DNA of 64,000 nt. It comes from Methanosalsum zhilinae DSM 4017 (lineage in GTDB: Archaea > Halobacteriota > Methanosarcinia > Methanosarcinales > Methanosarcinaceae). The notes under the pieces are model-generated. The model searched no databases and was not told the DNA's origin. It saw only the letters and a list, made by a program, of their open reading frames with translations. The position numbers and the translations under genes were made by a program. Positions 1 to 64,000 of this stretch are shown in pieces. Numbering within the stretch: the stretch's first letter is position 1; the number at the start of each line of letters is the position of its first letter. Where the stretch lies: contig NC_015676.1 of NCBI RefSeq assembly GCF_000217995.1, positions 62,001-126,000 of the forward strand. Reading direction: 5' to 3'.

Positions 1-1
1 T

Positions 2-214
2 GGATATGGTCCAGACTTTGCGGTCATAAGATCAAAAAAAGTGAAGATGAACATTCCCCGTCTTGTAAAGGAACTTCATCAGGAAGTGACAGGGGCCGGT
101 GTCAGTGGCGGTGGTCACCTTGTGGTAGGTAGTATTAAATTTGTGGAAGGTAAACGTACAGAGGTTCTTGCATGCCTTGCCCAGAAACTTGGTGAAACAG
201 AGGTTGAGGATTGA
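2..214 (+). CDS. DHH-family phosphoesterase, C-terminal end (partial)
   Basis: Only the last 70 residues are present because the window cuts the 5' end. The reading frame opens at base 2 and ends with TGA. The visible part contains the glycine-rich GGGH motif followed by a GSIKF-like strand. This is typical of the DHHA1 domain that closes DHH-family phosphoesterases (RecJ-like nucleases, oligoribonucleases, and archaeal DHH proteins). DHHA1 helps bind the nucleic-acid substrate, while the metal-binding DHH half would lie outside the window. The exact subfamily cannot be told. It converges with the minus-strand regulator that ends at 248. Confidence 0.6.
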   Translation, partial: GYGPDFAVIRSKKVKMNIPRLVKELHQEVTGAGVSGGGHLVVGSIKFVEGKRTEVLACLAQKLGETEVED

Positions 215-247
215 TTTTTCAACTTCTGCTGTGATTATTTTTGATGT

Positions 248-859
248 TCAATCCATTCTCATAATACGTATCATTGCCCTTACCGGCACACCAGAGATCG
301 TTTCTGCTCCTTTTTTATCTATAATAACTGCTGCGCCTACCGGAATTGCCCCAAATTCCCTGATCTGCTTTATTACCTGGGAAATAGTTGATCCTGAAGT
401 TATTACATCATCAACAATAATGCATTTCTTTCCATCCACACTTCCAAAATTTCTGCTGATAATTCCGCCTGGGTGGGTGTTATCCACTCTCTGGCCCAGA
501 ACGTGGAACAGTGCAAATTCTGTTCCCAGCTCATCTGCCATCAGGCTTGCAATGGGCACTCCACTTGATGTGGTACCAACGATTGTATCTATTTCTTCGT
601 CTGTCTGCACCAGCAGGTCAAGGACCATATCTGACAGAACTCTGGAAATATAACGCAGGCGGAAAGAACTTTTTCCGATACTGCTCCAGTCAACAGAAAT
701 ATCCTTTGGGGCCTGTATTTCCTCTCCTCTCCTGGCCCGTGATAATAGCCAGGTTGCAGTTTCCCTTGAGACATTAAGTTCATCTGCTATCTGGCCTGTG
801 ACAAGTCCTTTTGACTGTAGCTCAACGGCTTTATTGATCAAATCCTCGATATTTCTCAT
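248..859 (-). CDS. gfcR: GfcR-like transcriptional regulator (HTH + phosphoribosyltransferase)
   Basis: The protein has 203 aa. Residues 1-45 form a helix-turn-helix ([19 protein letters not shown]). The rest is a type I phosphoribosyltransferase fold with the PRPP loop [13 protein letters not shown] near residue 143. This HTH + PRTase layout is called orotate phosphoribosyltransferase-like in methanogens and is homologous to GfcR, a sugar-responsive regulator in haloarchaea. The domain probably senses PRPP or a nucleotide rather than making OMP. It is the last gene after nob1 on the minus strand, with a 72-bp gap. The target genes cannot be read from the sequence, and a catalytic PyrE role is possible but less likely because of the HTH. 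Confidence 0.75.
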
Positions 860-931
860 ATGTTATCCCCTTCCTGTAATGGCTTCACCTGAATATAATG
901 TGTAATACTTATATATTGCTCTTTCCTGCTG

Positions 932-1420
932 TTATACCTTTCTTTTTCGCACCTTTTTAAGAGCTGAGCCACAGACCGGGCATATATCGCCTCCATCAAA
1001 ACGCTTTTTGCACCCAGTGCATTTTTTACCCCAGACCAGCACGTCAGATATCTTTTTCTGGGATACGGGTTTTACATTTATTTTCAACAATACTGCAACA
1101 TTCTGGACTGCATAATCATCACTAAACAGGACAGAACTCTCTTTATATTCCAGTGCCTTTGCCAGTATATCCACATCTGTTTGAGAAAGTTCCTCTATAT
1201 CACTGCTGTATCTGGCAACCTTGAGCACTTCTTTGACCAGTCCCGGATCTGGAGACTCCACTCTGGCTCCTTCTTCAGCAGCAAGCTGGAATCTCATATT
1301 TGCCTGACTGCTTTTCAGCTCATCTATTACAGAGGGTACAGTGATCAGACTTTTGCTGTTTATATCCTTTCCCATTATAAATACTGCAGAATCTGCAACA
1401 ATATGTTCCATATCTATCAT
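932..1420 (-). CDS. nob1: Endonuclease Nob1 (16S rRNA 3'-end maturation)
   Basis: The protein has 162 aa. An N-terminal PIN domain (acidic residues in VADSAVFI, PSVIDELKS and TDVDILAKAL, and FSDD near residue 100) is followed by a zinc ribbon, CTGCKKRF...CPVCGSAL. This is the standard architecture and size of archaeal Nob1, which cuts precursor 16S rRNA at its 3' end during small-subunit assembly. The ATG overlaps the TGA of the upstream small membrane gene (ATGA at 1417-1420), so the two are probably translationally coupled. The stop is TAA. Confidence 0.85.
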   Translation of the reverse strand: MIDMEHIVADSAVFIMGKDINSKSLITVPSVIDELKSSQANMRFQLAAEEGARVESPDPGLVKEVLKVARYSSDIEELSQTDVDILAKALEYKESSVLFSDDYAVQNVAVLLKINVKPVSQKKISDVLVWGKKCTGCKKRFDGGDICPVCGSALKKVRKRKV

Positions 1421-1719
1421 CTAAGCTCCTTTATAAGCCATCCCCAGTATTTAATAGTGGTCAGCAGTGCAATGGTCATGCCAATGGCCATAAGAAGATT
1501 CGAAATCAGAATTGCCATATCAGATCCGATCCCTGTAATAGGATAGAGCAGCATATTAAGAACTCCTGATGCCATGAATAATATTGATGCATAATAGGCA
1601 TAGTAATAGGGTTTTAGACGCATTGCCTCTCCCAGCCTTCTGCTCAGACCTGCCATTATGTATATCACACCGGCAAAGGATATTACTGCAATAATCCATG
1701 CATAATAGGGTGGCTGAAT
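1417..1719 (-). CDS. Small multi-pass membrane protein with probable ATT start
   Basis: The function is not recognised. The shortest reading starts at a GTG at 1668 and gives 83 aa. However, the frame is open upstream and encodes a further hydrophobic segment (YYAWIIAVISFAGVIYIMAG). A strong ribosome binding site GGAGGT lies at 1732-1727. Seven bases after it, in frame, is ATT at 1719-1717, while no ATG, GTG or TTG occurs between. Starting there gives a 100-residue protein with about four membrane segments. It lies between the 98-aa membrane gene and nob1, which it overlaps by four bases. The two small membrane genes may form a complex. Confidence 0.6.
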   Translation of the reverse strand: MQPPYYAWIIAVISFAGVIYIMAGLSRRLGEAMRLKPYYYAYYASILFMASGVLNMLLYPITGIGSDMAILISNLLMAIGMTIALLTTIKYWGWLIKELR

Positions 1720-1720
1720 T

Positions 1721-2005
1721 TTATTTACCTCCTTTTGTCATCTGAAGGTGAAGCTTTATGGCAAGTAAGAGTGATATGATTCCTGCTGCAGCTTCAACTA
1801 TTTTTCCTGCAGCTATAGTAAACACAACTATTTGAAAGATTGCCAGCATCAGTATAAGAAAAGGGATCAAAAACAGGAAATAATGTGTATCTATTCCAAA
1901 CTTCCTCTGATAGAACAGGCTTATAGCCCCTCCAAAGACCACAATGATAGCCCCTGCAAACCATGCATAGATCTCAATGACTGTGGATATAGCTGTATAA
2001 TCCAT
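1721..2005 (-). CDS. Small membrane protein, unknown function
   Basis: The protein has about 94 aa with three hydrophobic segments, separated by basic loops (YQRKFG) and ending in a hydrophilic tail (HLQMTKGGK). I do not recognise a family. The start is uncertain. A TTG at 2017 sits directly against an AGGGG ribosome binding site, leaving no spacer, while ATG at 2005 has a 12-base spacer and was preferred. The C-terminal coding bases contain the GGAGGT used by the next gene, so the pair is co-translated and followed by nob1. Confidence 0.55.
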   Translation of the reverse strand: MDYTAISTVIEIYAWFAGAIIVVFGGAISLFYQRKFGIDTHYFLFLIPFLILMLAIFQIVVFTIAAGKIVEAAAGIISLLLAIKLHLQMTKGGK

Positions 2006-2017
2006 TTTTGCTTTCAA

Positions 2018-2323
2018 CCCCTGCTAGGATACCTGCCTGATATGTACACATTTTTCATCGACACAGCTTCCATGTACTGTTATTCAAATGTTCTATTCAC
2101 TGTCTGCTCACCAATATTTCACAGTTTCTCACGAACTGCCTGCAGCAGTAGATTTGACCTCAAGTAATAGAATGCTTACAAATTTCCCAAAACCCTCTGT
2201 TATACTGGCGCATACCCGATGTTCAATTTATGTGCTATGATTACATAAAGATATTTGAACCATTAAATAGATTTTCTTTTTGTTATTTGATTAAGACCAA
2301 TAATCTCTTATGGATATGATTTT
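2018..2323. other. Intergenic region, divergent promoters
   Basis: These 306 bases lie between the divergent small membrane gene and nadE. No convincing ORF or RNA was seen. A TATA-like ATTAAATAG at about 2262-2270 lies some 55 bases before the nadE ATG and could drive nadE with a leader of about 30 bases. Confidence 0.4.
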
Positions 2324-3118
2324 ATGGATATGGAATTTGCTAGAAACATGATTGTGGATTTTATCAGATCCAATATAGAAGACTCTGGACTGGGTGGTGC
2401 GGTAGTTGGAGTCAGCGGGGGTATAGATTCTGCACTTACCACTTATCTTACAGCTGAAGCCATTGGAAGTAAAAAGGTTCTTGGCATTCATATGCCTCAG
2501 ATGGGTATTACGCCTGCTGAGGATGTACTGGATGCAGAAGAGATTGCAGACAGTACCGGTATTGAGTTCAAAGTGATTGATGTAAATCCTATACTTAATA
2601 CATATATTGATTCACTTAACAGGGAAGGTCAGGAAACATCATCTCTCGTGGAAGGTAATCTGAAAGCAAGGATCAGGATGTCCATCCTCTATTATTATGC
2701 AAACACTTTAAATCGAATGGTGATTGGTACAGGCAACCGCACAGAACTGATGCTTGGATACTATACCAAGTATGGGGACGGGGGTGTTGATATTGAGCCA
2801 ATTGGTGATCTGTACAAAACAGAGGTAAGGGAACTTTCACATTTGATTGGCATATCTGAGAATATAGTTTCCAAGGTTCCTTCTGCAGGTCTATGGAAGG
2901 GCCAGACTGATGAAGAAGAACTGGGTCTATCCTATGAAATAATTGATCGGATTCTTGAAATGCTGGATAGGGGCTGCAGTGTGGATGATGCAGGGAAGAC
3001 TCTGAACGTTTCAGATGAGAGGATTGATTCAATAATTGGGCGAATTGATGCAAACAGGCATAAATTGCAACCTCCAAGAATATGCCGGTTAAAAGATGTT
3101 AGAAGGCCAGATATCTGA
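2324..3118 (+). CDS. nadE: NAD+ synthetase
   Basis: The protein has 264 aa and is an ATP-pyrophosphatase-fold enzyme that amidates nicotinate adenine dinucleotide to NAD+, the last step of NAD synthesis. The P-loop SGGIDSAL is near residue 31. TGNRTELMLGYYTKYGDGG and the motif PSAGLWKGQTDE are hallmarks of NadE. There is no glutaminase (nitrilase) domain, so it should use ammonia, as usual for archaeal NadE of this length. It converges with tiaS, 9 bases away. Confidence 0.92.
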   Translation: MDMEFARNMIVDFIRSNIEDSGLGGAVVGVSGGIDSALTTYLTAEAIGSKKVLGIHMPQMGITPAEDVLDAEEIADSTGIEFKVIDVNPILNTYIDSLNREGQETSSLVEGNLKARIRMSILYYYANTLNRMVIGTGNRTELMLGYYTKYGDGGVDIEPIGDLYKTEVRELSHLIGISENIVSKVPSAGLWKGQTDEEELGLSYEIIDRILEMLDRGCSVDDAGKTLNVSDERIDSIIGRIDANRHKLQPPRICRLKDVRRPDI

Positions 3119-3127
3119 TTTGGACAT

Positions 3128-4411
3128 TTACCTGCTGGGAAATAAACTCAGGCTGCTGTTTTTATCTCTTATGAGCGGTTTTGCCAGGTGCCTTCGGGCA
3201 CATGGCGGGACCTCATATAATCCGGGATGTATATTTCTACAGATCTCAACCTGTATTTTTGATTCTGCCTGTGTGCGGCACTTTCTACAGCGATAACCCT
3301 GTCCTTTGCCTGCGGACTCCATGCTTTTATGACATACGGGACATGCAGGGTTTTTGTATTCATATGTCTGTATCATAGAAATGATCTCAAGCTTTTCTGT
3401 ATTCAGTGTGCCATTGATCATACTTCCATATATTCGAATAACATCTCCGGGAATAAGTTCTCTAACCAGTTCCCTGAAATTCTTTGTTGGCTCATAGGCA
3501 GCACATTTCAGTTCATGGTCATGCTTATCGCTGACTGAGAATATGACGTGCCCTCCCTGTATGGTCTCAGGCACACTTATCACCGTACACATGAGACTAT
3601 ATGAATGCATGTCCTGCATCTGGCTGATACTGTCCTCCTGAATGATATGCATATCTGTACCCTGGTTGGTTTTGTACAGTGCACTCCTTTCAAAAGGCTC
3701 TGATCGTATCATTGAGGCACACCGGATTACCTCCTCCTGAACGGATCCCCTGATCCCGTAAAGGACCGGGTCCGGTGATCTGGGTACACAGACCACCTGC
3801 TGATTTAAAATATCTACATTATCCCAGGTCATGGGATATGTTTTTTTGTCAGCGCTGAATATGCTGGAGCTGTCCACCATTCTGGGTGATCCCCATTTTT
3901 CCTGTTTACGGTATGTTATGTATTCATAGGTATGATCCCATCCACTGTTCAGCATTGCTCCGCATGCTGCAAGTGCTCCTATAAGGCCTCTTCTGTTTTT
4001 AAATCCCTTTGATTGAAGATTCAATTTTCTGATAAGCTCCTCTGCTTCATTTACTGTAATGATCTCCTTTACTGCTTTTTTGAAAAAGAGACCCAGTGGG
4101 TTTCGTGAGAGCTCAGACATTTCATCGCTAACAAAAACAATTCCTGGATTTGTTGTATCATTTTCCAGACAGGCAAGGGTTCTGACACGCTCAGTTACAT
4201 GTTTTTTGACCATATCAGGCGCATCGGTATCGATTGCAATGGCCACTGCCGCATTTCCCCGTGTTTTATAGGGTACGGTTGGATTGAGCCTGATAAGGAG
4301 TAGATCATCAGTGATTTTTCCGTACCTTTCCAGCTCTTCTGATAGAAGGGAACACAGATAGGTGGTGCACATTCCGTCCCTTGAATCCGTATCGTCAATT
4401 CCGATAATCAT
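3128..4411 (-). CDS. tiaS: tRNA(Ile2) 2-agmatinylcytidine synthetase TiaS
   Basis: The protein has 427 aa. TiaS attaches agmatine to C34 of the CAU-anticodon tRNA-Ile in an ATP-dependent reaction, so that the tRNA reads AUA. This modification is found only in archaea. The N terminus MIIGIDDTDSRDGMCTTYL is the family signature (DDTD kinase-like motif). NPTVPYKTRGNAA follows, then an OB-like region near residues 270-345 and a C-terminal zinc ribbon (CPVCHKS...YRCRKC). The length matches the family. Confidence 0.93.
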   Translation of the reverse strand: MIIGIDDTDSRDGMCTTYLCSLLSEELERYGKITDDLLLIRLNPTVPYKTRGNAAVAIAIDTDAPDMVKKHVTERVRTLACLENDTTNPGIVFVSDEMSELSRNPLGLFFKKAVKEIITVNEAEELIRKLNLQSKGFKNRRGLIGALAACGAMLNSGWDHTYEYITYRKQEKWGSPRMVDSSSIFSADKKTYPMTWDNVDILNQQVVCVPRSPDPVLYGIRGSVQEEVIRCASMIRSEPFERSALYKTNQGTDMHIIQEDSISQMQDMHSYSLMCTVISVPETIQGGHVIFSVSDKHDHELKCAAYEPTKNFRELVRELIPGDVIRIYGSMINGTLNTEKLEIISMIQTYEYKNPACPVCHKSMESAGKGQGYRCRKCRTQAESKIQVEICRNIHPGLYEVPPCARRHLAKPLIRDKNSSLSLFPSR

Positions 4412-4483
4412 ATTTTAATTCCGGTAACTACATTCTTTTTCCTGTATATGTATCGTTGGATGGCGAATATTATTCAATAGACA

Positions 4484-4521
4484 ATTATATATATATGTGC
4501 ATATGTATATTAGCTTAATTA
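4484..4521 (+). promoter_or_regulatory. TATA promoter for a probably leaderless transcript
   Basis: A TTATATATATAT run at about 4485-4496 lies roughly 25-30 bases before the ATG at 4521, and no ribosome binding site precedes that ATG. This spacing places the transcription start at or next to the start codon, as in leaderless archaeal mRNAs. Confidence 0.45.
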
Positions 4522-5492
4522 TGACAAAAGAGATCCTCATACATCAGGTAGTTGATGTACTGAACCATGCAGGCTTTCTTGTGTCTGATCGCTGCAATAT
4601 AAGGCCAAGGTGTTTTGACCTTGCTGCCCGGCAGGATGACATATTACTCTTTTGCAAGGTATTATACAATATTGATGGTCTGAATGAAGAAACTGCCAGG
4701 GAGATAAAATTACTTTCCAGTTATCTTAACGGCTCTCCTCTGATTATAGGTGCAAAGACCAGAAATCAGATGCTTGAAGACAGTGTAGTGTACATGAGAT
4801 ACGATGTGCCTGCAATGAATGTAGAGACATTATATGATTATCTGATCGAAGGAATTCCACCTGTTGTGTCTGCAGCGCCTGGTGGGCTTTATGTATCCAT
4901 TGATGGGGACGTACTGAAACAAGCCAGAAATGAAATTTCCATGTCATTGGGTGCACTTGCATCCAGACTGGGAGTATCAAGGCGTACCATCAGTAAGTAT
5001 GAGGATGGTGGAATGGCTGCTTCAATTGAGGTTGTACTGCAGCTTGAAGAGATACTGGATGTAGCACTGGCAAGATCTATTGATTTTATAAAATCTTTTG
5101 ATGATAATCCATCCAGCACCGATATGGATGATGAGAATATTCAGCATCCTGCACCTCCAAAGGATAGTGTTCTTGAAATATTGCATTCCATGGGCTATAA
5201 TGTACTCTCCACATCTCAGGCTCCTTTCAAGGCAGTATCAAAGAACGATTCCAATGTCATGCTCACAGGGGTCAGTGAATACAGCAGTGCTATGATAAAG
5301 CGAGCTCATCTGATGAGCAATATTTCTACCATAACAGAGACACGCTCAGTTTTCATAATCAATGGCCAGATAAAATCAGAATCTGTTGAGAGTACGGTTC
5401 TGATAGAAAAGGATGAACTGAATAAAATATCCGGACCTGAAGAACTGGTAACACTGATCGAGAACAGGACAAATTACCATACCTGTGAATAA
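4521..5492 (+). CDS. XRE-type HTH transcriptional regulator
   Basis: The protein has 323 aa from the ATG at 4521. An upstream in-frame ATG at 4497 lies inside the TATA region and is less likely. It belongs to an archaeal HTH-type regulator family. The N-terminal third resembles a restriction-endonuclease-like fold (CNIRPRCFDLAARQDD). A clear Cro/C1 HTH (LGALASRLGVSRRTISKYEDG) lies around residues 137-158, and a C-terminal domain is related to the N-terminal one. Such proteins bind DNA, but the targets of this one are unknown. It lies directly upstream of the purN one-carbon operon, a possible but unproven target. Confidence 0.75.
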   Translation: MTKEILIHQVVDVLNHAGFLVSDRCNIRPRCFDLAARQDDILLFCKVLYNIDGLNEETAREIKLLSSYLNGSPLIIGAKTRNQMLEDSVVYMRYDVPAMNVETLYDYLIEGIPPVVSAAPGGLYVSIDGDVLKQARNEISMSLGALASRLGVSRRTISKYEDGGMAASIEVVLQLEEILDVALARSIDFIKSFDDNPSSTDMDDENIQHPAPPKDSVLEILHSMGYNVLSTSQAPFKAVSKNDSNVMLTGVSEYSSAMIKRAHLMSNISTITETRSVFIINGQIKSESVESTVLIEKDELNKISGPEELVTLIENRTNYHTCE

Positions 5493-5583
5493 TCCAGCCA
5501 ATTGATTTATCCACCTTATCCCCGGATTACGGAACTGCATGCTCCAAAACTGTAATATAGTGAAACTTCATAAGAAGTCAGCA

Positions 5584-6213
5584 ATGACGTGTAATATTGC
5601 AGTTCTGGTATCAGGAAGAGGTTCAAATCTTCAATCTATTATTGACAATATTGAATCCGGTTATATCAGGAATGCCAGTATAAATGTGGTTGTCAGTGAT
5701 GTTCATGATGCATATGCTCTGGAGCGTGCCAGAGATCGTGCAATAGATGCCATATTTATCAATCCTTCAGAACATGGATCAAAAAAGGATTATGAGAAAT
5801 ATCTTATTGGTATTCTTGAGGAATATAGCATTGATCTGATTCTCCTTGCTGGCTATATGCGTCTTCTTGGAAATTCATTTATCCGAAGATACAAGAACCG
5901 AATAATGAACATCCATCCATCTCTGCTGCCATCTTTCAAGGGCCTGGATGCACAAAAACAGGCACTGGAATATGGTGTAAAGGTCAGTGGATGTACTGTG
6001 CATTTTGTTGATGAAGGAATGGATTCTGGACCCATAATACTGCAGCAGAGTGTCAGGGTACTTGAAAATGATACTGTTGAGTCTCTTTCTGAAAGGATCC
6101 TTGAACAGGAACACGTTATCTACCCGGAAGCTGTAAAACTATTTGTTGAGGGTAAACTTAAAGTGCAAGGTCGAATTGTACTAACCCGAAATTATGAAAG
6201 ACCAGTTAAATAA
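5584..6213 (+). CDS. purN: Phosphoribosylglycinamide formyltransferase
   Basis: The protein has 209 aa. It transfers the formyl group of 10-formyltetrahydrofolate to glycinamide ribonucleotide in purine synthesis. VSGRGSNLQ binds the phosphate, and the catalytic N109, H111 (MNIHPSLLPSFKG) and D147 (DEGMDSGP) are all present. The ATG at 5584 fits the family N terminus; an in-frame ATG at 5539 would add 15 unrelated residues. It heads a block with glyA, folD and metF homologues, which supplies the folate-linked one-carbon units. The later purine formylation is done by PurP (25444-26514), which uses formate instead. Confidence 0.92.
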   Translation: MTCNIAVLVSGRGSNLQSIIDNIESGYIRNASINVVVSDVHDAYALERARDRAIDAIFINPSEHGSKKDYEKYLIGILEEYSIDLILLAGYMRLLGNSFIRRYKNRIMNIHPSLLPSFKGLDAQKQALEYGVKVSGCTVHFVDEGMDSGPIILQQSVRVLENDTVESLSERILEQEHVIYPEAVKLFVEGKLKVQGRIVLTRNYERPVK

Positions 6214-6262
6214 TGAACTTATAATAACAACTATTTATCAAATAATATATGGATGAGTGAAG

Positions 6263-7498
6263 ATGTCTTATATTTCAGATATTGATCCGGAAATCTGTGA
6301 GGTCCTGGAACTTGAACTGCAACGTCAGGATGAAAAACTTAACCTGATAGCTTCAGAGAACTATGCAAGCCGTGCTGTTATGGAAGTTCAGGGTTCCGTA
6401 ATGACAAACAAATATGCAGAAGGTTATTCCGGGAAAAGGTATTATGGCGGATGTGAGTATGTGGATCTAGCCGAAGATCTGGCAATCAAGAGAGCAAAGG
6501 CGCTGTTTGGGGCAGAGCATGTAAATGTCCAGCCCCATTCGGGTTCTGGATCTAATATGGCAGTCTATTTTTCAATGTTAGAACCCGGAGACACTATCCT
6601 GTCAATGGACCTGACACATGGAGGGCACCTCTCTCATGGAAGTCCGGTCAACTTTGCAGGAAAGCTGTATAATGTGATTCCTTACGGAGTTGACAGGGAA
6701 ACAGAGACCCTGAACTATGAAGAACTGATGGAGCTTGCCAGAAAGCACAAACCCAGAATGATCGTATGCGGTGCATCTGCATATACTGCAGAAATCGATT
6801 TTAAGAAGTTCAGGGAAATTGCAGATGAAGTTGATGCATACCTTCTGGCAGATATTGCACATATTGCAGGTCTGGTCGCAGCAGGAGTGCATCAGAGTCC
6901 CATCCCATACGCTGATTTTGTGACCACAACCACTCATAAGACACTGCGCGGGCCAAGAGGAGGAATGGTCATGTGCAGGCAGGAATATGGAAAGGATATC
7001 GATAAATCCATATTTCCGGGAATCCAGGGTGGTCCTCTGATGCATGTGATTGCTGCAAAAGCAGTGGCATTTAAGGAAGCACAGGGCTCAAAATTTAAGA
7101 AGGATCAGGAGCAAACAGTAAAGAATGCCAGAATTCTGAGTGATGATCTTGTTGAGAGAGGATTTCATCTTGTTTCCGGTGGTACCCAGAATCATATGAT
7201 GCTCATCAACCTGAATAATCGCGATATTACTGGAAAGGAAGCTGAGGCTGCTTTCTGCAAGGCAGGTATTGTGCTGAACAAGAATACGGTTCCCTTTGAG
7301 ACCAGAAGTCCGTTTGTTACAAGCGGTATCCGAATAGGGACTCCGGCTGCAACTACAAGAGGAATGAAAGATTCCGAGATGCTGCAGATTGCAGATTTTA
7401 TTGATCAGACAATTGCAAATGTTGATGATGATTCTGCACTTGGGATGATCTGTGAGGATGTAAAGGAGCTGTGCCACAGGTATCCTATCTATAAGTGA
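6263..7498 (+). CDS. glyA: Serine hydroxymethyltransferase
   Basis: The protein has 411 aa. It is a PLP enzyme that converts serine and a tetrahydropterin to glycine and the methylene-pterin. The lysine that binds PLP is K226 in [14 protein letters not shown]. The N-terminal [10 protein letters not shown] and the [10 protein letters not shown] segment are classical GlyA signatures. ATG at 6263 is preferred over the GTG at 6257. In M. barkeri the homologous enzyme uses tetrahydrofolate rather than tetrahydromethanopterin. The folate genes around this one suggest the same here, by inference. Confidence 0.95.
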
Positions 7499-7522
7499 TC
7501 TGTGGAATACCAGGTGAAATTG

Positions 7523-8386
7523 ATGAACAATGGTTCTGAATCAAAAATAATCGATGGCAGAAAACTGGCAAAAAAAATAGAACGTGAAGTAAAGGAAGAT
7601 GCTGACCAGCTCAGGGCACAGGGTGTCATTCCCTGCCTTGCCTCAATACTTGTAGGAGATGATGCAGCTTCAAAGCTCTATATATCATTAAAGCACAGGG
7701 CATGTGACCGTGCAGGCATTCTGGCAAAGGATTACCACCTTCCCTCTGAAACCTCTCAGGGGGAACTGACTGAACTGATTGAGCGGCTAAATCAGGATGA
7801 TGAGGTCCATGCAATACTTGTCCAGTTACCTCTGCCTGAAAGCATCAATGAACAGGAAGTGATGGAGACTATTGACCCGTCCAAGGACGCAGATGGCTTT
7901 CACCCTTTTAATATGGGCAGGCTCCTTATTGGAAATGAGGGACTGGTGCCATGTACTCCCCGGGGAATTATCCGGGCACTTGATGAGTATCAGGTGAATG
8001 TTGAGGGAAAACATGCTGTTGTGGTGGGACACAGCAATGTTGTAGGCAAACCTATGGCTGCAATGCTGCTTAACAGAAACGCTACTGTTAGTGTCTGCCA
8101 TGTATATACGCAAGATCTGAATAAATTTACAAGTCAGGCTGATATACTTATCGTTGCAACCGGAGTAAAGCATCTTATCAGAGAGGATATGGTAAAAGAG
8201 GGAAGTATCATCTTTGATGTGGGGATCACTGAGGAGAACGGAAAGATCTATGGAGATGTGGATTATGAGAATGTTATTGAAAGGGCATCTCTTATTACCC
8301 CGGTTCCAGGTGGTGTAGGGCCTGTAACTGTATCCATATTGTTAGAGCATGTAATCAAAGCATGCAGGTCCTCGATAAAAAATTAA
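7523..8386 (+). CDS. folD: Methylene-H4F dehydrogenase / methenyl-H4F cyclohydrolase
   Basis: The protein has 287 aa and is bifunctional: it oxidises 5,10-methylene-H4F with NAD(P) and hydrolyses the methenyl form to 10-formyl-H4F for PurN. The catalytic Y and K lie in LYISLKHRACDRAG, and a Rossmann segment has VVVGHSNVVGKPMA. The C-terminal LITPVPGGVGPVTV is diagnostic. The start is set at ATG 7523 because AGGTGA lies five bases upstream; a GTG at 7502 is also in frame. FolD is unusual in methanogens, which otherwise run this chemistry on H4MPT. Confidence 0.95.
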   Translation: MNNGSESKIIDGRKLAKKIEREVKEDADQLRAQGVIPCLASILVGDDAASKLYISLKHRACDRAGILAKDYHLPSETSQGELTELIERLNQDDEVHAILVQLPLPESINEQEVMETIDPSKDADGFHPFNMGRLLIGNEGLVPCTPRGIIRALDEYQVNVEGKHAVVVGHSNVVGKPMAAMLLNRNATVSVCHVYTQDLNKFTSQADILIVATGVKHLIREDMVKEGSIIFDVGITEENGKIYGDVDYENVIERASLITPVPGGVGPVTVSILLEHVIKACRSSIKN

Positions 8387-8443
8387 GTTTCAGATTTAAT
8401 CTCTAAGATTCAATAACAATTCAAGTAAAACAAATGGTTTAAA

Positions 8444-9679
8444 ATGGCTGTTGATGCAGATATTTGTGGCCTTAAGATTGGAGATAAACATCCTGTAAGA
8501 CTTATGGGTGTTATCAATCTGAGTAACGAATCCTTTTACAAAGCATCGGTAGTAGATGAAGATTCCGTCCTTGATGTTGCCAGAAAAATGGTTGACGAAG
8601 GTGCTACCATGATTGATGTGGGAGCCAGATCCACCTGGCCCCTGGCAAAGCCCATCTCCAGAAATAAAGAAATTTCACGCCTGCTCCCAGTTCTGGATAT
8701 TCTTCAGAATAATGTAGATGCAATTGTTTCTGTGGATACCATGTTCTCAGATATTGCTGAGAAGGCTTTAAGCAGGGGGGTGGATGTTGTAAATGATGTA
8801 TCCGGATTTACCACTGATCCCGGGATGATGTGTGTTGTTAGAGACTACGACTGCCCTGCGGTGGTGATGGCTTCCATGGAACGTACGGGAGACCCACTGG
8901 GTATGGATGAAGTCATAATCGCACTGGATGAAATTGTTCGCAGGTCAGAATCGCACGGAATCGATCCTTCCAGACTTATTCTGGATCCTGCAATTGGAAA
9001 ATGGGTCCCTGAAAAAGAGGCAGTACATGATTTTGAAGTGATCGATCAGTTCCAGAGACTGCAGGTATTTGAAAAGCCAATACTTGCTGCCATTTCAAGA
9101 AAATCAGTAATAGATGCAGTTGTAAACAAACCTGCGGATGAAAGACTTCATGGAAGCCTTGCGGCAACTGCAATTACCGTACATAAAGGAGCACATATCA
9201 TACGCACACATGACGTAGCTGCGACAGTTGATGCAGTCAAAGTGGCTTCGGCAATGCGCAGCTTTCCTTCAGCTACACAGGAAGATCGGTTCAGGGTAAG
9301 TATTATTGATATCACTGTTCCAGATGACCTGGTTTACTATATGCGATCAGTAGGAGTTACTCCCGAAGGCTGCAGTATCATGAAGAATAAATCCGTTAGT
9401 ATGGCTATCAGGATCGATAATATTACCTCTACTGAAGCCCTTATTATCAAGCAGGAGATTCTTGCAAGAGGTGGTGATGCAGCAATATCCAGAGACGCCA
9501 TATCCCAGCAACTTGACAGTACAGACGTTATAGTCATAGGCACTCTTCTGCAGTTTGAGAAGCTGATACAGAAACTATCAGGCCAGTCACGGGATCTTCC
9601 CCTGATAGCCCGGATGCTCAGGAGAACCCTGGAAAGCCAGATTGACATCAAACAAAAATACCCTGGAACAACATTATGA
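8444..9679 (+). CDS. Dihydropteroate synthase-related protein with C-terminal extension
   Basis: The protein has 411 aa. Residues 15-275 form a pterin-binding TIM barrel like dihydropteroate synthase (MGVINLSNESFYKAS, IDVGARSTWP, DVVNDVSGF, LILDPAIGKW). The last ~130 residues are an extra domain seen in archaeal DHPS-related proteins but not in bacterial FolP. It may join a pterin to p-aminobenzoate in folate or methanopterin synthesis, or bind a pterin one-carbon carrier. Its place between folD and metV/metF favours a folate role. Its ATGA overlap with the next gene shows coupling. The exact substrate is undetermined. Confidence 0.75.
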   Translation: MAVDADICGLKIGDKHPVRLMGVINLSNESFYKASVVDEDSVLDVARKMVDEGATMIDVGARSTWPLAKPISRNKEISRLLPVLDILQNNVDAIVSVDTMFSDIAEKALSRGVDVVNDVSGFTTDPGMMCVVRDYDCPAVVMASMERTGDPLGMDEVIIALDEIVRRSESHGIDPSRLILDPAIGKWVPEKEAVHDFEVIDQFQRLQVFEKPILAAISRKSVIDAVVNKPADERLHGSLAATAITVHKGAHIIRTHDVAATVDAVKVASAMRSFPSATQEDRFRVSIIDITVPDDLVYYMRSVGVTPEGCSIMKNKSVSMAIRIDNITSTEALIIKQEILARGGDAAISRDAISQQLDSTDVIVIGTLLQFEKLIQKLSGQSRDLPLIARMLRRTLESQIDIKQKYPGTTL

Positions 9680-10284
9680 TAATATCTCAAGACAAACCTT
9701 TTGAAGAGATTCTTGAACTACTTCAGGATCATAGAGCAATTTTTATCATTGGATGCAATACATGTGCCTCAAAGCTTCATGTAGGTGGCGAGGAAGAGAT
9801 CCTCAAGATGAGATCAGGTCTTGAGGATGCAGGTAAAGATGTAATAGGATGGGCACTGCCAACAGCTGCCTGCAGTATAAGATCATGGGAGCACCTGGCA
9901 GAGAAGGACAGGTCAATCGAGAAGGCCGATGCTGTGCTGGTAATGGCATGTGGCAGTGGTGCTTCTGTGATAAGCAGAGTTACGGATATGCAGGTATATA
10001 CCTCCAATAACACGACTTCTCTTGGAGGCATCTTCAAAGGTGAAATACTTCCGGACCAGTGTAAGATGTGTGGTAGCTGCATAATTTCTAATTTTGGTGG
10101 AATCTGTCCCACAGCACAGTGTCCCAAGAACCTCCTGAATGGGCCCTGTGGAGGGTGTGCTAATGGTAAATGTGAAACAGACCCGGATAAGGATTGTGCG
10201 TGGGAAGTGATCTACCTGAAACTTAAGGAAATGAACCGGCTGGATCTGGTGGAAAAGATATATCAGCCCAGGGAAAATAAATGA
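9676..10284 (+). CDS. metV: Methylene-tetrahydrofolate reductase C-terminal-domain protein (MetV-like)
   Basis: The protein has 202 aa. A Rossmann-like first half (IIGCNTCASKLHVGG, VLVMACGSGA) is followed by a cysteine-rich end (CKMCGSCI, CPTAQCPKNL, CGGCANGKCE) that should bind Fe-S clusters or zinc. This matches MetV, the partner of MetF in acetogens that supports methylene-H4F reduction. The start ATG overlaps the stop of the preceding gene (9676-9679), and metF follows 35 bases after the stop. The function follows from family and neighbours. Confidence 0.8.
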   Translation: MIISQDKPFEEILELLQDHRAIFIIGCNTCASKLHVGGEEEILKMRSGLEDAGKDVIGWALPTAACSIRSWEHLAEKDRSIEKADAVLVMACGSGASVISRVTDMQVYTSNNTTSLGGIFKGEILPDQCKMCGSCIISNFGGICPTAQCPKNLLNGPCGGCANGKCETDPDKDCAWEVIYLKLKEMNRLDLVEKIYQPRENK

Positions 10285-10319
10285 TTGTCTGCGTGCTGGA
10301 CGATGTGAGTTGATTACAA

Positions 10320-11198
10320 ATGCATTCACTATTTCAGGATAAGATCAGATCAGGAAGCTTTGTTATCACTGCTGAGATCACCCCGCCCAAAGGAACCGAT
10401 ACTACAAAAGCTATAGAAAATGCAGATATGCTCAGAGGCTGTGTGGATGCTCTCAATATTACAGATAATAACCGGGCCGTTATGCGAATGAGTCCGGTGG
10501 CTCTTGGTGCGATTTTGCAGGAGAGGGGACATGAAGTGATAGTGCAGATGACGTGCAGGGACCGAAACCGCCTTGCGCTTCAGTCTGAACTGCTAGGTGC
10601 CTGTGCTCTTGGAATTGGGAACATATGTGTGATGACCGGTGACCATGTAAAAAGCGGTGATCACCAGGGTGCAAAATCCGTTTATGATCTTGATTCGGTA
10701 CAGCTCCTGTCCATGATCCGTAAAATGATGAACGGTTCTGACCTTTATGGAAATCCTCTGGAATCAGCTCCTGAGTTTATGGTGGGGGCAGTTTCTAACA
10801 TAGATCCCGGTCAGGCCATGCAGATGCTAAAATTTAAAAAAAAGATCATTGAAGGAGCTGATTTCATACAGACTCAGGCTGTATATGATTCCGATCTTTT
10901 TGAAGGTTTTATGGAATATGCCCGGGAATTTAAGGTACCTGTCATTGCCGGTATAATTCCTCTCAAATCTGCAAAAATGGCACGGTTTATGAACGAAAAT
11001 GTGCCTGGGATACAAATCGGTGAGGATCTTATTGAGAGGATGGAGCAGGCAAGGGATCCTGTGAATGAAGGGCTTGAGATAAGCTGTGAGATCATCAGCA
11101 GGATCAGACCGATATGCCAGGGAATCCATTTAATGCCGATTGGACAACACTTAAATACACAGAGGCTACTTGAAATGGCTGGATTTTCTAAACAATAA
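10320..11198 (+). CDS. metF: 5,10-methylenetetrahydrofolate reductase
   Basis: The protein has 292 aa with a MetF-type TIM barrel. It has ITAEITPPKGTD near the N terminus, a DALNITDNN strand, a MTCRDRNR flavin/folate site motif and the CVMTGDH segment. It would reduce methylene-H4F to methyl-H4F. With MetV next to it, this resembles the two-subunit MetFV reductase. It belongs to the same H4F block as glyA and folD. The start ATG is 35 bases past the metV stop. It should be soluble. Confidence 0.88.
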   Translation: MHSLFQDKIRSGSFVITAEITPPKGTDTTKAIENADMLRGCVDALNITDNNRAVMRMSPVALGAILQERGHEVIVQMTCRDRNRLALQSELLGACALGIGNICVMTGDHVKSGDHQGAKSVYDLDSVQLLSMIRKMMNGSDLYGNPLESAPEFMVGAVSNIDPGQAMQMLKFKKKIIEGADFIQTQAVYDSDLFEGFMEYAREFKVPVIAGIIPLKSAKMARFMNENVPGIQIGEDLIERMEQARDPVNEGLEISCEIISRIRPICQGIHLMPIGQHLNTQRLLEMAGFSKQ

Positions 11199-11219
11199 TT
11201 GATATATGTGGAATCATTC

Positions 11220-12467
11220 ATGAAGACCACTCAGATTGAATATGCACGAAGTGGAGTAATCACTCCTCAGATGAAGCAGGTTTCCAGGACTGAAGATATT
11301 GCTGAGGATGATGTTCTCAGAAGGGTCCTGAACGGAAATCTTGTGATAATGACCCGGGATAATGGCTCCCAGACAGCGATTGGAAATGGTGCGAGCACCA
11401 AAGTCAATGTAAATCTTGGTACATCTTCTGCAAGCATTGATCCCGATGCAGAGACTGAGAAGGCCAGAGTTGCTGAAAAATACGGAGCAGATACAATAAC
11501 AGATCTGTCCATGGGGGGAGATATCAGATCCATAAGAAAGACCATCTTTGATAATACCTCAATTCCATTAACTACAGTACCCATTTATCAGTCTGTAGTT
11601 GAGAATGGGATAGAAAATATTACTGCTGATGATATACTGACAACACTGGAGGATCATGTTCATGAGGGTGTGAGTTCTGTTGTACTCCACTGTGTTGAGA
11701 GGAAAATGCTGGAAAGTCTAAGGGGCTCGGGACGTATTATGGGAATGGTTTCAAAAGGTGGCTCCTTTACCAGTGCCTTCATGCTGGAAAATGAATGCGA
11801 GAACCCATTCATAGACAATTTTGATCATGTATTGGATATCCTAAAAGAGAGGGATGTTGTCCTGTCACTGGGCAATACAATGCGAAGCGGCTGTGTATAC
11901 GACAATCCTGATCCTGCACAGATGATGGAGATAGAGACCAATATATCCCTTGCACACAGGGCGAACCAGGAGGGGGTGCAGGTCATAGTGGAAGGTCTTG
12001 GTGGACACCTGAGTGCATCGCAGATTCCCCTCCATGTAAGCTCCTATAAGTCCAGGTCACCATTTCCGTTATTTGTTGCCGGACCCCTGCCAACCGACAT
12101 TGCACCAGGATATGATCATATCTCCGGTGCCGTAGGAGCAAGTATTGCCAGTGGAGCAGGTGCAGATTACATGTGCTATATCACTCCTTCAGAACACCTC
12201 TCACTTCCAAATCCCCAGCAGGTTCGAGAAGGCCTGATCGCCTTTAAGATCGCTGCCCATATTGGTGATTCTATCAAATATGGTGCAAGTACAAAGGATC
12301 TCCAACTTGCACGAAGAAGAGCTGTATTTGACTGGGAAGGGCAGATGGAATACGCACTGGATCCTGACAGGCCCCGGGAAATGTGTCCAAAAACAGGCCC
12401 TTGCTCCATGTGTGGGGAGTACTGTGCCATAAAGATCATGGGAGATTATCTTTCTTCTAAAGGATGA
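11220..12467 (+). CDS. thiC: ThiC-family radical SAM enzyme (phosphomethylpyrimidine synthase-like)
   Basis: The protein has 415 aa. ThiC converts aminoimidazole ribotide to HMP phosphate in thiamine synthesis, using a [4Fe-4S] cluster and SAM. Family motifs seen are NGNLVIM, KVNVNLGTSS, TDLSMGG, VPIYQSV, RSGCVYD and GAGADYMCYITPSEHL. The C-terminal cluster motif reads CSMCGEYC, i.e. CX2CX3C, one residue shorter than the CX2CX4C of E. coli ThiC. ATG at 11220 is preferred to TTG at 11199. It lies between metF and a cofE homologue. It could be a true ThiC or an archaeal paralogue. Confidence 0.8.
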   Translation: MKTTQIEYARSGVITPQMKQVSRTEDIAEDDVLRRVLNGNLVIMTRDNGSQTAIGNGASTKVNVNLGTSSASIDPDAETEKARVAEKYGADTITDLSMGGDIRSIRKTIFDNTSIPLTTVPIYQSVVENGIENITADDILTTLEDHVHEGVSSVVLHCVERKMLESLRGSGRIMGMVSKGGSFTSAFMLENECENPFIDNFDHVLDILKERDVVLSLGNTMRSGCVYDNPDPAQMMEIETNISLAHRANQEGVQVIVEGLGGHLSASQIPLHVSSYKSRSPFPLFVAGPLPTDIAPGYDHISGAVGASIASGAGADYMCYITPSEHLSLPNPQQVREGLIAFKIAAHIGDSIKYGASTKDLQLARRRAVFDWEGQMEYALDPDRPREMCPKTGPCSMCGEYCAIKIMGDYLSSKG

Positions 12468-12473
12468 GTGACC

Positions 12474-13256
12474 ATGAATGTCAGATCCTCATTACAGATT
12501 TATGGTATCCCCACTCCTGTAATTGTACCTGGCGACAGCATTGCGGATATTATCGCTGATTCGCTGGACCGGGCTGGAATTATTCTTAAAGATCGCGATG
12601 TTCTCGTTCTCGCAGAATCTGCAGTCGCAACAGCTGAAGGAAGGATTGTGTGTCTTGAGGATGTATGCGTATCCCCGGTTGCAGGGGAACTTGCAAAAAA
12701 ATATCTGCTGGACCCCAGGGAAATGGAACTGATCCTGCAGGAATGTGATGAGGTCATAGGGGGCGTTCCAGGGGCAGTTCTTACGATTACCGATGGAACA
12801 CTCTCTCCTAATGCAGGAATTGACAGTTCGAATGCTCCTGAAGGTCATGTCGTATTGCTTCCTGAGAATCCGGTACAGAGTGCATCTAAGATACGGTTAG
12901 TCCTGGAGAAGAGATATTCATGCAAGATAGGGGTGATCATAGGTGATAGCAGAACACAACCATTGCGTCTTGGATGTGTTGGGATTGCCCTTGCAACCTC
13001 AGGTATAAATCCTGTTGAAGATGCCAGAGGCGCATGCGATCTCTATAACAAACCGCTTACTATCACACACAGGGCGGTGGCTGATAATATGGTTTCCTGT
13101 GCCCAGCTGATCATGGGTGAGGCCGGAGAAGGCATCCCTGGGGTGATTATCAGAGGATTTAATGGGGACATTGTGGATGAACCAATAGAGATGCCATTGT
13201 TCTCTCCGGATGAGTGCATGTATTATAGCAACATATCCCGAACTGGTCTGAAATAA
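12474..13256 (+). CDS. cofE: CofE-like gamma-glutamyl ligase
   Basis: The protein has 260 aa and is homologous to F420-0:gamma-glutamyl ligase, which adds L-glutamates to F420-0 using GTP. Shared features are VLVLAESAVATAEGR, a GVIIGDSRTQPLRLGCVGIAL core and the C-terminal ADNMVSCAQLIMGEAGEG. The ATG at 12474 is preferred to the GTG at 12468. It closes the purN-glyA-folD-metF block and no other F420 gene is nearby. It may therefore be the normal CofE, or a paralogue that adds glutamate to folate. The family call is sound but the substrate is open. Confidence 0.75.
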   Translation: MNVRSSLQIYGIPTPVIVPGDSIADIIADSLDRAGIILKDRDVLVLAESAVATAEGRIVCLEDVCVSPVAGELAKKYLLDPREMELILQECDEVIGGVPGAVLTITDGTLSPNAGIDSSNAPEGHVVLLPENPVQSASKIRLVLEKRYSCKIGVIIGDSRTQPLRLGCVGIALATSGINPVEDARGACDLYNKPLTITHRAVADNMVSCAQLIMGEAGEGIPGVIIRGFNGDIVDEPIEMPLFSPDECMYYSNISRTGLK

Positions 13257-13382
13257 ACAGTAAGGTATATTAAGTAGTTTTTAAAGAATAACTATTGATA
13301 GTTTCAATTAGGATTTATGCTGATATGTTCATTTCAGGTGATGATCAGCACTTTCTATCTGCAAAAGGTGGAGGTGGCAACA

Positions 13383-13499
13383 ATGAAGTACAAATGGATT
13401 GAAACCTCATGTGGCTTTTTTGCTGTGGAAGATGAGAAAAATGAAGATGAACCACTGCTGAAAAAATATCTCAAAAACGAAACTCCTCTTGAAGAATAA
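13383..13499 (+). CDS. Small acidic protein of 38 residues, unknown
   Basis: ATG at 13383 is preceded by a strong GGAGGTGG site at a good distance, which argues that this short frame is expressed. The product is hydrophilic and acidic with one cysteine (ETSCGFF) and a charged C-terminal half. An in-frame upstream start at 13317 would add a hydrophobic stretch but has no ribosome binding site. No family is recognised. It stands alone between the one-carbon operon and thioredoxin. Confidence 0.5.
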   Translation: MKYKWIETSCGFFAVEDEKNEDEPLLKKYLKNETPLEE

Positions 13500-13654
13500 T
13501 TTTGCTCTGTTTGTTTATGATAGTTCAATGAGCCCGAACTGGCAGGTTATTGTAATGAGCTTCAGGTGCTTATAAAATATTTGGATGAAAACTCATATAA
13601 GAGTTCTGCTCTTATTATAGGTTACAAGTTTTTAAAATCGAACAGGTGATTAAG

Positions 13655-13924
13655 ATGGGCAAACCAATTTTAATGGATTTTACTGCGACATGGTGTGGAC
13701 CCTGCAAAATGCAGAAACCTATCCTTGAGGAACTTAAAGAGGAAATGGGCGATAAAGTAGAAATAAAAGAAATCGATGTTGACCAGAACGGTGACCTTGC
13801 AGGCAAATTCGGGATACGGGTAGTTCCCACTCTTGTAATAGAGAAGGATGGGGCTGAGGTAAAGAGATTTACAGGTGTTACCAAGGCAGAGGTACTCAGG
13901 GGCGAACTTGAGAAAGTGCTCTGA
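13655..13924 (+). CDS. trx: Thioredoxin
   Basis: The protein has 89 aa and is a cytoplasmic dithiol-disulfide oxidoreductase with active site WCGPC at residues 13-17 and the cis-proline motif VVPTLVI. The length is short, as usual for archaeal thioredoxins. ATG at 13655 has AGGTGAT four bases upstream; the in-frame GTG at 13646 lies within that ribosome binding site and is rejected. It is a single-gene unit upstream of the MBL-fold hydrolase. Confidence 0.93.
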   Translation: MGKPILMDFTATWCGPCKMQKPILEELKEEMGDKVEIKEIDVDQNGDLAGKFGIRVVPTLVIEKDGAEVKRFTGVTKAEVLRGELEKVL

Positions 13925-14018
13925 TCCTCCTTATTTATTTTTTTTCAACAGCTTTTTTGATCCAAATCTTCAAGCAAGTTATATTTGAGGGGTACTGATT
14001 CTGAACAAGTTGATAGAT

Positions 14019-15014
14019 ATGGGAGTACTTGCCTTCAGGCAGAAGAATGCCCGGGGTAATTTTAAACCCCATCTATCGGTCAGATTCAGAGATGCAGGCT
14101 CTAAGCCCTGTGTATTTTCGATCGATACCAGCCGTACTCCAAAGAAATACTCTCAACCGGATGCGTATCTGATCACCCATGCTCATTCGGATCATCATGG
14201 CAAATCCAGTATGCTTTCTGAACTTTCTGTCTGTTCTGATAAAACAGCAACTGCACTTGAGATCCGGCACGGGAGAGAATACAGGGGGGCAACAGCTGGA
14301 ACATATGATAAAATCAATATAGGTGATGTTACTGTAAAGACCTGTCCCACAGGACATACGGTTGGATCTACTGCCTTTTACTGGGAAAATGATGTAGGAA
14401 CCCGAATACTTGTGACAGGAGATGTTAAGGATTACTCAATGCTTCCTTCATGTGATGTACTGATAACTGAGGCAAATTACGGAGATGTGGGAGATTTTTC
14501 ATGCTATTTCCAGGATGATATAGAGGGACTTAAATCGATCCTGAACAATGGTGGCAGGGCTGCGTTTGGAGCATATTCTTTTGGAAAGGCACAGAGGATG
14601 GTTCAGCTTTTCAGGGATATGGGATACAGAGGCCCTATAGAGATGGAGGACGATACAAAGGAACTTACCGAGAAACTTATGGACGATCCGGGTGATCTTG
14701 TATCCCTTGGGGAATCCGGTAAAGATGGTATATGCCTGGTACCTCCATGGAACCTGAACAGACTTCCTCAGGATATTCCCAGATATGTAATTACAGGCAG
14801 ATGTGACTATCCTTATCCTTCGATTCAGATAAGTGATCATCTTGATGTTAATGGCCTTATTGATATGGTAAAGGCCATAGATCCACAGGTAACTATCGTG
14901 TATCATCCAGGTGGCCACAGGCCACAGTGCTTTGCAGGATACTTAAATTCCATAGGAAAGGATTCAATTGCAATAGGTGATATCAATAATGTCCTGAGTA
15001 ACGAGTTCACTTGA
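14019..15014 (+). CDS. MBL-fold metallohydrolase, exonuclease/CPSF-like
   Basis: The protein has 331 aa. Its metallo-beta-lactamase motif HAHSDHHG (near residue 51) and further metal ligands GHTVGS, VTGDV and a C-terminal VYHPGGH indicate a two-metal hydrolase. It resembles the archaeal RNA-processing/DNA-repair exonuclease family related to mRNA 3'-end processing factors and Artemis/SNM1. The substrate cannot be inferred from the sequence. ATG at 14019 was chosen over TTG at 14010. Confidence 0.7.
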   Translation: MGVLAFRQKNARGNFKPHLSVRFRDAGSKPCVFSIDTSRTPKKYSQPDAYLITHAHSDHHGKSSMLSELSVCSDKTATALEIRHGREYRGATAGTYDKINIGDVTVKTCPTGHTVGSTAFYWENDVGTRILVTGDVKDYSMLPSCDVLITEANYGDVGDFSCYFQDDIEGLKSILNNGGRAAFGAYSFGKAQRMVQLFRDMGYRGPIEMEDDTKELTEKLMDDPGDLVSLGESGKDGICLVPPWNLNRLPQDIPRYVITGRCDYPYPSIQISDHLDVNGLIDMVKAIDPQVTIVYHPGGHRPQCFAGYLNSIGKDSIAIGDINNVLSNEFT

Positions 15015-15092
15015 AATCAGAGTGCAAAGTTTTATTAATTACAATGCTTTTATTCTATCATCCTATCAACCTCAGTTCAGGAGAAACTTCAA

Positions 15093-15470
15093 TTGAAGAA
15101 CAAAAAGAAATCCAGACCCTCAAAGAAGGAAGATGCCGAAAATAAAGATCAGAAGGATCCGTTACAGATAAAGGAGAAGACACCTGAAGAGAGGAAGCAG
15201 TCTCATATTGAGGGAGTTATAAAGACCGCTGTTGCATCTGTAATTGGTATTATTGCAGGGATAGCGGCATATTTTGCACTGGGAAGTGCACTTGATACTC
15301 CATGGTATTCAGTTATCATCATAGTTGCCATACTGGCATTTTATCTTCAGCGTGCTGTCCTGCCTGTAATAAAGATCGATACAAAACAGTTTGGCCTCAA
15401 GGACTGGTTATATGTTGAATTCCTTGTGCTGGATTTCTTCCTGGTTACATGGATACTGATGCTGAACTGA
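15093..15470 (+). CDS. EMC6-like archaeal membrane protein
   Basis: The protein has 125 aa. The first ~35 residues are highly charged and rich in lysine and glutamate. Three transmembrane segments follow (IIAGIAAYFALG; YSVIIIVAILAFYLQ; LVLDFFLVTWILML). It matches the archaeal EMC6-like family, related to the small subunit of the ER membrane protein complex, which may assist membrane-protein insertion. The start is TTG at 15093, supported by AGGAGA eight bases upstream. The abce1 gene follows 51 bases after the stop. Confidence 0.7.
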   Translation: MKNKKKSRPSKKEDAENKDQKDPLQIKEKTPEERKQSHIEGVIKTAVASVIGIIAGIAAYFALGSALDTPWYSVIIIVAILAFYLQRAVLPVIKIDTKQFGLKDWLYVEFLVLDFFLVTWILMLN

Positions 15471-15521
15471 GCAAATCGATTTTTAACGATCATATCAGCC
15501 TAAAGGGTGCAGGAATTTATT

Positions 15522-17288
15522 ATGCGAATTGCAATATTGAACAGGGACAGATGTCAGCCAAGAAGATGCAGTCATGAATGTGAGAAGTACTGTCCAAGGG
15601 TCAGGACAGGCGACGAAACAATAGTTTTTGGAGAGGATGGAAAACCCATCATTTCAGAAGAGATGTGTGTTGGCTGTGGAATATGTATCAATAGATGTCC
15701 CTTTGATGCAATTATGATCATTGGACTTCCAGAAGAACTGGATAAACCAACTCACAGGTATGGCCAGAATGGGTTTGCACTCTATGGGCTGCCTATACCT
15801 CAGAAGGGTCGTGTTACAGGTATACTTGGTCCCAATGGAATTGGTAAAAGTACTGCTGTAAAGATCCTCTCAGGTTCATTAATTCCAAATTTTGGTGAAG
15901 AAAAGGGTGACTGGGATACAGTTCTTGAATATTATTCAGGTACGGCTCTTTATGATTATTTTAGGGATATTGTCAGCGGGAAGATGAAAATTTCCCAGAA
16001 ACCTCAGTATGTTGATATGATCCCAAAGGCATTCTCCGGAAAGACACGTGATCTTCTAAAAAAGGCAGATGAACGGGGGGTCTTTGATTATCTGGTGGAG
16101 AAACTTGATCTTGGGAATATAATCGATCGTGATATCTCCAATTTAAGCGGTGGTGAACTGCAGAGGGTGGCAATTGCAGCATGTGCTGGCAAAGAAGCTG
16201 ATTTTTATTTCTTTGATGAGATAAGTTCCTATCTGGATATCTACCAGCGGATAAACTCTGCAAGGCTTATTCAGGAACTGGCAGAGGAAAAAGCAGTTAT
16301 GGTGGTGGAACATGACCTTGCTATACTGGATATGCTGGCAGATGTTGTACATGTGGCATATGGTGTTTCTGGTGGATATGGTGTCATTACGTACCCAAAG
16401 GGTGTGCGGATCTCGATCAACCAGTACCTTAAGGGGTACCTTCCTGAAGAAAATGTGCGCATAAGGCCGGAAGCAATTGAGTTTGAAGTGCATCCTCCCA
16501 AAATAGAAAAAGAAATTCATACTGTGCTGGACTATCCTTCTTTCTCTCTAAAATACGGCAAAGGATTTCATCTCAAGGCAGAAGCAGGTAACCTGAAGGA
16601 AGGTGAGGTTCTGGGTATTGTCGGTCCCAATGGTATCGGTAAATCCACATTTGTCAGAGTACTGGCAGGTGAAATCGAGCCTGAAGAAGGTGAAATAGAT
16701 CTTGATATCAAGGTTTCCTATAAACCACAGTATATAGTAGGAGATTCTCCGATGCAGGTAAGATATTTCCTTGGCCAGATAACCGATAAATTCAATACCA
16801 GTTATTATCAGGCAGAGATTGGAAAACCTCTCCAGCTTGAGAAACTCTATGACAGAATGCTTACGGATCTTAGTGGCGGTGAGTTGCAGAGGGTGGCAAT
16901 TGCAGCTTGTCTAAGCCGTGATGCTGACCTCTATCTTCTGGATGAGCCCAGTGCGCATCTGGATGTGGAGCAGAGATCAATGGCCACAAAAACAATCAAG
17001 AGATTTGCAGAAAATACCAAGAAAACCGCTATGGTTGTGGATCATGATATATACATGATAGATATGCTGAGTGAGCGGATGATTGTTTTTGAGGGTACTC
17101 CTGCAGTCAATGGTACAGCAAATTCCCCGACGACCATGCATCAGGGAATGAACCGCTTTCTCAGCAATCTGAATATTACTTTCCGAAGGGATGAGGATAC
17201 TTCCAGGCCAAGGGTGAATAAACCAGGTTCGAGGCTGGACCGTGAACAGAAAGAAAGTGGAGAATTCTACTACTACAGAGTGGAATAA
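15522..17288 (+). CDS. abce1: ABCE1/Rli1 ribosome-recycling ATPase
   Basis: The protein has 588 aa. Two N-terminal [4Fe-4S] ferredoxin clusters (CQPRRCSHECEKYCP; CVGCGICINRCPFDA) precede two ABC ATPase domains. Each ABC domain has a P-loop GPNGIGKST and a signature SGGELQRVAIAA. This is the complete ABCE1 architecture. It splits the ribosome after termination in archaea and eukaryotes. ATG at 15522 gives the family N terminus MRIAIL; the GTG at 15507 is not used. The stop is TAA. Confidence 0.97.
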   Translation: MRIAILNRDRCQPRRCSHECEKYCPRVRTGDETIVFGEDGKPIISEEMCVGCGICINRCPFDAIMIIGLPEELDKPTHRYGQNGFALYGLPIPQKGRVTGILGPNGIGKSTAVKILSGSLIPNFGEEKGDWDTVLEYYSGTALYDYFRDIVSGKMKISQKPQYVDMIPKAFSGKTRDLLKKADERGVFDYLVEKLDLGNIIDRDISNLSGGELQRVAIAACAGKEADFYFFDEISSYLDIYQRINSARLIQELAEEKAVMVVEHDLAILDMLADVVHVAYGVSGGYGVITYPKGVRISINQYLKGYLPEENVRIRPEAIEFEVHPPKIEKEIHTVLDYPSFSLKYGKGFHLKAEAGNLKEGEVLGIVGPNGIGKSTFVRVLAGEIEPEEGEIDLDIKVSYKPQYIVGDSPMQVRYFLGQITDKFNTSYYQAEIGKPLQLEKLYDRMLTDLSGGELQRVAIAACLSRDADLYLLDEPSAHLDVEQRSMATKTIKRFAENTKKTAMVVDHDIYMIDMLSERMIVFEGTPAVNGTANSPTTMHQGMNRFLSNLNITFRRDEDTSRPRVNKPGSRLDREQKESGEFYYYRVE

Positions 17289-17422
17289 ACCAAATAACTT
17301 TCTATTTTTTCCAGTAATTTGATTTTACTGATCTTTACTGCTCAAGTTATATATAATAGTAAAATCAAAATAATTATTGTTCTGCTAGACGGTAATTAAT
17401 ATGGAAGCATGATATGATTTTC

Positions 17423-17442
17423 TGTACAGTTTTTTGTACAGT
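17423..17442 (+). promoter_or_regulatory. Direct repeat TGTACAGT x2, candidate operator
   Basis: TGTACAGT occurs at 17423-17430 and 17435-17442, twelve bases apart start to start. The first copy lies in the palindrome CTGTACAG. The pair lies between a TATATATAAT promoter-like sequence (about 17348-17358) and the cytochrome b5-like gene. Spacing and symmetry suggest a regulator site, but no bound protein is known. Confidence 0.35.
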
Positions 17443-17478
17443 AAAGATTGGAATGAATTCTTTTGAGGGAGGTAAATA

Positions 17479-17736
17479 ATGGGATCAGATATGAAAGAGT
17501 TCACGGCTGAGGAACTTGCAAAATATAATGGAAGGGACGGGAACAGAGCATATGTTGCATACAATGGAAAAGTGTATGATGTAACTGACAGTTTTCTCTG
17601 GGAGGATGGAGATCATCAGGGAATGCATGAAGCAGGTATGAACTTTGATGATGAACTTGATCTGGAAGCTCCCCATGAAGCTGATGTAATGGATGATTTT
17701 CCGGTTGTTGGAACCTTCAGGGAAAATTCTGATTAA
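17479..17736 (+). CDS. Cytochrome b5-like heme/steroid-binding domain protein
   Basis: The protein has 85 aa and a cytochrome b5-like fold: KEFTAEELAKYNGRDGN at the start, AYVAYNGKVYDVTDS, and histidines at DHQGMHEAG and APHEADV. It lacks the HPGG heme-ligand motif of true cytochrome b5, as do many small archaeal and bacterial members, so heme binding is possible but not certain. There is no signal peptide or anchor. A strong GAGGGAGGT ribosome binding site precedes the ATG. The TGTACAGT repeats upstream may regulate it. Confidence 0.75.
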   Translation: MGSDMKEFTAEELAKYNGRDGNRAYVAYNGKVYDVTDSFLWEDGDHQGMHEAGMNFDDELDLEAPHEADVMDDFPVVGTFRENSD

Positions 17737-17809
17737 TGTCTGAGTTCAAATGTATGGCCATTTTCAATATTTATAACCAATATTGACATAATTCACGGGA
17801 GTTTTTTTT

Positions 17810-18622
17810 ATGGATCTTGGAATACTGGAAGAAACGATATTGTATAGTGACATTACGCTGATGAATGTAATACTTTCCATAGTACTGTTGCTTGCTGGAA
17901 TTGCAGTTACAAAGATAGCTACAATTATGTTCAAAAATGGAATGAATAAAAGTAATTTGCCCCAGCTTGTTATTGAATTCCTATCAAAGTTTTTCAGTGT
18001 ACTGCTATATATTGCTGTTATTCTTATATTTGTTTCTTCACTTGGATTTGATGTAAATTCAGTGGTTCTGGGACTTTCTGCTGTAATCGGTCTGATCCTT
18101 GGGTTTGGTATGCAGGATACTCTGACCAACCTTGCATCAGGGATCTGGCTTGCAGCTCTGAGACCACTTGATAAGGATGAGTTCATATCAGTAGGAGGCT
18201 CAAGCGGGACTGTCAGCTCAGTAGGTATAATGGCCACCGAGCTCATTACTCCGGACAACCAGCTTATAACTGTTCCAAACAAACTTGTGTGGGGCAATTC
18301 TATAATTAATTTTACCCGACTTCCCACACGCAGAGCAGCAGTGGATGTTGGAATCAGTTACAAATCCGATCTGGATCAGGCCATTCAGGTTGCCCTTGAT
18401 CTTATGAAAGAACATCCACTGGTTCTGGATGATCCTGCACCTGCTGTAGTTGTTTCAGAACTGGGTGATTCTTCTGTGGACCTTCAGCTTAGAGCATGGA
18501 CTCAGACCCAGAACCTATGGACAGTTAAATGGGACCTTACAGGTGGCATATTTAAAGCATATAATGAAAAAGGCATTGAGATCCCATTCCCGCAGAGGGA
18601 TGTGCATATAAAAAGAGACTGA
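17810..18622 (+). CDS. mscS: Small-conductance mechanosensitive channel (MscS family)
   Basis: The protein has 270 aa. Three transmembrane segments occupy the first ~100 residues. The third carries the glycine/alanine-rich pore helix, followed by GFGMQDTLTNLASGIWLAALRP. This matches the MscS signature, and the beta-domain PNKLVWGNSIINFTR follows. Such channels release solutes during hypo-osmotic shock, fitting a halotolerant or osmotically challenged methanogen. It is transcribed alone and converges with leuB. Confidence 0.88.
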   Translation: MDLGILEETILYSDITLMNVILSIVLLLAGIAVTKIATIMFKNGMNKSNLPQLVIEFLSKFFSVLLYIAVILIFVSSLGFDVNSVVLGLSAVIGLILGFGMQDTLTNLASGIWLAALRPLDKDEFISVGGSSGTVSSVGIMATELITPDNQLITVPNKLVWGNSIINFTRLPTRRAAVDVGISYKSDLDQAIQVALDLMKEHPLVLDDPAPAVVVSELGDSSVDLQLRAWTQTQNLWTVKWDLTGGIFKAYNEKGIEIPFPQRDVHIKRD

Positions 18623-18671
18623 ATGGGTATTTCAATATATACCCATTAATTTTTTTAATTTTGTATTGATT

Positions 18672-19799
18672 TTACTCTTCCAGAACAAGACGAGCTATTT
18701 CATCTCCTACATCTGAGGTTCCAGCTGAACCACCCATATCATAGGTTCTGACCCTTGCTTCACTGATATTTCTTTCAATAGCTGAAACAATGTTTGCTGC
18801 AGCTTCATTTTCACCCAGTTGCTCTATCATCATGGCACCTGCCCAGATTGTTGCTATAGGGTTCACCTTGTTCTGTCCTTTATACTTTGGAGCAGATCCG
18901 TGTATTGGTTCAAACATGCTTGTTCCTTCAGGATTGATATTTCCACCAGGTGCAAGACCCAGTCCACCCTGTATCATGGCCCCCAGATCAGTGATTATGT
19001 CTCCGAACATATTGGGTGTGACCACCACATCAAACCATTCCGGATTTTTGACAAACCACATGGTAATCGCATCAACGTAATTGAAATCTGTTTCCACATC
19101 AGGGTAATTGTCTGCCATGGACTCAAATTCTTCTCTCCAGAATCCGTATATATCGGAGAGTACATTTGCCTTGTCCACAGAAGACAGATGTCCGGAGCGT
19201 TTCTGTGCAAGATCGAAGGCATATTTCATTACCCTCCGGGTACCTTCCTTAGATATCATACCTATCTGATAGGCAATTTCTTCACTGTCAGTATCTATGT
19301 CCAGATCAAACTTTGCTGAATAAAGGTTTCTCTTAACTTCCAGCAGTTTCTGACTGGCACCCCTGGCTGCCCGGCCACCGATTCCGATATACATATCTTC
19401 TGTATTCTCTCTGACAACTACAAAATCAATATCTTCAGGAGTCTTATTCTTAAGGGGTGTCCATACGCCTTCCAGAAGCTTTATTGGTCTGAGGTTGATG
19501 TACTGGTCAAAATAGAACCTTGCAGCAAGCAATATCCCCTTTTCAAGAATTCCAGGTGCAACCCGGGGATCTCCGATAGATCCAAGATAGATTGCAGGAT
19601 ATGCTCCAAGTTCCCTAAGGGTGTCTTCAGAAATCAGCTCCCCGGTTTCCAGATAATGATCGGCTCCATGGGGATAATTTATCCAATCAACATCGAATCC
19701 GTATTTTTCTCCTGCAGCATCTATAACTTTCATACCCTCAGCAACGATATCAGGACCGATTCCGTCGCCTGGTATTACTGGAATTTTATAATTTGTCAT
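18672..19799 (-). CDS. leuB: 3-isopropylmalate (or homoisocitrate) dehydrogenase
   Basis: The protein has 375 aa with the beta-decarboxylating dehydrogenase family signature [10 protein letters not shown] at the N terminus. It also has [14 protein letters not shown], the metal-binding [12 protein letters not shown] and the nucleotide-binding [14 protein letters not shown]. It probably oxidises 3-isopropylmalate in leucine synthesis. In methanogens the close homologue can act in the 2-oxosuberate path to coenzyme B. leuD lies immediately upstream (43 bp), supporting a pathway pair. Confidence 0.88.
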
Positions 19800-19842
19800 G
19801 TATTATCTCCTTTTCTAGTTATGGCTATGTATGCAAGTCAAT

Positions 19843-20334
19843 TCACGCAATTAGTTTTCTAGTATACTCGATCAAGCCGCCTGCATCAACAATTTCTCTG
19901 ACAAAATCCGGAAGTGGAGTTGCCTGGTACTGTTCATTTTTTGTATGATTTTTGATTATACCTGTTGAGATATCCACTTCTATTACATCTTTATCTTCTA
20001 TCAGATGCGTATCTGGGCATTCCAGAAGAGGAACTCCGATATTGATAGCGTTTCTGAAAAATATACGTGCAAAGGATTTTGCAATGACACATGAAATTCC
20101 TGTGCCTTTGAGTGCAAGAGGTGCATGCTCTCTGGATGAACCACATCCAAAGTTACTTTCCGCAACAACTATATCTCCTTTTTTTACTTCTTTTGCAAAC
20201 TCAGGCCGAACTCCTTCAAAAGCGTGTTTTGCAAGATCTTCGGAGGTGTTGAGTATCAGGTATCTTCCAGGAATGATAGCATCGGTATCTATATCATTTC
20301 CAAATTTCCATGCTCTGCCTTTCATTGATATCAC
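19843..20334 (-). CDS. leuD: 3-isopropylmalate dehydratase small subunit (LeuD/HacB type)
   Basis: The protein has 163 aa with the aconitase swivel domain. Family motifs seen are RAWKFGNDIDTDAIIPGRYL, GSSREHAPLALKG and FFRNAINIGVPLLE. It pairs with a large Fe-S subunit that is not in this window. The substrate-specificity loop near residues 24-30 reads PGRYL, which occurs in methanogen LeuD and homoaconitase-type enzymes, so isopropylmalate or homoaconitate could be the substrate. It is transcribed ahead of leuB. Confidence 0.88.
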   Translation of the reverse strand: MISMKGRAWKFGNDIDTDAIIPGRYLILNTSEDLAKHAFEGVRPEFAKEVKKGDIVVAESNFGCGSSREHAPLALKGTGISCVIAKSFARIFFRNAINIGVPLLECPDTHLIEDKDVIEVDISTGIIKNHTKNEQYQATPLPDFVREIVDAGGLIEYTRKLIA

Positions 20335-20407
20335 CAGAGATTTTAAACTATTTACGATTGTCTGAATAAAACTGAGTATACTTCTGTATCATCCCTTATA
20401 AATGCGA

Positions 20408-21373
20408 TCATTCAATATATTTTTCTCCAGCCAGTTCATGCACCTTCAGATCTGTATCATCTGCATACACAACAGGCCTGCGTATGATGCCATCAAGGTG
20501 CAGTTCAACATTCACATCTCCTCCAAACGTGGCATTATTGCCCAGTGCAATATGTACTGTGCCTGCAACCTTTTCATCTTCAAGAACAATGCCCCTGAGA
20601 ATTGCAGCTGGATTTATCCCAATACCAAGTTCTGCAATATTGCGTGCAGAAGGTCCGACAGAATCCACAAGTGTGCACAGTTTATCACCTGCTTTTCCGG
20701 TGATGGCAACAGCCCTTCGCCCTTCAACCCGGATTGTTATTGGATCATCCAGTATTCCAATCCCACCCATTGCTCCATCTATCACTACTACACCTTCTGC
20801 ATCTGCAGGGGCTACATATACTTCTCCGGCAGGCAGATTTGTCATAGAGCCGGGCTTATGGCAGATTCCGTTATCGATCATCCAGGTACATCCTTTAACA
20901 TTGAACTTAATATCTGTTCCAAGATCTGACGTTACTCTGATAGTTACTGCGTTTTCCAGTTTACTGTACAGAAGCTTTGCATAATCACTGATCTGCTGGT
21001 AATTGGCTGTAAGACCGCCTGAGATCATCATATCAGCAGTAATTCCCGGCATTGTTGCAATTCTTGCTCCCTTTCTGCAGGAGCGAATACGGGCATCTGT
21101 ATGTGTGAGGGATCTGGAAGTAGGAGCTATTACAATGTCGCAATGTTCCATGGCGCAGGCAACCGGGTCAGGTGGCTCCTGTCCGTCATATTTTCTGGGA
21201 TTCATTTTCATGAGAAGCACTTCACACCCTATCTCAGAAGCACTGGAAAAAAGTGCTTTTGAAATTCTTTCATCGGTATCTGTGTCCGTGATGATAAGAA
21301 GTGATTCACCGGGCTGTGCATTCATGCAGGTCTTAAGTATTTTATCGGCAGTTATCTTCATGTTATGTGTCAT
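20408..21373 (-). CDS. Aminopeptidase-like protein (M29-related)
   Basis: The protein has 321 aa. It resembles leucyl aminopeptidase/aminopeptidase T-like proteins, with an N-terminal Rossmann-like half (GESLLIITDTDTDERI, DIVIAPTSRSLTHT), a central NLPAGEVYVAP motif and C-terminal ALGNNATFGG. It probably binds two metals. The specific reaction is unknown. The ATG at 21373 is two bases past the TGA of the HerA-like gene, so the two are coupled. A longer in-frame reading to 21493 would overlap that gene and is rejected. Confidence 0.7.
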   Translation of the reverse strand: MTHNMKITADKILKTCMNAQPGESLLIITDTDTDERISKALFSSASEIGCEVLLMKMNPRKYDGQEPPDPVACAMEHCDIVIAPTSRSLTHTDARIRSCRKGARIATMPGITADMMISGGLTANYQQISDYAKLLYSKLENAVTIRVTSDLGTDIKFNVKGCTWMIDNGICHKPGSMTNLPAGEVYVAPADAEGVVVIDGAMGGIGILDDPITIRVEGRRAVAITGKAGDKLCTLVDSVGPSARNIAELGIGINPAAILRGIVLEDEKVAGTVHIALGNNATFGGDVNVELHLDGIIRRPVVYADDTDLKVHELAGEKYIE

Positions 21374-21374
21374 A

Positions 21375-22679
21375 TCACCAATCTCCTGTTCTTGCTTTTT
21401 CCAGAGGTAGGGCAAGTGGCTCGTCTCCTCCATGCCAGCTAAGGCGGGGCCGCATCCTGACCACATGCGTTGTCTCAGAGGTATCATCCACAATCAATCC
21501 AACTCCCCTGCTCTGTCCAAGTTTTTTTATTGAATCGCTAAAACCTTCCTTCATATAAGTGGGTCTTGTGGATTCCAGTGCCTTTATATCATCACCTGCA
21601 GTCAGTCTGTGGCAGATTACTAGATCTGATTGTGAGATTACATCCGGATCAATTGCAGATGGTCTCTGAGTTGCAAATACAATGGAAAGACCAGGCTGGC
21701 GACCCTGACGTAGCCATTCGTTTATGAGAACATCTGAAGCAAGGGTTCTGCTATCGGCAGGTATAAACAGGTGTGCTTCATCTATAAACATCCAGACCAT
21801 GGGAATTCCTGATATATCCTCTGTAATCTCATTCATCATCCTTTTTTCATGCATTCTCCTTGCATCCAGTCTTCTCTGATATATCTCCAGACCTATTATT
21901 CTGACAATTGCAGCTCTTGCACTGTTATTTTTCACTGTGCTCACATCAATTACAGAGACTCCTTCATTTTTTACCAGTTCAGATATATCCGTTCCTTTTC
22001 TGCTGAAAATGCCCCATGAGATTGCACTGATCATATAATTCTCTGCAGCATCTCTGGCATTACTGGTACAGCGTTTATCCTGGTGGATATTTTCTATTAT
22101 CTCTTCGATTGAGAAGTCATGTTCGCTCTTGTGAAGATCGTGTACTACTCTTATTAGAAGAGTTCCTGCAGGTGATGTTTCATCTATACCGAACAATTTG
22201 CACCACTGGTAACCATCCATATGTGAGGTCCGGATAGAGAACGAAGCTACATCTATGTTTCTCTGTCTGTATTCCCCCACCTTATCCTGTGGAACAAAGA
22301 CCGTGACATCGAATTTATCTGGTTCGAGACCCCAATCGGATAAATTTTGATTCTGAGCTGTATTTTTCTTTCCCAGGGTCCAGAATATGCCCATTGTATC
22401 TATTACAACAGAGGCAATATTCTGCCTGATGCTTTCTGGCAGCCGCTCGATCTCCTCAATAAGGATTCCCATGGTATATGATTTGCCGTATCCTCTCTTG
22501 CCACATATTAGTAATGCATGCGGCCTAAGAGCATCCAGAGCTACTCTGGCACCTGATGATCTGTCAATTGCCAGGTATCTACCAATCTGGAGTATACCTG
22601 TTTTGCTCTGGCTATCTCTTCCCAGAACATACTGATGTCTGGAAACTCCCTGATCAAAATAATTTGTAACAGTTGGCAT
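21375..22679 (-). CDS. HerA-like ATPase (DUF87/FtsK-HerA family)
   Basis: The protein has 434 aa. The Walker A is CGKRGYGKSYT near residue 59, and the Walker B is VWMFIDEAH (about 306-314) followed by PADSRT. FATQRPSAIDPDVISQ forms the sensor region and SDLVICHRL follows. HerA-type ATPases are hexameric DNA translocases; the classical HerA works with NurA and Mre11-Rad50 in end resection. No NurA or Rad50 is adjacent here, so a separate HerA-like role is possible. It forms an operon with the M29-like gene and diverges from the MFS gene. Confidence 0.78.
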   Translation of the reverse strand: MPTVTNYFDQGVSRHQYVLGRDSQSKTGILQIGRYLAIDRSSGARVALDALRPHALLICGKRGYGKSYTMGILIEEIERLPESIRQNIASVVIDTMGIFWTLGKKNTAQNQNLSDWGLEPDKFDVTVFVPQDKVGEYRQRNIDVASFSIRTSHMDGYQWCKLFGIDETSPAGTLLIRVVHDLHKSEHDFSIEEIIENIHQDKRCTSNARDAAENYMISAISWGIFSRKGTDISELVKNEGVSVIDVSTVKNNSARAAIVRIIGLEIYQRRLDARRMHEKRMMNEITEDISGIPMVWMFIDEAHLFIPADSRTLASDVLINEWLRQGRQPGLSIVFATQRPSAIDPDVISQSDLVICHRLTAGDDIKALESTRPTYMKEGFSDSIKKLGQSRGVGLIVDDTSETTHVVRMRPRLSWHGGDEPLALPLEKARTGDW

Positions 22680-22766
22680 GATATCTGAACTGCTCGGTAC
22701 ATATATATGTGTTTATATTTGTTTATTAATGCTGCTTCAGATCAACGTACCACTCATGGAAAAATA

Positions 22767-23972
22767 ATGATGTCCGATGCAAGAAATACTTACATAGATC
22801 GTGAAAGGCAGATATTTTTACTGTCAACTGGCACGTTCTGCATATTTCTGGCACTGCTGTCTCTGATCCCGCTTCTTCCAATGATCTCAGATGAGCTGGC
22901 AATCTCGCGCTCAGAACTGGGTTGGGTAGCCGGTGTATTCATGATATGTATGGCACTGTTCCAGATACCCTTTGGCCTGCTGTCGGATAGGTTTGGAAGA
23001 AGGCCCATGATTATTTCCGGAATGCTGATATTTACAGCAGGTGTCTTCATGCTGGGTATTTCTTCCACGTTTGTATCCCTGCTGGCAGCCAGAGCTATAT
23101 CTGGTATAGGGGCTGCTATATTCTTCACCACTTCTTTTACCATGGTAGGGGATCTTTACAGGTTGCGGGAAAGGGGACATGCCATGGGAATCCTGGCAAT
23201 TGCAACGGGTTTTGGAACTGTGCTGGGATATTCCATGGGCGGGCTTCTGGGAGACCTTTATGGTTGGAGGTTTGTATTTATCTGGTTTTCTGCACTGACA
23301 TTACTGGTGGCAATATCCTTTCTTTTACTCAAGGAGACCGGATACTGTACTGAAGGTGGTTACTGTTACAGGGATATGATCTATCTGTCATTTGATGTTT
23401 TCAGGATTAAGAGTGTAGTACTGGTAACCCTGATTGCCATGATGTGCAATATGGCATCAATCGGATCATCATACGTGCTCCCGTTCTATGCCCAGGATGC
23501 AGGGATGTCGGTGGCTGTAACAGGTCTGATATTCATTCCGTTTGCCATTGTAAGTTCAGCAGGTGCTTCAGCATGTGGCAAATGCTCTGATATAGTGGGC
23601 AGAAGACGTCCACTTATAGTGGTAACTACCATTGCAGGTCTGGCACTTGTGATATTTTCATGGCTGCCTGTAAACGCACCTGCCATGGCAGTCAATTTTG
23701 CACTGGTAGGACTGTGCTTTGGTCCGGTTGTTACTCTCACCTCTACTATACTGGTGGATCATGTGGTCAGGGAGGACTCTCATATTCTTGGTACTTCTAT
23801 GGGTACATTCAATATGATACGCTGGATGGGTGCGGCATTTGGCCCGGTGGCTGGTGGAATAATGCTGGAGGTCTATGGCCCTGAATTATCTTTCATGGTC
23901 TTTGGCCTGCTGATACTTATCTCAGCGGTTCTTTCAATCATGATCTATGAAGAATGGATGGACAATGAATGA
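22767..23972 (+). CDS. MFS transporter
   Basis: The protein has about 401 aa with 12 predicted transmembrane segments. The MFS loop motif FGLLSDRFGRRPMII follows helix 2, and a weaker copy, ACGKCSDIVGRRRPL, lies between helices 8 and 9. It resembles drug/proton antiporters of the DHA1 type. The substrate is not predictable. ATGs at 22767 and 22770 are both possible. The upstream start at 22707 adds a non-conserved stretch and is not preferred. It converges with the flavoprotein gene, two bases from its stop. Confidence 0.85.
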   Translation: MMSDARNTYIDRERQIFLLSTGTFCIFLALLSLIPLLPMISDELAISRSELGWVAGVFMICMALFQIPFGLLSDRFGRRPMIISGMLIFTAGVFMLGISSTFVSLLAARAISGIGAAIFFTTSFTMVGDLYRLRERGHAMGILAIATGFGTVLGYSMGGLLGDLYGWRFVFIWFSALTLLVAISFLLLKETGYCTEGGYCYRDMIYLSFDVFRIKSVVLVTLIAMMCNMASIGSSYVLPFYAQDAGMSVAVTGLIFIPFAIVSSAGASACGKCSDIVGRRRPLIVVTTIAGLALVIFSWLPVNAPAMAVNFALVGLCFGPVVTLTSTILVDHVVREDSHILGTSMGTFNMIRWMGAAFGPVAGGIMLEVYGPELSFMVFGLLILISAVLSIMIYEEWMDNE

Positions 23973-23974
23973 AC

Positions 23975-25402
23975 TTATCTATTTTCAATATTTAGAATAC
24001 CACGGCCTGCGAGCACTCCGGTTGCTGCGGCATTGACAATATCTCTCGAAAGCCCTGCACCATCACCTGCCGCAAAAAGGTTTCTGATATCTGTTTGCAT
24101 ATTCCTGTCTACATGTATCTTCATTGAATAGAATTTGACCTCAGGGGCATAAAGAAGAGTGGAGTCTGAGGCAACGCCAGGGATGATTCTATCCAGAATT
24201 TCCAGACCTTCAATAATGTCCATCACTATTCTGTGGGGCATTGCCATGGAAATATCTCCAGGTGTAACCTCCTTTAGTGTATTGATCACAGAATTTCTTT
24301 CAAGTCTGCTGGAGGTTGACCTTCTACCCCTTCTCAGGTCTCCCATTCGCTGGAGTACCGGCTTACCGCCTCCAATGGTTGTTGCAAGCTTTGCAACAGA
24401 ACGGGCATATTTGATCGTATTTTCGATTGGTTCTGTTAACTCCACATGAACCAGGAAGGCAAAATTTGTATTTTCAGACATCCTGCTGTGCAGTGAATGA
24501 CCGTTTGTAGCGATAAAGCCTTCATATTCCTCCTTTACAACAAAACCATGGTCGTTTGTACAGAAAGTTCTTACAAAATCATCATATTTTCTGGTCTGGA
24601 TATGGAATTTCGGGTCTCTGTTAATTTTTGTAACAGGGTCCATGATAATTGCAGGAACTTCCACCCTGACCCCAATGTCAATCCCTGCATACCTGGCTTT
24701 TATGGAATGCCTGTCAACCAGCTGGTTAACCCAGTCCCCACCGATTCTTCCTGGTGCCAGGAGAGTATATTTTACATTGATACAATCTCCTCCGGACAGA
24801 ACAATTCCTTTGCAGATACTGTTCTCGATTATAAGGTCATCCACCCTTGTATTTAATAGAAAATCAACTCCCTGTTCATCCAGTCTGTTCTTGAATCTTG
24901 TAATAACTTCAGGAGCATTGTCTGAACCTATATGACGCTGTCTGATCTCAATGAACCTGGCACCCACCGATGCAGCCCTTCTTTTAAGGTCCTCTATGTC
25001 GCTCTCGGCTGGAGAATAGAGCTTTTCAGTAGCACCGCATTCAAGAAAAATCCGGTCCACATATTCTACCAGATCCCAGGAGGTTCTGTGATCTCCTGTA
25101 TACTCTGTCAGGTTACCTCCAATATCTGGTCGCAGGTTAAGTGTTCCGTCAGAATAGGTGCCTGCACCTCCAACACCACACATGATATCACAGGGAGTGC
25201 AGTGGGTGCAGTGCTGGATGGAGTCAATCGGACATTCCCTTTTATCGATATTTTCTCCCATATCCACAACCAGAACATTCATACCACTGGATGACATCTC
25301 ATTTGCAGCAAACATTCCTGCAGGTCCTGCGCCAATCACAACAGCATCATACTGTGATTCTCTGATAGTTGATCTGTCAACATCCATGATGTATCCGACC
25401 AT
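23975..25402 (-). CDS. FAD-dependent dehydrogenase-like protein
   Basis: The protein has 475 aa with an N-terminal FAD-binding motif VVIGAGPAGMFAANEM and a C-terminal FAD motif LFAAGDGAGLSRDIVNAAATG. Near residue 57 is a cluster of cysteines, CPIDSIQHCTHCTPCDIMCG, followed by GGAGTYSDGTLNLRP. This matches an uncharacterised family of FAD-dependent dehydrogenases (COG2509-like). The substrate is unknown. Two ATGs (25402 and 25387) are possible starts. Confidence 0.75.
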   Translation of the reverse strand: MVGYIMDVDRSTIRESQYDAVVIGAGPAGMFAANEMSSSGMNVLVVDMGENIDKRECPIDSIQHCTHCTPCDIMCGVGGAGTYSDGTLNLRPDIGGNLTEYTGDHRTSWDLVEYVDRIFLECGATEKLYSPAESDIEDLKRRAASVGARFIEIRQRHIGSDNAPEVITRFKNRLDEQGVDFLLNTRVDDLIIENSICKGIVLSGGDCINVKYTLLAPGRIGGDWVNQLVDRHSIKARYAGIDIGVRVEVPAIIMDPVTKINRDPKFHIQTRKYDDFVRTFCTNDHGFVVKEEYEGFIATNGHSLHSRMSENTNFAFLVHVELTEPIENTIKYARSVAKLATTIGGGKPVLQRMGDLRRGRRSTSSRLERNSVINTLKEVTPGDISMAMPHRIVMDIIEGLEILDRIIPGVASDSTLLYAPEVKFYSMKIHVDRNMQTDIRNLFAAGDGAGLSRDIVNAAATGVLAGRGILNIENR

Positions 25403-25443
25403 TTCCGGCTGATGGTGTGGGTATTATGAAATCCGCTTCTTTT

Positions 25444-26514
25444 TCAGGATATGATCCTGTCCAGCTGGTTAAGTCTCTGGCCCAGTTTTATTTCCTGGGC
25501 AATTCTCCTACCGGTTGAAAGATTTTCTTCAATCAGGTCCGAATAGGGGGAGCCTGACATGTAGATATTTGTACCTGCAACAATACGTGCAGAAATTTCG
25601 AACACTTTTATCTCAAGTTTGTCTGTAAAAACGGTTTCCAGGCAGAAAGGTCCGATCATGCCTCCAAACATTTTGATGGATTGCTCCACCACCTTTTCAC
25701 CTATACTGAATACCAGTGGAAGCAGGGATTCTCTTGCAATAAGTGGAACATTGCCTGTTACAACATACGTTGGCTGTATACCAGCTTCAGTTAGCTCTTT
25801 TGGAGAACCCAGCCTGAATATTTCATCTGCATTGGATTCTACCCTGCGGTCCATGCTCAGCATCTCAAGTGTTCCTTCACTCAGAGAATATCCTTCATTT
25901 CTGAGGGGAGAGTAGAAATAGTGGAGATAGTATCGTGTACCTATAATAAATTCCTGTATTGTATATTTCTGATGGGGTTCTATGTATCTCTCAAATTCTT
26001 CATAACTCTTTGCAACAAAGAATCCACGTCCACCCCTTGCACCATGATACTTGACCATTACAGGTCCATTGATATCCCTTGGATCCTCGATCTTTCGAGG
26101 CATATGAATGCCTGCACCTTCAAGCCATTCTCTTTCCTTATCCCTGTCAGATTCCCAGTTGAGAACATTCCGGTTACCGAATGTAGGCACTGCAAGATCG
26201 GTAAACTTATCACTTCCCATATACTCAACAAATGAACCATGAGGCACAATAATTGCATTCTTTTCTCTGAGTTTATCTGCAATGTCCGGTATCTGCTGGT
26301 AGCTATCAACTATAATATATTCATCAGGTTTTGCCTTGGGGAAAGCATCATAGAACCTAGGAGGCTCTCCTACACAAATCCCGATAGTTCTGAATCCCTC
26401 CTTTCTGGCACCATCGAATATCTGAAGACTGGAATGTGAACAGACAGTCGCAATGGAAATTTTTTTCTGATCATAACTTTGCAGTATATCCAGGATTTGC
26501 TTTTTTTCTATCAT
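25444..26514 (-). CDS. purP: FAICAR synthetase PurP (formate-AICAR ligase)
   Basis: The protein has 356 aa. PurP is an archaeal ATP-grasp enzyme that formylates AICAR with free formate and ATP. Family features are IATVCSHSSLQIFDGARKEG near the N terminus, PRFYDAFPKAKPDEY, PVMVKYHGARGGRGFF and a metal-binding ETVFTDKLEIKVFEISAR end. The start ATG at 26514 matches the family; an in-frame start at 26580 adds 22 unrelated residues. It complements the folate-dependent PurN, so this organism uses both one-carbon sources in purine synthesis. Confidence 0.92.
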   Translation of the reverse strand: MIEKKQILDILQSYDQKKISIATVCSHSSLQIFDGARKEGFRTIGICVGEPPRFYDAFPKAKPDEYIIVDSYQQIPDIADKLREKNAIIVPHGSFVEYMGSDKFTDLAVPTFGNRNVLNWESDRDKEREWLEGAGIHMPRKIEDPRDINGPVMVKYHGARGGRGFFVAKSYEEFERYIEPHQKYTIQEFIIGTRYYLHYFYSPLRNEGYSLSEGTLEMLSMDRRVESNADEIFRLGSPKELTEAGIQPTYVVTGNVPLIARESLLPLVFSIGEKVVEQSIKMFGGMIGPFCLETVFTDKLEIKVFEISARIVAGTNIYMSGSPYSDLIEENLSTGRRIAQEIKLGQRLNQLDRIIS

Positions 26515-26678
26515 AATTAAGCCCCAAAAATTTACATTACATTGTATTATCTCATATTTAAGTTTAGGGGATGAATTCACATAATTTTTGTTTCTGGAGC
26601 ATATAAAGCAGCAAAGGTTCAGATCAAATTGAACTATACAGAAATGTTATCAACTACAGATTCATATTATCTGTTGTT

Positions 26679-27308
26679 ATGGATAATAATGATGAGCGTG
26701 CACCCCAGAATCTAGATAAAGTGATTGTTCTGCCTCTTGGGGATAGTTCCAGAAGGATAGCTCAGGCCCTATCCAATGATAAAGCACTAAAAATACTGGA
26801 ACTGCTTGCAGAAAAACCAATGTCTGCAACTTCAATTGCCAGTAATCTGGATCTGCCCCTGACAACGGTCAAATACAATCTTGATACCCTTATAGAAACT
26901 GATCTAATAAGGGTAAAGGAAACTAAATGGAGTCAGAAGGGCAGACAGATAAAAATATACGAACCTGTTCAGAAGCTGATAGTGGTTGCACCAGGCTCCA
27001 GAGATGTTGAATCCTCATCGATTAGAGGTATTTTACAGAAATACCTGGGACTGGCGATGGGTGCAGGAATTGTTGCAGGTGGTATTGAGTATATCTCAAG
27101 GACTCTTACTGGAAATGATACACTCCGGTCTGCTGAATATGGAATAATGGATACTGCTATGGAAGAGACAAATGACATGATCTTTGAACCTGTAGGGGGA
27201 TTTTTGCCATTTGATATCGGGTATTCACCGGGCATATGGTTCTTTCTGGGATGTGTCTTTGTTATATTTGCCATGCTGATGTGGGAAATGTATTATAGGA
27301 AAAAATAA
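26679..27308 (+). CDS. Membrane-anchored winged-helix regulator (ArsR-like)
   Basis: The protein has 209 aa. Residues 20-105 form a winged helix (LSNDKALKILELLAEKPMS, TSIASNLDLPLTTVKYNLD). Two hydrophobic segments follow: residues 120-138 (GLAMGAGIVAGGIEYIS) and residues 185-205 (FFLGCVFVIFAMLMWEMYY). It is probably a membrane-tethered DNA-binding sensor of a type common in Methanosarcinales. Its signal and targets are unknown. truA follows 22 bases later and may be cotranscribed. Confidence 0.72.
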   Translation: MDNNDERAPQNLDKVIVLPLGDSSRRIAQALSNDKALKILELLAEKPMSATSIASNLDLPLTTVKYNLDTLIETDLIRVKETKWSQKGRQIKIYEPVQKLIVVAPGSRDVESSSIRGILQKYLGLAMGAGIVAGGIEYISRTLTGNDTLRSAEYGIMDTAMEETNDMIFEPVGGFLPFDIGYSPGIWFFLGCVFVIFAMLMWEMYYRKK

Positions 27309-27330
27309 ATATGTGCTTTCAGGGAAGCAT

Positions 27331-28146
27331 ATGAGAATTGCACTAAAACTTGCGTATATAGGCAGCGATTACCATGGGTCTCAGGTACAGCCTGATGTAG
27401 ATACGGTAGAAGGGCAACTTTTCAGGGCTTTAGAAAACCTTGGAATTATCTCTGATCCCCACTCGGCAAACTATGCAAGTGCCGGAAGAACTGATGCCAG
27501 CGTGCATGCAGCGGGTCAGGTTGTTGCCTTTGATACTGAAGCCCCCAATCTTGCAATCCCCAGGGTGATTAACTCAAAACTCCCGGAGTCTATATGGGCC
27601 TGGGCGCATGCAGAAGTTCCGGATGACTTTGACCCTCGAAGAAATGCAAAAACTCGAAGTTATCGATATATCATGAGCGGAGAGAATATTGATATATCCA
27701 AAATCAGGGCTGCATCCAGATACTTCACAGGAACACATGATTTCCTCAATTTCTGTACAAATGATGGAGATCGAAATACTGTAAGGACTGTAAACAGAAT
27801 AGACATTCGGATAAGTGGTCCTCTGGTAAAGATCGATATTGATGCAGATGGATTTCTATGGAACATGGTACGCAAGATAGTGACAGCTCTCAGGATGGTT
27901 GGCAGTGGGGTCAGGGATATTGAATGGGTCAAACAGATGCTGGACCCTGCTACCTATGAAGAGGGTATTGAACCTGCAAAGGCATATGGTCTCACACTGA
28001 TGAATGTTGATTATCCAATGCCTATTGAATGGTGCATTGATAGCTACTCTTTAAGAAGGGCCCATGAAAATATTCAGGAAAAACAGGTATATTACCGTAT
28101 AATGTCAGAGGTTTTTGACCATCTTGTGCCATGGCCGATGGAATGA
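27331..28146 (+). CDS. truA: tRNA pseudouridine synthase A
   Basis: The protein has 271 aa. It isomerises U38-U40 in the tRNA anticodon stem. The catalytic aspartate is in AGRTDASVHAAGQV near residue 55. FDPRRNAKTRSYRY, DFLNFCTNDGDRNTVR and DADGFLWNMVRKIV are TruA motifs. ATG at 27331 has AGGGAAG in front and is chosen over the in-frame upstream start at 27313. It converges with the Trm-G10 gene. Confidence 0.93.
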   Translation: MRIALKLAYIGSDYHGSQVQPDVDTVEGQLFRALENLGIISDPHSANYASAGRTDASVHAAGQVVAFDTEAPNLAIPRVINSKLPESIWAWAHAEVPDDFDPRRNAKTRSYRYIMSGENIDISKIRAASRYFTGTHDFLNFCTNDGDRNTVRTVNRIDIRISGPLVKIDIDADGFLWNMVRKIVTALRMVGSGVRDIEWVKQMLDPATYEEGIEPAKAYGLTLMNVDYPMPIEWCIDSYSLRRAHENIQEKQVYYRIMSEVFDHLVPWPME

Positions 28147-28163
28147 GTGTCAGGGCTCATTTT

Positions 28164-29198
28164 TTATTTTTCAAGCACAAGTATAGTACGTGTGAGACTG
28201 CGGTGAACGTACTGATTATGTTTTTCACAAATTTTAAATCCTGCTTTTATTGAATGTTCATCGATCTGCTTTTCAGAAACTATAACTGCAAGTGATCCTG
28301 GCCTGAGGATTCTGTACATTTCTTTCATTGATTCGGAGTACAGGTTGTTGAGAGATCTGGCATGTATCAACGCAGAACGTCCGTAGGGAGGATCTGTTAC
28401 TATGGCATCCATACATTCATCAGCCAGGGGAATCCGGGTTGCGTCTCCTGTCATAAGTGAATGATCAAGACTGTAGTAATCCAGGTTCATTCTGGCACCT
28501 GAAATTATCTTGGACTGGGCATCCATACCAATTACATGCGATTTGATCATGGCTGCTTCCACAAGTATTCCGCCGGTACCGCAGAAAGGGTCCAGTATAT
28601 TTTTACCGGGTAAGATTCCCGATATATTGATCAATGCTCTGGCAGTTCTGGGCATCAGTACTCCCGGGTAGAAGAAAGGTTTTTTGTGCGGTGCTCTCTT
28701 TTCATAGGCACTGCGGTCAATGGAGGCAACAACAGATCCAAAAATACATTTGTTCGAGATAAGGAGTCTGAACATGACATCTGGCTTTTTTAGGTTTGCT
28801 CTGTATCCTTTTCTGTAAATTGTGCCACCAACTTTTTTTTCCAGGTATTCTCCGTGTAGCCTGGCGTGGGTCCGGATCTTTCTGGCCCTGACAGCATAGG
28901 TCATATCACTGCTGATATGTTGATGTATATCAGCCTCTGCTGCCATTTTTATGATCTCATTAACATCATTTGCGCATATTCCGATCACTTTCAATATGTG
29001 ATGGGACATTGCCAGCCTACCGGATACAGATACAAGTGCTGCCTCGATTGTATCACTGTTGCCTCTGATGTCAACTAAAAGACACTGGTCAAAACAGTGT
29101 GTCTGTTCATAATCCAGATTCTCAAGAGAAAGGCAGGCCAGGACCTCTGAACGAGGTATTGTTGGGTGCTCTCCAGATAGTTCGAATGCGTATAACAT
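28164..29198 (-). CDS. trmG10: tRNA (guanine-10-N2) methyltransferase Trm-G10
   Basis: The protein has 344 aa. The N-terminal ~150 residues include a THUMP domain that binds tRNA (MTYAVRARKIRTHARL). The C-terminal Rossmann methyltransferase carries DPFCGTGGILVEAAM (SAM binding) and the catalytic VTDPPYGRSA. This is the archaeal Trm-G10/Trm11 layout, which makes m2G or m22G at position 10. Downstream on the same strand is the DUF1805 gene. The start ATG at 29198 fits. Confidence 0.9.
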   Translation of the reverse strand: MLYAFELSGEHPTIPRSEVLACLSLENLDYEQTHCFDQCLLVDIRGNSDTIEAALVSVSGRLAMSHHILKVIGICANDVNEIIKMAAEADIHQHISSDMTYAVRARKIRTHARLHGEYLEKKVGGTIYRKGYRANLKKPDVMFRLLISNKCIFGSVVASIDRSAYEKRAPHKKPFFYPGVLMPRTARALINISGILPGKNILDPFCGTGGILVEAAMIKSHVIGMDAQSKIISGARMNLDYYSLDHSLMTGDATRIPLADECMDAIVTDPPYGRSALIHARSLNNLYSESMKEMYRILRPGSLAVIVSEKQIDEHSIKAGFKICEKHNQYVHRSLTRTILVLEK

Positions 29199-29236
29199 AT
29201 AGGTTCAGATCCAAAACATATCATTTTTCATCTTTT

Positions 29237-29524
29237 TCAGATCATCTTATCCAGTGCCTGTCTGACTGTCATTTTCTCTGTAATTCCAAGATTTTTTGCA
29301 CTGGTGGTAAGGTTTGCAATATTTGAGTCAAGCATCTCCTCAAAGGAACTGACTCCTCTGACAACAGCAGCAGCATCACCTAGCTTTTCTGCAGTTTCAA
29401 TGTCAAGGTATCCACACATTACAAATCCCAGTCTGGCCTTGATGAGTATCAGGGGTGCTTTCTCCATTTCCATTCTCAGACCAATCACAGATCCTTTTTC
29501 CAGTTCGATCAGCTCAACAATCAT
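29237..29524 (-). CDS. DUF1805 domain protein
   Basis: The protein has 95 aa. The sequence has the DUF1805 (YunC-like) pattern: an initial LEKGSVIGLRMEMEKAPL, then ARLGFVMCGYLDIETAEKLGDAAAVVRGV. The function of the family is unknown. A ~50-residue C-terminal tail (ANLTTSAKNLGITEKMTVRQALDKM) follows the core and resembles an HHH-like helical end. It lies between the secreted-protein gene and trmG10. Confidence 0.75.
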   Translation of the reverse strand: MIVELIELEKGSVIGLRMEMEKAPLILIKARLGFVMCGYLDIETAEKLGDAAAVVRGVSSFEEMLDSNIANLTTSAKNLGITEKMTVRQALDKMI

Positions 29525-29537
29525 TCTTATCTTTTCC

Positions 29538-30293
29538 TTATTGCTTGTTCACAGAGACGGTACATATATTTTTAAAAAACGTATCTATAATGTCTACCGG
29601 TTTTTGAATCTTTATATCGTCTTCCAGCGTGTCTGAATTACTCTCAGAATTTATATGGGTAGAATTATAATGCACTGTTATCTGACCCTTATTCCCAAAT
29701 TCACCTGTTATATAGGTGATTCTATTTATTCTGGTGATGGTTTTATTTTCCACTCCATTAACTGCTGTCACTTCAATGGTTTCGGGCATGGTTATGCTGA
29801 CCTTTGTGCCTGGTATACCTGAAAAACTCATGTCACTACCCATTTTATAGAAAAAATCTCTGAATTCATATTCAACAATATATAAGTTCCTTACTGCTGA
29901 TGGCTGGCTAACTCTTCCTATGAGTTCATGGGAGAGTTCTGCATCAACATTTACAGGATATATGCCATCATATGATTTATTGATCTGTACATTCATATCC
30001 TGCATGATATTATCATGAAGTCTCTGGCGCATTACCTTATCTGCCTTATGCAGTTCCCACGCACTTACAAAACCATCTCTATTACCAATATTTGCATCTA
30101 TGTATTGTTTTATAAGATATGATCTATCTTCTTCATACATTTCAATATATTTCCAGCTAAGGCCCCTATTTTCAATATCTATTCTGCTTTCCAGAGTGAA
30201 TGCATCATCTGCTGTGGTAATGGAAATAGGTACTGTAAGTATCAGAACTATAAAGCACAGTAATTTCAATATAATAGTAGCTGTATGTTTCAT
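29538..30293 (-). CDS. Secreted protein of unknown function, Methanosarcinales type
   Basis: The protein has 251 aa. The first ~28 residues are a signal peptide (a basic KH start, then the hydrophobic LLCFIVLILTVPISI). The rest is polar and predicted beta-rich, with NKT, NST and similar N-glycosylation sequons. Related methanogen surface proteins often end with a membrane anchor, but this one ends in a polar tail (CTVSVNKQ) without one. It may be released or incompletely conserved. It is cotranscribed with DUF1805 at best; no function is assigned. Confidence 0.6.
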   Translation of the reverse strand: MKHTATIILKLLCFIVLILTVPISITTADDAFTLESRIDIENRGLSWKYIEMYEEDRSYLIKQYIDANIGNRDGFVSAWELHKADKVMRQRLHDNIMQDMNVQINKSYDGIYPVNVDAELSHELIGRVSQPSAVRNLYIVEYEFRDFFYKMGSDMSFSGIPGTKVSITMPETIEVTAVNGVENKTITRINRITYITGEFGNKGQITVHYNSTHINSESNSDTLEDDIKIQKPVDIIDTFFKNICTVSVNKQ

Positions 30294-30326
30294 GATTTTC
30301 TAAAACTGGACAGTCCGTTTAGAAAC

Positions 30327-31220
30327 TTATCTGGTTATGATTTCACATCCGTCATCCGTTACAATTACTGTATGTTCTGCCTGTGATACAAGACCCCCCT
30401 CAACCTCCTTTAGTACAGGATAAGATCTTATTATATTGTTTCTCATCAGTTGTGTGAGTGCAAATTCAAGACGATCGGATGTAAGCCATCTTTTGGCAAA
30501 GGGGAGGGTCCTGTAGGGTTCGATTTCCTTTAATACTTTTCTTGCAGCCGGAAGGCGTACAGGCTTTTTTTCAATCAGACTGTATATCTCTGACCATGAA
30601 CCATCTGCAACCCGGCCTGCCCCGTCTGTGGCAAACGGTTCAATTGCAATAACATCGCCTGAATGGAGTGTTATTCCTTTATTGATGCGGCGATTTGGTA
30701 TACTTGGCGGTGCATGGGTGATGTAGGGTGCAAGCCCATGCCCGGTAAGGTTTGCTACAGGCTTTAGACCATAAGCAGTAATCGCATCTTCAATAGCACC
30801 TGCGATATCTGCTGTACTAATTCCATCCCTTATACAATCGATTCCAGCGTATAGGGCATCCTCAGAGGCCTTTACCAGATCACTGTTGCCTGTAAAATCA
30901 ACAGTTACAGCAGAATCTGCAATATACCCGTCAATATGTACTCCCATATCAATCTTGATCATGTCCTTTCCAAACACCGATTCATCATTTTTGCGGGGAG
31001 TGGCGTGTGCTGCTTCATCATTTGCTGATATATTGCATGGAAATGCAGGCTTTGCTCCCAGTTCAATAGTTTTCTGTTCAACAAATTCTGCAATTTCCAG
31101 AACGCTCCCTCCGACTTTTACTCTGTCAACTGCCTGACTTCTTACCTTTGAGAGTATCTTTCCTGCTTCAATATATTTCTCAAAGATCTCCTCAATTTCC
31201 TGAAGCTTATCCGACATCAT
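30327..31220 (-). CDS. map: Methionine aminopeptidase, type II
   Basis: The protein has 297 aa with an M24 pita-bread fold. Metal ligands are visible in KIDMGVHIDGYIADSAVTVDF (two aspartates), GHGLAPYITH (histidine), VIAIEPFAT and a final EHTVIV. It removes initiator methionine from new proteins. ATG 31220 and ATG 31217 are both present, and the second has the better spacing from the GAGGT site. A second M24 peptidase gene lies immediately upstream. Confidence 0.92.
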   Translation of the reverse strand: MMSDKLQEIEEIFEKYIEAGKILSKVRSQAVDRVKVGGSVLEIAEFVEQKTIELGAKPAFPCNISANDEAAHATPRKNDESVFGKDMIKIDMGVHIDGYIADSAVTVDFTGNSDLVKASEDALYAGIDCIRDGISTADIAGAIEDAITAYGLKPVANLTGHGLAPYITHAPPSIPNRRINKGITLHSGDVIAIEPFATDGAGRVADGSWSEIYSLIEKKPVRLPAARKVLKEIEPYRTLPFAKRWLTSDRLEFALTQLMRNNIIRSYPVLKEVEGGLVSQAEHTVIVTDDGCEIITR

Positions 31221-31268
31221 TTACCTCTTATTTAGTCTGATTATAGAGTATTTTTAGCATGACTACTG

Positions 31269-32444
31269 TTATAATACTAATCTCTTTTCAAAATCTGTTA
31301 GATTCTCATATCCTTTAGATGTCACAACTACAATATCTTCAATCCTTACTCCTCCGGTATGGGGATAATACAGACCTGGCTCAATAGTAATTACATTGCC
31401 TTCCTCTAATTTTCCTTCTCCCTCACCAACCATTGGCCATTCGTGGACATCCAGGCCAACCCCGTGACCTGTTGAGTGTATGAATCCAGATTTTGAACCG
31501 CTAAGATATGTATCAAAGCCCCTCTCTTCAAATATTTCACATACCCGTGAGTGTATATCCCTGCAAAGGGCACCCGGCCTGATCATTTCAAGTGCTGCCT
31601 GCTGTGCAGCAATGACTGCATCATACATTTCTGTAAGGCTTCCTGAAGGCTCTCCTTTAAGTACGGTCCTGCACATATCCGCATAGTACATGGTTTTCTT
31701 GCTTTGAGGGAATATATCAATTACAATAGGCTGTCCTGCCAGCAGTGCACCTTCGCCCATGTGATGGGGGATAGCTGAATGTTTTCCACAGGATACGATG
31801 GTTCCCATTGAGTGGCACCCGGAGTCCAGTAGCCTGTGTTCAATAGCAGCCCTGACATGATCTGATGTGAGTTCAGATCCCTCATAATGCAGGATGCCGT
31901 CTATTTCCTCTGAAGCTTTGATAAGATCAATAGCACATCTCATGCCTTCCTCTCCTGCTTTCTGAACCATTCTGATCTTTTCTATCTCATCTGTATTTTT
32001 CACAGCCCTCATATCCCTGAAGGGACTCTTTACCGGCTGAACCGAGAAACCCACCTCTTTTAGATACTGGGCGATGTAGAGGGGAAAGTTTCTGGGAGCA
32101 GATATTCTTCTAACTCCAAGGTCCTGAAGCATATCTGCCAGACAGTCACAGTAAGCAATGAAGGCATCTGGCTTTTCTTTAATTTTTGTTCTGTATCCAT
32201 ATTCTGAAGTTGTACGTATATCAGAGACTCTTGATTCAACCTCTGCGCGCCCCTTTTCCATTTCAGATAGGAATAGGATTTCATCTTCGTCCTTTGTCTG
32301 GAGGTATGTGAAGGGATCAGAGGCAGAAAACTGTGACACATAGTACATATCAGCATTGTTCGAATCTGAGACCATCAGGAACACATCTGTACTATTTGCA
32401 TCCAGGTATCCTGTAATATCTTTGTCATTTACTGTTTTGCTCAT
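31269..32444 (-). CDS. pepQ: Xaa-Pro aminopeptidase/dipeptidase (M24B)
   Basis: The protein has 391 aa. A creatinase-like N-terminal domain (~150 residues) is followed by the catalytic M24 domain, with metal ligands in VIDIFPQSKKTMYYADMCRT, HSTGHGVGLDVHEWP and NVITIEPGLYY, and a GVRIEDIVVVT end. It hydrolyses peptide bonds before proline. It is the first gene of a minus-strand pair with map, 48 bases apart. Confidence 0.88.
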   Translation of the reverse strand: MSKTVNDKDITGYLDANSTDVFLMVSDSNNADMYYVSQFSASDPFTYLQTKDEDEILFLSEMEKGRAEVESRVSDIRTTSEYGYRTKIKEKPDAFIAYCDCLADMLQDLGVRRISAPRNFPLYIAQYLKEVGFSVQPVKSPFRDMRAVKNTDEIEKIRMVQKAGEEGMRCAIDLIKASEEIDGILHYEGSELTSDHVRAAIEHRLLDSGCHSMGTIVSCGKHSAIPHHMGEGALLAGQPIVIDIFPQSKKTMYYADMCRTVLKGEPSGSLTEMYDAVIAAQQAALEMIRPGALCRDIHSRVCEIFEERGFDTYLSGSKSGFIHSTGHGVGLDVHEWPMVGEGEGKLEEGNVITIEPGLYYPHTGGVRIEDIVVVTSKGYENLTDFEKRLVL

Positions 32445-32602
32445 AGGGTCAGATTATGAATTAATAGTACATAAGTTCTACACAGTTTATTGTCTCTGTA
32501 ACTTTACTACAAAAAAGACCGTTTCTATCTGATCGAATACGGGATCTACTGTATTAAATAAAAGAGCCCGTTGATTACGTTTTCAGGTACATAGTTTCAA
32601 TA

Positions 32603-32613
32603 ATTATTTATAT
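32603..32613 (+). promoter_or_regulatory. TATA box for the candidate structured RNA
   Basis: ATTATTTATAT lies about 25 bases upstream of the first hairpin of the structured stretch at 32631. The position fits an archaeal TATA box driving transcription through it. Confidence 0.35.
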
Positions 32614-32630
32614 CATTGTTGTGTAGTTAA

Positions 32631-32820
32631 TTCTGTTCACACAGAATCTGTCCAACAGGGCATAGATGTGTGCAACATGGTGGCAGTAATCAGGTCCACA
32701 GATGCTATGGGAGTAAAATCCAGAAAACCCTGTAAGGTTTTTAGCAACTGATGGATCTGATTCATCAGCAGTACAGCTTAAGGAGTGTAATGGGGAATAC
32801 GGGGGTTAAGCTGTATGAAA
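32631..32820 (+). ncRNA. Candidate structured non-coding RNA
   Basis: In a 505-base gene-free gap, four inverted repeats are packed into about 185 bases. They are TTCTGT/ACAGAA (32631-32646), AAAACC/GGTTTT (32724-32741), CTGATG/CATCAG (32748-32768, with CTGA in its loop) and TACAGCTTAA/TTAAGCTGTA (32772-32815, ten perfect pairs). The GC content is higher than the flanks. A TATA box precedes it. No long ORF spans it. It does not match an RNA family I know, although TGATG plus CTGA recalls kink-turn elements. The boundaries are approximate. Confidence 0.4.
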
Positions 32821-32949
32821 TATCTGCCACCAATATTACTTTTATATATGAGGTAATGTACTGATTTATTTCCATCCTGATTGCTCATCCTGTGAGTACT
32901 TACATCAATTCTGGATGAATTGTGGTGATTTGATTGTGTGGAGATAGTT

Positions 32950-33141
32950 ATGAATAATGATGATTCGTTATCAATAGCAGTACCAATTACCGTATCTCTT
33001 CTGGGGATCGCTTTTATTCTGCATTTTATGGCAGAACCTTATTATTTTACCGGCAGTCCTCCTACTGGATTCAGTACAGGGACACTGGGTATTTTGATAG
33101 TTGTCATAGGTGTTCTATTAAGCTCTAAATGCAAAAAATAA
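32950..33141 (+). CDS. Small two-helix membrane protein, unknown
   Basis: The protein has 63 aa with two transmembrane segments (SIAVPITVSLLGIAFILHFM and TLGILIVVIGVLLSS) separated by a short loop rich in proline and glycine, plus a basic tail (KCKK). ATG at 32950 has GGAGAT four bases before it, and the in-frame GTG at 32938 is less likely. A TTTTATATATGAGG promoter-like stretch lies near 32840. No family is recognised. Confidence 0.5.
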   Translation: MNNDDSLSIAVPITVSLLGIAFILHFMAEPYYFTGSPPTGFSTGTLGILIVVIGVLLSSKCKK

Positions 33142-33270
33142 AAATAGTATGTTTTGCTGGATTGTATCAGATCATAACTTGAAAAATCCTGATTACAAAA
33201 AAAGTATATTTATCATTTCTGATACCTCCTGTTCTAAGGAGGTATCTGTGAAATGAACTGCTGGAATTAC

Positions 33271-33342
33271 GTTCGGACCGGGATTTGAACCCGAGTCGGA
33301 GCCTCGACAGGGCTCCATGATAGGCCACTACACTATCCGAAC
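33271..33342 (-). tRNA. tRNA-Asp (GTC)
   Basis: A complete 72-nt cloverleaf lies on the minus strand. The acceptor GTTCGGA pairs with TCCGAAC. The anticodon loop CTGTCGA gives GTC. The T loop is TTCAAAT. No CCA is encoded. Confidence 0.95.
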
Positions 33343-33406
33343 ATTTGATGTGAGCACACTCTAATAGAACTTTCTATATTTAAAGCTTTTGCAGGTGAGA
33401 ATTGAT

Positions 33407-33515
33407 CCCGCCTCCCAGACTCGAACCGGGGACATCGCGGTGCCTGCGCGGTATGTGCGACCAGGTCGCAGAAACCATACTACAGCCGCGCACTCTACCA
33501 CTGAGTTAAGGCGGG
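33407..33515 (-). tRNA. tRNA-Tyr (GTA) with a 38-nt intron
   Basis: The acceptor CCCGCCT pairs with AGGCGGG, and the anticodon stem CGCGG pairs with CCGCG. The anticodon loop is CTGTAG...A (anticodon GTA), interrupted after position 37. The intron spans 33442-33479 on the plus strand and contains the stem TGCGACC/GGTCGCA, as expected for splicing by the archaeal endonuclease. The exons are 36 and 35 nt, giving a 71-nt mature tRNA. Confidence 0.9.
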
Positions 33516-33661
33516 ACAGCGTATAACACTGTATTCAACTTTTCACCGATGCAAATTGACGCATCACTCAGATATGCACTATAATACTTATCCTTTTCGC
33601 CGGGTAAGTTATACAGTACAGATCTGGAATGATACTGGTTATTTGCATTCAGTGATGATGT

Positions 33662-34855
33662 TTAGAAAGTGTTGATTTTGCCGTTGATCAGCATCTCTAT
33701 TACTCTGTCTGCGCTGGCAAGCCAGTCATCAGTTATACCTTCTGCTTCTGAAAGGATACTGTCAAGCCTGGCTCCTTCTTCCGGGATTATTTGAACGCTT
33801 GCAATAAATGGCTGATCTATGGGTTTTCCGATCTGGGAGAGCAGTCTGACATAGGCTTCATCTACTTCAGGTATTGTTTTGGAAATGTCCTGTGCAACCT
33901 GGGTTGCCAGCAGATTATAGATCTTGCCGATATGATTTATTGGATTCTTTCCACTGGTGGCTTCCATGCTCATGGGCCTGCCTGGTGTAATGAGTCCATT
34001 GCAGCGGTTGCCCCTTCCAACAGATCCGTCATCTCCCATCTCGGCAGAAGTGCCGGTAACTGTGAGGAATACTGACTCTTTTTCGATTTGATCCGCGGTG
34101 TTTACATATATATTTACGTTCCTTTCAGTATGTTCTGCTGCAAGGCCTGCCACGTAATCTTCTACTTCTTCTTTAATATTTATATAATGATCAAGGTCAT
34201 CAACATATCTTCCAATTGTTGCACACCCGATGGTCAGTGATATATCATCCTGTTCACGCAGTCCCATGACCTTGATATCTTCTCCAATACCTGGTATCTT
34301 TTTCTTAAGGTCGGTATTGAGCATTCTTTCTGTATTGTACGCAATACTTTCAAGTTCTGAGAATGGTGCATGTCCGATACCAAACGATGTATCATTTGCA
34401 ACAGGCATTTTATTGCGACTGAAAACATCCCTTAGATCAGATGAACCTGTCCCAAATCTGCAGTCTATGATCATATCCCTTTCAAGATTGATATTTGCAA
34501 AATTTTCCCTTATGTACTGACGGGCAGCTTCAATAGCAATCGCATCTGCTGCAAATTCTTCTCCATCAAATTCGGTGGTGGCTCTTCCTACAAGGAGTGT
34601 GTATATTGGCTTTATGACCTCCCCACCACCATACTCAGGATGGGACTTTCCTGCAACGATCTGTGTTTCATCGGTATTGTGATGGAGTACAGTGCCGCAC
34701 TTTTTGATGTACTCTCTGCACAATGCGCGGCTGACAGCTTCTGCCAGTCCGTCAGCAATGCTGTCTGGATGTCCTACTCCTTTTCTTTCAACAATTTCCA
34801 CTTTCTGATCTTCAACAGGAGTCTGCATGAGCTGTTCAACTTTGATATTTCTCAT
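33662..34855 (-). CDS. mat: S-adenosylmethionine synthetase, archaeal type
   Basis: The protein has 397 aa. It makes SAM from methionine and ATP. Archaeal MAT differs from bacterial MetK in sequence and is recognised here by [20 protein letters not shown] near the N terminus, [32 protein letters not shown] and [19 protein letters not shown]. The length is normal. It is monocistronic. The divergent intergenic region toward hisG holds TATA-like AT runs. Confidence 0.95.
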
Positions 34856-35115
34856 TATCCATACCTTCTTTTTTGCTAACTCATAAGCTAGATGTTTAAA
34901 TGAAATCTGATGATTTGCAGATATATTTGTAGATTTATATTTATATAAAACAGTTGTTATTCACTATGATAAACATTTCAACCATATATTTAATCTGCAG
35001 ATGACATCAGACCAAACCTGGCTCTATTAATTTATCAATGGTGAAATCTATATGTAATAAATATAGTGTTAGAGAATGTCCACAGAAATTTAATTTTTTA
35101 AGAGGAATACCATAG

Positions 35116-35970
35116 ATGATACGTATTGCAATTCCAAATAAAGGAAGGCTTCATGATCCGGCGTTAGCACTTTTCAGGGAGGCAGGACTTCCCGTTCTGG
35201 AGGGCGGGACCAGAAAACTATTTGCCAGAACCAGTGATCCTGAAATCTCTGTTCTCTTTGCCAGAGCTGCAGATATCCCGGAATATGTTCAGGACGGTGC
35301 AGCAGATGTGGGTATTACAGGCCTTGACCTGATATCAGAGACCGGTGCATCGGTGGAGCTCATGCTTGATCTTAATTTCGGACACGCTGACCTCGTACTG
35401 GCAGTTCCTGATGATATCGATGCAGCATCTGCATATGATCTTGAGGGCATGAGGGTTGCGACCGAATTTCCAGAGATAACTCGAAAATATTTTGAAAAAA
35501 AAGGTATCAGGGTTGATATTATCAATGTAAGCGGTGCCTGTGAAATCACACCCCACGTAGGTATAGCTGATGCAATTGTTGATATTTCCAGTTCAGGCAC
35601 AACACTTATAATGAACCATCTCAGAGCCATAGATACTGTTTTTTCTTCATCGGTATATCTGATATCCAATCATGAAAGCCTGATAAAAAAAGATAAGATC
35701 TACCACATAAAAACGGCACTTGAAAGTGTTCTTCGTGCCAAGGGCAAGAGGTATCTTATGATGAATGTGCCGGCTGATTCACTCAAAAAGGTCAAAGATG
35801 TCCTACCTGGTCTTGCAGGGCCTACAGTAATGAAGGTTGAATCCGATGAAACCATTCTTGCAGTACATGCAGTTATCAGCTCGGATTCGATCTTTGCAAC
35901 TGTCAACAGCCTGAAGGAAGTGGGTGCAACTGATATTCTTGTGGTCCCAATTGAAAGAATGATGCCATGA
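35116..35970 (+). CDS. hisG: ATP phosphoribosyltransferase (long form)
   Basis: The protein has 284 aa and carries out the first step of histidine synthesis, ATP + PRPP to PR-ATP. Motifs are IAIPNKGRLHDPAL at the start, DVGITGLDLISETG and VDISSSGTTLIMNHL. The length includes the ~75-residue C-terminal regulatory domain that permits histidine feedback and removes the need for HisZ. It is the first gene of hisG-hisA-hisB. The hisA start lies ten bases after its stop. Confidence 0.95.
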   Translation: MIRIAIPNKGRLHDPALALFREAGLPVLEGGTRKLFARTSDPEISVLFARAADIPEYVQDGAADVGITGLDLISETGASVELMLDLNFGHADLVLAVPDDIDAASAYDLEGMRVATEFPEITRKYFEKKGIRVDIINVSGACEITPHVGIADAIVDISSSGTTLIMNHLRAIDTVFSSSVYLISNHESLIKKDKIYHIKTALESVLRAKGKRYLMMNVPADSLKKVKDVLPGLAGPTVMKVESDETILAVHAVISSDSIFATVNSLKEVGATDILVVPIERMMP

Positions 35971-35979
35971 GGTGTGACA

Positions 35980-36720
35980 ATGGTCTTTGAGGTAATTCCT
36001 GCAGTAGATATGAGAAATGGAAAATGTGTTCAGCTGGTTCAGGGAGTTCCTGGAAGTGAAATGATCTCCCTTGATGATCCTGGTGAGGTTGCATCAGGAT
36101 GGGTTGAACAGGGTGCAGCCACACTTCATCTGATAGATCTTGATGGAGCAATCGAAGGTGTGAGAAAGAATGCACCGATTATAGAGAAGATAATTCATGA
36201 TCTACATCCTGCTGGTGTCAGTGTTCAGGTTGGAGGTGGTATCAGGTCATTTGAAGATGCCGGAAAACTGCTGGACCTTGGAACTGATAGAATTATTCTG
36301 AGCACAGCAGCTCTCAACGATCCTCAGCTTGTAAAGAGACTTGCAGAAGAGTATGGTGGAGAACGTGTAATGGTTGCCCTTGACGCAAAGGACGGGAAAG
36401 TTTCCATTGAAGGATGGAAGAAACAGTCCGAACATACCCCTGTTGAACTTGGAGTCAAGTTTGAGTCACTTGGTGCCGGAAGTTTGCTGTTTACAAATAT
36501 TGATAGTGAAGGCCTGATGAAAGGTATAGATGTTCAGCCAACAGCTGAGCTTGTAAGCTCTGTAAATATCCCGGTAGTTGCTTCAGGAGGGGTTACCACA
36601 GTTGAAGATATAATCTCCCTCAGCAAGGTAGGTGCATCAGGTGTGGTTGTTGGCAGTGCACTCTATACCGGAAAATTTACTTTTCAGGACGCACTGGAAG
36701 CCATAAAACAAAACCCTTAA
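35980..36720 (+). CDS. hisA: ProFAR isomerase
   Basis: The protein has 246 aa. This TIM barrel isomerises ProFAR to PRFAR. The catalytic aspartates are in [17 protein letters not shown] and in the ILFTNID-like strand ([14 protein letters not shown]), and phosphate-binding glycines are in VQVGGGIRS and [12 protein letters not shown] at 35980 follows GAGGTG; the GTG at 35974 belongs to that site. It lies directly after hisG. Confidence 0.94.
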
Positions 36721-36749
36721 TACATTCAAAATTCACAGATGGTAGTACT

Positions 36750-37325
36750 ATGAGATCTGCTAAATTATCCCGCAAAACAGGTGAAACCAGTGTCCATGTA
36801 GAACTTCTGCTGGATGGAACCGGTTCATCGAAAATCAAGACTGGTATAGGTTTCTTTGATCATATGCTGACATCCTTTGCAAAGCATTCAGGCTTTGATC
36901 TTTATATTGATGCAACCGGTGACCTTGAGGTGGATGAACACCATCTGGTAGAGGATACGGGTATTGTGCTGGGTCAGGCTATACTCAAAGCCCTTGGTGA
37001 TAAAGCTGGAATTGCGAGGTTTGGTGAGGCGCGGGTGCCAATGGATGAATCGCTTTCAGAGGTTGCCCTGGACCTTGGGGGTCGAAGCTACCTGGTGATG
37101 AATGTACCTTTCAGGTCTGGAAAAGTTGGTGATTTCAATACTCAGATGGTGGAACATTTCTTTGAATCCATTGCAGAACATGGAAAGATAAATCTTCATG
37201 CATCTGTTTATGGGAAAAATGATCATCATATGATTGAATCACTGTTCAAAGCGTTTGCATGTGCCATGCACAGGGCAGTCAGGATCGAAGGTAAAGGTAT
37301 CCGCAGTACAAAAGGAGTCCTATAA
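36750..37325 (+). CDS. hisB: Imidazoleglycerol-phosphate dehydratase
   Basis: The protein has 191 aa and is a monofunctional HisB. The duplicated metal-binding motifs are [14 protein letters not shown] with [10 protein letters not shown], and [18 protein letters not shown] with [18 protein letters not shown]. It removes water from IGP in histidine synthesis. It follows hisA by 29 bases. It converges with the MutS-like gene. Confidence 0.95.
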
Positions 37326-37348
37326 GGTCATTTTTCATTTTGCTGTGT

Positions 37349-39457
37349 TCAGCTGTCATGGAATTTATTTCTGAGCTTCTCATAAAATATTTTCTGGTTA
37401 CCTTCAGTTCTTCTTGCCAATCTTTCTACAATAAGTTCAGGCGTGCTTCTTGCAATATAATTGTATCTGGGGTTCCTGTCAACTACCAGGTTCAGTTCAG
37501 CATCAAGGCCCTCTGCCTCAATACCATCCACTCTGATATTGCATTCAGTGTTTTCCATGATCAGCTCCGGAAGATGGGATACAAATATTGCTGCACTGTT
37601 CTGTTTTTCTGCAAGCATTTCAAGTATTCCTGCAATGATCCTTGCTGAAGCTCCGGGTTCTGTGATCGATTCCAGTTCATCAACCAGTACGATCTTATCT
37701 GTAGGATCTGCCACTGATGAGAATTCTACAAGTGTGGATTCAAATGCACCAGCATCAAGTGTTCCTTTAGATTTTGCAAAGTAATACATTTTCTCACAGG
37801 GTCCTATTTCCATATCAAGGCAGGGAACAGGAAGTCCCATATGTGCTAGTACTGTACACTGGGCAATGAGGTCCAGAAGAGACGTTTTCCCCCCTGAATT
37901 TACACCACTGAGTATTACCACACTTTCGGAATTGTCTTCAGGACTAAATGATGTATCTCCAACTGAGTAATCGATAGGTGTAATCTCTGTATTGCTGGAA
38001 CTGAGAAAAAGATTCCTTGCACCTCTGAACCCGATTCCCGTATTTTCTATAAGTACCGGCATTGAAAGGTCATATTCACAGGAAAAATGGCCAATTGCAA
38101 AACCTACCTGGAAGTCCAGTACTTCCTTAACCATACTGCGAACCGGTATGATATACTGGTGCAGGTCCCTTGCAACCTTGCGAATGTGTTCAATAGTTTT
38201 TCTTTCGAGCTTGTGCTCAAGCTGCTGCCTGAGTGATCGGACTGCTGATTTATCGATCTCCAATGGGTAGGTGATATGTGTGAAAAAAACCGAATCCAGA
38301 AGAATAATACTTTTCTGATCAAGTTCCAGTTCAGATGCAATCCTTTTTTTTGTATCCCTAACAACTTCCATATATGAGTGATATATTTCTCTCTCCAGCA
38401 TATCCCTTATTTCAATTTCCCCGCTTATAGCGCGAACCATATCCTGACCGCTTAGCGTGAGCTTTCTATCTTCCAGTATTCTGGAGATCCTTGATGTTGC
38501 GTCCTTTACCGCATCCTGGATACACCTGTCCATATGCTCTATGCTCAGGCGCAGCCTGTCTATTTCAGGATCAATTCCCTGTCGCAAACTCCCAGTTTCA
38601 TTGATGTTTAGCAGTATATGTTCTATCCTGTCAGGATCGATATCCCCGAGATGCTCAAATGTTTCATATCCTGCGTTCTTTACTGTGCGAACAACCTCAA
38701 GTGATGCGGTTATTGTATGAAGATTGTGGGCAAAGAAAGAAATGGTATTTTCAGGTATGATCTGCCATTCCTCAGCCTGCCTTAGATCGGAAATGAACTC
38801 CGGATCCACATCTGATGGAAATTCCATTTCCAGAAAACTTCTGTGGGAACAGATGATATGAGAATAGCCGGATATGGCATCAATCAGCTGGTCAGGTAAT
38901 TCTACTAGCTGAACGCTGAACGAATCTGAGAACTGCTGGCGTGCATATTCAAAGTCCTGGCTGTTTGCTGTGATCAGGACTCGATCTCTTATTTTTGGTC
39001 TGGGATATTTCAGACTCAATGGCCTGACCTCTGCCAGTTTTTCCATGAATCCGGGATCAAAATTGATTTTTCGGGCAATCTCTGTATATTCAGAGGTCAT
39101 TTGACGTACGGATTCTATTTCTTGCATCTGAGAGGATGGGTAGGGAAGGTAGATGTTCAGCTTTTCTCTGGCGTATTTTGAAGGTGCGAACCCTTTGATG
39201 ATCTCCAGCACTTTTTCATAGATATCTCTTGCTTCACGGGTTTTGAGAAATTCTGATACTTCTTTTCCTTTACTGATGGCCCTTGCTTCATGTACCAGGG
39301 ACACTGCAAATCTGTGACTTATTCCTTCAATTTCACAGATGCTGGCAATGTCGCCGTCAAGGATTGCAGTAACTGTGATTTCCTCATTTCCAAAGTGCTT
39401 TATTAGGCGCTGGGCCATTTTATCCCCAACACCAGGAATATCCTGAAGATTAATCAT
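37349..39457 (-). CDS. Archaeal MutS-related ATPase with N-terminal HhH
   Basis: The protein has 702 aa. A helix-hairpin-helix at residues 1-40 (IPGVGDKMAQRLIKHFG) binds DNA. A long coiled middle, including an extended helical part near 350-450, leads to a MutS-type ABC ATPase. This has Walker A LSGVNSGGKTSLL, Walker B IVLVDELESITEPGASAR and an FVSHLPEL switch. It lacks the mismatch-binding MutS domain I and the Smr domain of bacterial MutS2, so it is an archaeal MutS2/MutS5-like protein, probably acting on recombination intermediates. Confidence 0.75.
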   Translation of the reverse strand: MINLQDIPGVGDKMAQRLIKHFGNEEITVTAILDGDIASICEIEGISHRFAVSLVHEARAISKGKEVSEFLKTREARDIYEKVLEIIKGFAPSKYAREKLNIYLPYPSSQMQEIESVRQMTSEYTEIARKINFDPGFMEKLAEVRPLSLKYPRPKIRDRVLITANSQDFEYARQQFSDSFSVQLVELPDQLIDAISGYSHIICSHRSFLEMEFPSDVDPEFISDLRQAEEWQIIPENTISFFAHNLHTITASLEVVRTVKNAGYETFEHLGDIDPDRIEHILLNINETGSLRQGIDPEIDRLRLSIEHMDRCIQDAVKDATSRISRILEDRKLTLSGQDMVRAISGEIEIRDMLEREIYHSYMEVVRDTKKRIASELELDQKSIILLDSVFFTHITYPLEIDKSAVRSLRQQLEHKLERKTIEHIRKVARDLHQYIIPVRSMVKEVLDFQVGFAIGHFSCEYDLSMPVLIENTGIGFRGARNLFLSSSNTEITPIDYSVGDTSFSPEDNSESVVILSGVNSGGKTSLLDLIAQCTVLAHMGLPVPCLDMEIGPCEKMYYFAKSKGTLDAGAFESTLVEFSSVADPTDKIVLVDELESITEPGASARIIAGILEMLAEKQNSAAIFVSHLPELIMENTECNIRVDGIEAEGLDAELNLVVDRNPRYNYIARSTPELIVERLARRTEGNQKIFYEKLRNKFHDS

Positions 39458-39501
39458 AATTTCACCTGAACAGGGTTACTGTCTATAAACCACTACTGTA
39501 G

Positions 39502-40374
39502 TTATAAATTTTCGCAATCCTCAGAAAATTCATTAAGGGTACAGTTTCCGGTTCCCTTTTGAACCCTGTATCGGTCATTTTTTGCCATAGTACTGAAATT
39601 TGCAGAGATCGCAGGCTGCATTCTGCTTGCAAGCTTGCGGTTTCTTCTTTTAGCTATATACTGGGAATCATAATAGATCTCCCACAGGTCCTCAAGCCCT
39701 TTATCTGCATTATCTCCGCTTTGAAGATCTACCAGAAATGAGGGATCAACTTCACATACCTGGGATTCAAAACCCAGCAAATTTCCATTTCCAATCCATG
39801 AAATATTTTTATCTATAACTCCTATAACAATATCCGGATTTTTTCTGGCAAGCCACTGGCAGAACATGTCGGATGTTCTGTGATCTGTGCTGACCCTAGC
39901 AATAAGAAGATTACCAAATAGCTCAGGACGGGTGAACATGCACATATGATAAAACTCCTTCTTTACCTCTTTCATGTACCTGAAATACCTTTGTCCCTGC
40001 CTGTACTGGGGTATGTATAGCATTTCTTTTCTTCCTTTACACGCCTTTAAGAGATCAACAAGTTCCAGTGGTTTGCATTTCCTGTGTCTGAGTACAGTTT
40101 CTATAAACTCAACAGGATTTTGATGCAGATTGATATCTGAGGGATCATTTCTGAAGAAAACCTGTGCTGCAAGCTATGATATGCTGCAATGGTCCCATGA
40201 AGTATCAAAAAATGATGATGAACTCTGTTTTTCAATTTCTTTTTCTGCATATTCGCTAAGCTGTGTGCTCTGGATGCATTCATCACTGAATACGATATCA
40301 ATATCCGTGTACTTTTCAGTTGCAAGACAGGCGGTAAGTATTCCTCTCACATTTTGCCGAAATCTAATGATCAA
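39502..40374 (-). CDS. DUF4130-family DNA-metabolism protein with in-frame TAG (possible pyrrolysine)
   Basis: If the TAG at 40174-40176 is read through, the frame encodes 290 residues with the special residue at position 67. Without readthrough it splits into 66 aa and a later ATG piece from 40023. No frameshift is needed. The C-terminal end (LWEIYYDSQYIAKRRNRKLASRMQP) fits DUF4130 (TIGR03915-like), whose genes pair with the adjacent radical SAM family. The TTG start at 40374 overlaps the radical SAM stop, with GGAGG eight bases upstream. It could be a selenocysteine-like pyrrolysine insertion, a regulated stop, or a young pseudogene. Confidence 0.6.
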
Positions 40375-41510
40375 GATCCGCTCCTCCAGAAATGGTCAAG
40401 CCGAGTTTGGCTTTTCCCCTGAATTATTATGTATGGCCTTGCTCTTGAAACTGCAACCCCCAGTCTTGCAAGTTCCTGCTCACTGTTGATAGTATCTGCA
40501 TGGATGATCCTTTCTGCACTGACTGGTCCAATCCCTGGTACCATGAGCAGTTCATGCCGATTTGCACTGTTTATATCAACAGGATACATGTCAGGATTGG
40601 CAGCTGCAAGAAGTATTTTTGGGTCATCATCAGTTAGATTTCCGATGTCATCGAATATGGGATCAAAATCCCGTGCTTTGAGGCCATAGTCCTTGAGAAG
40701 ATAGGAAGCCTGATAGAGACGTGTTTCTTTCCATCTGGGTGAGGATGGTTCCTTTTCAAGAGGAGTACCCGGAACAGGATCAAAACTCATAAAGTAAGGT
40801 CTTCTCAGACCATATCTGTTCATAAACCTGTTAACGGTCTGTATCATATTGCGATCAGACTCATTTAGAAGACCTACCACAAACTGGGTATCATTTGCGC
40901 CTATGATTCTGGTATCATTATGTTCACAACGTCTTCTGCGTACCATATCATGTATCCACCTGAGGCGCATGAGAACATCATTCTGATAATCAAAGTTTGG
41001 GCATATATGGGAATAATTGACTGAGCTGGTAGTCTCGGCGTTTATTCCGAATTTGTTTGCATACTCTGAGATGGTCTCGAGAAGATGTTTCGGGGTACCA
41101 GGCATGAGCCGCACATGTATGTATCCATTAAATCCCTGTTCTCTGAGAAGTGTTACTACCTCAAGCTGGCGATATGCGGTATTCTCAGGATCACCAATTA
41201 TTCCTGAAGAAAGAAATAATCCTTCAATGGTGTTTTTTCTGTAGAATGACCAGGTAATTTTAGCAATTTCCTCAGGTGAGAGTGAAGCTCTTGCAGTATC
41301 TCTCATACTTCGGTTTGGACAGTACAGGCATTCTCCTGAACAGTGGTTTGTAAGAAGTGTTTTGTATAGCTGTATGCACCGTCCATCCGGTCCAAAGGCG
41401 TGGCATACTGCGGTCTGGTTACAGCTATCATATTTTGTTCCGGCTGATAGCAACCTGATCCTTTCCTGGAGTGTTCGATGAAAACCAGATGTATGGGTGT
41501 CACTGGTCAT
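40371..41510 (-). CDS. Putative DNA modification/repair radical SAM protein
   Basis: The protein has 379 aa. The radical SAM cluster motif CSGECLYC (CX3CX2C, near residue 57) opens the barrel. A helix-hairpin-helix (HELLMVPGIGPVSAERII, residues ~318-336) closes the protein and should contact DNA. This matches the TIGR03916 family, found beside DUF4130 genes and sometimes linked to uracil-DNA glycosylase. The chemistry is unknown. It runs directly into the DUF4130 gene with a TTGA overlap, so the two are coupled. Confidence 0.82.
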   Translation of the reverse strand: MTSDTHTSGFHRTLQERIRLLSAGTKYDSCNQTAVCHAFGPDGRCIQLYKTLLTNHCSGECLYCPNRSMRDTARASLSPEEIAKITWSFYRKNTIEGLFLSSGIIGDPENTAYRQLEVVTLLREQGFNGYIHVRLMPGTPKHLLETISEYANKFGINAETTSSVNYSHICPNFDYQNDVLMRLRWIHDMVRRRRCEHNDTRIIGANDTQFVVGLLNESDRNMIQTVNRFMNRYGLRRPYFMSFDPVPGTPLEKEPSSPRWKETRLYQASYLLKDYGLKARDFDPIFDDIGNLTDDDPKILLAAANPDMYPVDINSANRHELLMVPGIGPVSAERIIHADTINSEQELARLGVAVSRARPYIIIQGKSQTRLDHFWRSGS

Positions 41511-41566
41511 TGAAGACTATTTTGGACAGGATAATATAAGTCCATGATCCAGGCAGGGTGAAAGTA

Positions 41567-42082
41567 TTATTCCTTAATAGATATCACAAGTCTTTTTTTG
41601 GTAACTGCCTCCAGTTTTTTCCAGTCTATAGTTGCATCCTTTTCAAGTACGAACTCTTCTGCGGTCTTGTCAGATAGTTTTCCATCAACTTCAAATACGT
41701 ACAATCCTTCTTCTCCGTCAGATGATACTATCAGGTCTCTATCCCCCACCTTTTTTACCTCCAGAGCTGACACCATTTTAAGAGCATCCAGAAGCTTTGT
41801 ACCCTTATCAATCTCAACCATCTCTGTGGGTGCAAAGGAGTCAAGTGCTGTATGTATGTTCTCTGCCCTGATCTTAAGTATATGTGATTTCCCAAATATT
41901 CTGCGTTCTACCAGATCAGCCTCTTCCAGGACCTTTACATGTTTTGCAGCAACAGGTACTGATATGTTGAGCTCTCTGGCAAGACCTGAAATATGCATCT
42001 CATTCTCACTGAGCAATTGCAGCATGTTGATCCGTGTGCTGCTTCCAATAGCTTTGAACACTTTGTTACCTTTTAGAGTCAT
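41567..42082 (-). CDS. ArsR-type winged-helix regulator
   Basis: The protein has 171 aa. The N-terminal winged helix (KAIGSSTRINMLQLLSENE, LARELNISVPVAAKHVKVLEEADLV) is followed by a beta-rich domain of about 80 residues. Regulators of this shape are common in Methanosarcinales. The ligand is unknown. ATG at 42082 lies ~25 bases after a TTTATATAT box at about 42105-42113, so its mRNA is probably leaderless. The in-frame TTG at 42103 lies inside the promoter. Confidence 0.75.
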   Translation of the reverse strand: MTLKGNKVFKAIGSSTRINMLQLLSENEMHISGLARELNISVPVAAKHVKVLEEADLVERRIFGKSHILKIRAENIHTALDSFAPTEMVEIDKGTKLLDALKMVSALEVKKVGDRDLIVSSDGEEGLYVFEVDGKLSDKTAEEFVLEKDATIDWKKLEAVTKKRLVISIKE

Positions 42083-42104
42083 ATATGTATCTTTTAAACG
42101 CAAC

Positions 42105-42113
42105 GATATATAA
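42105..42113 (-). promoter_or_regulatory. TATA box of the ArsR-type regulator
   Basis: TTTATATAT, read on the minus strand, is followed about 25 bases later by the gene's ATG with no ribosome binding site. This places initiation at the start codon. Confidence 0.4.
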
Positions 42114-42257
42114 ACATTGTTCCTTAATCATGATGAAGACATCTGTGACATGGGGTGGATCATTCTGCTGTAATGGTTATCGCAAGCCTTATAATTAACC
42201 TGGATAGTAATTTCTAAATACTTTTACATATATGTTCGATTGACTGCAGGCGTTGCT

Positions 42258-42677
42258 ATGCTCTTAAAAAACAGTACTGATACTATTTCTACCACTTCTC
42301 CATCTCGATCATGCATCCGGACCAGCGAGCATGCAGTGTCTGATGTAGTGGGAACGATTCTGATGGTTACGATTACAGTAATCATGGCGTCCCTTATCAG
42401 CATGAGCGTTTTTGCAATAAATCCCCCTCCAGATGTTCCCCAGATAAATTACAATGTACAGAATAACGGATCTCTGGTAGATCTGGTTCACATGGGAGGT
42501 GAACCTGTAGAGGTATCTGATCTGAGATTTATACATGAGGGCCAGGAGATCAATATCAGCAACATATCGCAGATCAACGAAACAGGAACCTGGAGAATCG
42601 GCACGGTAATCTCCCTGGATGCAGATACCACCCGTATAGTTATTGTCCACATCCCTTCACAGGAGCTTATCAGATGA
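42258..42677 (+). CDS. Archaeal type IV pilin-like protein
   Basis: The protein has 139 aa. After a ~27-residue leader with basic residues (SRSCIRTSEH) comes the archaeal pilin N-terminal hydrophobic helix AVSDVVGTILMVTITVIMAS. The rest is a small beta domain with N-glycosylation sequons (NIS, NET). It would be processed by a prepilin peptidase and assembled in a pseudopilus or membrane-anchored structure. ATG at 42258 was chosen; a TTG at 42240 is in frame. It overlaps the next gene by four bases. Confidence 0.75.
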   Translation: MLLKNSTDTISTTSPSRSCIRTSEHAVSDVVGTILMVTITVIMASLISMSVFAINPPPDVPQINYNVQNNGSLVDLVHMGGEPVEVSDLRFIHEGQEINISNISQINETGTWRIGTVISLDADTTRIVIVHIPSQELIR

Positions 42678-44092
42678 GATCCCTGAAAGATGATGATAGT
42701 GCAGTATCGGTTGTTATTGGCACAGTCCTGATTCTGGCAATACTAGTTACATTCATGGCAGGCTTTCTCAATTACTGGGTTCCGGTGTACGAAAAGCAGA
42801 ATGAAATGGATCATAGCAGGGAAGTACTGGGCAGTTTTACGGATATACAGATGAAAATTGATAATATTGATCATTTTCCAGTAAGGATTCCTATAGACGT
42901 AGGTACTAACAGTATTTTCTATCTGTCCGGTACTCGAACTTATGGTGAACTGGAAGTTAATGAAAGCGATTACTGGATTACAATAACCTCTGAAAATTTC
43001 AATGGGAATGGGAACAGCAATGGCAATGTAGATAATGATTTTACTCAAATATCTAATTGGGAAAATTTAGCAGAAATGAGTCTTGATGGGAATTATATTC
43101 TAATGAATGATTTAGACGAAAACACAGATGATTATGAAGATTTTGGTGAAGATTGGACTCCTATTGATAATTTTGATGGTACTTTTGATGGCAATGGCTA
43201 TACTATAACTGGGCTGACAATCACGGCAACAGGCAATGGCAATGAATTAGGCCTTTTTGGTTCTGCTAATGGCAATGCAGTAATTAAGAATGTTGAATTA
43301 TTAAATATTAATATTAATTTGACTGGACAAGCTGGTAGTCAGGCTTCTAATAATAACAATATTGGTGGTCTGATAGGAACCAATTCTGGAACGATTGAGA
43401 ATTCAAGTTCAAATGGTTCTATAAATATTCATGCCTCCGGCGGTGGTTCTAATAATAACAACGTCGGTGGTTTGGTCGGATTGAATACAGAAGATGGAAT
43501 AGTTATTAATTCAGAATCAACTGTTAATCTTGATAATATTAATTTGGGTGGGGGTAATAATGAAATCGGTAACCCAATCGGAAATAACAAAGGTGAGATT
43601 ATAGATAATGGTAACAATAACGGTAATAACGACGACCCAATTCAAGAAGAAGTTGAAATTTTCAGTGCAGGTTCCATTAGCTTAACTTCTGATTACAATT
43701 CACTGGTAAACCAAAAGTACATTTATGCACAGGGTTCAATCATATTGGAACAAGATGAAGGTGGTGTGTTATGGGAAGAACCATTACTAAGATACAATCA
43801 TTCCAGCCAGACAATTTACATCCGACTTGTGGAAATTGAAGGTAATCGTGTTTCATATGGCAATTTTAAAGATAGTTTAAGAATCACCTTAATTGATAGA
43901 AAAACAAGTGCATTAAGTCCTGCAAGTGATGGTGAGATAAAAATTCAATATAAAGAGAATGATCTGTGGAATAAGGCATTTGAAGATTTCTTTAATAATA
44001 TTCCAGGAAATACTTATTCACCAGGTGAAATTATCATACACTCTGAGAACTTGAATCTGATTGTAGAAAAAATAGTGATTGAAGTACAATAA
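42674..44092 (+). CDS. Pilin-like surface protein with inserted GLUG repeats
   Basis: The protein has 472 aa. The start DDDSAVSVVIGTVLILAILVTFMAGF is an archaeal pilin/flagellin-like helix. Residues ~115-310 form a repeat region with GLUG-like units (GTFDGNGYTITGL, GGLIGTNSGTIENSSSNG, GGLVGLNTEDGIVINSES). It is very rich in asparagine and glycine and more AT-rich than its neighbours. The C-terminal ~160 residues resume a pilin-associated beta domain. GLUG repeats are known in surface and adhesive proteins. The ATG overlaps the upstream pilin stop. It is probably an extracellular adhesin; the partner is unknown. Confidence 0.68.
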   Translation: MRSLKDDDSAVSVVIGTVLILAILVTFMAGFLNYWVPVYEKQNEMDHSREVLGSFTDIQMKIDNIDHFPVRIPIDVGTNSIFYLSGTRTYGELEVNESDYWITITSENFNGNGNSNGNVDNDFTQISNWENLAEMSLDGNYILMNDLDENTDDYEDFGEDWTPIDNFDGTFDGNGYTITGLTITATGNGNELGLFGSANGNAVIKNVELLNININLTGQAGSQASNNNNIGGLIGTNSGTIENSSSNGSINIHASGGGSNNNNVGGLVGLNTEDGIVINSESTVNLDNINLGGGNNEIGNPIGNNKGEIIDNGNNNGNNDDPIQEEVEIFSAGSISLTSDYNSLVNQKYIYAQGSIILEQDEGGVLWEEPLLRYNHSSQTIYIRLVEIEGNRVSYGNFKDSLRITLIDRKTSALSPASDGEIKIQYKENDLWNKAFEDFFNNIPGNTYSPGEIIIHSENLNLIVEKIVIEVQ

Positions 44093-44284
44093 ACGGCTGA
44101 TAGATGTATGGTCAATGAATTCGGGCTGTGTCATTGAGTATGTTTCAAAAAGCGTTTCATTTTTGAGACTAAAAAGATAGATTTAATTTTCAGCTATCTG
44201 GACTGTATTGATACTCTATTTATACCTGATAATAACCTTCTGTAGCTTTTACAGAAAACCTTAAATCCGTGTTTGTGTTTGCAT

Positions 44285-44722
44285 ATGCAGGTGATTATCA
44301 TTAAAGCAAGAATAGAAACTGATAAAGGAAATATTGATCTTGAACTGTTCGAGAAGGATGCGCCAAATACAGTGGCAAATTTTGTTAAGCTTGCAGAATC
44401 TGGATTCTATGACGGGCTGACGTTCCACCGTGTTATTTCTGATTTTGTGATTCAGGGCGGGTGCCCAAAAGGTAATGGTACAGGTGGTCCGGGATATACC
44501 ATCAAATGTGAGATCAATCAGAATAAACATGGTACAGGTGCCCTTTCGATGGCACATGCAGGAAAGGATACAGGTGGCAGCCAGTTCTTCATAACTCACT
44601 CTCCACAGCCGCATCTTGATGGTGTTCATACTGTATTTGGGAAGGTAATAAAGGGCATGGATGTGGTAAATCGCATACGCCCAGGCGATGTAATGAACAG
44701 AGTAACTATCACCAGGAATTGA
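44285..44722 (+). CDS. ppiB: Peptidyl-prolyl cis-trans isomerase (cyclophilin)
   Basis: The protein has 145 aa. Cyclophilin signatures [41 protein letters not shown] and [12 protein letters not shown] contain the catalytic arginine, phenylalanine and histidine. It accelerates proline isomerisation in protein folding. There is no signal peptide, so it is cytoplasmic. ATG at 44285 lies ~25 bases after a TTAAAT box and could be a leaderless start. A GGTGAT lies at 44290 with an in-frame ATT four bases later, giving an alternative shorter start. Confidence 0.93.
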
Positions 44723-44752
44723 TCTGCCATCAGGGCTCAATACCCGGTCTTT

Positions 44753-45463
44753 TCATATTTTTTTATAGGCATTAAGTTCTCTTGCACATGATTCCAGTGT
44801 ACCGGTTCCTGTTATGTCCGGCTCAGTTCCATTTTTAGTCATTGTGTCTGCTGTTTTTGGACCTATTGCAACAGTGATTATGTTTCGAAGATCATTTTCT
44901 GTAAGCCTGGAAGAGCTAAATGATTTTGAACTGGTGAATACCACTGCATCGACCTTTGAATTTGCAACAAGATCCTTTAGATCACTTCCTGCAGCTACAA
45001 GTTCATAACATATACCTTCAATCACCCTTGCTCCCAGATCCTCAAGTGACCTTATAAGTTCAGTGTTTGGGACGCCTGCCCTTGCAACACCTATGGTTTT
45101 ACCCCAGGCTCTGCAATGAAGGTACTGTGAAAAATGTTCTGAGGAATATGCAGGAAGCATTTCTGTACTGAACCCATTTTCCCTGACGGAGCTGGCAGTT
45201 TCAGGACCTATACTGATGATTGTTATGCTGGTGTCCAGATGGTCGCATTCATTAAAAAAATATGTAACACCAAGTGAACTGGTAAAGATCAGATAATCTA
45301 CCTGTGCCTTCTTGATCTCACCAAGCAGCCTTCTTAGAGATGATGGATCATCCGGTTTCTTTGAGCGGATTGTTGGTGTAAGGTATGCAGTATGTCCATA
45401 TTCTGCAAATAAGCGGACAGTACCTTTGTCTTTTTCTTTAAGTTTTGTGACTGCAACTTTCAT
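44753..45463 (-). CDS. hemD: Uroporphyrinogen-III synthase
   Basis: The protein has 236 aa and a two-lobed HemD fold. It has MKVAVTKLKEKDKG, IFTSSLGVTYFF in lobe one, VARAGVPNTELI and VVFTSSKSFSS in lobe two, and IGPKTADTMTKNGTEPDI near the end. It closes hydroxymethylbilane into uroporphyrinogen III for siroheme, F430 and cobamide. HemD is poorly conserved, but length and these motifs fit. The ATG overlaps the cam stop (45460-45463). Confidence 0.85.
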   Translation of the reverse strand: MKVAVTKLKEKDKGTVRLFAEYGHTAYLTPTIRSKKPDDPSSLRRLLGEIKKAQVDYLIFTSSLGVTYFFNECDHLDTSITIISIGPETASSVRENGFSTEMLPAYSSEHFSQYLHCRAWGKTIGVARAGVPNTELIRSLEDLGARVIEGICYELVAAGSDLKDLVANSKVDAVVFTSSKSFSSSRLTENDLRNIITVAIGPKTADTMTKNGTEPDITGTGTLESCARELNAYKKI

Positions 45464-46119
45464 TCTCGCATGTATCCCTCTGCCAGGTCAATATTGACCT
45501 TCACAACAGCTTTGTTTGTATTGATATATGGGTATCCGTCGTATATCTCAGGGAGGCTGTCAGCGGACTTTTGATCTGTAATCACAACTCCCGCAGGTAC
45601 ATATCTTCCATCAGGGATGCTTACTCCAATGACTCCGGATTTTGGTTCAAGCACACAGCCCTTACCAACCCTTGCATTGAATACAAGGGATTGCATTGCA
45701 ATGAAGGTATCATCTCCTATATAGGCAGGACCATGTACCTGTGACTGGTGGGCCAGAGATACTCTTTTTCCAACATAGACTGCATATTTATTGCCTTCAT
45801 ATTCTACAAGTCTTTCTTCAATAGGATTGCCCTGCTGGTCTGCAGCTTCAAGGGCATGTATGACCACCCCATCCTGCACATTGCTCATCTCATCTATAAG
45901 GAATGGTGTTCCTTCATCTGCTCTGATGCATGCATAAGGTGAAACCATCACCTTTGGTCCTATTGTGACATCGCCTATTATTGCAGCCATTGGATGAATA
46001 CAGGCACTTTCATCAATTTCCGGGGTACTGCACTGCCGGTTACAGGATATGGATGGGTTCTGCATGATATTTGATGCAGGCTCATTGAATTTACGTCTAC
46101 TCTCTGAAAATTCTGACAT
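45460..46119 (-). CDS. cam: Gamma-class carbonic anhydrase, Cam type
   Basis: The protein has 219 aa with a left-handed beta-helix. The zinc histidines lie in VVIHALE and VSLAHQSQVHGPAYIG. The substrate residues of Cam (R and D/E in IRADEG, Q in SNVQDG) are present. The acidic loop HALEAADQQGNPIEERLVEYEG matches Methanosarcina thermophila Cam rather than short CamH proteins. Cam is exported in M. thermophila, but the N terminus here (MSEFSESRRKFNEPAS) has no signal peptide, suggesting a cytoplasmic enzyme that interconverts CO2 and bicarbonate. Confidence 0.9.
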   Translation of the reverse strand: MSEFSESRRKFNEPASNIMQNPSISCNRQCSTPEIDESACIHPMAAIIGDVTIGPKVMVSPYACIRADEGTPFLIDEMSNVQDGVVIHALEAADQQGNPIEERLVEYEGNKYAVYVGKRVSLAHQSQVHGPAYIGDDTFIAMQSLVFNARVGKGCVLEPKSGVIGVSIPDGRYVPAGVVITDQKSADSLPEIYDGYPYINTNKAVVKVNIDLAEGYMRE

Positions 46120-46289
46120 TTTTGCTCACCTATTGGTTCTGATCGTTCTGCTAATGAGTATTAATCCAGATAATATTGCTGTTAATAATTATAAATTATT
46201 CTGTTAAAACCAGATAAAGAAACTCTGATACATTTATACTGATATTGCAACTATGGCTATTTTACTGGTGTCTTTGAAAAAAGAAAAGC
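46120..46289. other. Intergenic region, no gene seen
   Basis: This AT-rich stretch separates cam from tRNA-Arg. I see no ORF or repeat. It forms a 411-base gene-free gap with the tRNA and the ilvE promoter. Confidence 0.4.
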
Positions 46290-46363
46290 GGACCCGGTGG
46301 GATTTGAACCCACGACCCCCGGGTTAGAAGCCCGGTGCTATATCCTGGCTAAGCCACGGGACC
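46290..46363 (-). tRNA. tRNA-Arg (TCT)
   Basis: A 74-nt cloverleaf lies on the minus strand, with anticodon loop CTTCTAA in stem CCGGG/CCCGG and T loop TTCAAAT. The acceptor GGTCCCG/CGGGTCC has one U-U mismatch at positions 3:70. No CCA is encoded. Confidence 0.93.
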
Positions 46364-46468
46364 GTTTGTATTATTAATTCCAGTGGAGTACGAAATAGAT
46401 GTTTATACATAAAAGGTTTTTGTATATTTCGTTTGGTTTGAAGAAATATTCCAGAATTGCACATAAAT

Positions 46469-46482
46469 ATACATATATATTA
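46469..46482 (+). promoter_or_regulatory. TATA promoter of ilvE
   Basis: An ATACATATATATTA box lies about 55 bases before the ilvE ATG, leaving a ~25-base leader that contains GAGGAT near 46523. Confidence 0.4.
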
Positions 46483-46530
46483 GTGCAAATATCAGGAATT
46501 ATTATCTGGATTTCAAGCTGAGGATTATAT

Positions 46531-47403
46531 ATGAGCGAATTAATGATTTATGTAAACGGAGAATATGTGCCAAAATCCCAGGCAACAACATCCATATATG
46601 ATCATGGTTTTCTGTATGGAGATGGCGTTTTTGAAGGGATAAGGGCTTATAATGGGAGAGTATTTAAGCTGGCTGAACATATCGACCGCCTGTATGATTC
46701 AGCAAGGGCCATAGCGCTTAATATCCCCATGTCAAAAGAAGAGATGGAAGAGGCAATACTTGAAACTCTTCGCAAAAATAATCTCAAGGATGCTTATATA
46801 AGGCCAATTGTTTCAAGAGGCATTGGCGATCTTGGACTCGATCCCAGAAAATGTCCGAACCCTAATATATTCATCATAACACAGCCATGGGATGCAATGT
46901 ATGGTGATCTTTATGAAACAGGTCTTACAGCCATTACTGTTGGAATCAGAAGGAATGCTCCTGATGCCCTTTCACCAAATATCAAGTCCCTGAACTATCT
47001 GAACAATATTCTTGCAAAAATTGAAGCAAATGAGAAAGGGGGAGATGAAGCTATCTTCCTGGACAGCAGAGGCTTTATTTCTGAAGGCTCGGGGGATAAT
47101 ATTTTCTGCATAAAGAATGGAAGGATTCTAACTCCCCCGACCATCAATAACCTTAAAGGTATCACAAGGGCTGTTGCAATTGAAATCCTTGAAAAGCTGG
47201 GCTATGATGTACTGGAGAAGGATATTGGTCTGTTTGATCTGTATACTGCAGATGAGATATTTGTAACAGGTACTGCGGCTGAAGCTGCACCAATTGTGAA
47301 AATAGATGGCAGGATTATAGGGAATGGAAAGGTAGGCCCTATCACAAAACAGGTTGCAGATACATTTGCAGAATTTACCCGGTCCAATGGAACAGAGATA
47401 TGA
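46531..47403 (+). CDS. ilvE: Branched-chain amino acid aminotransferase
   Basis: The protein has 290 aa and is a fold-type IV PLP enzyme. Family motifs are [34 protein letters not shown] with the PLP lysine in [18 protein letters not shown] and [14 protein letters not shown]. It makes leucine, isoleucine and valine from their keto acids with glutamate. The start is supported by GAGGAT seven bases upstream. Confidence 0.94.
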
Positions 47404-47498
47404 ACAGGCAGGTACCTGTTACACATACATAGCTGTCATAAAATACCGGGTATAGCGACTATGCCATGTATGGACAAAAACTGGCTGAGGTGAAAAAG

Positions 47499-47738
47499 AT
47501 GGATAAAATCATACTGGAAAACATTAAGTATCTCAATGATTCTGTAATTTTGATATTGCTTCTGATGCCTGCTACTTTAATTATCGTATTTGAGGCAATA
47601 GCTTCAATTCATGAACTTCGGGTCCTATCAATTGTTACATGGGTAATTTATCTGATGGCCCTTGGTTATGTATCTTTCAGGGTAATCAATCTTAACAAAA
47701 AACTCACCATTTATATGGAAAATATGGAAAATAAGTAA
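47499..47738 (+). CDS. Small membrane protein, unknown
   Basis: The protein has 79 aa with two transmembrane segments (SVILILLLMPATLIIVFEAI and VLSIVTWVIYLMALGYVSF) and a short polar tail. ATG at 47499 is preceded by GAGGTGAAAAAG, a good site; the upstream in-frame start at 47466 is rejected. No family is recognised. moeA follows five bases after its stop, so it is probably cotranscribed. Confidence 0.6.
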   Translation: MDKIILENIKYLNDSVILILLLMPATLIIVFEAIASIHELRVLSIVTWVIYLMALGYVSFRVINLNKKLTIYMENMENK

Positions 47739-47742
47739 GTCT

Positions 47743-49653
47743 ATGCAGCGAAAAGAATTCAGAAATCTTCTCTCAATTGTGGATGCACACCACCTTCTGT
47801 TCAGTCTGGAAACTAAGTTTTCATCAGAATCGGTTTTGATAGAAAATGCCGCAGGATCAATACTGGATGAGGATGTAGTTTCACCAATAGATGTACCTCA
47901 TTTTGATAAATCGGTAATGGATGGTTATGCTGTATATGCTGCTGATACCTACGGTGCCACTGAAACTGATCCTGTAACAATTCACCTGATAGGTTCTATT
48001 GAACCGGGGTTCTCTCCTGGGCTGATGATATGTTCAGGAGAGGCTGCAGAGATTTCAACAGGTGCTCAGATCCCGGATGGAGCTGATGCAGTTGTCATGA
48101 TCGAACATACAACTACCAGAGATGGATATGTCTATATCTACAGGCCGGTTCATTCAGGTGAAAATATAATGCGTGCAGGATCTGATATTCTGCAAGGTGA
48201 GCCTTTGCTTTCAAAGGGACAGAGAATAGGACTGCGGGATATAGGTTTACTGGCAGCTGCAGGTAAAAGAAGGGTAAGGGTAAGATCCCTTAAAGTAGGC
48301 ATTATTTCCACAGGTAATGAGATCACAGAACCCGGTAAAGAACTGGAAGATGGGATGATCTATGATACCAATTCCTATGCACTGCATGCAGCTGTAAGTG
48401 ATTGTGGCGGTTCTCCTGTTATATATGGGATAGTGGAGGATGATGAGGACTCTATGATCCGGATTCTGAATAATGCGGTCTTTGAATGTGATATTGTCCT
48501 GACTTCCGGGAGTACTTCTGCCGGAGCAGGAGATATTATGTACAGGATCATTCAGCAAAAAGGTGAAACATTTGCCCATGGAATCAATATCCGGCCTGGT
48601 AAACCTGTTGTCATAGGAAGGATAAAAGATACACTAACAATCGGCCTTCCTGGTAATCCATCGTCTGCTCTGATCATATTCAATGAGTTTGTTGCGCCTT
48701 TCATCAGAAGAACACTGGGCCTGGATGAGGATATTAGAAGAAAGATATCGGCAGTTGCCGGGACTGAAATACGTTCTGAGGGCAGACATCAGCTCTTACC
48801 TGTTGGCCTTATCCGAAACAGGATATACCCTGCTGATAAGGGGTCCGGGGCAGTCACGACATTGTCTCTTGCTGATGGGTTCATTGAAGTGGGTGCTGAG
48901 ACTGAATTTATTGAAGCGGGAACTGAAGTCGAGGTGACCATGTTTGATGGGAGTCGTACTCCTGACCTTTTGCTTGCCGGTGGAACCTGTCCTGGCCTGC
49001 TTATTCTTGAAGAATTGACTGGTATGGAATTCAGGATACTCAACCGATCCTCATCCGGTGGATTCAGTTCAGTTGCCTCCAAAACCGCAGATATCGGCTG
49101 TGTCAATATGCTCTCCAAATCAGGGGAATATAATGTTGAGATGATGAAGGATATGGGCCTTGAGAATGCAGTTCTTGTCAAGGGCTATAAACGTGATCAG
49201 GGTCTGATCACAGGGCAGAATACCGGAATTTGCCAAATTGAGGATCTTCAAGGCAGAAGGCTGATCAACCGTAACAGAGGTTCAGGCACAAGGGCATTTT
49301 TTGATATGCAACTTGGAAGGTTTGCACGGGATAGAAACATGGATTTTTCTGAACTGACTGCTTCTATTAAAGGATATGATTCAGGTGCAAAGAGTGTGCT
49401 TGAGGTATGCAATACCATTACCAGAAACTTTGCAGATGCAGGCTTTGGAATACGGGCTGCTGCAGAGGAGAATGGCCTGGGGTATGTATCTATTGGAGAA
49501 GAGGATTTTGATTTTATTATACCAGAAGATCTTCTGGACGTACCTGAAGTAAGGAGATTTATTGAATGTCTTTCATCAGAATCATTTGCAAATAGACTTC
49601 CTGATGGCCTGCGTGTACACTCTCGAACAGGTGAAGTTGTGAATCCTGAATGA
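47743..49653 (+). CDS. moeA: MoeA fused to a PBP-like (LysR substrate-type) domain
   Basis: The protein has 636 aa. Residues 1-~400 are MoeA: PIDVPHFDKSVMDGYAVYA, EISTGAQIPDGADAVVMIE, GIISTGNEITEPG, the SGSTSAGAGD site and GLPGNPSSALI. It inserts molybdenum or tungsten into adenylated molybdopterin. The remaining ~220 residues form a substrate-binding-like domain (RSSSGGFSSVASKTADIGCVNML, LQGRRLINRNRGSGTRAFFD). This MoeA-PBP fusion is known in archaea. The extra domain may bind molybdate/tungstate or the cofactor, which is inference. Confidence 0.88.
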   Translation: MQRKEFRNLLSIVDAHHLLFSLETKFSSESVLIENAAGSILDEDVVSPIDVPHFDKSVMDGYAVYAADTYGATETDPVTIHLIGSIEPGFSPGLMICSGEAAEISTGAQIPDGADAVVMIEHTTTRDGYVYIYRPVHSGENIMRAGSDILQGEPLLSKGQRIGLRDIGLLAAAGKRRVRVRSLKVGIISTGNEITEPGKELEDGMIYDTNSYALHAAVSDCGGSPVIYGIVEDDEDSMIRILNNAVFECDIVLTSGSTSAGAGDIMYRIIQQKGETFAHGINIRPGKPVVIGRIKDTLTIGLPGNPSSALIIFNEFVAPFIRRTLGLDEDIRRKISAVAGTEIRSEGRHQLLPVGLIRNRIYPADKGSGAVTTLSLADGFIEVGAETEFIEAGTEVEVTMFDGSRTPDLLLAGGTCPGLLILEELTGMEFRILNRSSSGGFSSVASKTADIGCVNMLSKSGEYNVEMMKDMGLENAVLVKGYKRDQGLITGQNTGICQIEDLQGRRLINRNRGSGTRAFFDMQLGRFARDRNMDFSELTASIKGYDSGAKSVLEVCNTITRNFADAGFGIRAAAEENGLGYVSIGEEDFDFIIPEDLLDVPEVRRFIECLSSESFANRLPDGLRVHSRTGEVVNPE

Positions 49654-49755
49654 GACTATTCAGCCATAAATTTTATAACTTGCTGTATATATTATTAGCA
49701 AACTGTATAAGTCAGGTGAGATTATTTTTAGCATTAAAGGTTGTGACGGATTTAG

Positions 49756-50847
49756 ATGAGCATTCATGATGAGATTAAAGCGGTGGAAGATGAGATCAGG
49801 GATACACCCTACAATAAGGCAACCTCCCACCATATAGGCAAACTGAAGGCAAAGCTTGCACGCCTGAGAGATGAACTTGAGAAGCGTGCGTCTTCAAAAT
49901 CTGGTGGCGAGGGTTACTCGGTAAAAAAATCCGGAGATTCTACAGTGGCCCTTGTAGGTTTTCCTTCAGTTGGTAAATCCACTCTGCTCAACAAGCTTAC
50001 AGGTGCCAATTCAGAGGTGGGTGCATATGAGTTTACAACGCTGGATGTGATACCTGGTATACTTGAACATAAACACGCAACAATACAGATACTGGATGTT
50101 CCTGGTCTTGTCAGAGGTGCTGCCAGTGGCAGAGGCCGTGGAAAGGAGGTAATTTCTGTTGTCAGGAATTCTGACCTTGTTGTTTTCCTGCTGGATATTT
50201 TCCAGCTGCACCACAGGGATGTCCTGTTAAAGGAACTGTATGATGCAGGCATCAGAGTTGATGAGAAAGCACCTGACGTTGTCATAAAGAAGGCTGACAG
50301 GGGTGGTATATCAATTAACAGTACCGTTGACCTTGATATGTCTGAAGACCTGATAAAGGATATCATGGGCGAGTATAAGATTCATAATGGACATGTACTG
50401 ATCAGGGACAAGATAACAGTTGATCAGCTCATTGATTCAGTTATGGATAATCGTGTTTATATCCCCTCCATCACAGTGGTCAACAAGGTGGATATGGCAG
50501 ACAGGATGATTGTGGAGGATGCCAGGAACGAATATCCTGAATCTATCCTGATATCTGCTGAGAGTGAGACCAATCTTGGACAGGTCAAGGATGCAATATT
50601 TCGTTCCCTGGATTTTGTAAGGGTATATCTAAAACCACAGGGAGAACCTGCAGATATGGATGAGCCGCTTATTATCAGCCGTGGATCTACTGTGGGGGAT
50701 GTCTGTGATAAGCTGCACCGCGATTTCAGGGATAAGTTCAGATATTCACAGGTATGGGGAGATTCTGCAAAACACCCAGGCCAGCGTGCAGGACTTGACC
50801 ATCAGTTGTATGATGAAGATATACTGACCCTGATCATCCAGAAATGA
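49756..50847 (+). CDS. DRG-type GTPase (Obg family with TGS)
   Basis: The protein has 363 aa. A coiled N-terminal part is followed by the GTPase motifs GFPSVGKSTLL (G1), the FTTLDVIPG switch (G2), DVPGLVRGA (G3), VNKVDM (G4) and SAES (G5). A C-terminal TGS domain follows (residues ~285-363). This is the archaeal/eukaryotic DRG layout. Such GTPases associate with translating ribosomes. The gene stands alone before tRNA-Gln. The start ATG is at 49756. Confidence 0.92.
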   Translation: MSIHDEIKAVEDEIRDTPYNKATSHHIGKLKAKLARLRDELEKRASSKSGGEGYSVKKSGDSTVALVGFPSVGKSTLLNKLTGANSEVGAYEFTTLDVIPGILEHKHATIQILDVPGLVRGAASGRGRGKEVISVVRNSDLVVFLLDIFQLHHRDVLLKELYDAGIRVDEKAPDVVIKKADRGGISINSTVDLDMSEDLIKDIMGEYKIHNGHVLIRDKITVDQLIDSVMDNRVYIPSITVVNKVDMADRMIVEDARNEYPESILISAESETNLGQVKDAIFRSLDFVRVYLKPQGEPADMDEPLIISRGSTVGDVCDKLHRDFRDKFRYSQVWGDSAKHPGQRAGLDHQLYDEDILTLIIQK

Positions 50848-50972
50848 ATCCTTCAGGACCACCTTTTTGTAACACAGGCCCTGCCATTAAAAAAATCCTC
50901 TTCTTGCATTCATATTGGTGCAAATGCAAGAAATAAACTATAAGTATTAGTATATTCATCTGACACAGAAGC

Positions 50973-51044
50973 AGTCCCGTAGGGTAGTGGTCAATCCTTC
51001 CGGCCTTTGGAGCCGAAGACCGTGGTTCGAATCCGCGCGGGACT
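50973..51044 (+). tRNA. tRNA-Gln (TTG), integration target
   Basis: A 72-nt cloverleaf. The acceptor AGTCCCG pairs with CGGGACT, the anticodon loop is CTTTGGA (anticodon TTG) and the T loop is TTCGAAT. The integrase gene begins 59 bases after its 3' end. GGGACTAT at the 3' end (51039-51046) recurs at 51097-51104 over the integrase start, with an inverted copy at 51060-51067, consistent with an attachment core. Confidence 0.95.
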
Positions 51045-51059
51045 ATTACCTTTTTGTGC

Positions 51060-51104
51060 ATAGTCCCAAACCCCATCTGCATGATATGGAGGGTAAGGGA
51101 CTAT
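51060..51104 (+). promoter_or_regulatory. Inverted repeat covering the integrase start codon
   Basis: ATAGTCCC (51060-51067) can pair with GGGACTAT (51097-51104), which contains the first bases of the integrase ATG at 51103. The ribosome binding site GGAGGG lies in the loop. The hairpin could restrict integrase translation. The same eight bases also occur at the tRNA end and may act as recombination arms. Confidence 0.4.
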
Positions 51105-52374
51105 GAAAATCAGAAAGAAGGACGTTGATGACGTCCATTTTTTCGATAATTCTTTCAAAAGAGCAGTTGAACTGTTCAAAGAAACTGACCGTGCGGCAAA
51201 CGTTGAACTGATGAACAAATTCATTGCATCTTGTAGACGTTCAGGAATTCGCAAATCTACAGTGCTATCATACGTCAATATAGGGAAACGATTGGTCGAA
51301 GTGATGGATGAGGTTGGTCTGGAGAAAGACATACATGAGATTGATCAATACGATTTTGATACTGTTTTGTTATACTTGGAAGATGAAATCAAATTGAAGC
51401 AGGGTACTATCCGGAACTATAAAAAATTTATTAAAAAGTATTTTGGATGGTATATTGATGATAATCCATTGAACATTCCTGATCATGCAAAAAATATGAA
51501 ATGGATTAGGAAACTGAGACTGGAACCTATTGAATCCACGGTACAGCCACACGAAGTTCTCACATCAGAAGAACTGGATAAGATGCTGTCAGTTTGCAGC
51601 AATAATCCTCGAAACAGGGCACTCATAGCAGTACTGGCAGATAGCGGTATGAGAATCGGTGCTCTTGGAAGTTGTAGGTTACAACATGTTGAACTCAATG
51701 ATATTGGTGCAATGATCTACATATCAAGGACATCTAGGAGTAAGAAGACCGCAGAACCACGTGGAATCCCACTCACCTGGTCAACTGGATATCTTGAGCA
51801 CTGGCTTGCATCACACCCGCTTAAAAATGACCCTGAAGCACCATTATGGGTGAATTTGAACTTAAATCATGGACCGATGGGATATTCTATGTTGTGGAAA
51901 ACGCTTGAAAGAATCGGTGCAAAAGCAGGTATCAAAAAAAGAGTAAATCCACACTCATTCAGACATTTCGCAATAATAAGTTGGATACTTGATGGTCTGA
52001 CCGAGCAGGAGATCAAGCACAGAGCCGGATGGAGTCGTGGTAGTACACGTATATTTGAAGTATATGCAAACTACACAGATCGTCAGATCAATGAAGGTAT
52101 CTATGCAAAATATGGTCTCATTACTCATAAAGAAAGACAGATCAAGTTAGACAAATGCCCCAGGTGTAATACTATTTTGAGACCTACAGAGAAGGCATGT
52201 TCTCAATGCTCATTACTGTTATCTTCCAGGGTTCATAGAGGAATAAAAGAACATGGGAGTATCATCGTAGGGGAGATCATGAGATTGGTACTGGAATACG
52301 ATGATCAGGGGAGGTATGTTGAGAATAATAAGTCAAACCAGGTATATGATATGATTGAAAATAGGTTTGTTTGA
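51103..52374 (+). CDS. Tyrosine recombinase with C-terminal zinc ribbon
   Basis: The protein has 423 aa. A SAM-like N-terminal DNA-binding region (residues ~25-130) is followed by a catalytic domain with R184 (DSGMRIGALG), H284xxR287 (HSFRHF) and a nucleophile at about Y321. A zinc ribbon follows (CPRCNTILRPTEKACSQCS, C352-C369). It integrates or excises DNA at an attachment site, here presumably tRNA-Gln. GC and gene type mark the left edge of the island. It is related to the second recombinase downstream. Confidence 0.88.
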   Translation: MKIRKKDVDDVHFFDNSFKRAVELFKETDRAANVELMNKFIASCRRSGIRKSTVLSYVNIGKRLVEVMDEVGLEKDIHEIDQYDFDTVLLYLEDEIKLKQGTIRNYKKFIKKYFGWYIDDNPLNIPDHAKNMKWIRKLRLEPIESTVQPHEVLTSEELDKMLSVCSNNPRNRALIAVLADSGMRIGALGSCRLQHVELNDIGAMIYISRTSRSKKTAEPRGIPLTWSTGYLEHWLASHPLKNDPEAPLWVNLNLNHGPMGYSMLWKTLERIGAKAGIKKRVNPHSFRHFAIISWILDGLTEQEIKHRAGWSRGSTRIFEVYANYTDRQINEGIYAKYGLITHKERQIKLDKCPRCNTILRPTEKACSQCSLLLSSRVHRGIKEHGSIIVGEIMRLVLEYDDQGRYVENNKSNQVYDMIENRFV

Positions 52375-52839
52375 AAAAGATGATTCAAATATATATATAA
52401 ATTTGAATTTTTTTCAAATTTCATATTTTATTTTTAAATGGTTAGAATCCTGTTAGGATTCTTGACATGGTTAGTGGAATCTCTGATTTCTCTGATATTA
52501 TCAGACCCGTCTATTTTTTTATATTGGTCATCTTAGGTGTTTTTACCTGACTGATCGTTCGATCAACCAATCTCGCTAACTGACTTTAACAATATTTCAT
52601 TTTAATATATAAATATAAAAAAAAGAAATAAAAATGCTTATTTTAATATATAAATATAAAATAAGGCATTTTATTGTGAATTATTAACTTTAAATAAATT
52701 AATTTATTTAAATTAACATTAAAATCCTTTAAATTAGGAAAAAATTCACCTTAAGATTTATATACTTAATAATATAATTATAGTTTAGTAATTAAAATGT
52801 TTAGTAGGTAAATAAAAACATAATTAAAAAACATATAAG
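52375..52839. other. AT-rich intergenic region with hairpins and direct repeats
   Basis: No ORF is seen in these 465 bases. Hairpins are AGAATCCT-GTT-AGGATTCT (52444-52462), TCTGATA/TATCAGA (52491-52505) followed by a T run, AGGT...ACCT near 52535 and TGATCG-TT-CGATCA (52552-52565). A 22-bp direct repeat, ATTTTAATATATAAATATAA plus two bases, occurs at 52599-52620 and 52640-52661. The region is likely the regulatory or attachment zone between two recombinase genes. Confidence 0.4.
52491..52521 (+). terminator. Hairpin plus T run after integrase 1
   Basis: The seven-base inverted repeat TCTGATA/TATCAGA with a one-base loop is followed by CCCGTCTATTTTTTTA. It could end the first recombinase transcript. 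Archaeal terminators often rely on the T run alone. Confidence 0.35.
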
Positions 52840-54246
52840 GTGATAAAAATTAGGAAAAAACAGAATAAAAGAGATGATCTCCACAATGTTGGACAGAAAT
52901 TGGAAAATGCACTGAATTTACTGGATGGTTTAGATGTTTCTCCAATAGAAAAAGATAACATAAAAAAATATCAAAAATGGTACGTGGAAATAAAGAATAA
53001 TAAAAAATCATCATCAGTAGATAAAGTACATATTGCTAAAAGAATACTTGAAGAAATGAAAGTAATCGGGATTGAAAAAAACCTTCATGAAATTGATCTA
53101 TATGAATTCATAGACATAAAAGAACATTTTCTTGACAATGTTGAATTATCAAACTCCACATTTGGAAATTATATTAAATTTATAAGGACATATTTCGAAT
53201 GGAAATATACAACTGATGCAGTAAATGGCCATACTGTCCACGGTGCATCAGTACCAACTTGGGTCAAAAGTCTTTCCATACCAAAGACCGTTTCTACTGT
53301 ACAACCACATGAGGTAATAACCGATGATGAACTTGATTTAATTCTATCTCATTTTATTGAGAAGAAAGATTATCGTAATACTGCATTATTAGCCGTATTG
53401 GCAGATTCTGGTGTCCGTATAGGAGCACTTGGTAATATTAAAATAAAGCATTTACATTTTGATGGAAATAGGTGCTTATTATCGATTTCAAAGGAATCAG
53501 ATAACAATAAAACAACCGATCCAATTGAACTCCCATTAACCTGGTCAACATATTATGTTAAGGAATGGCTGAAAAACCATCCATCATATGGTAAAGAAGA
53601 TTTTCAAGAATCATATCTATGGGTTTCTACAAAAAATAAGAAACTTGCATATGCAGCACATAGGAAAATTCTCACAAAGATTGCACAAAAAGTAAATATT
53701 GAAAAAGCAACGAATCCTCATGCATTTCGACATTATGCAATAGTTAATTGGATATTATATGGTTTTTCTGATTCTCAGATAAAACACCTTGCAGGATGGA
53801 AAAAAAGTAGTACCCGGCTTCTTGAAATATATGGCAATTTTCTCAATGCGGATATGAATAATGCGATATACCAGAAGTATGGAATCAAGACAGATAATGT
53901 CCGAAAAGAACGAGTTATTGTGTGCAAAGAATGTGATACAATTGTCCGCAGTACATTTTCGGAATGTCCTAAATGCAATTTCAACTTAAATCAAAAATCT
54001 AAAAGGAATAATGCTACCCATTCAAATGCAAAATCAAAGACTAACCATAAAGTTGAAGATGGTAATATTACCCTACCCTTTACTGATTACTTGAATTTGA
54101 GATTATCAAAATCTCTAAGGTCCATAACTAATGATAATATGTTTTTAGGTCCTTCTAATATACATTCATTACCCTGGTCTTCACCATCGTCACAGCCTTA
54201 TGCAATGTCAATGTCTGTTAAAAGTAGAGTGGTATGTCCAATCTAA
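52840..54246 (+). CDS. Tyrosine recombinase 2 with zinc ribbon
   Basis: The protein has 468 aa and is paralogous to the recombinase at 51103 (shared HEIDxYxF, VQPHEV, ADSGxRIGALG, LPLTWST). Catalytic residues are R193, H294xxR297 and Y331, and the ribbon is CKECDTIVRSTFSECPKC. The ~75-residue tail after the ribbon is unlike the first copy. The start is uncertain: GTG at 52840 overlaps an AGGTGAT site, while alignment with the first copy (MKIRKK) would place the start at ATA 52843. It is more AT-rich than the first recombinase. Confidence 0.85.
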   Translation: MIKIRKKQNKRDDLHNVGQKLENALNLLDGLDVSPIEKDNIKKYQKWYVEIKNNKKSSSVDKVHIAKRILEEMKVIGIEKNLHEIDLYEFIDIKEHFLDNVELSNSTFGNYIKFIRTYFEWKYTTDAVNGHTVHGASVPTWVKSLSIPKTVSTVQPHEVITDDELDLILSHFIEKKDYRNTALLAVLADSGVRIGALGNIKIKHLHFDGNRCLLSISKESDNNKTTDPIELPLTWSTYYVKEWLKNHPSYGKEDFQESYLWVSTKNKKLAYAAHRKILTKIAQKVNIEKATNPHAFRHYAIVNWILYGFSDSQIKHLAGWKKSSTRLLEIYGNFLNADMNNAIYQKYGIKTDNVRKERVIVCKECDTIVRSTFSECPKCNFNLNQKSKRNNATHSNAKSKTNHKVEDGNITLPFTDYLNLRLSKSLRSITNDNMFLGPSNIHSLPWSSPSSQPYAMSMSVKSRVVCPI

Positions 54247-54291
54247 TATGATGGATTTCTCATATCATATTAGTTTAACTATTTTTATGGC

Positions 54292-54561
54292 TTTGACGAT
54301 AAACTCTAAAAATTATAATAAGAGGAAAGTAATTTCCTTATATTATATTTGATCGACAAAAGTAAATGATTTTACATAATTAGAAATATGGCATTATGAT
54401 TTAAAACAAAATTATATATTACAAGTGAATGTTCAATACAAAAAACAACGATTATAAATTTATTTACATACCAGAGGCTTTGACTATAAAGTCCACTTGA
54501 CTATAAACTATACCTTTTGACTATAAAGTCTAAAAAAATGAGTAATAGGAAAAACATTTCC
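54292..54561 (+). repeat. TTTGAC(G/T)ATAAA motifs and GGAAA-N4-TTTCC palindromes (left part)
   Basis: TTTGACGATAAACTC occurs at 54292, TTTGACTATAAAGTC at 54479 and 54516, and CTTGACTATAAACT at 54496. Palindromes GGAAAGTAATTTCC (54324-54337) and GGAAAAACATTTCC (54548-54561) accompany them. Motif plus palindrome behaves as a repeated unit, interrupted by the IS at 54596. Possible roles are operator sites, iterons of a replication origin, or recombination sites. Confidence 0.5.
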
Positions 54562-54595
54562 TCCTAATATACATTAATTAATAAATCCATATTTT

Positions 54596-55599
54596 GGCTC
54601 TGTAGAAATCCTATTTTCCATTACCACTTCAACCTAATATTATAAAAAGGATGAGTCCCCTGTGTTTTTTTGCTAAACAAACAAAAACAACAGGGGATGA
54701 ATGTTTTTGTCAGGAAAATACTTAAACTTTATTGATACAGCCATTGCTGTCTCAGGAAGATCTCATCTTCCATTGTATAGCAGTAAGTATTCTAAGAGAA
54801 AATATACTCAGCACCAGTTAATGACACTGGTTTTACTAAAAGAATACTTAAATGAGGACTATAGAAACTTCGTAGAACTCATTGAATTAATGGATAAGGT
54901 ACAGAATAAAATTGGAATAAAGCAGGTACCACATTTTACAACATTACAGAAATTCATGAGTAGAATACCATCAGTATATTTTAACAGCATATTGAAACAA
55001 ACTCTAAAACTCTTTTATTACCATGGTGAAAGAATATATCTTACTGCTATTGATTCAAGTGGATTTACAGGTGGACATTGTAGTTACTATTATTCAATGA
55101 GGACTGGAAAGAAAAGGAGATCATATCTAAAAACAAGTATAGCAATTGATACTGAGAAATTTATTGTTACTGGATTTAAGATCTCAAGTAAACCTGTACA
55201 CGATACGAAACACGCACAAACATTGCTGAAGCAATGTCATAGACTTCGTCATTCAGAATACTATGTCCTGGATAAGGGGTATGACTCTGAACAAATTCAT
55301 GTTCTCATACGAGAGAACATGAATTCAAGTCCTCTTATCCCTGTAAGACAGAGGAAAAGAAAGAAAATAAACGGCAAATACCGTAGGAAAATGGTTGAAG
55401 AGTTTGATGAGAAACTCTACCATTCGAGAAACCTGGTAGAAACAATGTTCTCAGTTCTAAAAAGAAAATATGGTGAAGAAATTAAGTCAAGAAAGTACAG
55501 AAACCAGGTAAAGGAAGTGAAATGTAAGATGTTAATACATAACATCGAAAGATATAACTCATTTACAATTATTATTTACATAAGGATTTCTACAGAGCC
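54596..55599 (+). mobile_element. IS5-like insertion sequence, copy 1
   Basis: The element is 1004 bp with perfect 17-bp terminal inverted repeats, GGCTCTGTAGAAATCCT and its reverse complement. It appears identical to copy 2 at 61083-62086 (same length and same encoded transposase). The flanks (catatttt on the left, aatcttga on the right) show no target duplication, unlike copy 2. A hairpin (54657-54696) precedes the transposase and includes its ribosome binding site. Confidence 0.9.
54657..54696 (+). promoter_or_regulatory. Hairpin covering the transposase ribosome binding site
   Basis: CCCCTGT (54657) pairs with ACAGGGG (54690-54696), and T-rich and A-rich inner parts can extend the stem. 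The GGGG just before the ATG at 54701 is inside the stem. It would limit transposase translation, especially on transcripts entering from outside. The same hairpin lies at 61144-61183 in copy 2. Confidence 0.5.
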
Positions 55600-55654
55600 A
55601 ATCTTGAGATATAATAAATATAAATTTATAGTTAGGTGGAAATACATTTCCTAA
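54701..55654 (+). CDS. IS5-like DDE transposase (copy 1)
   Basis: The protein has 317 aa. The DDE residues are probably in LTAIDSSGFTGG (D), YVLDKGYDSEQ (D) and NLVETMFSVLKRKYG (E), all within an RNase H-like fold. The frame has no stop inside the element: it reads through the right inverted repeat (ISTEP) and ends in the flanking DNA at 55654, so the C-terminal tail differs between copies. Confidence 0.88.
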   Translation: MFLSGKYLNFIDTAIAVSGRSHLPLYSSKYSKRKYTQHQLMTLVLLKEYLNEDYRNFVELIELMDKVQNKIGIKQVPHFTTLQKFMSRIPSVYFNSILKQTLKLFYYHGERIYLTAIDSSGFTGGHCSYYYSMRTGKKRRSYLKTSIAIDTEKFIVTGFKISSKPVHDTKHAQTLLKQCHRLRHSEYYVLDKGYDSEQIHVLIRENMNSSPLIPVRQRKRKKINGKYRRKMVEEFDEKLYHSRNLVETMFSVLKRKYGEEIKSRKYRNQVKEVKCKMLIHNIERYNSFTIIIYIRISTEPILRYNKYKFIVRWKYIS

Positions 55655-55716
55655 TATTCACTTGACGATAAATTAGTTACTTTGACGACAAAAAGCGTTA
55701 GTTTATCGTCAAAGCC
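55638..55716 (+). repeat. Right part of the TTTGAC/GGAAA repeat array
   Basis: GGAAATACATTTCC is at 55638-55651, CTTGACGATAAATTA at 55661, TTTGACGACAAAAAGC at 55681 and the inverted motif GTTTATCGTCAAAGCC at 55701-55716. These match the left-hand repeats, so the IS probably lies inside one array. Confidence 0.5.
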
Positions 55717-55754
55717 TATAAAATCTATTATACTTTGACCTTCCATATTGAAAA

Positions 55755-55789
55755 ACAATTATTATTAGCATAAAAATTTCTACAGAGCC
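55755..55789 (+). mobile_element. Remnant right end of a related IS
   Basis: ACAATTATTATTAGC...TTTCTACAGAGCC resembles the last ~35 bases of the IS (ACAATTATTATTTAC...TTTCTACAGAGCC) with a few changes. No rest of the element is present here. It marks an older insertion whose other part was deleted. Confidence 0.6.
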
Positions 55790-55821
55790 AACTGGTCAGT
55801 TCTTTTTTATTGAATATTTTT

Positions 55822-58800
55822 TCATGAACTAATTTTATCAAACATCTGATCTAAAAAATTTTGTTTATCCTCTAAAAATAAGATATTTTGATTTATCAAT
55901 TCCTTTTTGCTTACATTCCAGTTCAAATCATCATATTTTGTGTGGGATAAAATAAATGAATTCAACTCGATGTTTAATTTAGATTTATCCTTCAGTTCCT
56001 GTTCTATATTTTTTATTTCTCTATAAAGAGTTAGTTTTTCATCATTGTAATCAACACGAGTTAATCCTTTTGGATCAAGGAAATTAATTGTTTGTTTATT
56101 TTCTTTTATAGTCCAGAGGATAAAATCCGGATAAAAGTTCTTTGTTTCAAAGAAACCAATGCCTTTTCTTGAAGGATTTCTTAGAAGGTGTATCTCATCA
56201 AAATGTGTTGTATATGATTTTTTACTCAAGTATTCATCCAGTTGTTTTATAAATTCACGCTCACTTTCTACAAGATTAACTGGAGATATTTTTATAAACT
56301 CGAGTTCTTTTGATTTAGTATTCTTATAAATCAATGGTTTAAACAAATGAATATTTGTTGCAAAAAAGTCTAACACTTTCGATTGGTTATATTTATATGA
56401 CGTATCATTTTCATATATTTCATCATTACTTTCAGTTTTTGTTCTTATAAATGACCTTAGGTTGTCGGTAAATGAATAAATATCATCTATTAAATTATGG
56501 ACATTAGTGTTAATTGTAAACACATACTCATTTGGAATTAATGACCCATCTTCTTGTGTAACTGTTTCATATTGAAGATTCTTTTGATACCAATGATATT
56601 TTTCATGCTTGTACAACTTGTCCGTATATGTTTTTAACAACTGTATAGCATACTCTTGGATTTTTGTTAATTTGTTTAACTCATCAGTTTCATTTAATTG
56701 AATAATTTCTTTTTTGCATAAAATTGTGTATTTTTCAGGAGAAAGAAGAATCTTTTTTAAATCAGCCTTGTTAAAATAAATATTTGAATATCGCTTTAAG
56801 TCCTTATATTTAAGCAATTCTAAATATATGTAATCGAAATCAAAGAGTTCAATCAATTCTGGGCTGAAATGATTTTCTTCTATAGGTGAATCCGAATCAA
56901 CTAATTTAAAATCACTTCTTGATTCAAGGATGTCAATTTTTGAACTTAGATCAATTTTAATTTTTGCTAAATTCTTATCATATGTTGATATAGGTACAGA
57001 ACTAACAAATTCGGATGTATCTTTGTCACTACGAGGAACATATAGTTGTCTTGTTGGCATATTAGGTTTTATTTTCAAACTGATGTGCTCATATTCTTCA
57101 ATTCCTTCTTCTTTCAAAGATTCCTTGAAAACAGCCATATAATTCGCATTTAGTCCAAAAATGTTGAGGGTTTCCAATAGATATAGATTATTAGGAACTT
57201 TCACATCAGAAGGTATTAGGTTTGCCATTTTAAGATAATTACTTCGTTTTAAATAATTCTCATACCCTCTAAGTCGAACACCTCTCCCAAACAATTGAAT
57301 AATTTGTGACCCTTCTTTTTTGCCAATATTCAAAAGACCCATAGATGAAACTCTAAATGAACTCCACCCTTCAATGAATTTTTTTGAACCTATTAGGAGA
57401 TTGATAGGAGATTCTTTTCTTTCTATCTTTTTGAATAATGATTGCTCAAAATTTGATTTTTGTCCAACTTGGAAATAAGAATCTTCATAATTTTCAATTA
57501 ATTTCAAGAAATTAGTAGTATCACCTATGTTGATCACACCGAAATATTCAGAATCGAATCTTAACCCAATTTCGCCCTCCGCATTCTTTAACTCGATGAA
57601 CTGTAACGTTTTTGAAGTTTTAATATGGAATAGAACTTTTAACATTTCATCATATAAAGTTCCGAGATTCAATTCATTCTTCTGTCTCAGTTCTCTTAAA
57701 TATGGAAATTTTGTTGCAAAAATGGGTTGATTATTTGCATCAACAAGGTTTGATTTGTCATTAAGTATATTGCTAATCAATTTTTTAAACAAGTCTTTTT
57801 CATTGACAAAACGTGCTAAAAAATCGACTACATGCAGAACATCTGAATTATTTTTTTTACCGCTGACACTTGATCCTACAAAAATCATTAATGGATTCTC
57901 GATATTGAAAGGTTTGATTTGCCTTTTATGATTTTTATAATATAATTTCTGCTCATAAAGTGAAAGTAGTGACCCTGTGAAATATTCATCTCCATACTCA
58001 TTCTTATTTTTCAAATTCAGTATCTGATAATCTTTTCCAAAGCCATCTTCGTAGAAGTACTTGTAACGGTAATCAAAAATTATTGTGCAGGCATATTCAT
58101 TAAAGGTATCATCTTTCTCCGTAATTTCTCCCAGTGTAGCACTATATTCAAAAGTAAAACCATCATTTGCAACTAGTTGTTTTCTCATTTTTTTCCAGGT
58201 TTGTGCTTCACTGGAATGACCTTTATGGCCTTCATCAACAAAAATAATATTATTGTCACCTAATGCATCAACAGGAACAGTTTTACCATCCTGAGAACTT
58301 ACTTCATCCTTAATTTTAGTGATCTCAATGACTTTTAGTGGGTTCTGTAATGACCAATCTTCAAGCGTTTTTTGTGCTTCAAATCTCTTATGTTCAATTC
58401 CACTAAGTTCAAGTTCTTTGATATGTTGAGCAGAAAGTCCTTCATTAGGAGTTACTAATAAGAAATTATCATAGTTAGTATTGTTATATTTTTGAACTTG
58501 CAAGAAATTGATATGCATTATAATTGTTTTTCCACTACCCGTAGCAGACCAAAATGCTAGTTTCTCCAACGTTTTTTCACTAGGATATGGATATGTATAT
58601 GATCCCGTTTTATTTTCCTTTTTATTTAAAGCAAATATGTATTTCTGGATGCTAGAAAACAATGTTTTTTCATTAAAATGTTTGTCTAAATAAATTTCAG
58701 TGAAGAGTACTGCTAAATATTGGAAATATTTTAGCACTATAGGTGGATCACGCTTAAAATTAATCTGATCCATATATTCCTGTATATTTTCATCATACTG

Positions 58801-59001
58801 ATCTAGTTTCTGCCTGAATTCGTCACTCAAATCAAGAGTTTGGAGTGCTGCTGTGAAATGAAACTTTTTATGCTGATTCAGTCCTTCTTGAACAGGTTTT
58901 AGGAGATTTCTAAAATCATCCATATCATTGAACCCAAACAGTGAAGAAATATATTTGTTCATTACAAGATAATTTTGAAGTTTTTTCTTAACTTTGGCCA
59001 T
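55822..59001 (-). CDS. Res-like SF2 helicase with C-terminal nuclease domain
   Basis: The protein has 1059 aa. SF2 helicase motifs are ATGSGKT (153-159), DEGHKG (256-261), YSATLGE and QLFGRGVR. Near the C terminus NFYPDFILW and INFLDPKGL form a PD-(D/E)XK-like nuclease, as in the Res subunits of type III restriction enzymes. It would translocate on DNA and cut it. Three bases separate its ATG from the stop of the methyltransferase upstream. The partner methyltransferase is broken, so the nuclease may be unprotected or regulated otherwise. Confidence 0.8.
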   Translation of the reverse strand: MAKVKKKLQNYLVMNKYISSLFGFNDMDDFRNLLKPVQEGLNQHKKFHFTAALQTLDLSDEFRQKLDQYDENIQEYMDQINFKRDPPIVLKYFQYLAVLFTEIYLDKHFNEKTLFSSIQKYIFALNKKENKTGSYTYPYPSEKTLEKLAFWSATGSGKTIIMHINFLQVQKYNNTNYDNFLLVTPNEGLSAQHIKELELSGIEHKRFEAQKTLEDWSLQNPLKVIEITKIKDEVSSQDGKTVPVDALGDNNIIFVDEGHKGHSSEAQTWKKMRKQLVANDGFTFEYSATLGEITEKDDTFNEYACTIIFDYRYKYFYEDGFGKDYQILNLKNKNEYGDEYFTGSLLSLYEQKLYYKNHKRQIKPFNIENPLMIFVGSSVSGKKNNSDVLHVVDFLARFVNEKDLFKKLISNILNDKSNLVDANNQPIFATKFPYLRELRQKNELNLGTLYDEMLKVLFHIKTSKTLQFIELKNAEGEIGLRFDSEYFGVINIGDTTNFLKLIENYEDSYFQVGQKSNFEQSLFKKIERKESPINLLIGSKKFIEGWSSFRVSSMGLLNIGKKEGSQIIQLFGRGVRLRGYENYLKRSNYLKMANLIPSDVKVPNNLYLLETLNIFGLNANYMAVFKESLKEEGIEEYEHISLKIKPNMPTRQLYVPRSDKDTSEFVSSVPISTYDKNLAKIKIDLSSKIDILESRSDFKLVDSDSPIEENHFSPELIELFDFDYIYLELLKYKDLKRYSNIYFNKADLKKILLSPEKYTILCKKEIIQLNETDELNKLTKIQEYAIQLLKTYTDKLYKHEKYHWYQKNLQYETVTQEDGSLIPNEYVFTINTNVHNLIDDIYSFTDNLRSFIRTKTESNDEIYENDTSYKYNQSKVLDFFATNIHLFKPLIYKNTKSKELEFIKISPVNLVESEREFIKQLDEYLSKKSYTTHFDEIHLLRNPSRKGIGFFETKNFYPDFILWTIKENKQTINFLDPKGLTRVDYNDEKLTLYREIKNIEQELKDKSKLNIELNSFILSHTKYDDLNWNVSKKELINQNILFLEDKQNFLDQMFDKISS

Positions 59002-59004
59002 TGC

Positions 59005-61082
59005 TTACACCCTGAACATATTCGCTTTAAAAATTTCATCAATTGATTTAGCACCTTCAATCAATGAATTTCCATTCACAAAAATTTCATCATATTCATC
59101 ATTTAATAGTATTTCAGCCTCTACAAACTCTTTATCTTTTTCTGGATCAAAGTTTTCAGTTTTATTTCTCCAAAGAACAATAATATTTTTTTCTTCAATG
59201 AATCCTTTTACAACCACATATTGGATTTCACCATCATCTTTTCGTTCTATTGAATTTATGTGAATTCCAGCAATATAATTGAAGGTTTCAATAAGATCAA
59301 CACCCATTTTTTTAACTTCATTGTTATCATATATTTTTAAAGTATAATTAAATGGATTATCAAGTGCATCTAGATTGAGGAATACATTATTATCCCTACT
59401 TTCAAATTCAAGCATGTATTTGATTTTATAATCTTTTGATTTAGTTACTAATGTGGAAGGCTCTTTAAAATCAATATTGTTTAAAGAGTCTTCATATTGT
59501 TCAATTGACTGGTACTTTATAATCTGTTTTGGATAACCATTATTGTCTTGTGGTACGCCGTTTTTCCAATTATCTGAGTAGATAACTTTAAGAATTCTGG
59601 GTTTTATTACAGTATCAAAATATTGTCCCATTTCTACAAGAACGAACTTTCTATTACCTTCATCTTCTTTATTTAATTTTAAGACTGAATGGGCAGTTGT
59701 ACCCGATCCGGCAAAAAAATCTAATATGACACCATCGGTTGTATTTACTGATTCTAAAATACGTTTAATTAAATAAACCGGCTTAGGATAATTAAACACC
59801 TTTTTACCATCAAAGAAGTTTTTTAATTCTTCAGTTCCATTTTCATAATTTACATCTTTTTCATAAAGTATTGATTTCATTTTTGATATTTTATTTTCTG
59901 AAAAATAATCCTTTTGAAAAACATCGTATACCTTAGCACCATTTCTATTAACTAATCTAACCATTAACTCATCTTTTTTAGTAGCAACACTTAACTTTGA
60001 CCACCTCCATCTTCCATCAGTTCCATTACTTAGTTTTGGAATTATCTCTACAAAATCTTTTGATTTATTTTCAATAGATATTTCTTCTGTTGTTGGATTA
60101 TAGTAAATTGGATAATATTGGTTAGGAGCATCTTCTCTTGTTGCTCCCGCACCTCTTTTTCTTAGACCTAATTCTCTATATAAACCCTTATCATCTCTTT
60201 TTTTATATTCGTGATTATCTTTTGGAAATCCTAATGGATTAAACTTATTCACATTTTTTGAATAGCATACCATATACTCATGTTCTGAGGCCGTATATTT
60301 TTTGGCTTGATTTCCTCTTGGATTTGATCGAACGATAAATAATTCGATAAAATTATCTTGACCAAAAATCCCATCACATACATTCCTTAAATTATGAACT
60401 TCGTTATCATCAATTGAAATAAAACTAACAGCGTCATTTAAGAGAAGGTATTTTAGATATATTAATCTGTTACTAATCAAAGATAACCAACTACTATGAC
60501 TGAACCCATCCTTATATAGGAAGGCATCACTTCCCGTATTATATGGTGGGTCAATATAGCAAAAATTGATTTTCTCTTTGTACTTATTTAAAAGCAAGTT
60601 CAATGCATGGAAATTATCTGAATTTATTAGAATCCCATTAGTTTTCTCATCAAGATTTTCGATTTCACTTAATATTTGATATTTAAACTCAGTATCATAG
60701 AACTTAGTATCAATTGAAAGTGTTGGGTTTTGTTTAAGGACTTCAATCATAATTTGTTGATTGGTCTTATCTACATTAGTTATCCCAGTTTTTAGTGTAG
60801 TGACCTCATCATTAATATCAAATGAATAGAGTTCTTCCCACTCAGACAACTGTTTTTTATTTTGAAGGATATATGGATAATATTTTTCATCAATGTAATC
60901 AAGAGTTATGCAATAGTCAGTAGAAAGCACAAATTTCTTCTTTTCCCATAGTATTTTTTGGAAATCTTCGATTTGTGCCAGGAACTCAATTATTTTAAGT
61001 GATATTTCTTTAAAGACTTTTATTTTATTGAGATTTATATCTAAATCATCTTTTGAACTAATATCATCAATATGTAAGATTT
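59005..61082 (-). pseudogene. Methyltransferase C-terminal fragment
   Basis: This is the part after the IS. The frame is open from the IS border through ...IDDISSKDDLDIN, then a GTG at 60930, to the stop. It retains both catalytic motifs, so if translated from GTG 60930 it could give a 641-aa product lacking the N-terminal region. No clear ribosome binding site was seen there. Confidence 0.7.
61075..61082 (+). repeat. Left target-site duplication of IS copy 2 (TAAGATTT)
   Basis: TAAGATTT flanks IS copy 2 on the left, and the identical octamer follows the right end at 62087-62094. Eight-base duplication fits the ISH1-type subgroup of IS5. Confidence 0.9.
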
Positions 61083-62086
61083 GGCTCTGTAGAAATCCTA
61101 TTTTCCATTACCACTTCAACCTAATATTATAAAAAGGATGAGTCCCCTGTGTTTTTTTGCTAAACAAACAAAAACAACAGGGGATGAATGTTTTTGTCAG
61201 GAAAATACTTAAACTTTATTGATACAGCCATTGCTGTCTCAGGAAGATCTCATCTTCCATTGTATAGCAGTAAGTATTCTAAGAGAAAATATACTCAGCA
61301 CCAGTTAATGACACTGGTTTTACTAAAAGAATACTTAAATGAGGACTATAGAAACTTCGTAGAACTCATTGAATTAATGGATAAGGTACAGAATAAAATT
61401 GGAATAAAGCAGGTACCACATTTTACAACATTACAGAAATTCATGAGTAGAATACCATCAGTATATTTTAACAGCATATTGAAACAAACTCTAAAACTCT
61501 TTTATTACCATGGTGAAAGAATATATCTTACTGCTATTGATTCAAGTGGATTTACAGGTGGACATTGTAGTTACTATTATTCAATGAGGACTGGAAAGAA
61601 AAGGAGATCATATCTAAAAACAAGTATAGCAATTGATACTGAGAAATTTATTGTTACTGGATTTAAGATCTCAAGTAAACCTGTACACGATACGAAACAC
61701 GCACAAACATTGCTGAAGCAATGTCATAGACTTCGTCATTCAGAATACTATGTCCTGGATAAGGGGTATGACTCTGAACAAATTCATGTTCTCATACGAG
61801 AGAACATGAATTCAAGTCCTCTTATCCCTGTAAGACAGAGGAAAAGAAAGAAAATAAACGGCAAATACCGTAGGAAAATGGTTGAAGAGTTTGATGAGAA
61901 ACTCTACCATTCGAGAAACCTGGTAGAAACAATGTTCTCAGTTCTAAAAAGAAAATATGGTGAAGAAATTAAGTCAAGAAAGTACAGAAACCAGGTAAAG
62001 GAAGTGAAATGTAAGATGTTAATACATAACATCGAAAGATATAACTCATTTACAATTATTATTTACATAAGGATTTCTACAGAGCC
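61083..62086 (+). mobile_element. IS5-like insertion sequence, copy 2
   Basis: The element is 1004 bp, identical in length and transposase to copy 1, with the same 17-bp inverted repeats. It has a clean 8-bp target duplication and is inserted in the minus-strand methyltransferase gene, with its transposase in the opposite direction. The insertion is apparently recent because both ends and the duplication are perfect. Confidence 0.95.
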
Positions 62087-62108
62087 TAAGATTTCATTTT
62101 TTATATAG
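61188..62108 (+). CDS. IS5-like DDE transposase (copy 2)
   Basis: The protein has 306 aa and is identical to copy 1 up to the right inverted repeat. The frame leaves the element and ends at TAG (62106-62108) in flanking DNA, giving a different tail (KISFFI). If UAG is read as pyrrolysine here, this stop might be leaky. Confidence 0.85.
   Translation: MFLSGKYLNFIDTAIAVSGRSHLPLYSSKYSKRKYTQHQLMTLVLLKEYLNEDYRNFVELIELMDKVQNKIGIKQVPHFTTLQKFMSRIPSVYFNSILKQTLKLFYYHGERIYLTAIDSSGFTGGHCSYYYSMRTGKKRRSYLKTSIAIDTEKFIVTGFKISSKPVHDTKHAQTLLKQCHRLRHSEYYVLDKGYDSEQIHVLIRENMNSSPLIPVRQRKRKKINGKYRRKMVEEFDEKLYHSRNLVETMFSVLKRKYGEEIKSRKYRNQVKEVKCKMLIHNIERYNSFTIIIYIRISTEPKISFFI
62087..62094 (+). repeat. Right target-site duplication of IS copy 2 (TAAGATTT)
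   Basis: The second copy of the octamer, adjacent to the right inverted repeat. Confidence 0.9.
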
Positions 62109-63081
62109 AAATCTAATTCTTGGCTTAAGAATTTCTTTAAATTCTTATGGGTGAAATAATCACTGGTATTTTTTGTAGTATATTTGTTAAGATGCCATTC
62201 AAGTTCTGATTTATCTGACTTGTTCCCATCAATTTTTATATGTTTTTTATTTAGATCAGATAAACCATATATTGCAATATGCTCATTTATTTTAGCGAGG
62301 TTATATTGATTGATTTCATCTTTTCCCAGTTTATTTTTCCCTGTAGTGTCACAAACTAATTTTTCTTCTTCAACAGTTAATCCCCGATATCCAAAATCAA
62401 CTACAAGGTGATTTTTTCTTGTATCGTAATCTACATCTTTAAAAATGAAGAACTTTTTCTTTTCGTCTTTGATATTGTTCTTTTGTAATTCGATATCTTC
62501 ATTATTTATCTTGAAGTCAGCACTAATTGAACCTGTTTTGAATGAATAGTGATTAAAATTCTCCCCGGTTTTAATATAATATTGATCATTGTTTGCCCAA
62601 TAAAGATAAACTTCTTCACCATTATATGGAATTGCATATTTTGAATCTTTGGAATACCTTCTCTTTGAGATGAAATCCCCATTATCGTAATATCGTGAAA
62701 AAAAGTTGATAATATCATCATATATCTCTTCTTCAATATCATTCTCTTTTTCAACTGTTTTAACTTGGTTTTCGAGGTCAAGATAATTTTTGACTTTAGG
62801 AGTTTCTGCATATTTTTCCTTAGCATTTTCTATATTGCATCCGAAATCAGACTCTATCTCACCCTCCAATTTTTTCATTTCGTTTTCTAATGCCGATGAG
62901 TTTTCAATGGATTTTATATTTTCTTGGATGATATCAAATAATTCAATATCAATAAACTCAGAAATTTCCTTTTTTTTATGTTTAAAATTCGATATATACC
63001 AAAATCGAGATCATTATTTTCAAATTGGAATATTTTTTTTAATAATGTTTTAAGTTTTAATACTTTATCTTCATCTACCAT
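62087..63081 (-). pseudogene. Methyltransferase N-terminal fragment with A8 frameshift
   Basis: From ATG 63081 (with GGAGAC upstream) the frame reads MVDEDKVLKLKTLLKKIFQF... and DLDFGIYRILN, then stops soon after the A8 run. The continuing frame (KKEISEFIDIELFDIIQENIK...) is in -1 phase and runs to the IS. A slippage on A8 or an indel explains both frames. ATG 62878 could restart the second frame. Confidence 0.7.
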
Positions 63082-64000
63082 TTTTTGTGTCTCCTTCCAT
63101 CATATTACATAACTGGTAGAATTCACAAAGTCCCGCTTTTGTCTTGCAGATAGGTCCTTCCCAGTTTCGTTCAAATTCTTTATTTTCTACATTTTGAATG
63201 ATTGATTTTATCAAACTTTTAGTCTTTTCAAGTTCTACGTTGCTATTGTCAAAAAATATTCTTCTGTTATCCTTAAATGTGTAAGCACTGATTTTTTTTA
63301 TAGGTTCATTATACCGATTTGCGAGCGCTAAATTATAAATGCGTAGTTGAGTATCTACATTCATCTTTGAGAGATATTCAGCATATCTTGACTTGTAATC
63401 AATTAGTTCAATCTCTTCATTTGTATTTTTAATGACTAAATCCGCTTGTCCATTTATTGAAATATTTTTATTTATGTAAGAAAAAGGAACTTCGACATCA
63501 AGAACATCGTATATAAATCCACATGCTTTTTCATAATAATTATATAAATCTGTTATTAGTTCATTTCGCCATTCTTCCCTAGATTCATCATCTTTGCAAT
63601 ACATATCTACTATTTTTACAACATCTGTTATGTCAATTTCTTTTCCCTCTTTCATCATTACATGTATCTTTTTTAGGCAATTATGCACAATTACTCCATA
63701 TGCTTGAAAATAACCTGGCGGAGTCTGAAATCCTAGATAATCTCGACAAAAAAATCTAAAGGGACAACTAATATATGTACTGATTGATGAAAAACTTAGA
63801 TTGCTTTTTTCAACATTTGGTATATAATGATCATTATCTGAAATTATTTGGCTGAAATTGTCCGCTTCTATAAAGTTATTGAGTCCGATTTCATCAATAA
63901 ATTGAGATGGTTTGAAATACTTTCCATCTATGGTACTAATGGCTAATACTTTTTGAGGACGTGACATACCAACATAAAAAACTCTTCTTATTTCTTCACT
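63071..64000 (-). CDS. UvrD-like helicase with C-terminal Cas4/AddB-like nuclease (partial)
   Basis: The gene runs off the window, so its 5' part is missing. The visible start, EEIRRVFYVGMSRPQK, is UvrD motif VI. The next ~280 residues are a PD-(D/E)XK nuclease: GQADLVIKN, then ELIDYKSRY with the catalytic D/E and K. One cysteine near CPFRFFC and three at C-KTKAGLC-EFYQLC can hold an Fe-S cluster, as in AddB and Cas4. It probably unwinds and resects DNA as part of a defence operon. Its end overlaps the methyltransferase start by 11 bases. Confidence 0.75.
   Translation of the reverse strand, partial: SEEIRRVFYVGMSRPQKVLAISTIDGKYFKPSQFIDEIGLNNFIEADNFSQIISDNDHYIPNVEKSNLSFSSISTYISCPFRFFCRDYLGFQTPPGYFQAYGVIVHNCLKKIHVMMKEGKEIDITDVVKIVDMYCKDDESREEWRNELITDLYNYYEKACGFIYDVLDVEVPFSYINKNISINGQADLVIKNTNEEIELIDYKSRYAEYLSKMNVDTQLRIYNLALANRYNEPIKKISAYTFKDNRRIFFDNSNVELEKTKSLIKSIIQNVENKEFERNWEGPICKTKAGLCEFYQLCNMMEGDTKNGR

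Follow-up and report, generated by a model that had tools for sequence, protein, structure and literature searches.

The DUF4130 gene of Methanosalsum zhilinae is interrupted by an in-frame TAG that we consider likely, though by no means assured, to be a near-neutral change of a glutamine codon to amber, leaving the cell with a truncated protein and some full-length protein that carries a non-essential pyrrolysine. The gene lies in the window, the whole 64,000-nucleotide stretch analyzed here (positions 62001-126000 of the M. zhilinae genome, a single contig of 2,138,444 bases with a completeness of 99.99). This reading is built on the codon itself, its derived state, the pyrrolysine (pyl) genes of the organism, the intact frame and a constraint averaged over the divergence from the nearest relative (genome G020). 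The TAG would have arisen from CAG (Gln) by one C-to-T transition, at a position under loose constraint in a gene that is otherwise intact and whose product, linked to a radical SAM protein, putatively acts in DNA repair or modification. Since pylTSBCD are present, UAG would be ambiguous in this cell: part of translation would halt and yield a 66-residue fragment, and part would, we infer, insert pyrrolysine and yield the full protein at some level. Pyrrolysine at position 67 would have no special role, the protein would probably still work, and the mutation would persist because a lower dose of a dispensable protein is tolerated.

The interrupted gene and its neighbors

The gene (39502..40374, minus strand) runs over 290 codons from a TTG start to a TAA stop if its TAG is read through. 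Examination of the frame corroborated the original prediction of a single interruption: the TAG at codon 67 (40174..40176, minus strand) is accompanied by no frameshift and no second stop. The predicted tight coupling with a radical SAM gene was also found, as a 4-base TTGA overlap (40371..40374, minus strand) between the start of the DUF4130 gene and the TGA stop of its upstream partner (TIGR03916-like; 40371..41510, minus strand). A MutS-like ATPase gene (37349..39457, minus strand) lies downstream, an order also seen in G006, the third genome of the genus. As had been proposed, a family-like C-terminal part follows the TAG: the Pfam DUF4130 domain (PF13566; residues 111-254, 39613..40044, minus strand) lies wholly 3′ of it and passes with 34.9 bits against a gathering score of 27. 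The match to TIGR03915 is below the cut-off (33.2 vs 112.25 bits) and spans residues 49-254; it begins before the TAG, which thus falls within the conserved span of the family, ahead of the core domain. The match of the radical SAM partner to TIGR03916 is likewise below the cut-off (275.3 vs 343.5 bits), a value reached by none of the 20 relatives searched.

Over 45 codons on either side of the TAG, the DUF4130 frame has a better coding score than all five other frames, and the homologues continue straight across the site in the alignment. Since both sides are coding and homologues read through the site, the locus is a real interrupted gene and a chance frame is excluded. When sites with coding on both sides were sought in an 864 kb sample of the genome (about 40%), this TAG was the only one that passed; the same filter also retained two TAA and three TGA candidate sites. 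A sequence search for a solved structure of a homologue found none, and AlphaFold gave no usable model from a two-sequence alignment (mean pLDDT of 32).

Codon 67 and selection among relatives

A DUF4130 homologue is present in 62 of the 101 genomes of the family, and only that of M. zhilinae has an internal TAG. None of the 30 homologues that could be read at codon 67 shares it, which answers the question, raised with the original prediction, of whether the amber codon is common to related methanogens. The nearest relative (G020, same genus, 88% identical) has CAG (Gln) and the syntenic gene of G006 has CAA (Gln), whereas the 28 homologues from outside the genus have K (n = 13), S (n = 9), L, R, A, E, G or M. 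TGA codons inside four homologues were considered as further interruptions and rejected, as they are the natural C-terminal stops. This comparison indicates that TAG is derived by a single C-to-T transition in the M. zhilinae lineage, in a column that is Gln in both genus relatives and appears free to vary outside the genus.

The syntenic copy of G006 (L087) is only about 37% identical, aligns poorly at its N-terminus and has no early ATG; this divergence suggests that DUF4130 evolves fast in Methanosalsum. In another genus of the family, a DUF4130 homologue is split over two frames (L129, G066:C2:1464801-1467800): either the gene breaks elsewhere too or the assembly contains an indel error.

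Against G020, the dN/dS of the DUF4130 gene is 0.36 overall, 0.40 for the part 5′ of the TAG and 0.32 for the part 3′ of it, where non-synonymous changes (23 of 40) are fewer than expected (p = 0.001). Both halves thus seem to have been under some purifying selection in this two-species comparison, an average over the whole divergence that can neither date the TAG nor show selection since; the TAG could postdate the selection signal, a point against the reading that we favor. The values for the radical SAM and MutS-like genes are 0.13 and 0.10, respectively. The ratio of DUF4130 to radical SAM dN/dS is 2.7, and other species pairs span about 1 to 3.4; DUF4130 therefore appears to be usually less constrained than its partner. 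The DUF4130 value of 0.36 exceeds those of all other pairs among the 35 examined, a further point against our reading, although the radical SAM value is likewise highest in this same pair. Derived amino-acid changes amount to nine in M. zhilinae and five in its sister, without marked excess.

The start codon is TTG in M. zhilinae and ATG in G020 and most relatives. As a second change besides the TAG, it may lower expression, which also counts against our preferred explanation. However, the first ATG of the G006 gene is well inside the gene, so that its start has to be GTG, TTG or some other codon; therefore, TTG alone is not a lesion. Among the 20 genomes searched, all six with a strong radical SAM match (besides that of the window) also have DUF4130 and all six genomes of the family without such a match also lack DUF4130, a co-occurrence that speaks for the two genes acting together as one unit.

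Use of UAG in the genome

A search for pylTSBCD, advised with the original prediction, recovered the whole set in one intact cluster: pylT (tRNA-Pyl, anticodon CTA), pylS, pylB, pylC and pylD. PylS, PylB, PylC and PylD each exceed their own NCBIfam cut-off; a PylC-like Pfam model yielded no match, whereas the curated PylC model matches strongly. Three mtmB genes with one in-frame TAG apiece and one mttB-like gene (named from its sequence) with an in-frame TAG were also detected. This intact gene set and these interrupted methyltransferase genes indicate that the cell can decode UAG as pyrrolysine. In the 40% genome sample, 42 of the 739 frames that look coding terminate at TAG (the methyltransferases account for four), and TAG seems to serve as the stop of about 5% of genes, which is another point against the reading that we favor. 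The median distance to the next in-frame stop is 7 codons for TAG, 9 for TAA and 8 for TGA. The pylB and pylD genes of M. zhilinae themselves terminate at TAG (L040:9229-12182). Because pyl genes are present and yet about 5% of genes, including these two, end at TAG, the codon looks ambiguous in this species, sense or stop. In some archaea, all TAG codons are reportedly read as pyrrolysine, according to a 2025 report. UAG ambiguity in archaea carrying pyl genes has been described in a review (PMC2933860).

Counts of interrupted frames by stop type are limited by same-frame neighbors and shadow frames and were given little weight. By our reading, 305 frames aligned with G006 contain no clear internal nonsense codon and leave one frameshift candidate. 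Elsewhere in the M. zhilinae genome (about C1:566152-567050, L071:16152-17050), the 303-residue query from a gene that is whole in G006 finds matches in two different frames, with 78% and 93% identity, possibly due to a frameshift or a sequencing error.

Our analysis also revealed a histidine kinase gene (PAS-PocR-PAS-HisKA-HATPase; G000:C1:1568890-1571535, minus strand) with a TAG at codon 112, inside the first PAS domain. In G020, the histidine kinase gene carries a TAG at this very codon (gapless alignment of 886 codons, dS of 0.31), which suggests that an in-frame TAG can persist outside methyltransferases in this genus. The homologue of G004 (L136) aligns across the site, with Gln there. 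Between the two Methanosalsum species, dN/dS is 0.36 before the TAG and 0.18 after it; the 150 codons directly 3′ of it are weakly constrained (0.43), and because of this re-initiation further downstream is possible. A second TAG near the C-terminus, also common to both species, may be the stop. A PylS search of G020 (a 72% complete MAG) gave no match, despite the in-frame TAG of its histidine kinase; this absence probably reflects missing sequence. A published screen reported a histidine kinase cluster with an in-frame UAG in other Methanosarcinaceae (PMC3639795). For testing pyrrolysine beyond methyltransferases, the histidine kinase is a better candidate than the DUF4130 gene. The same earlier computational screen included M. 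zhilinae but cannot predict genes with only non-pyrrolysine homologues (PMC3639795); therefore, the DUF4130 gene would have escaped it.

Alternative explanations and known pyrrolysine genes

The main alternative is that the TAG is a recent nonsense mutation and the first step of decay, the protein being in effect lost and any read-through incidental and below need. We regard this as unlikely, but it deserves serious consideration: TAG is derived in the M. zhilinae lineage only, TTG stands where the sister has ATG, the absence of the gene and of its radical SAM partner from several genera of the family indicates dispensability, and a copy from elsewhere in the family (L129) is split between frames. 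However, the gene has no second lesion, its own lineage shows no excess of changes (nine vs five), the radical SAM partner is constrained and the genome is equipped to read UAG. Of this alternative, already raised with the original prediction, the origin of the codon stands, but UAG suppression would be expected to give some pyrrolysine-containing protein too. Sense codons in relatives combined with other lesions had been named as evidence against pyrrolysine; the relatives do have Gln, but the gene carries no other lesion. A sequencing or assembly error is very improbable: only one base separates TAG from the CAG of the sister, but it would have struck a complete one-contig genome (completeness 99.99) in a frame that is otherwise clean.

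There is similarly little chance that the cell benefits from pyrrolysine at position 67 or from the UAG as such, through a functional residue or a switch tying a repair protein to pyrrolysine supply or methylamine growth. The complete pyl system and the position of the TAG inside the conserved span of the family are compatible with such a use, but the TAG is private to one species, both genus relatives have Gln and the residue varies beyond the genus. RNA structure 3′ of the TAG is not beyond chance either (z of -0.34 vs -2.99 for an mtmB control). According to a review, UAG can be translated without structure of this kind (PMC2933860). Slimmer still is the prospect of a full-length radical SAM-linked DNA-repair protein that depends on pyrrolysine and would couple repair or DNA modification to methylamine growth. 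It is hardly credible that the gene now yields a 66-residue N-terminal peptide plus a separate product from a downstream restart. The ATG at codon 118 does open a 173-residue frame; however, there is no ATG, GTG or TTG between codons 67 and 118, a restart at 118 would cut off the beginning of the DUF4130 domain (residues 111-254) together with the conserved stretch ahead of it, and codons 68-117 show a mild non-synonymous deficit (dN/dS of 0.41, p = 0.06).

The tolerated amber change that we favor thus retains part of the proposed new pyrrolysine protein: the pyrrolysine system and the intact frame are present, and read-through would restore a full-length product. A new functional site is not retained, as the TAG is shared by 0 of 30 homologues. 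The origin of the TAG is probably recent and near-neutral and, as far as sequence comparison goes, the codon gives no hint of a novel role of pyrrolysine. Apparent read-through of an amber reporter in M. acetivorans was 20-30% (PMC2933860). If read-through were confirmed, the DUF4130 protein would be another pyrrolysine protein outside methyltransferases and would show how amber codons enter ordinary genes while the inserted residue has as yet no function. The TAG kept in the histidine kinase of two Methanosalsum species offers a sharper test of the spread of pyrrolysine beyond methyltransferases. Annotation pipelines may label such amber-interrupted genes as pseudogenes.

The locus resembles the DUF4130/TIGR03915 genes and their TIGR03916 partners (putative DNA repair or modification) by its domain, its gene order and its overlap with the radical SAM gene, but the M. 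zhilinae copy is divergent: both it and the G020 copy depart from the family at the same 33 of 105 strongly conserved columns. Like the methyltransferase genes mtmB, mtbB and mttB, it has one in-frame TAG in a pyl organism, with a complete pylTSBCD set and homologous coding on both sides of the codon. However, each methyltransferase class keeps its TAG at a constant position (PMC2933860), whereas that of DUF4130 is private, not conserved among orthologues, and in a column variable outside the genus. The closer likeness in these respects is to Thg1 (tRNA-His guanylyltransferase) of M. acetivorans, in which a non-essential pyrrolysine is encoded by an amber codon that was acquired neutrally and in no other species (PMC2933860). 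Both cases combine an in-frame amber codon private to a single species, sense codons in the homologues, an intact frame and pyl genes. They differ in that the pyrrolysine of Thg1 was physically observed and is not essential for activity (PMC2933860), whereas that of the DUF4130 protein is predicted from sequence.
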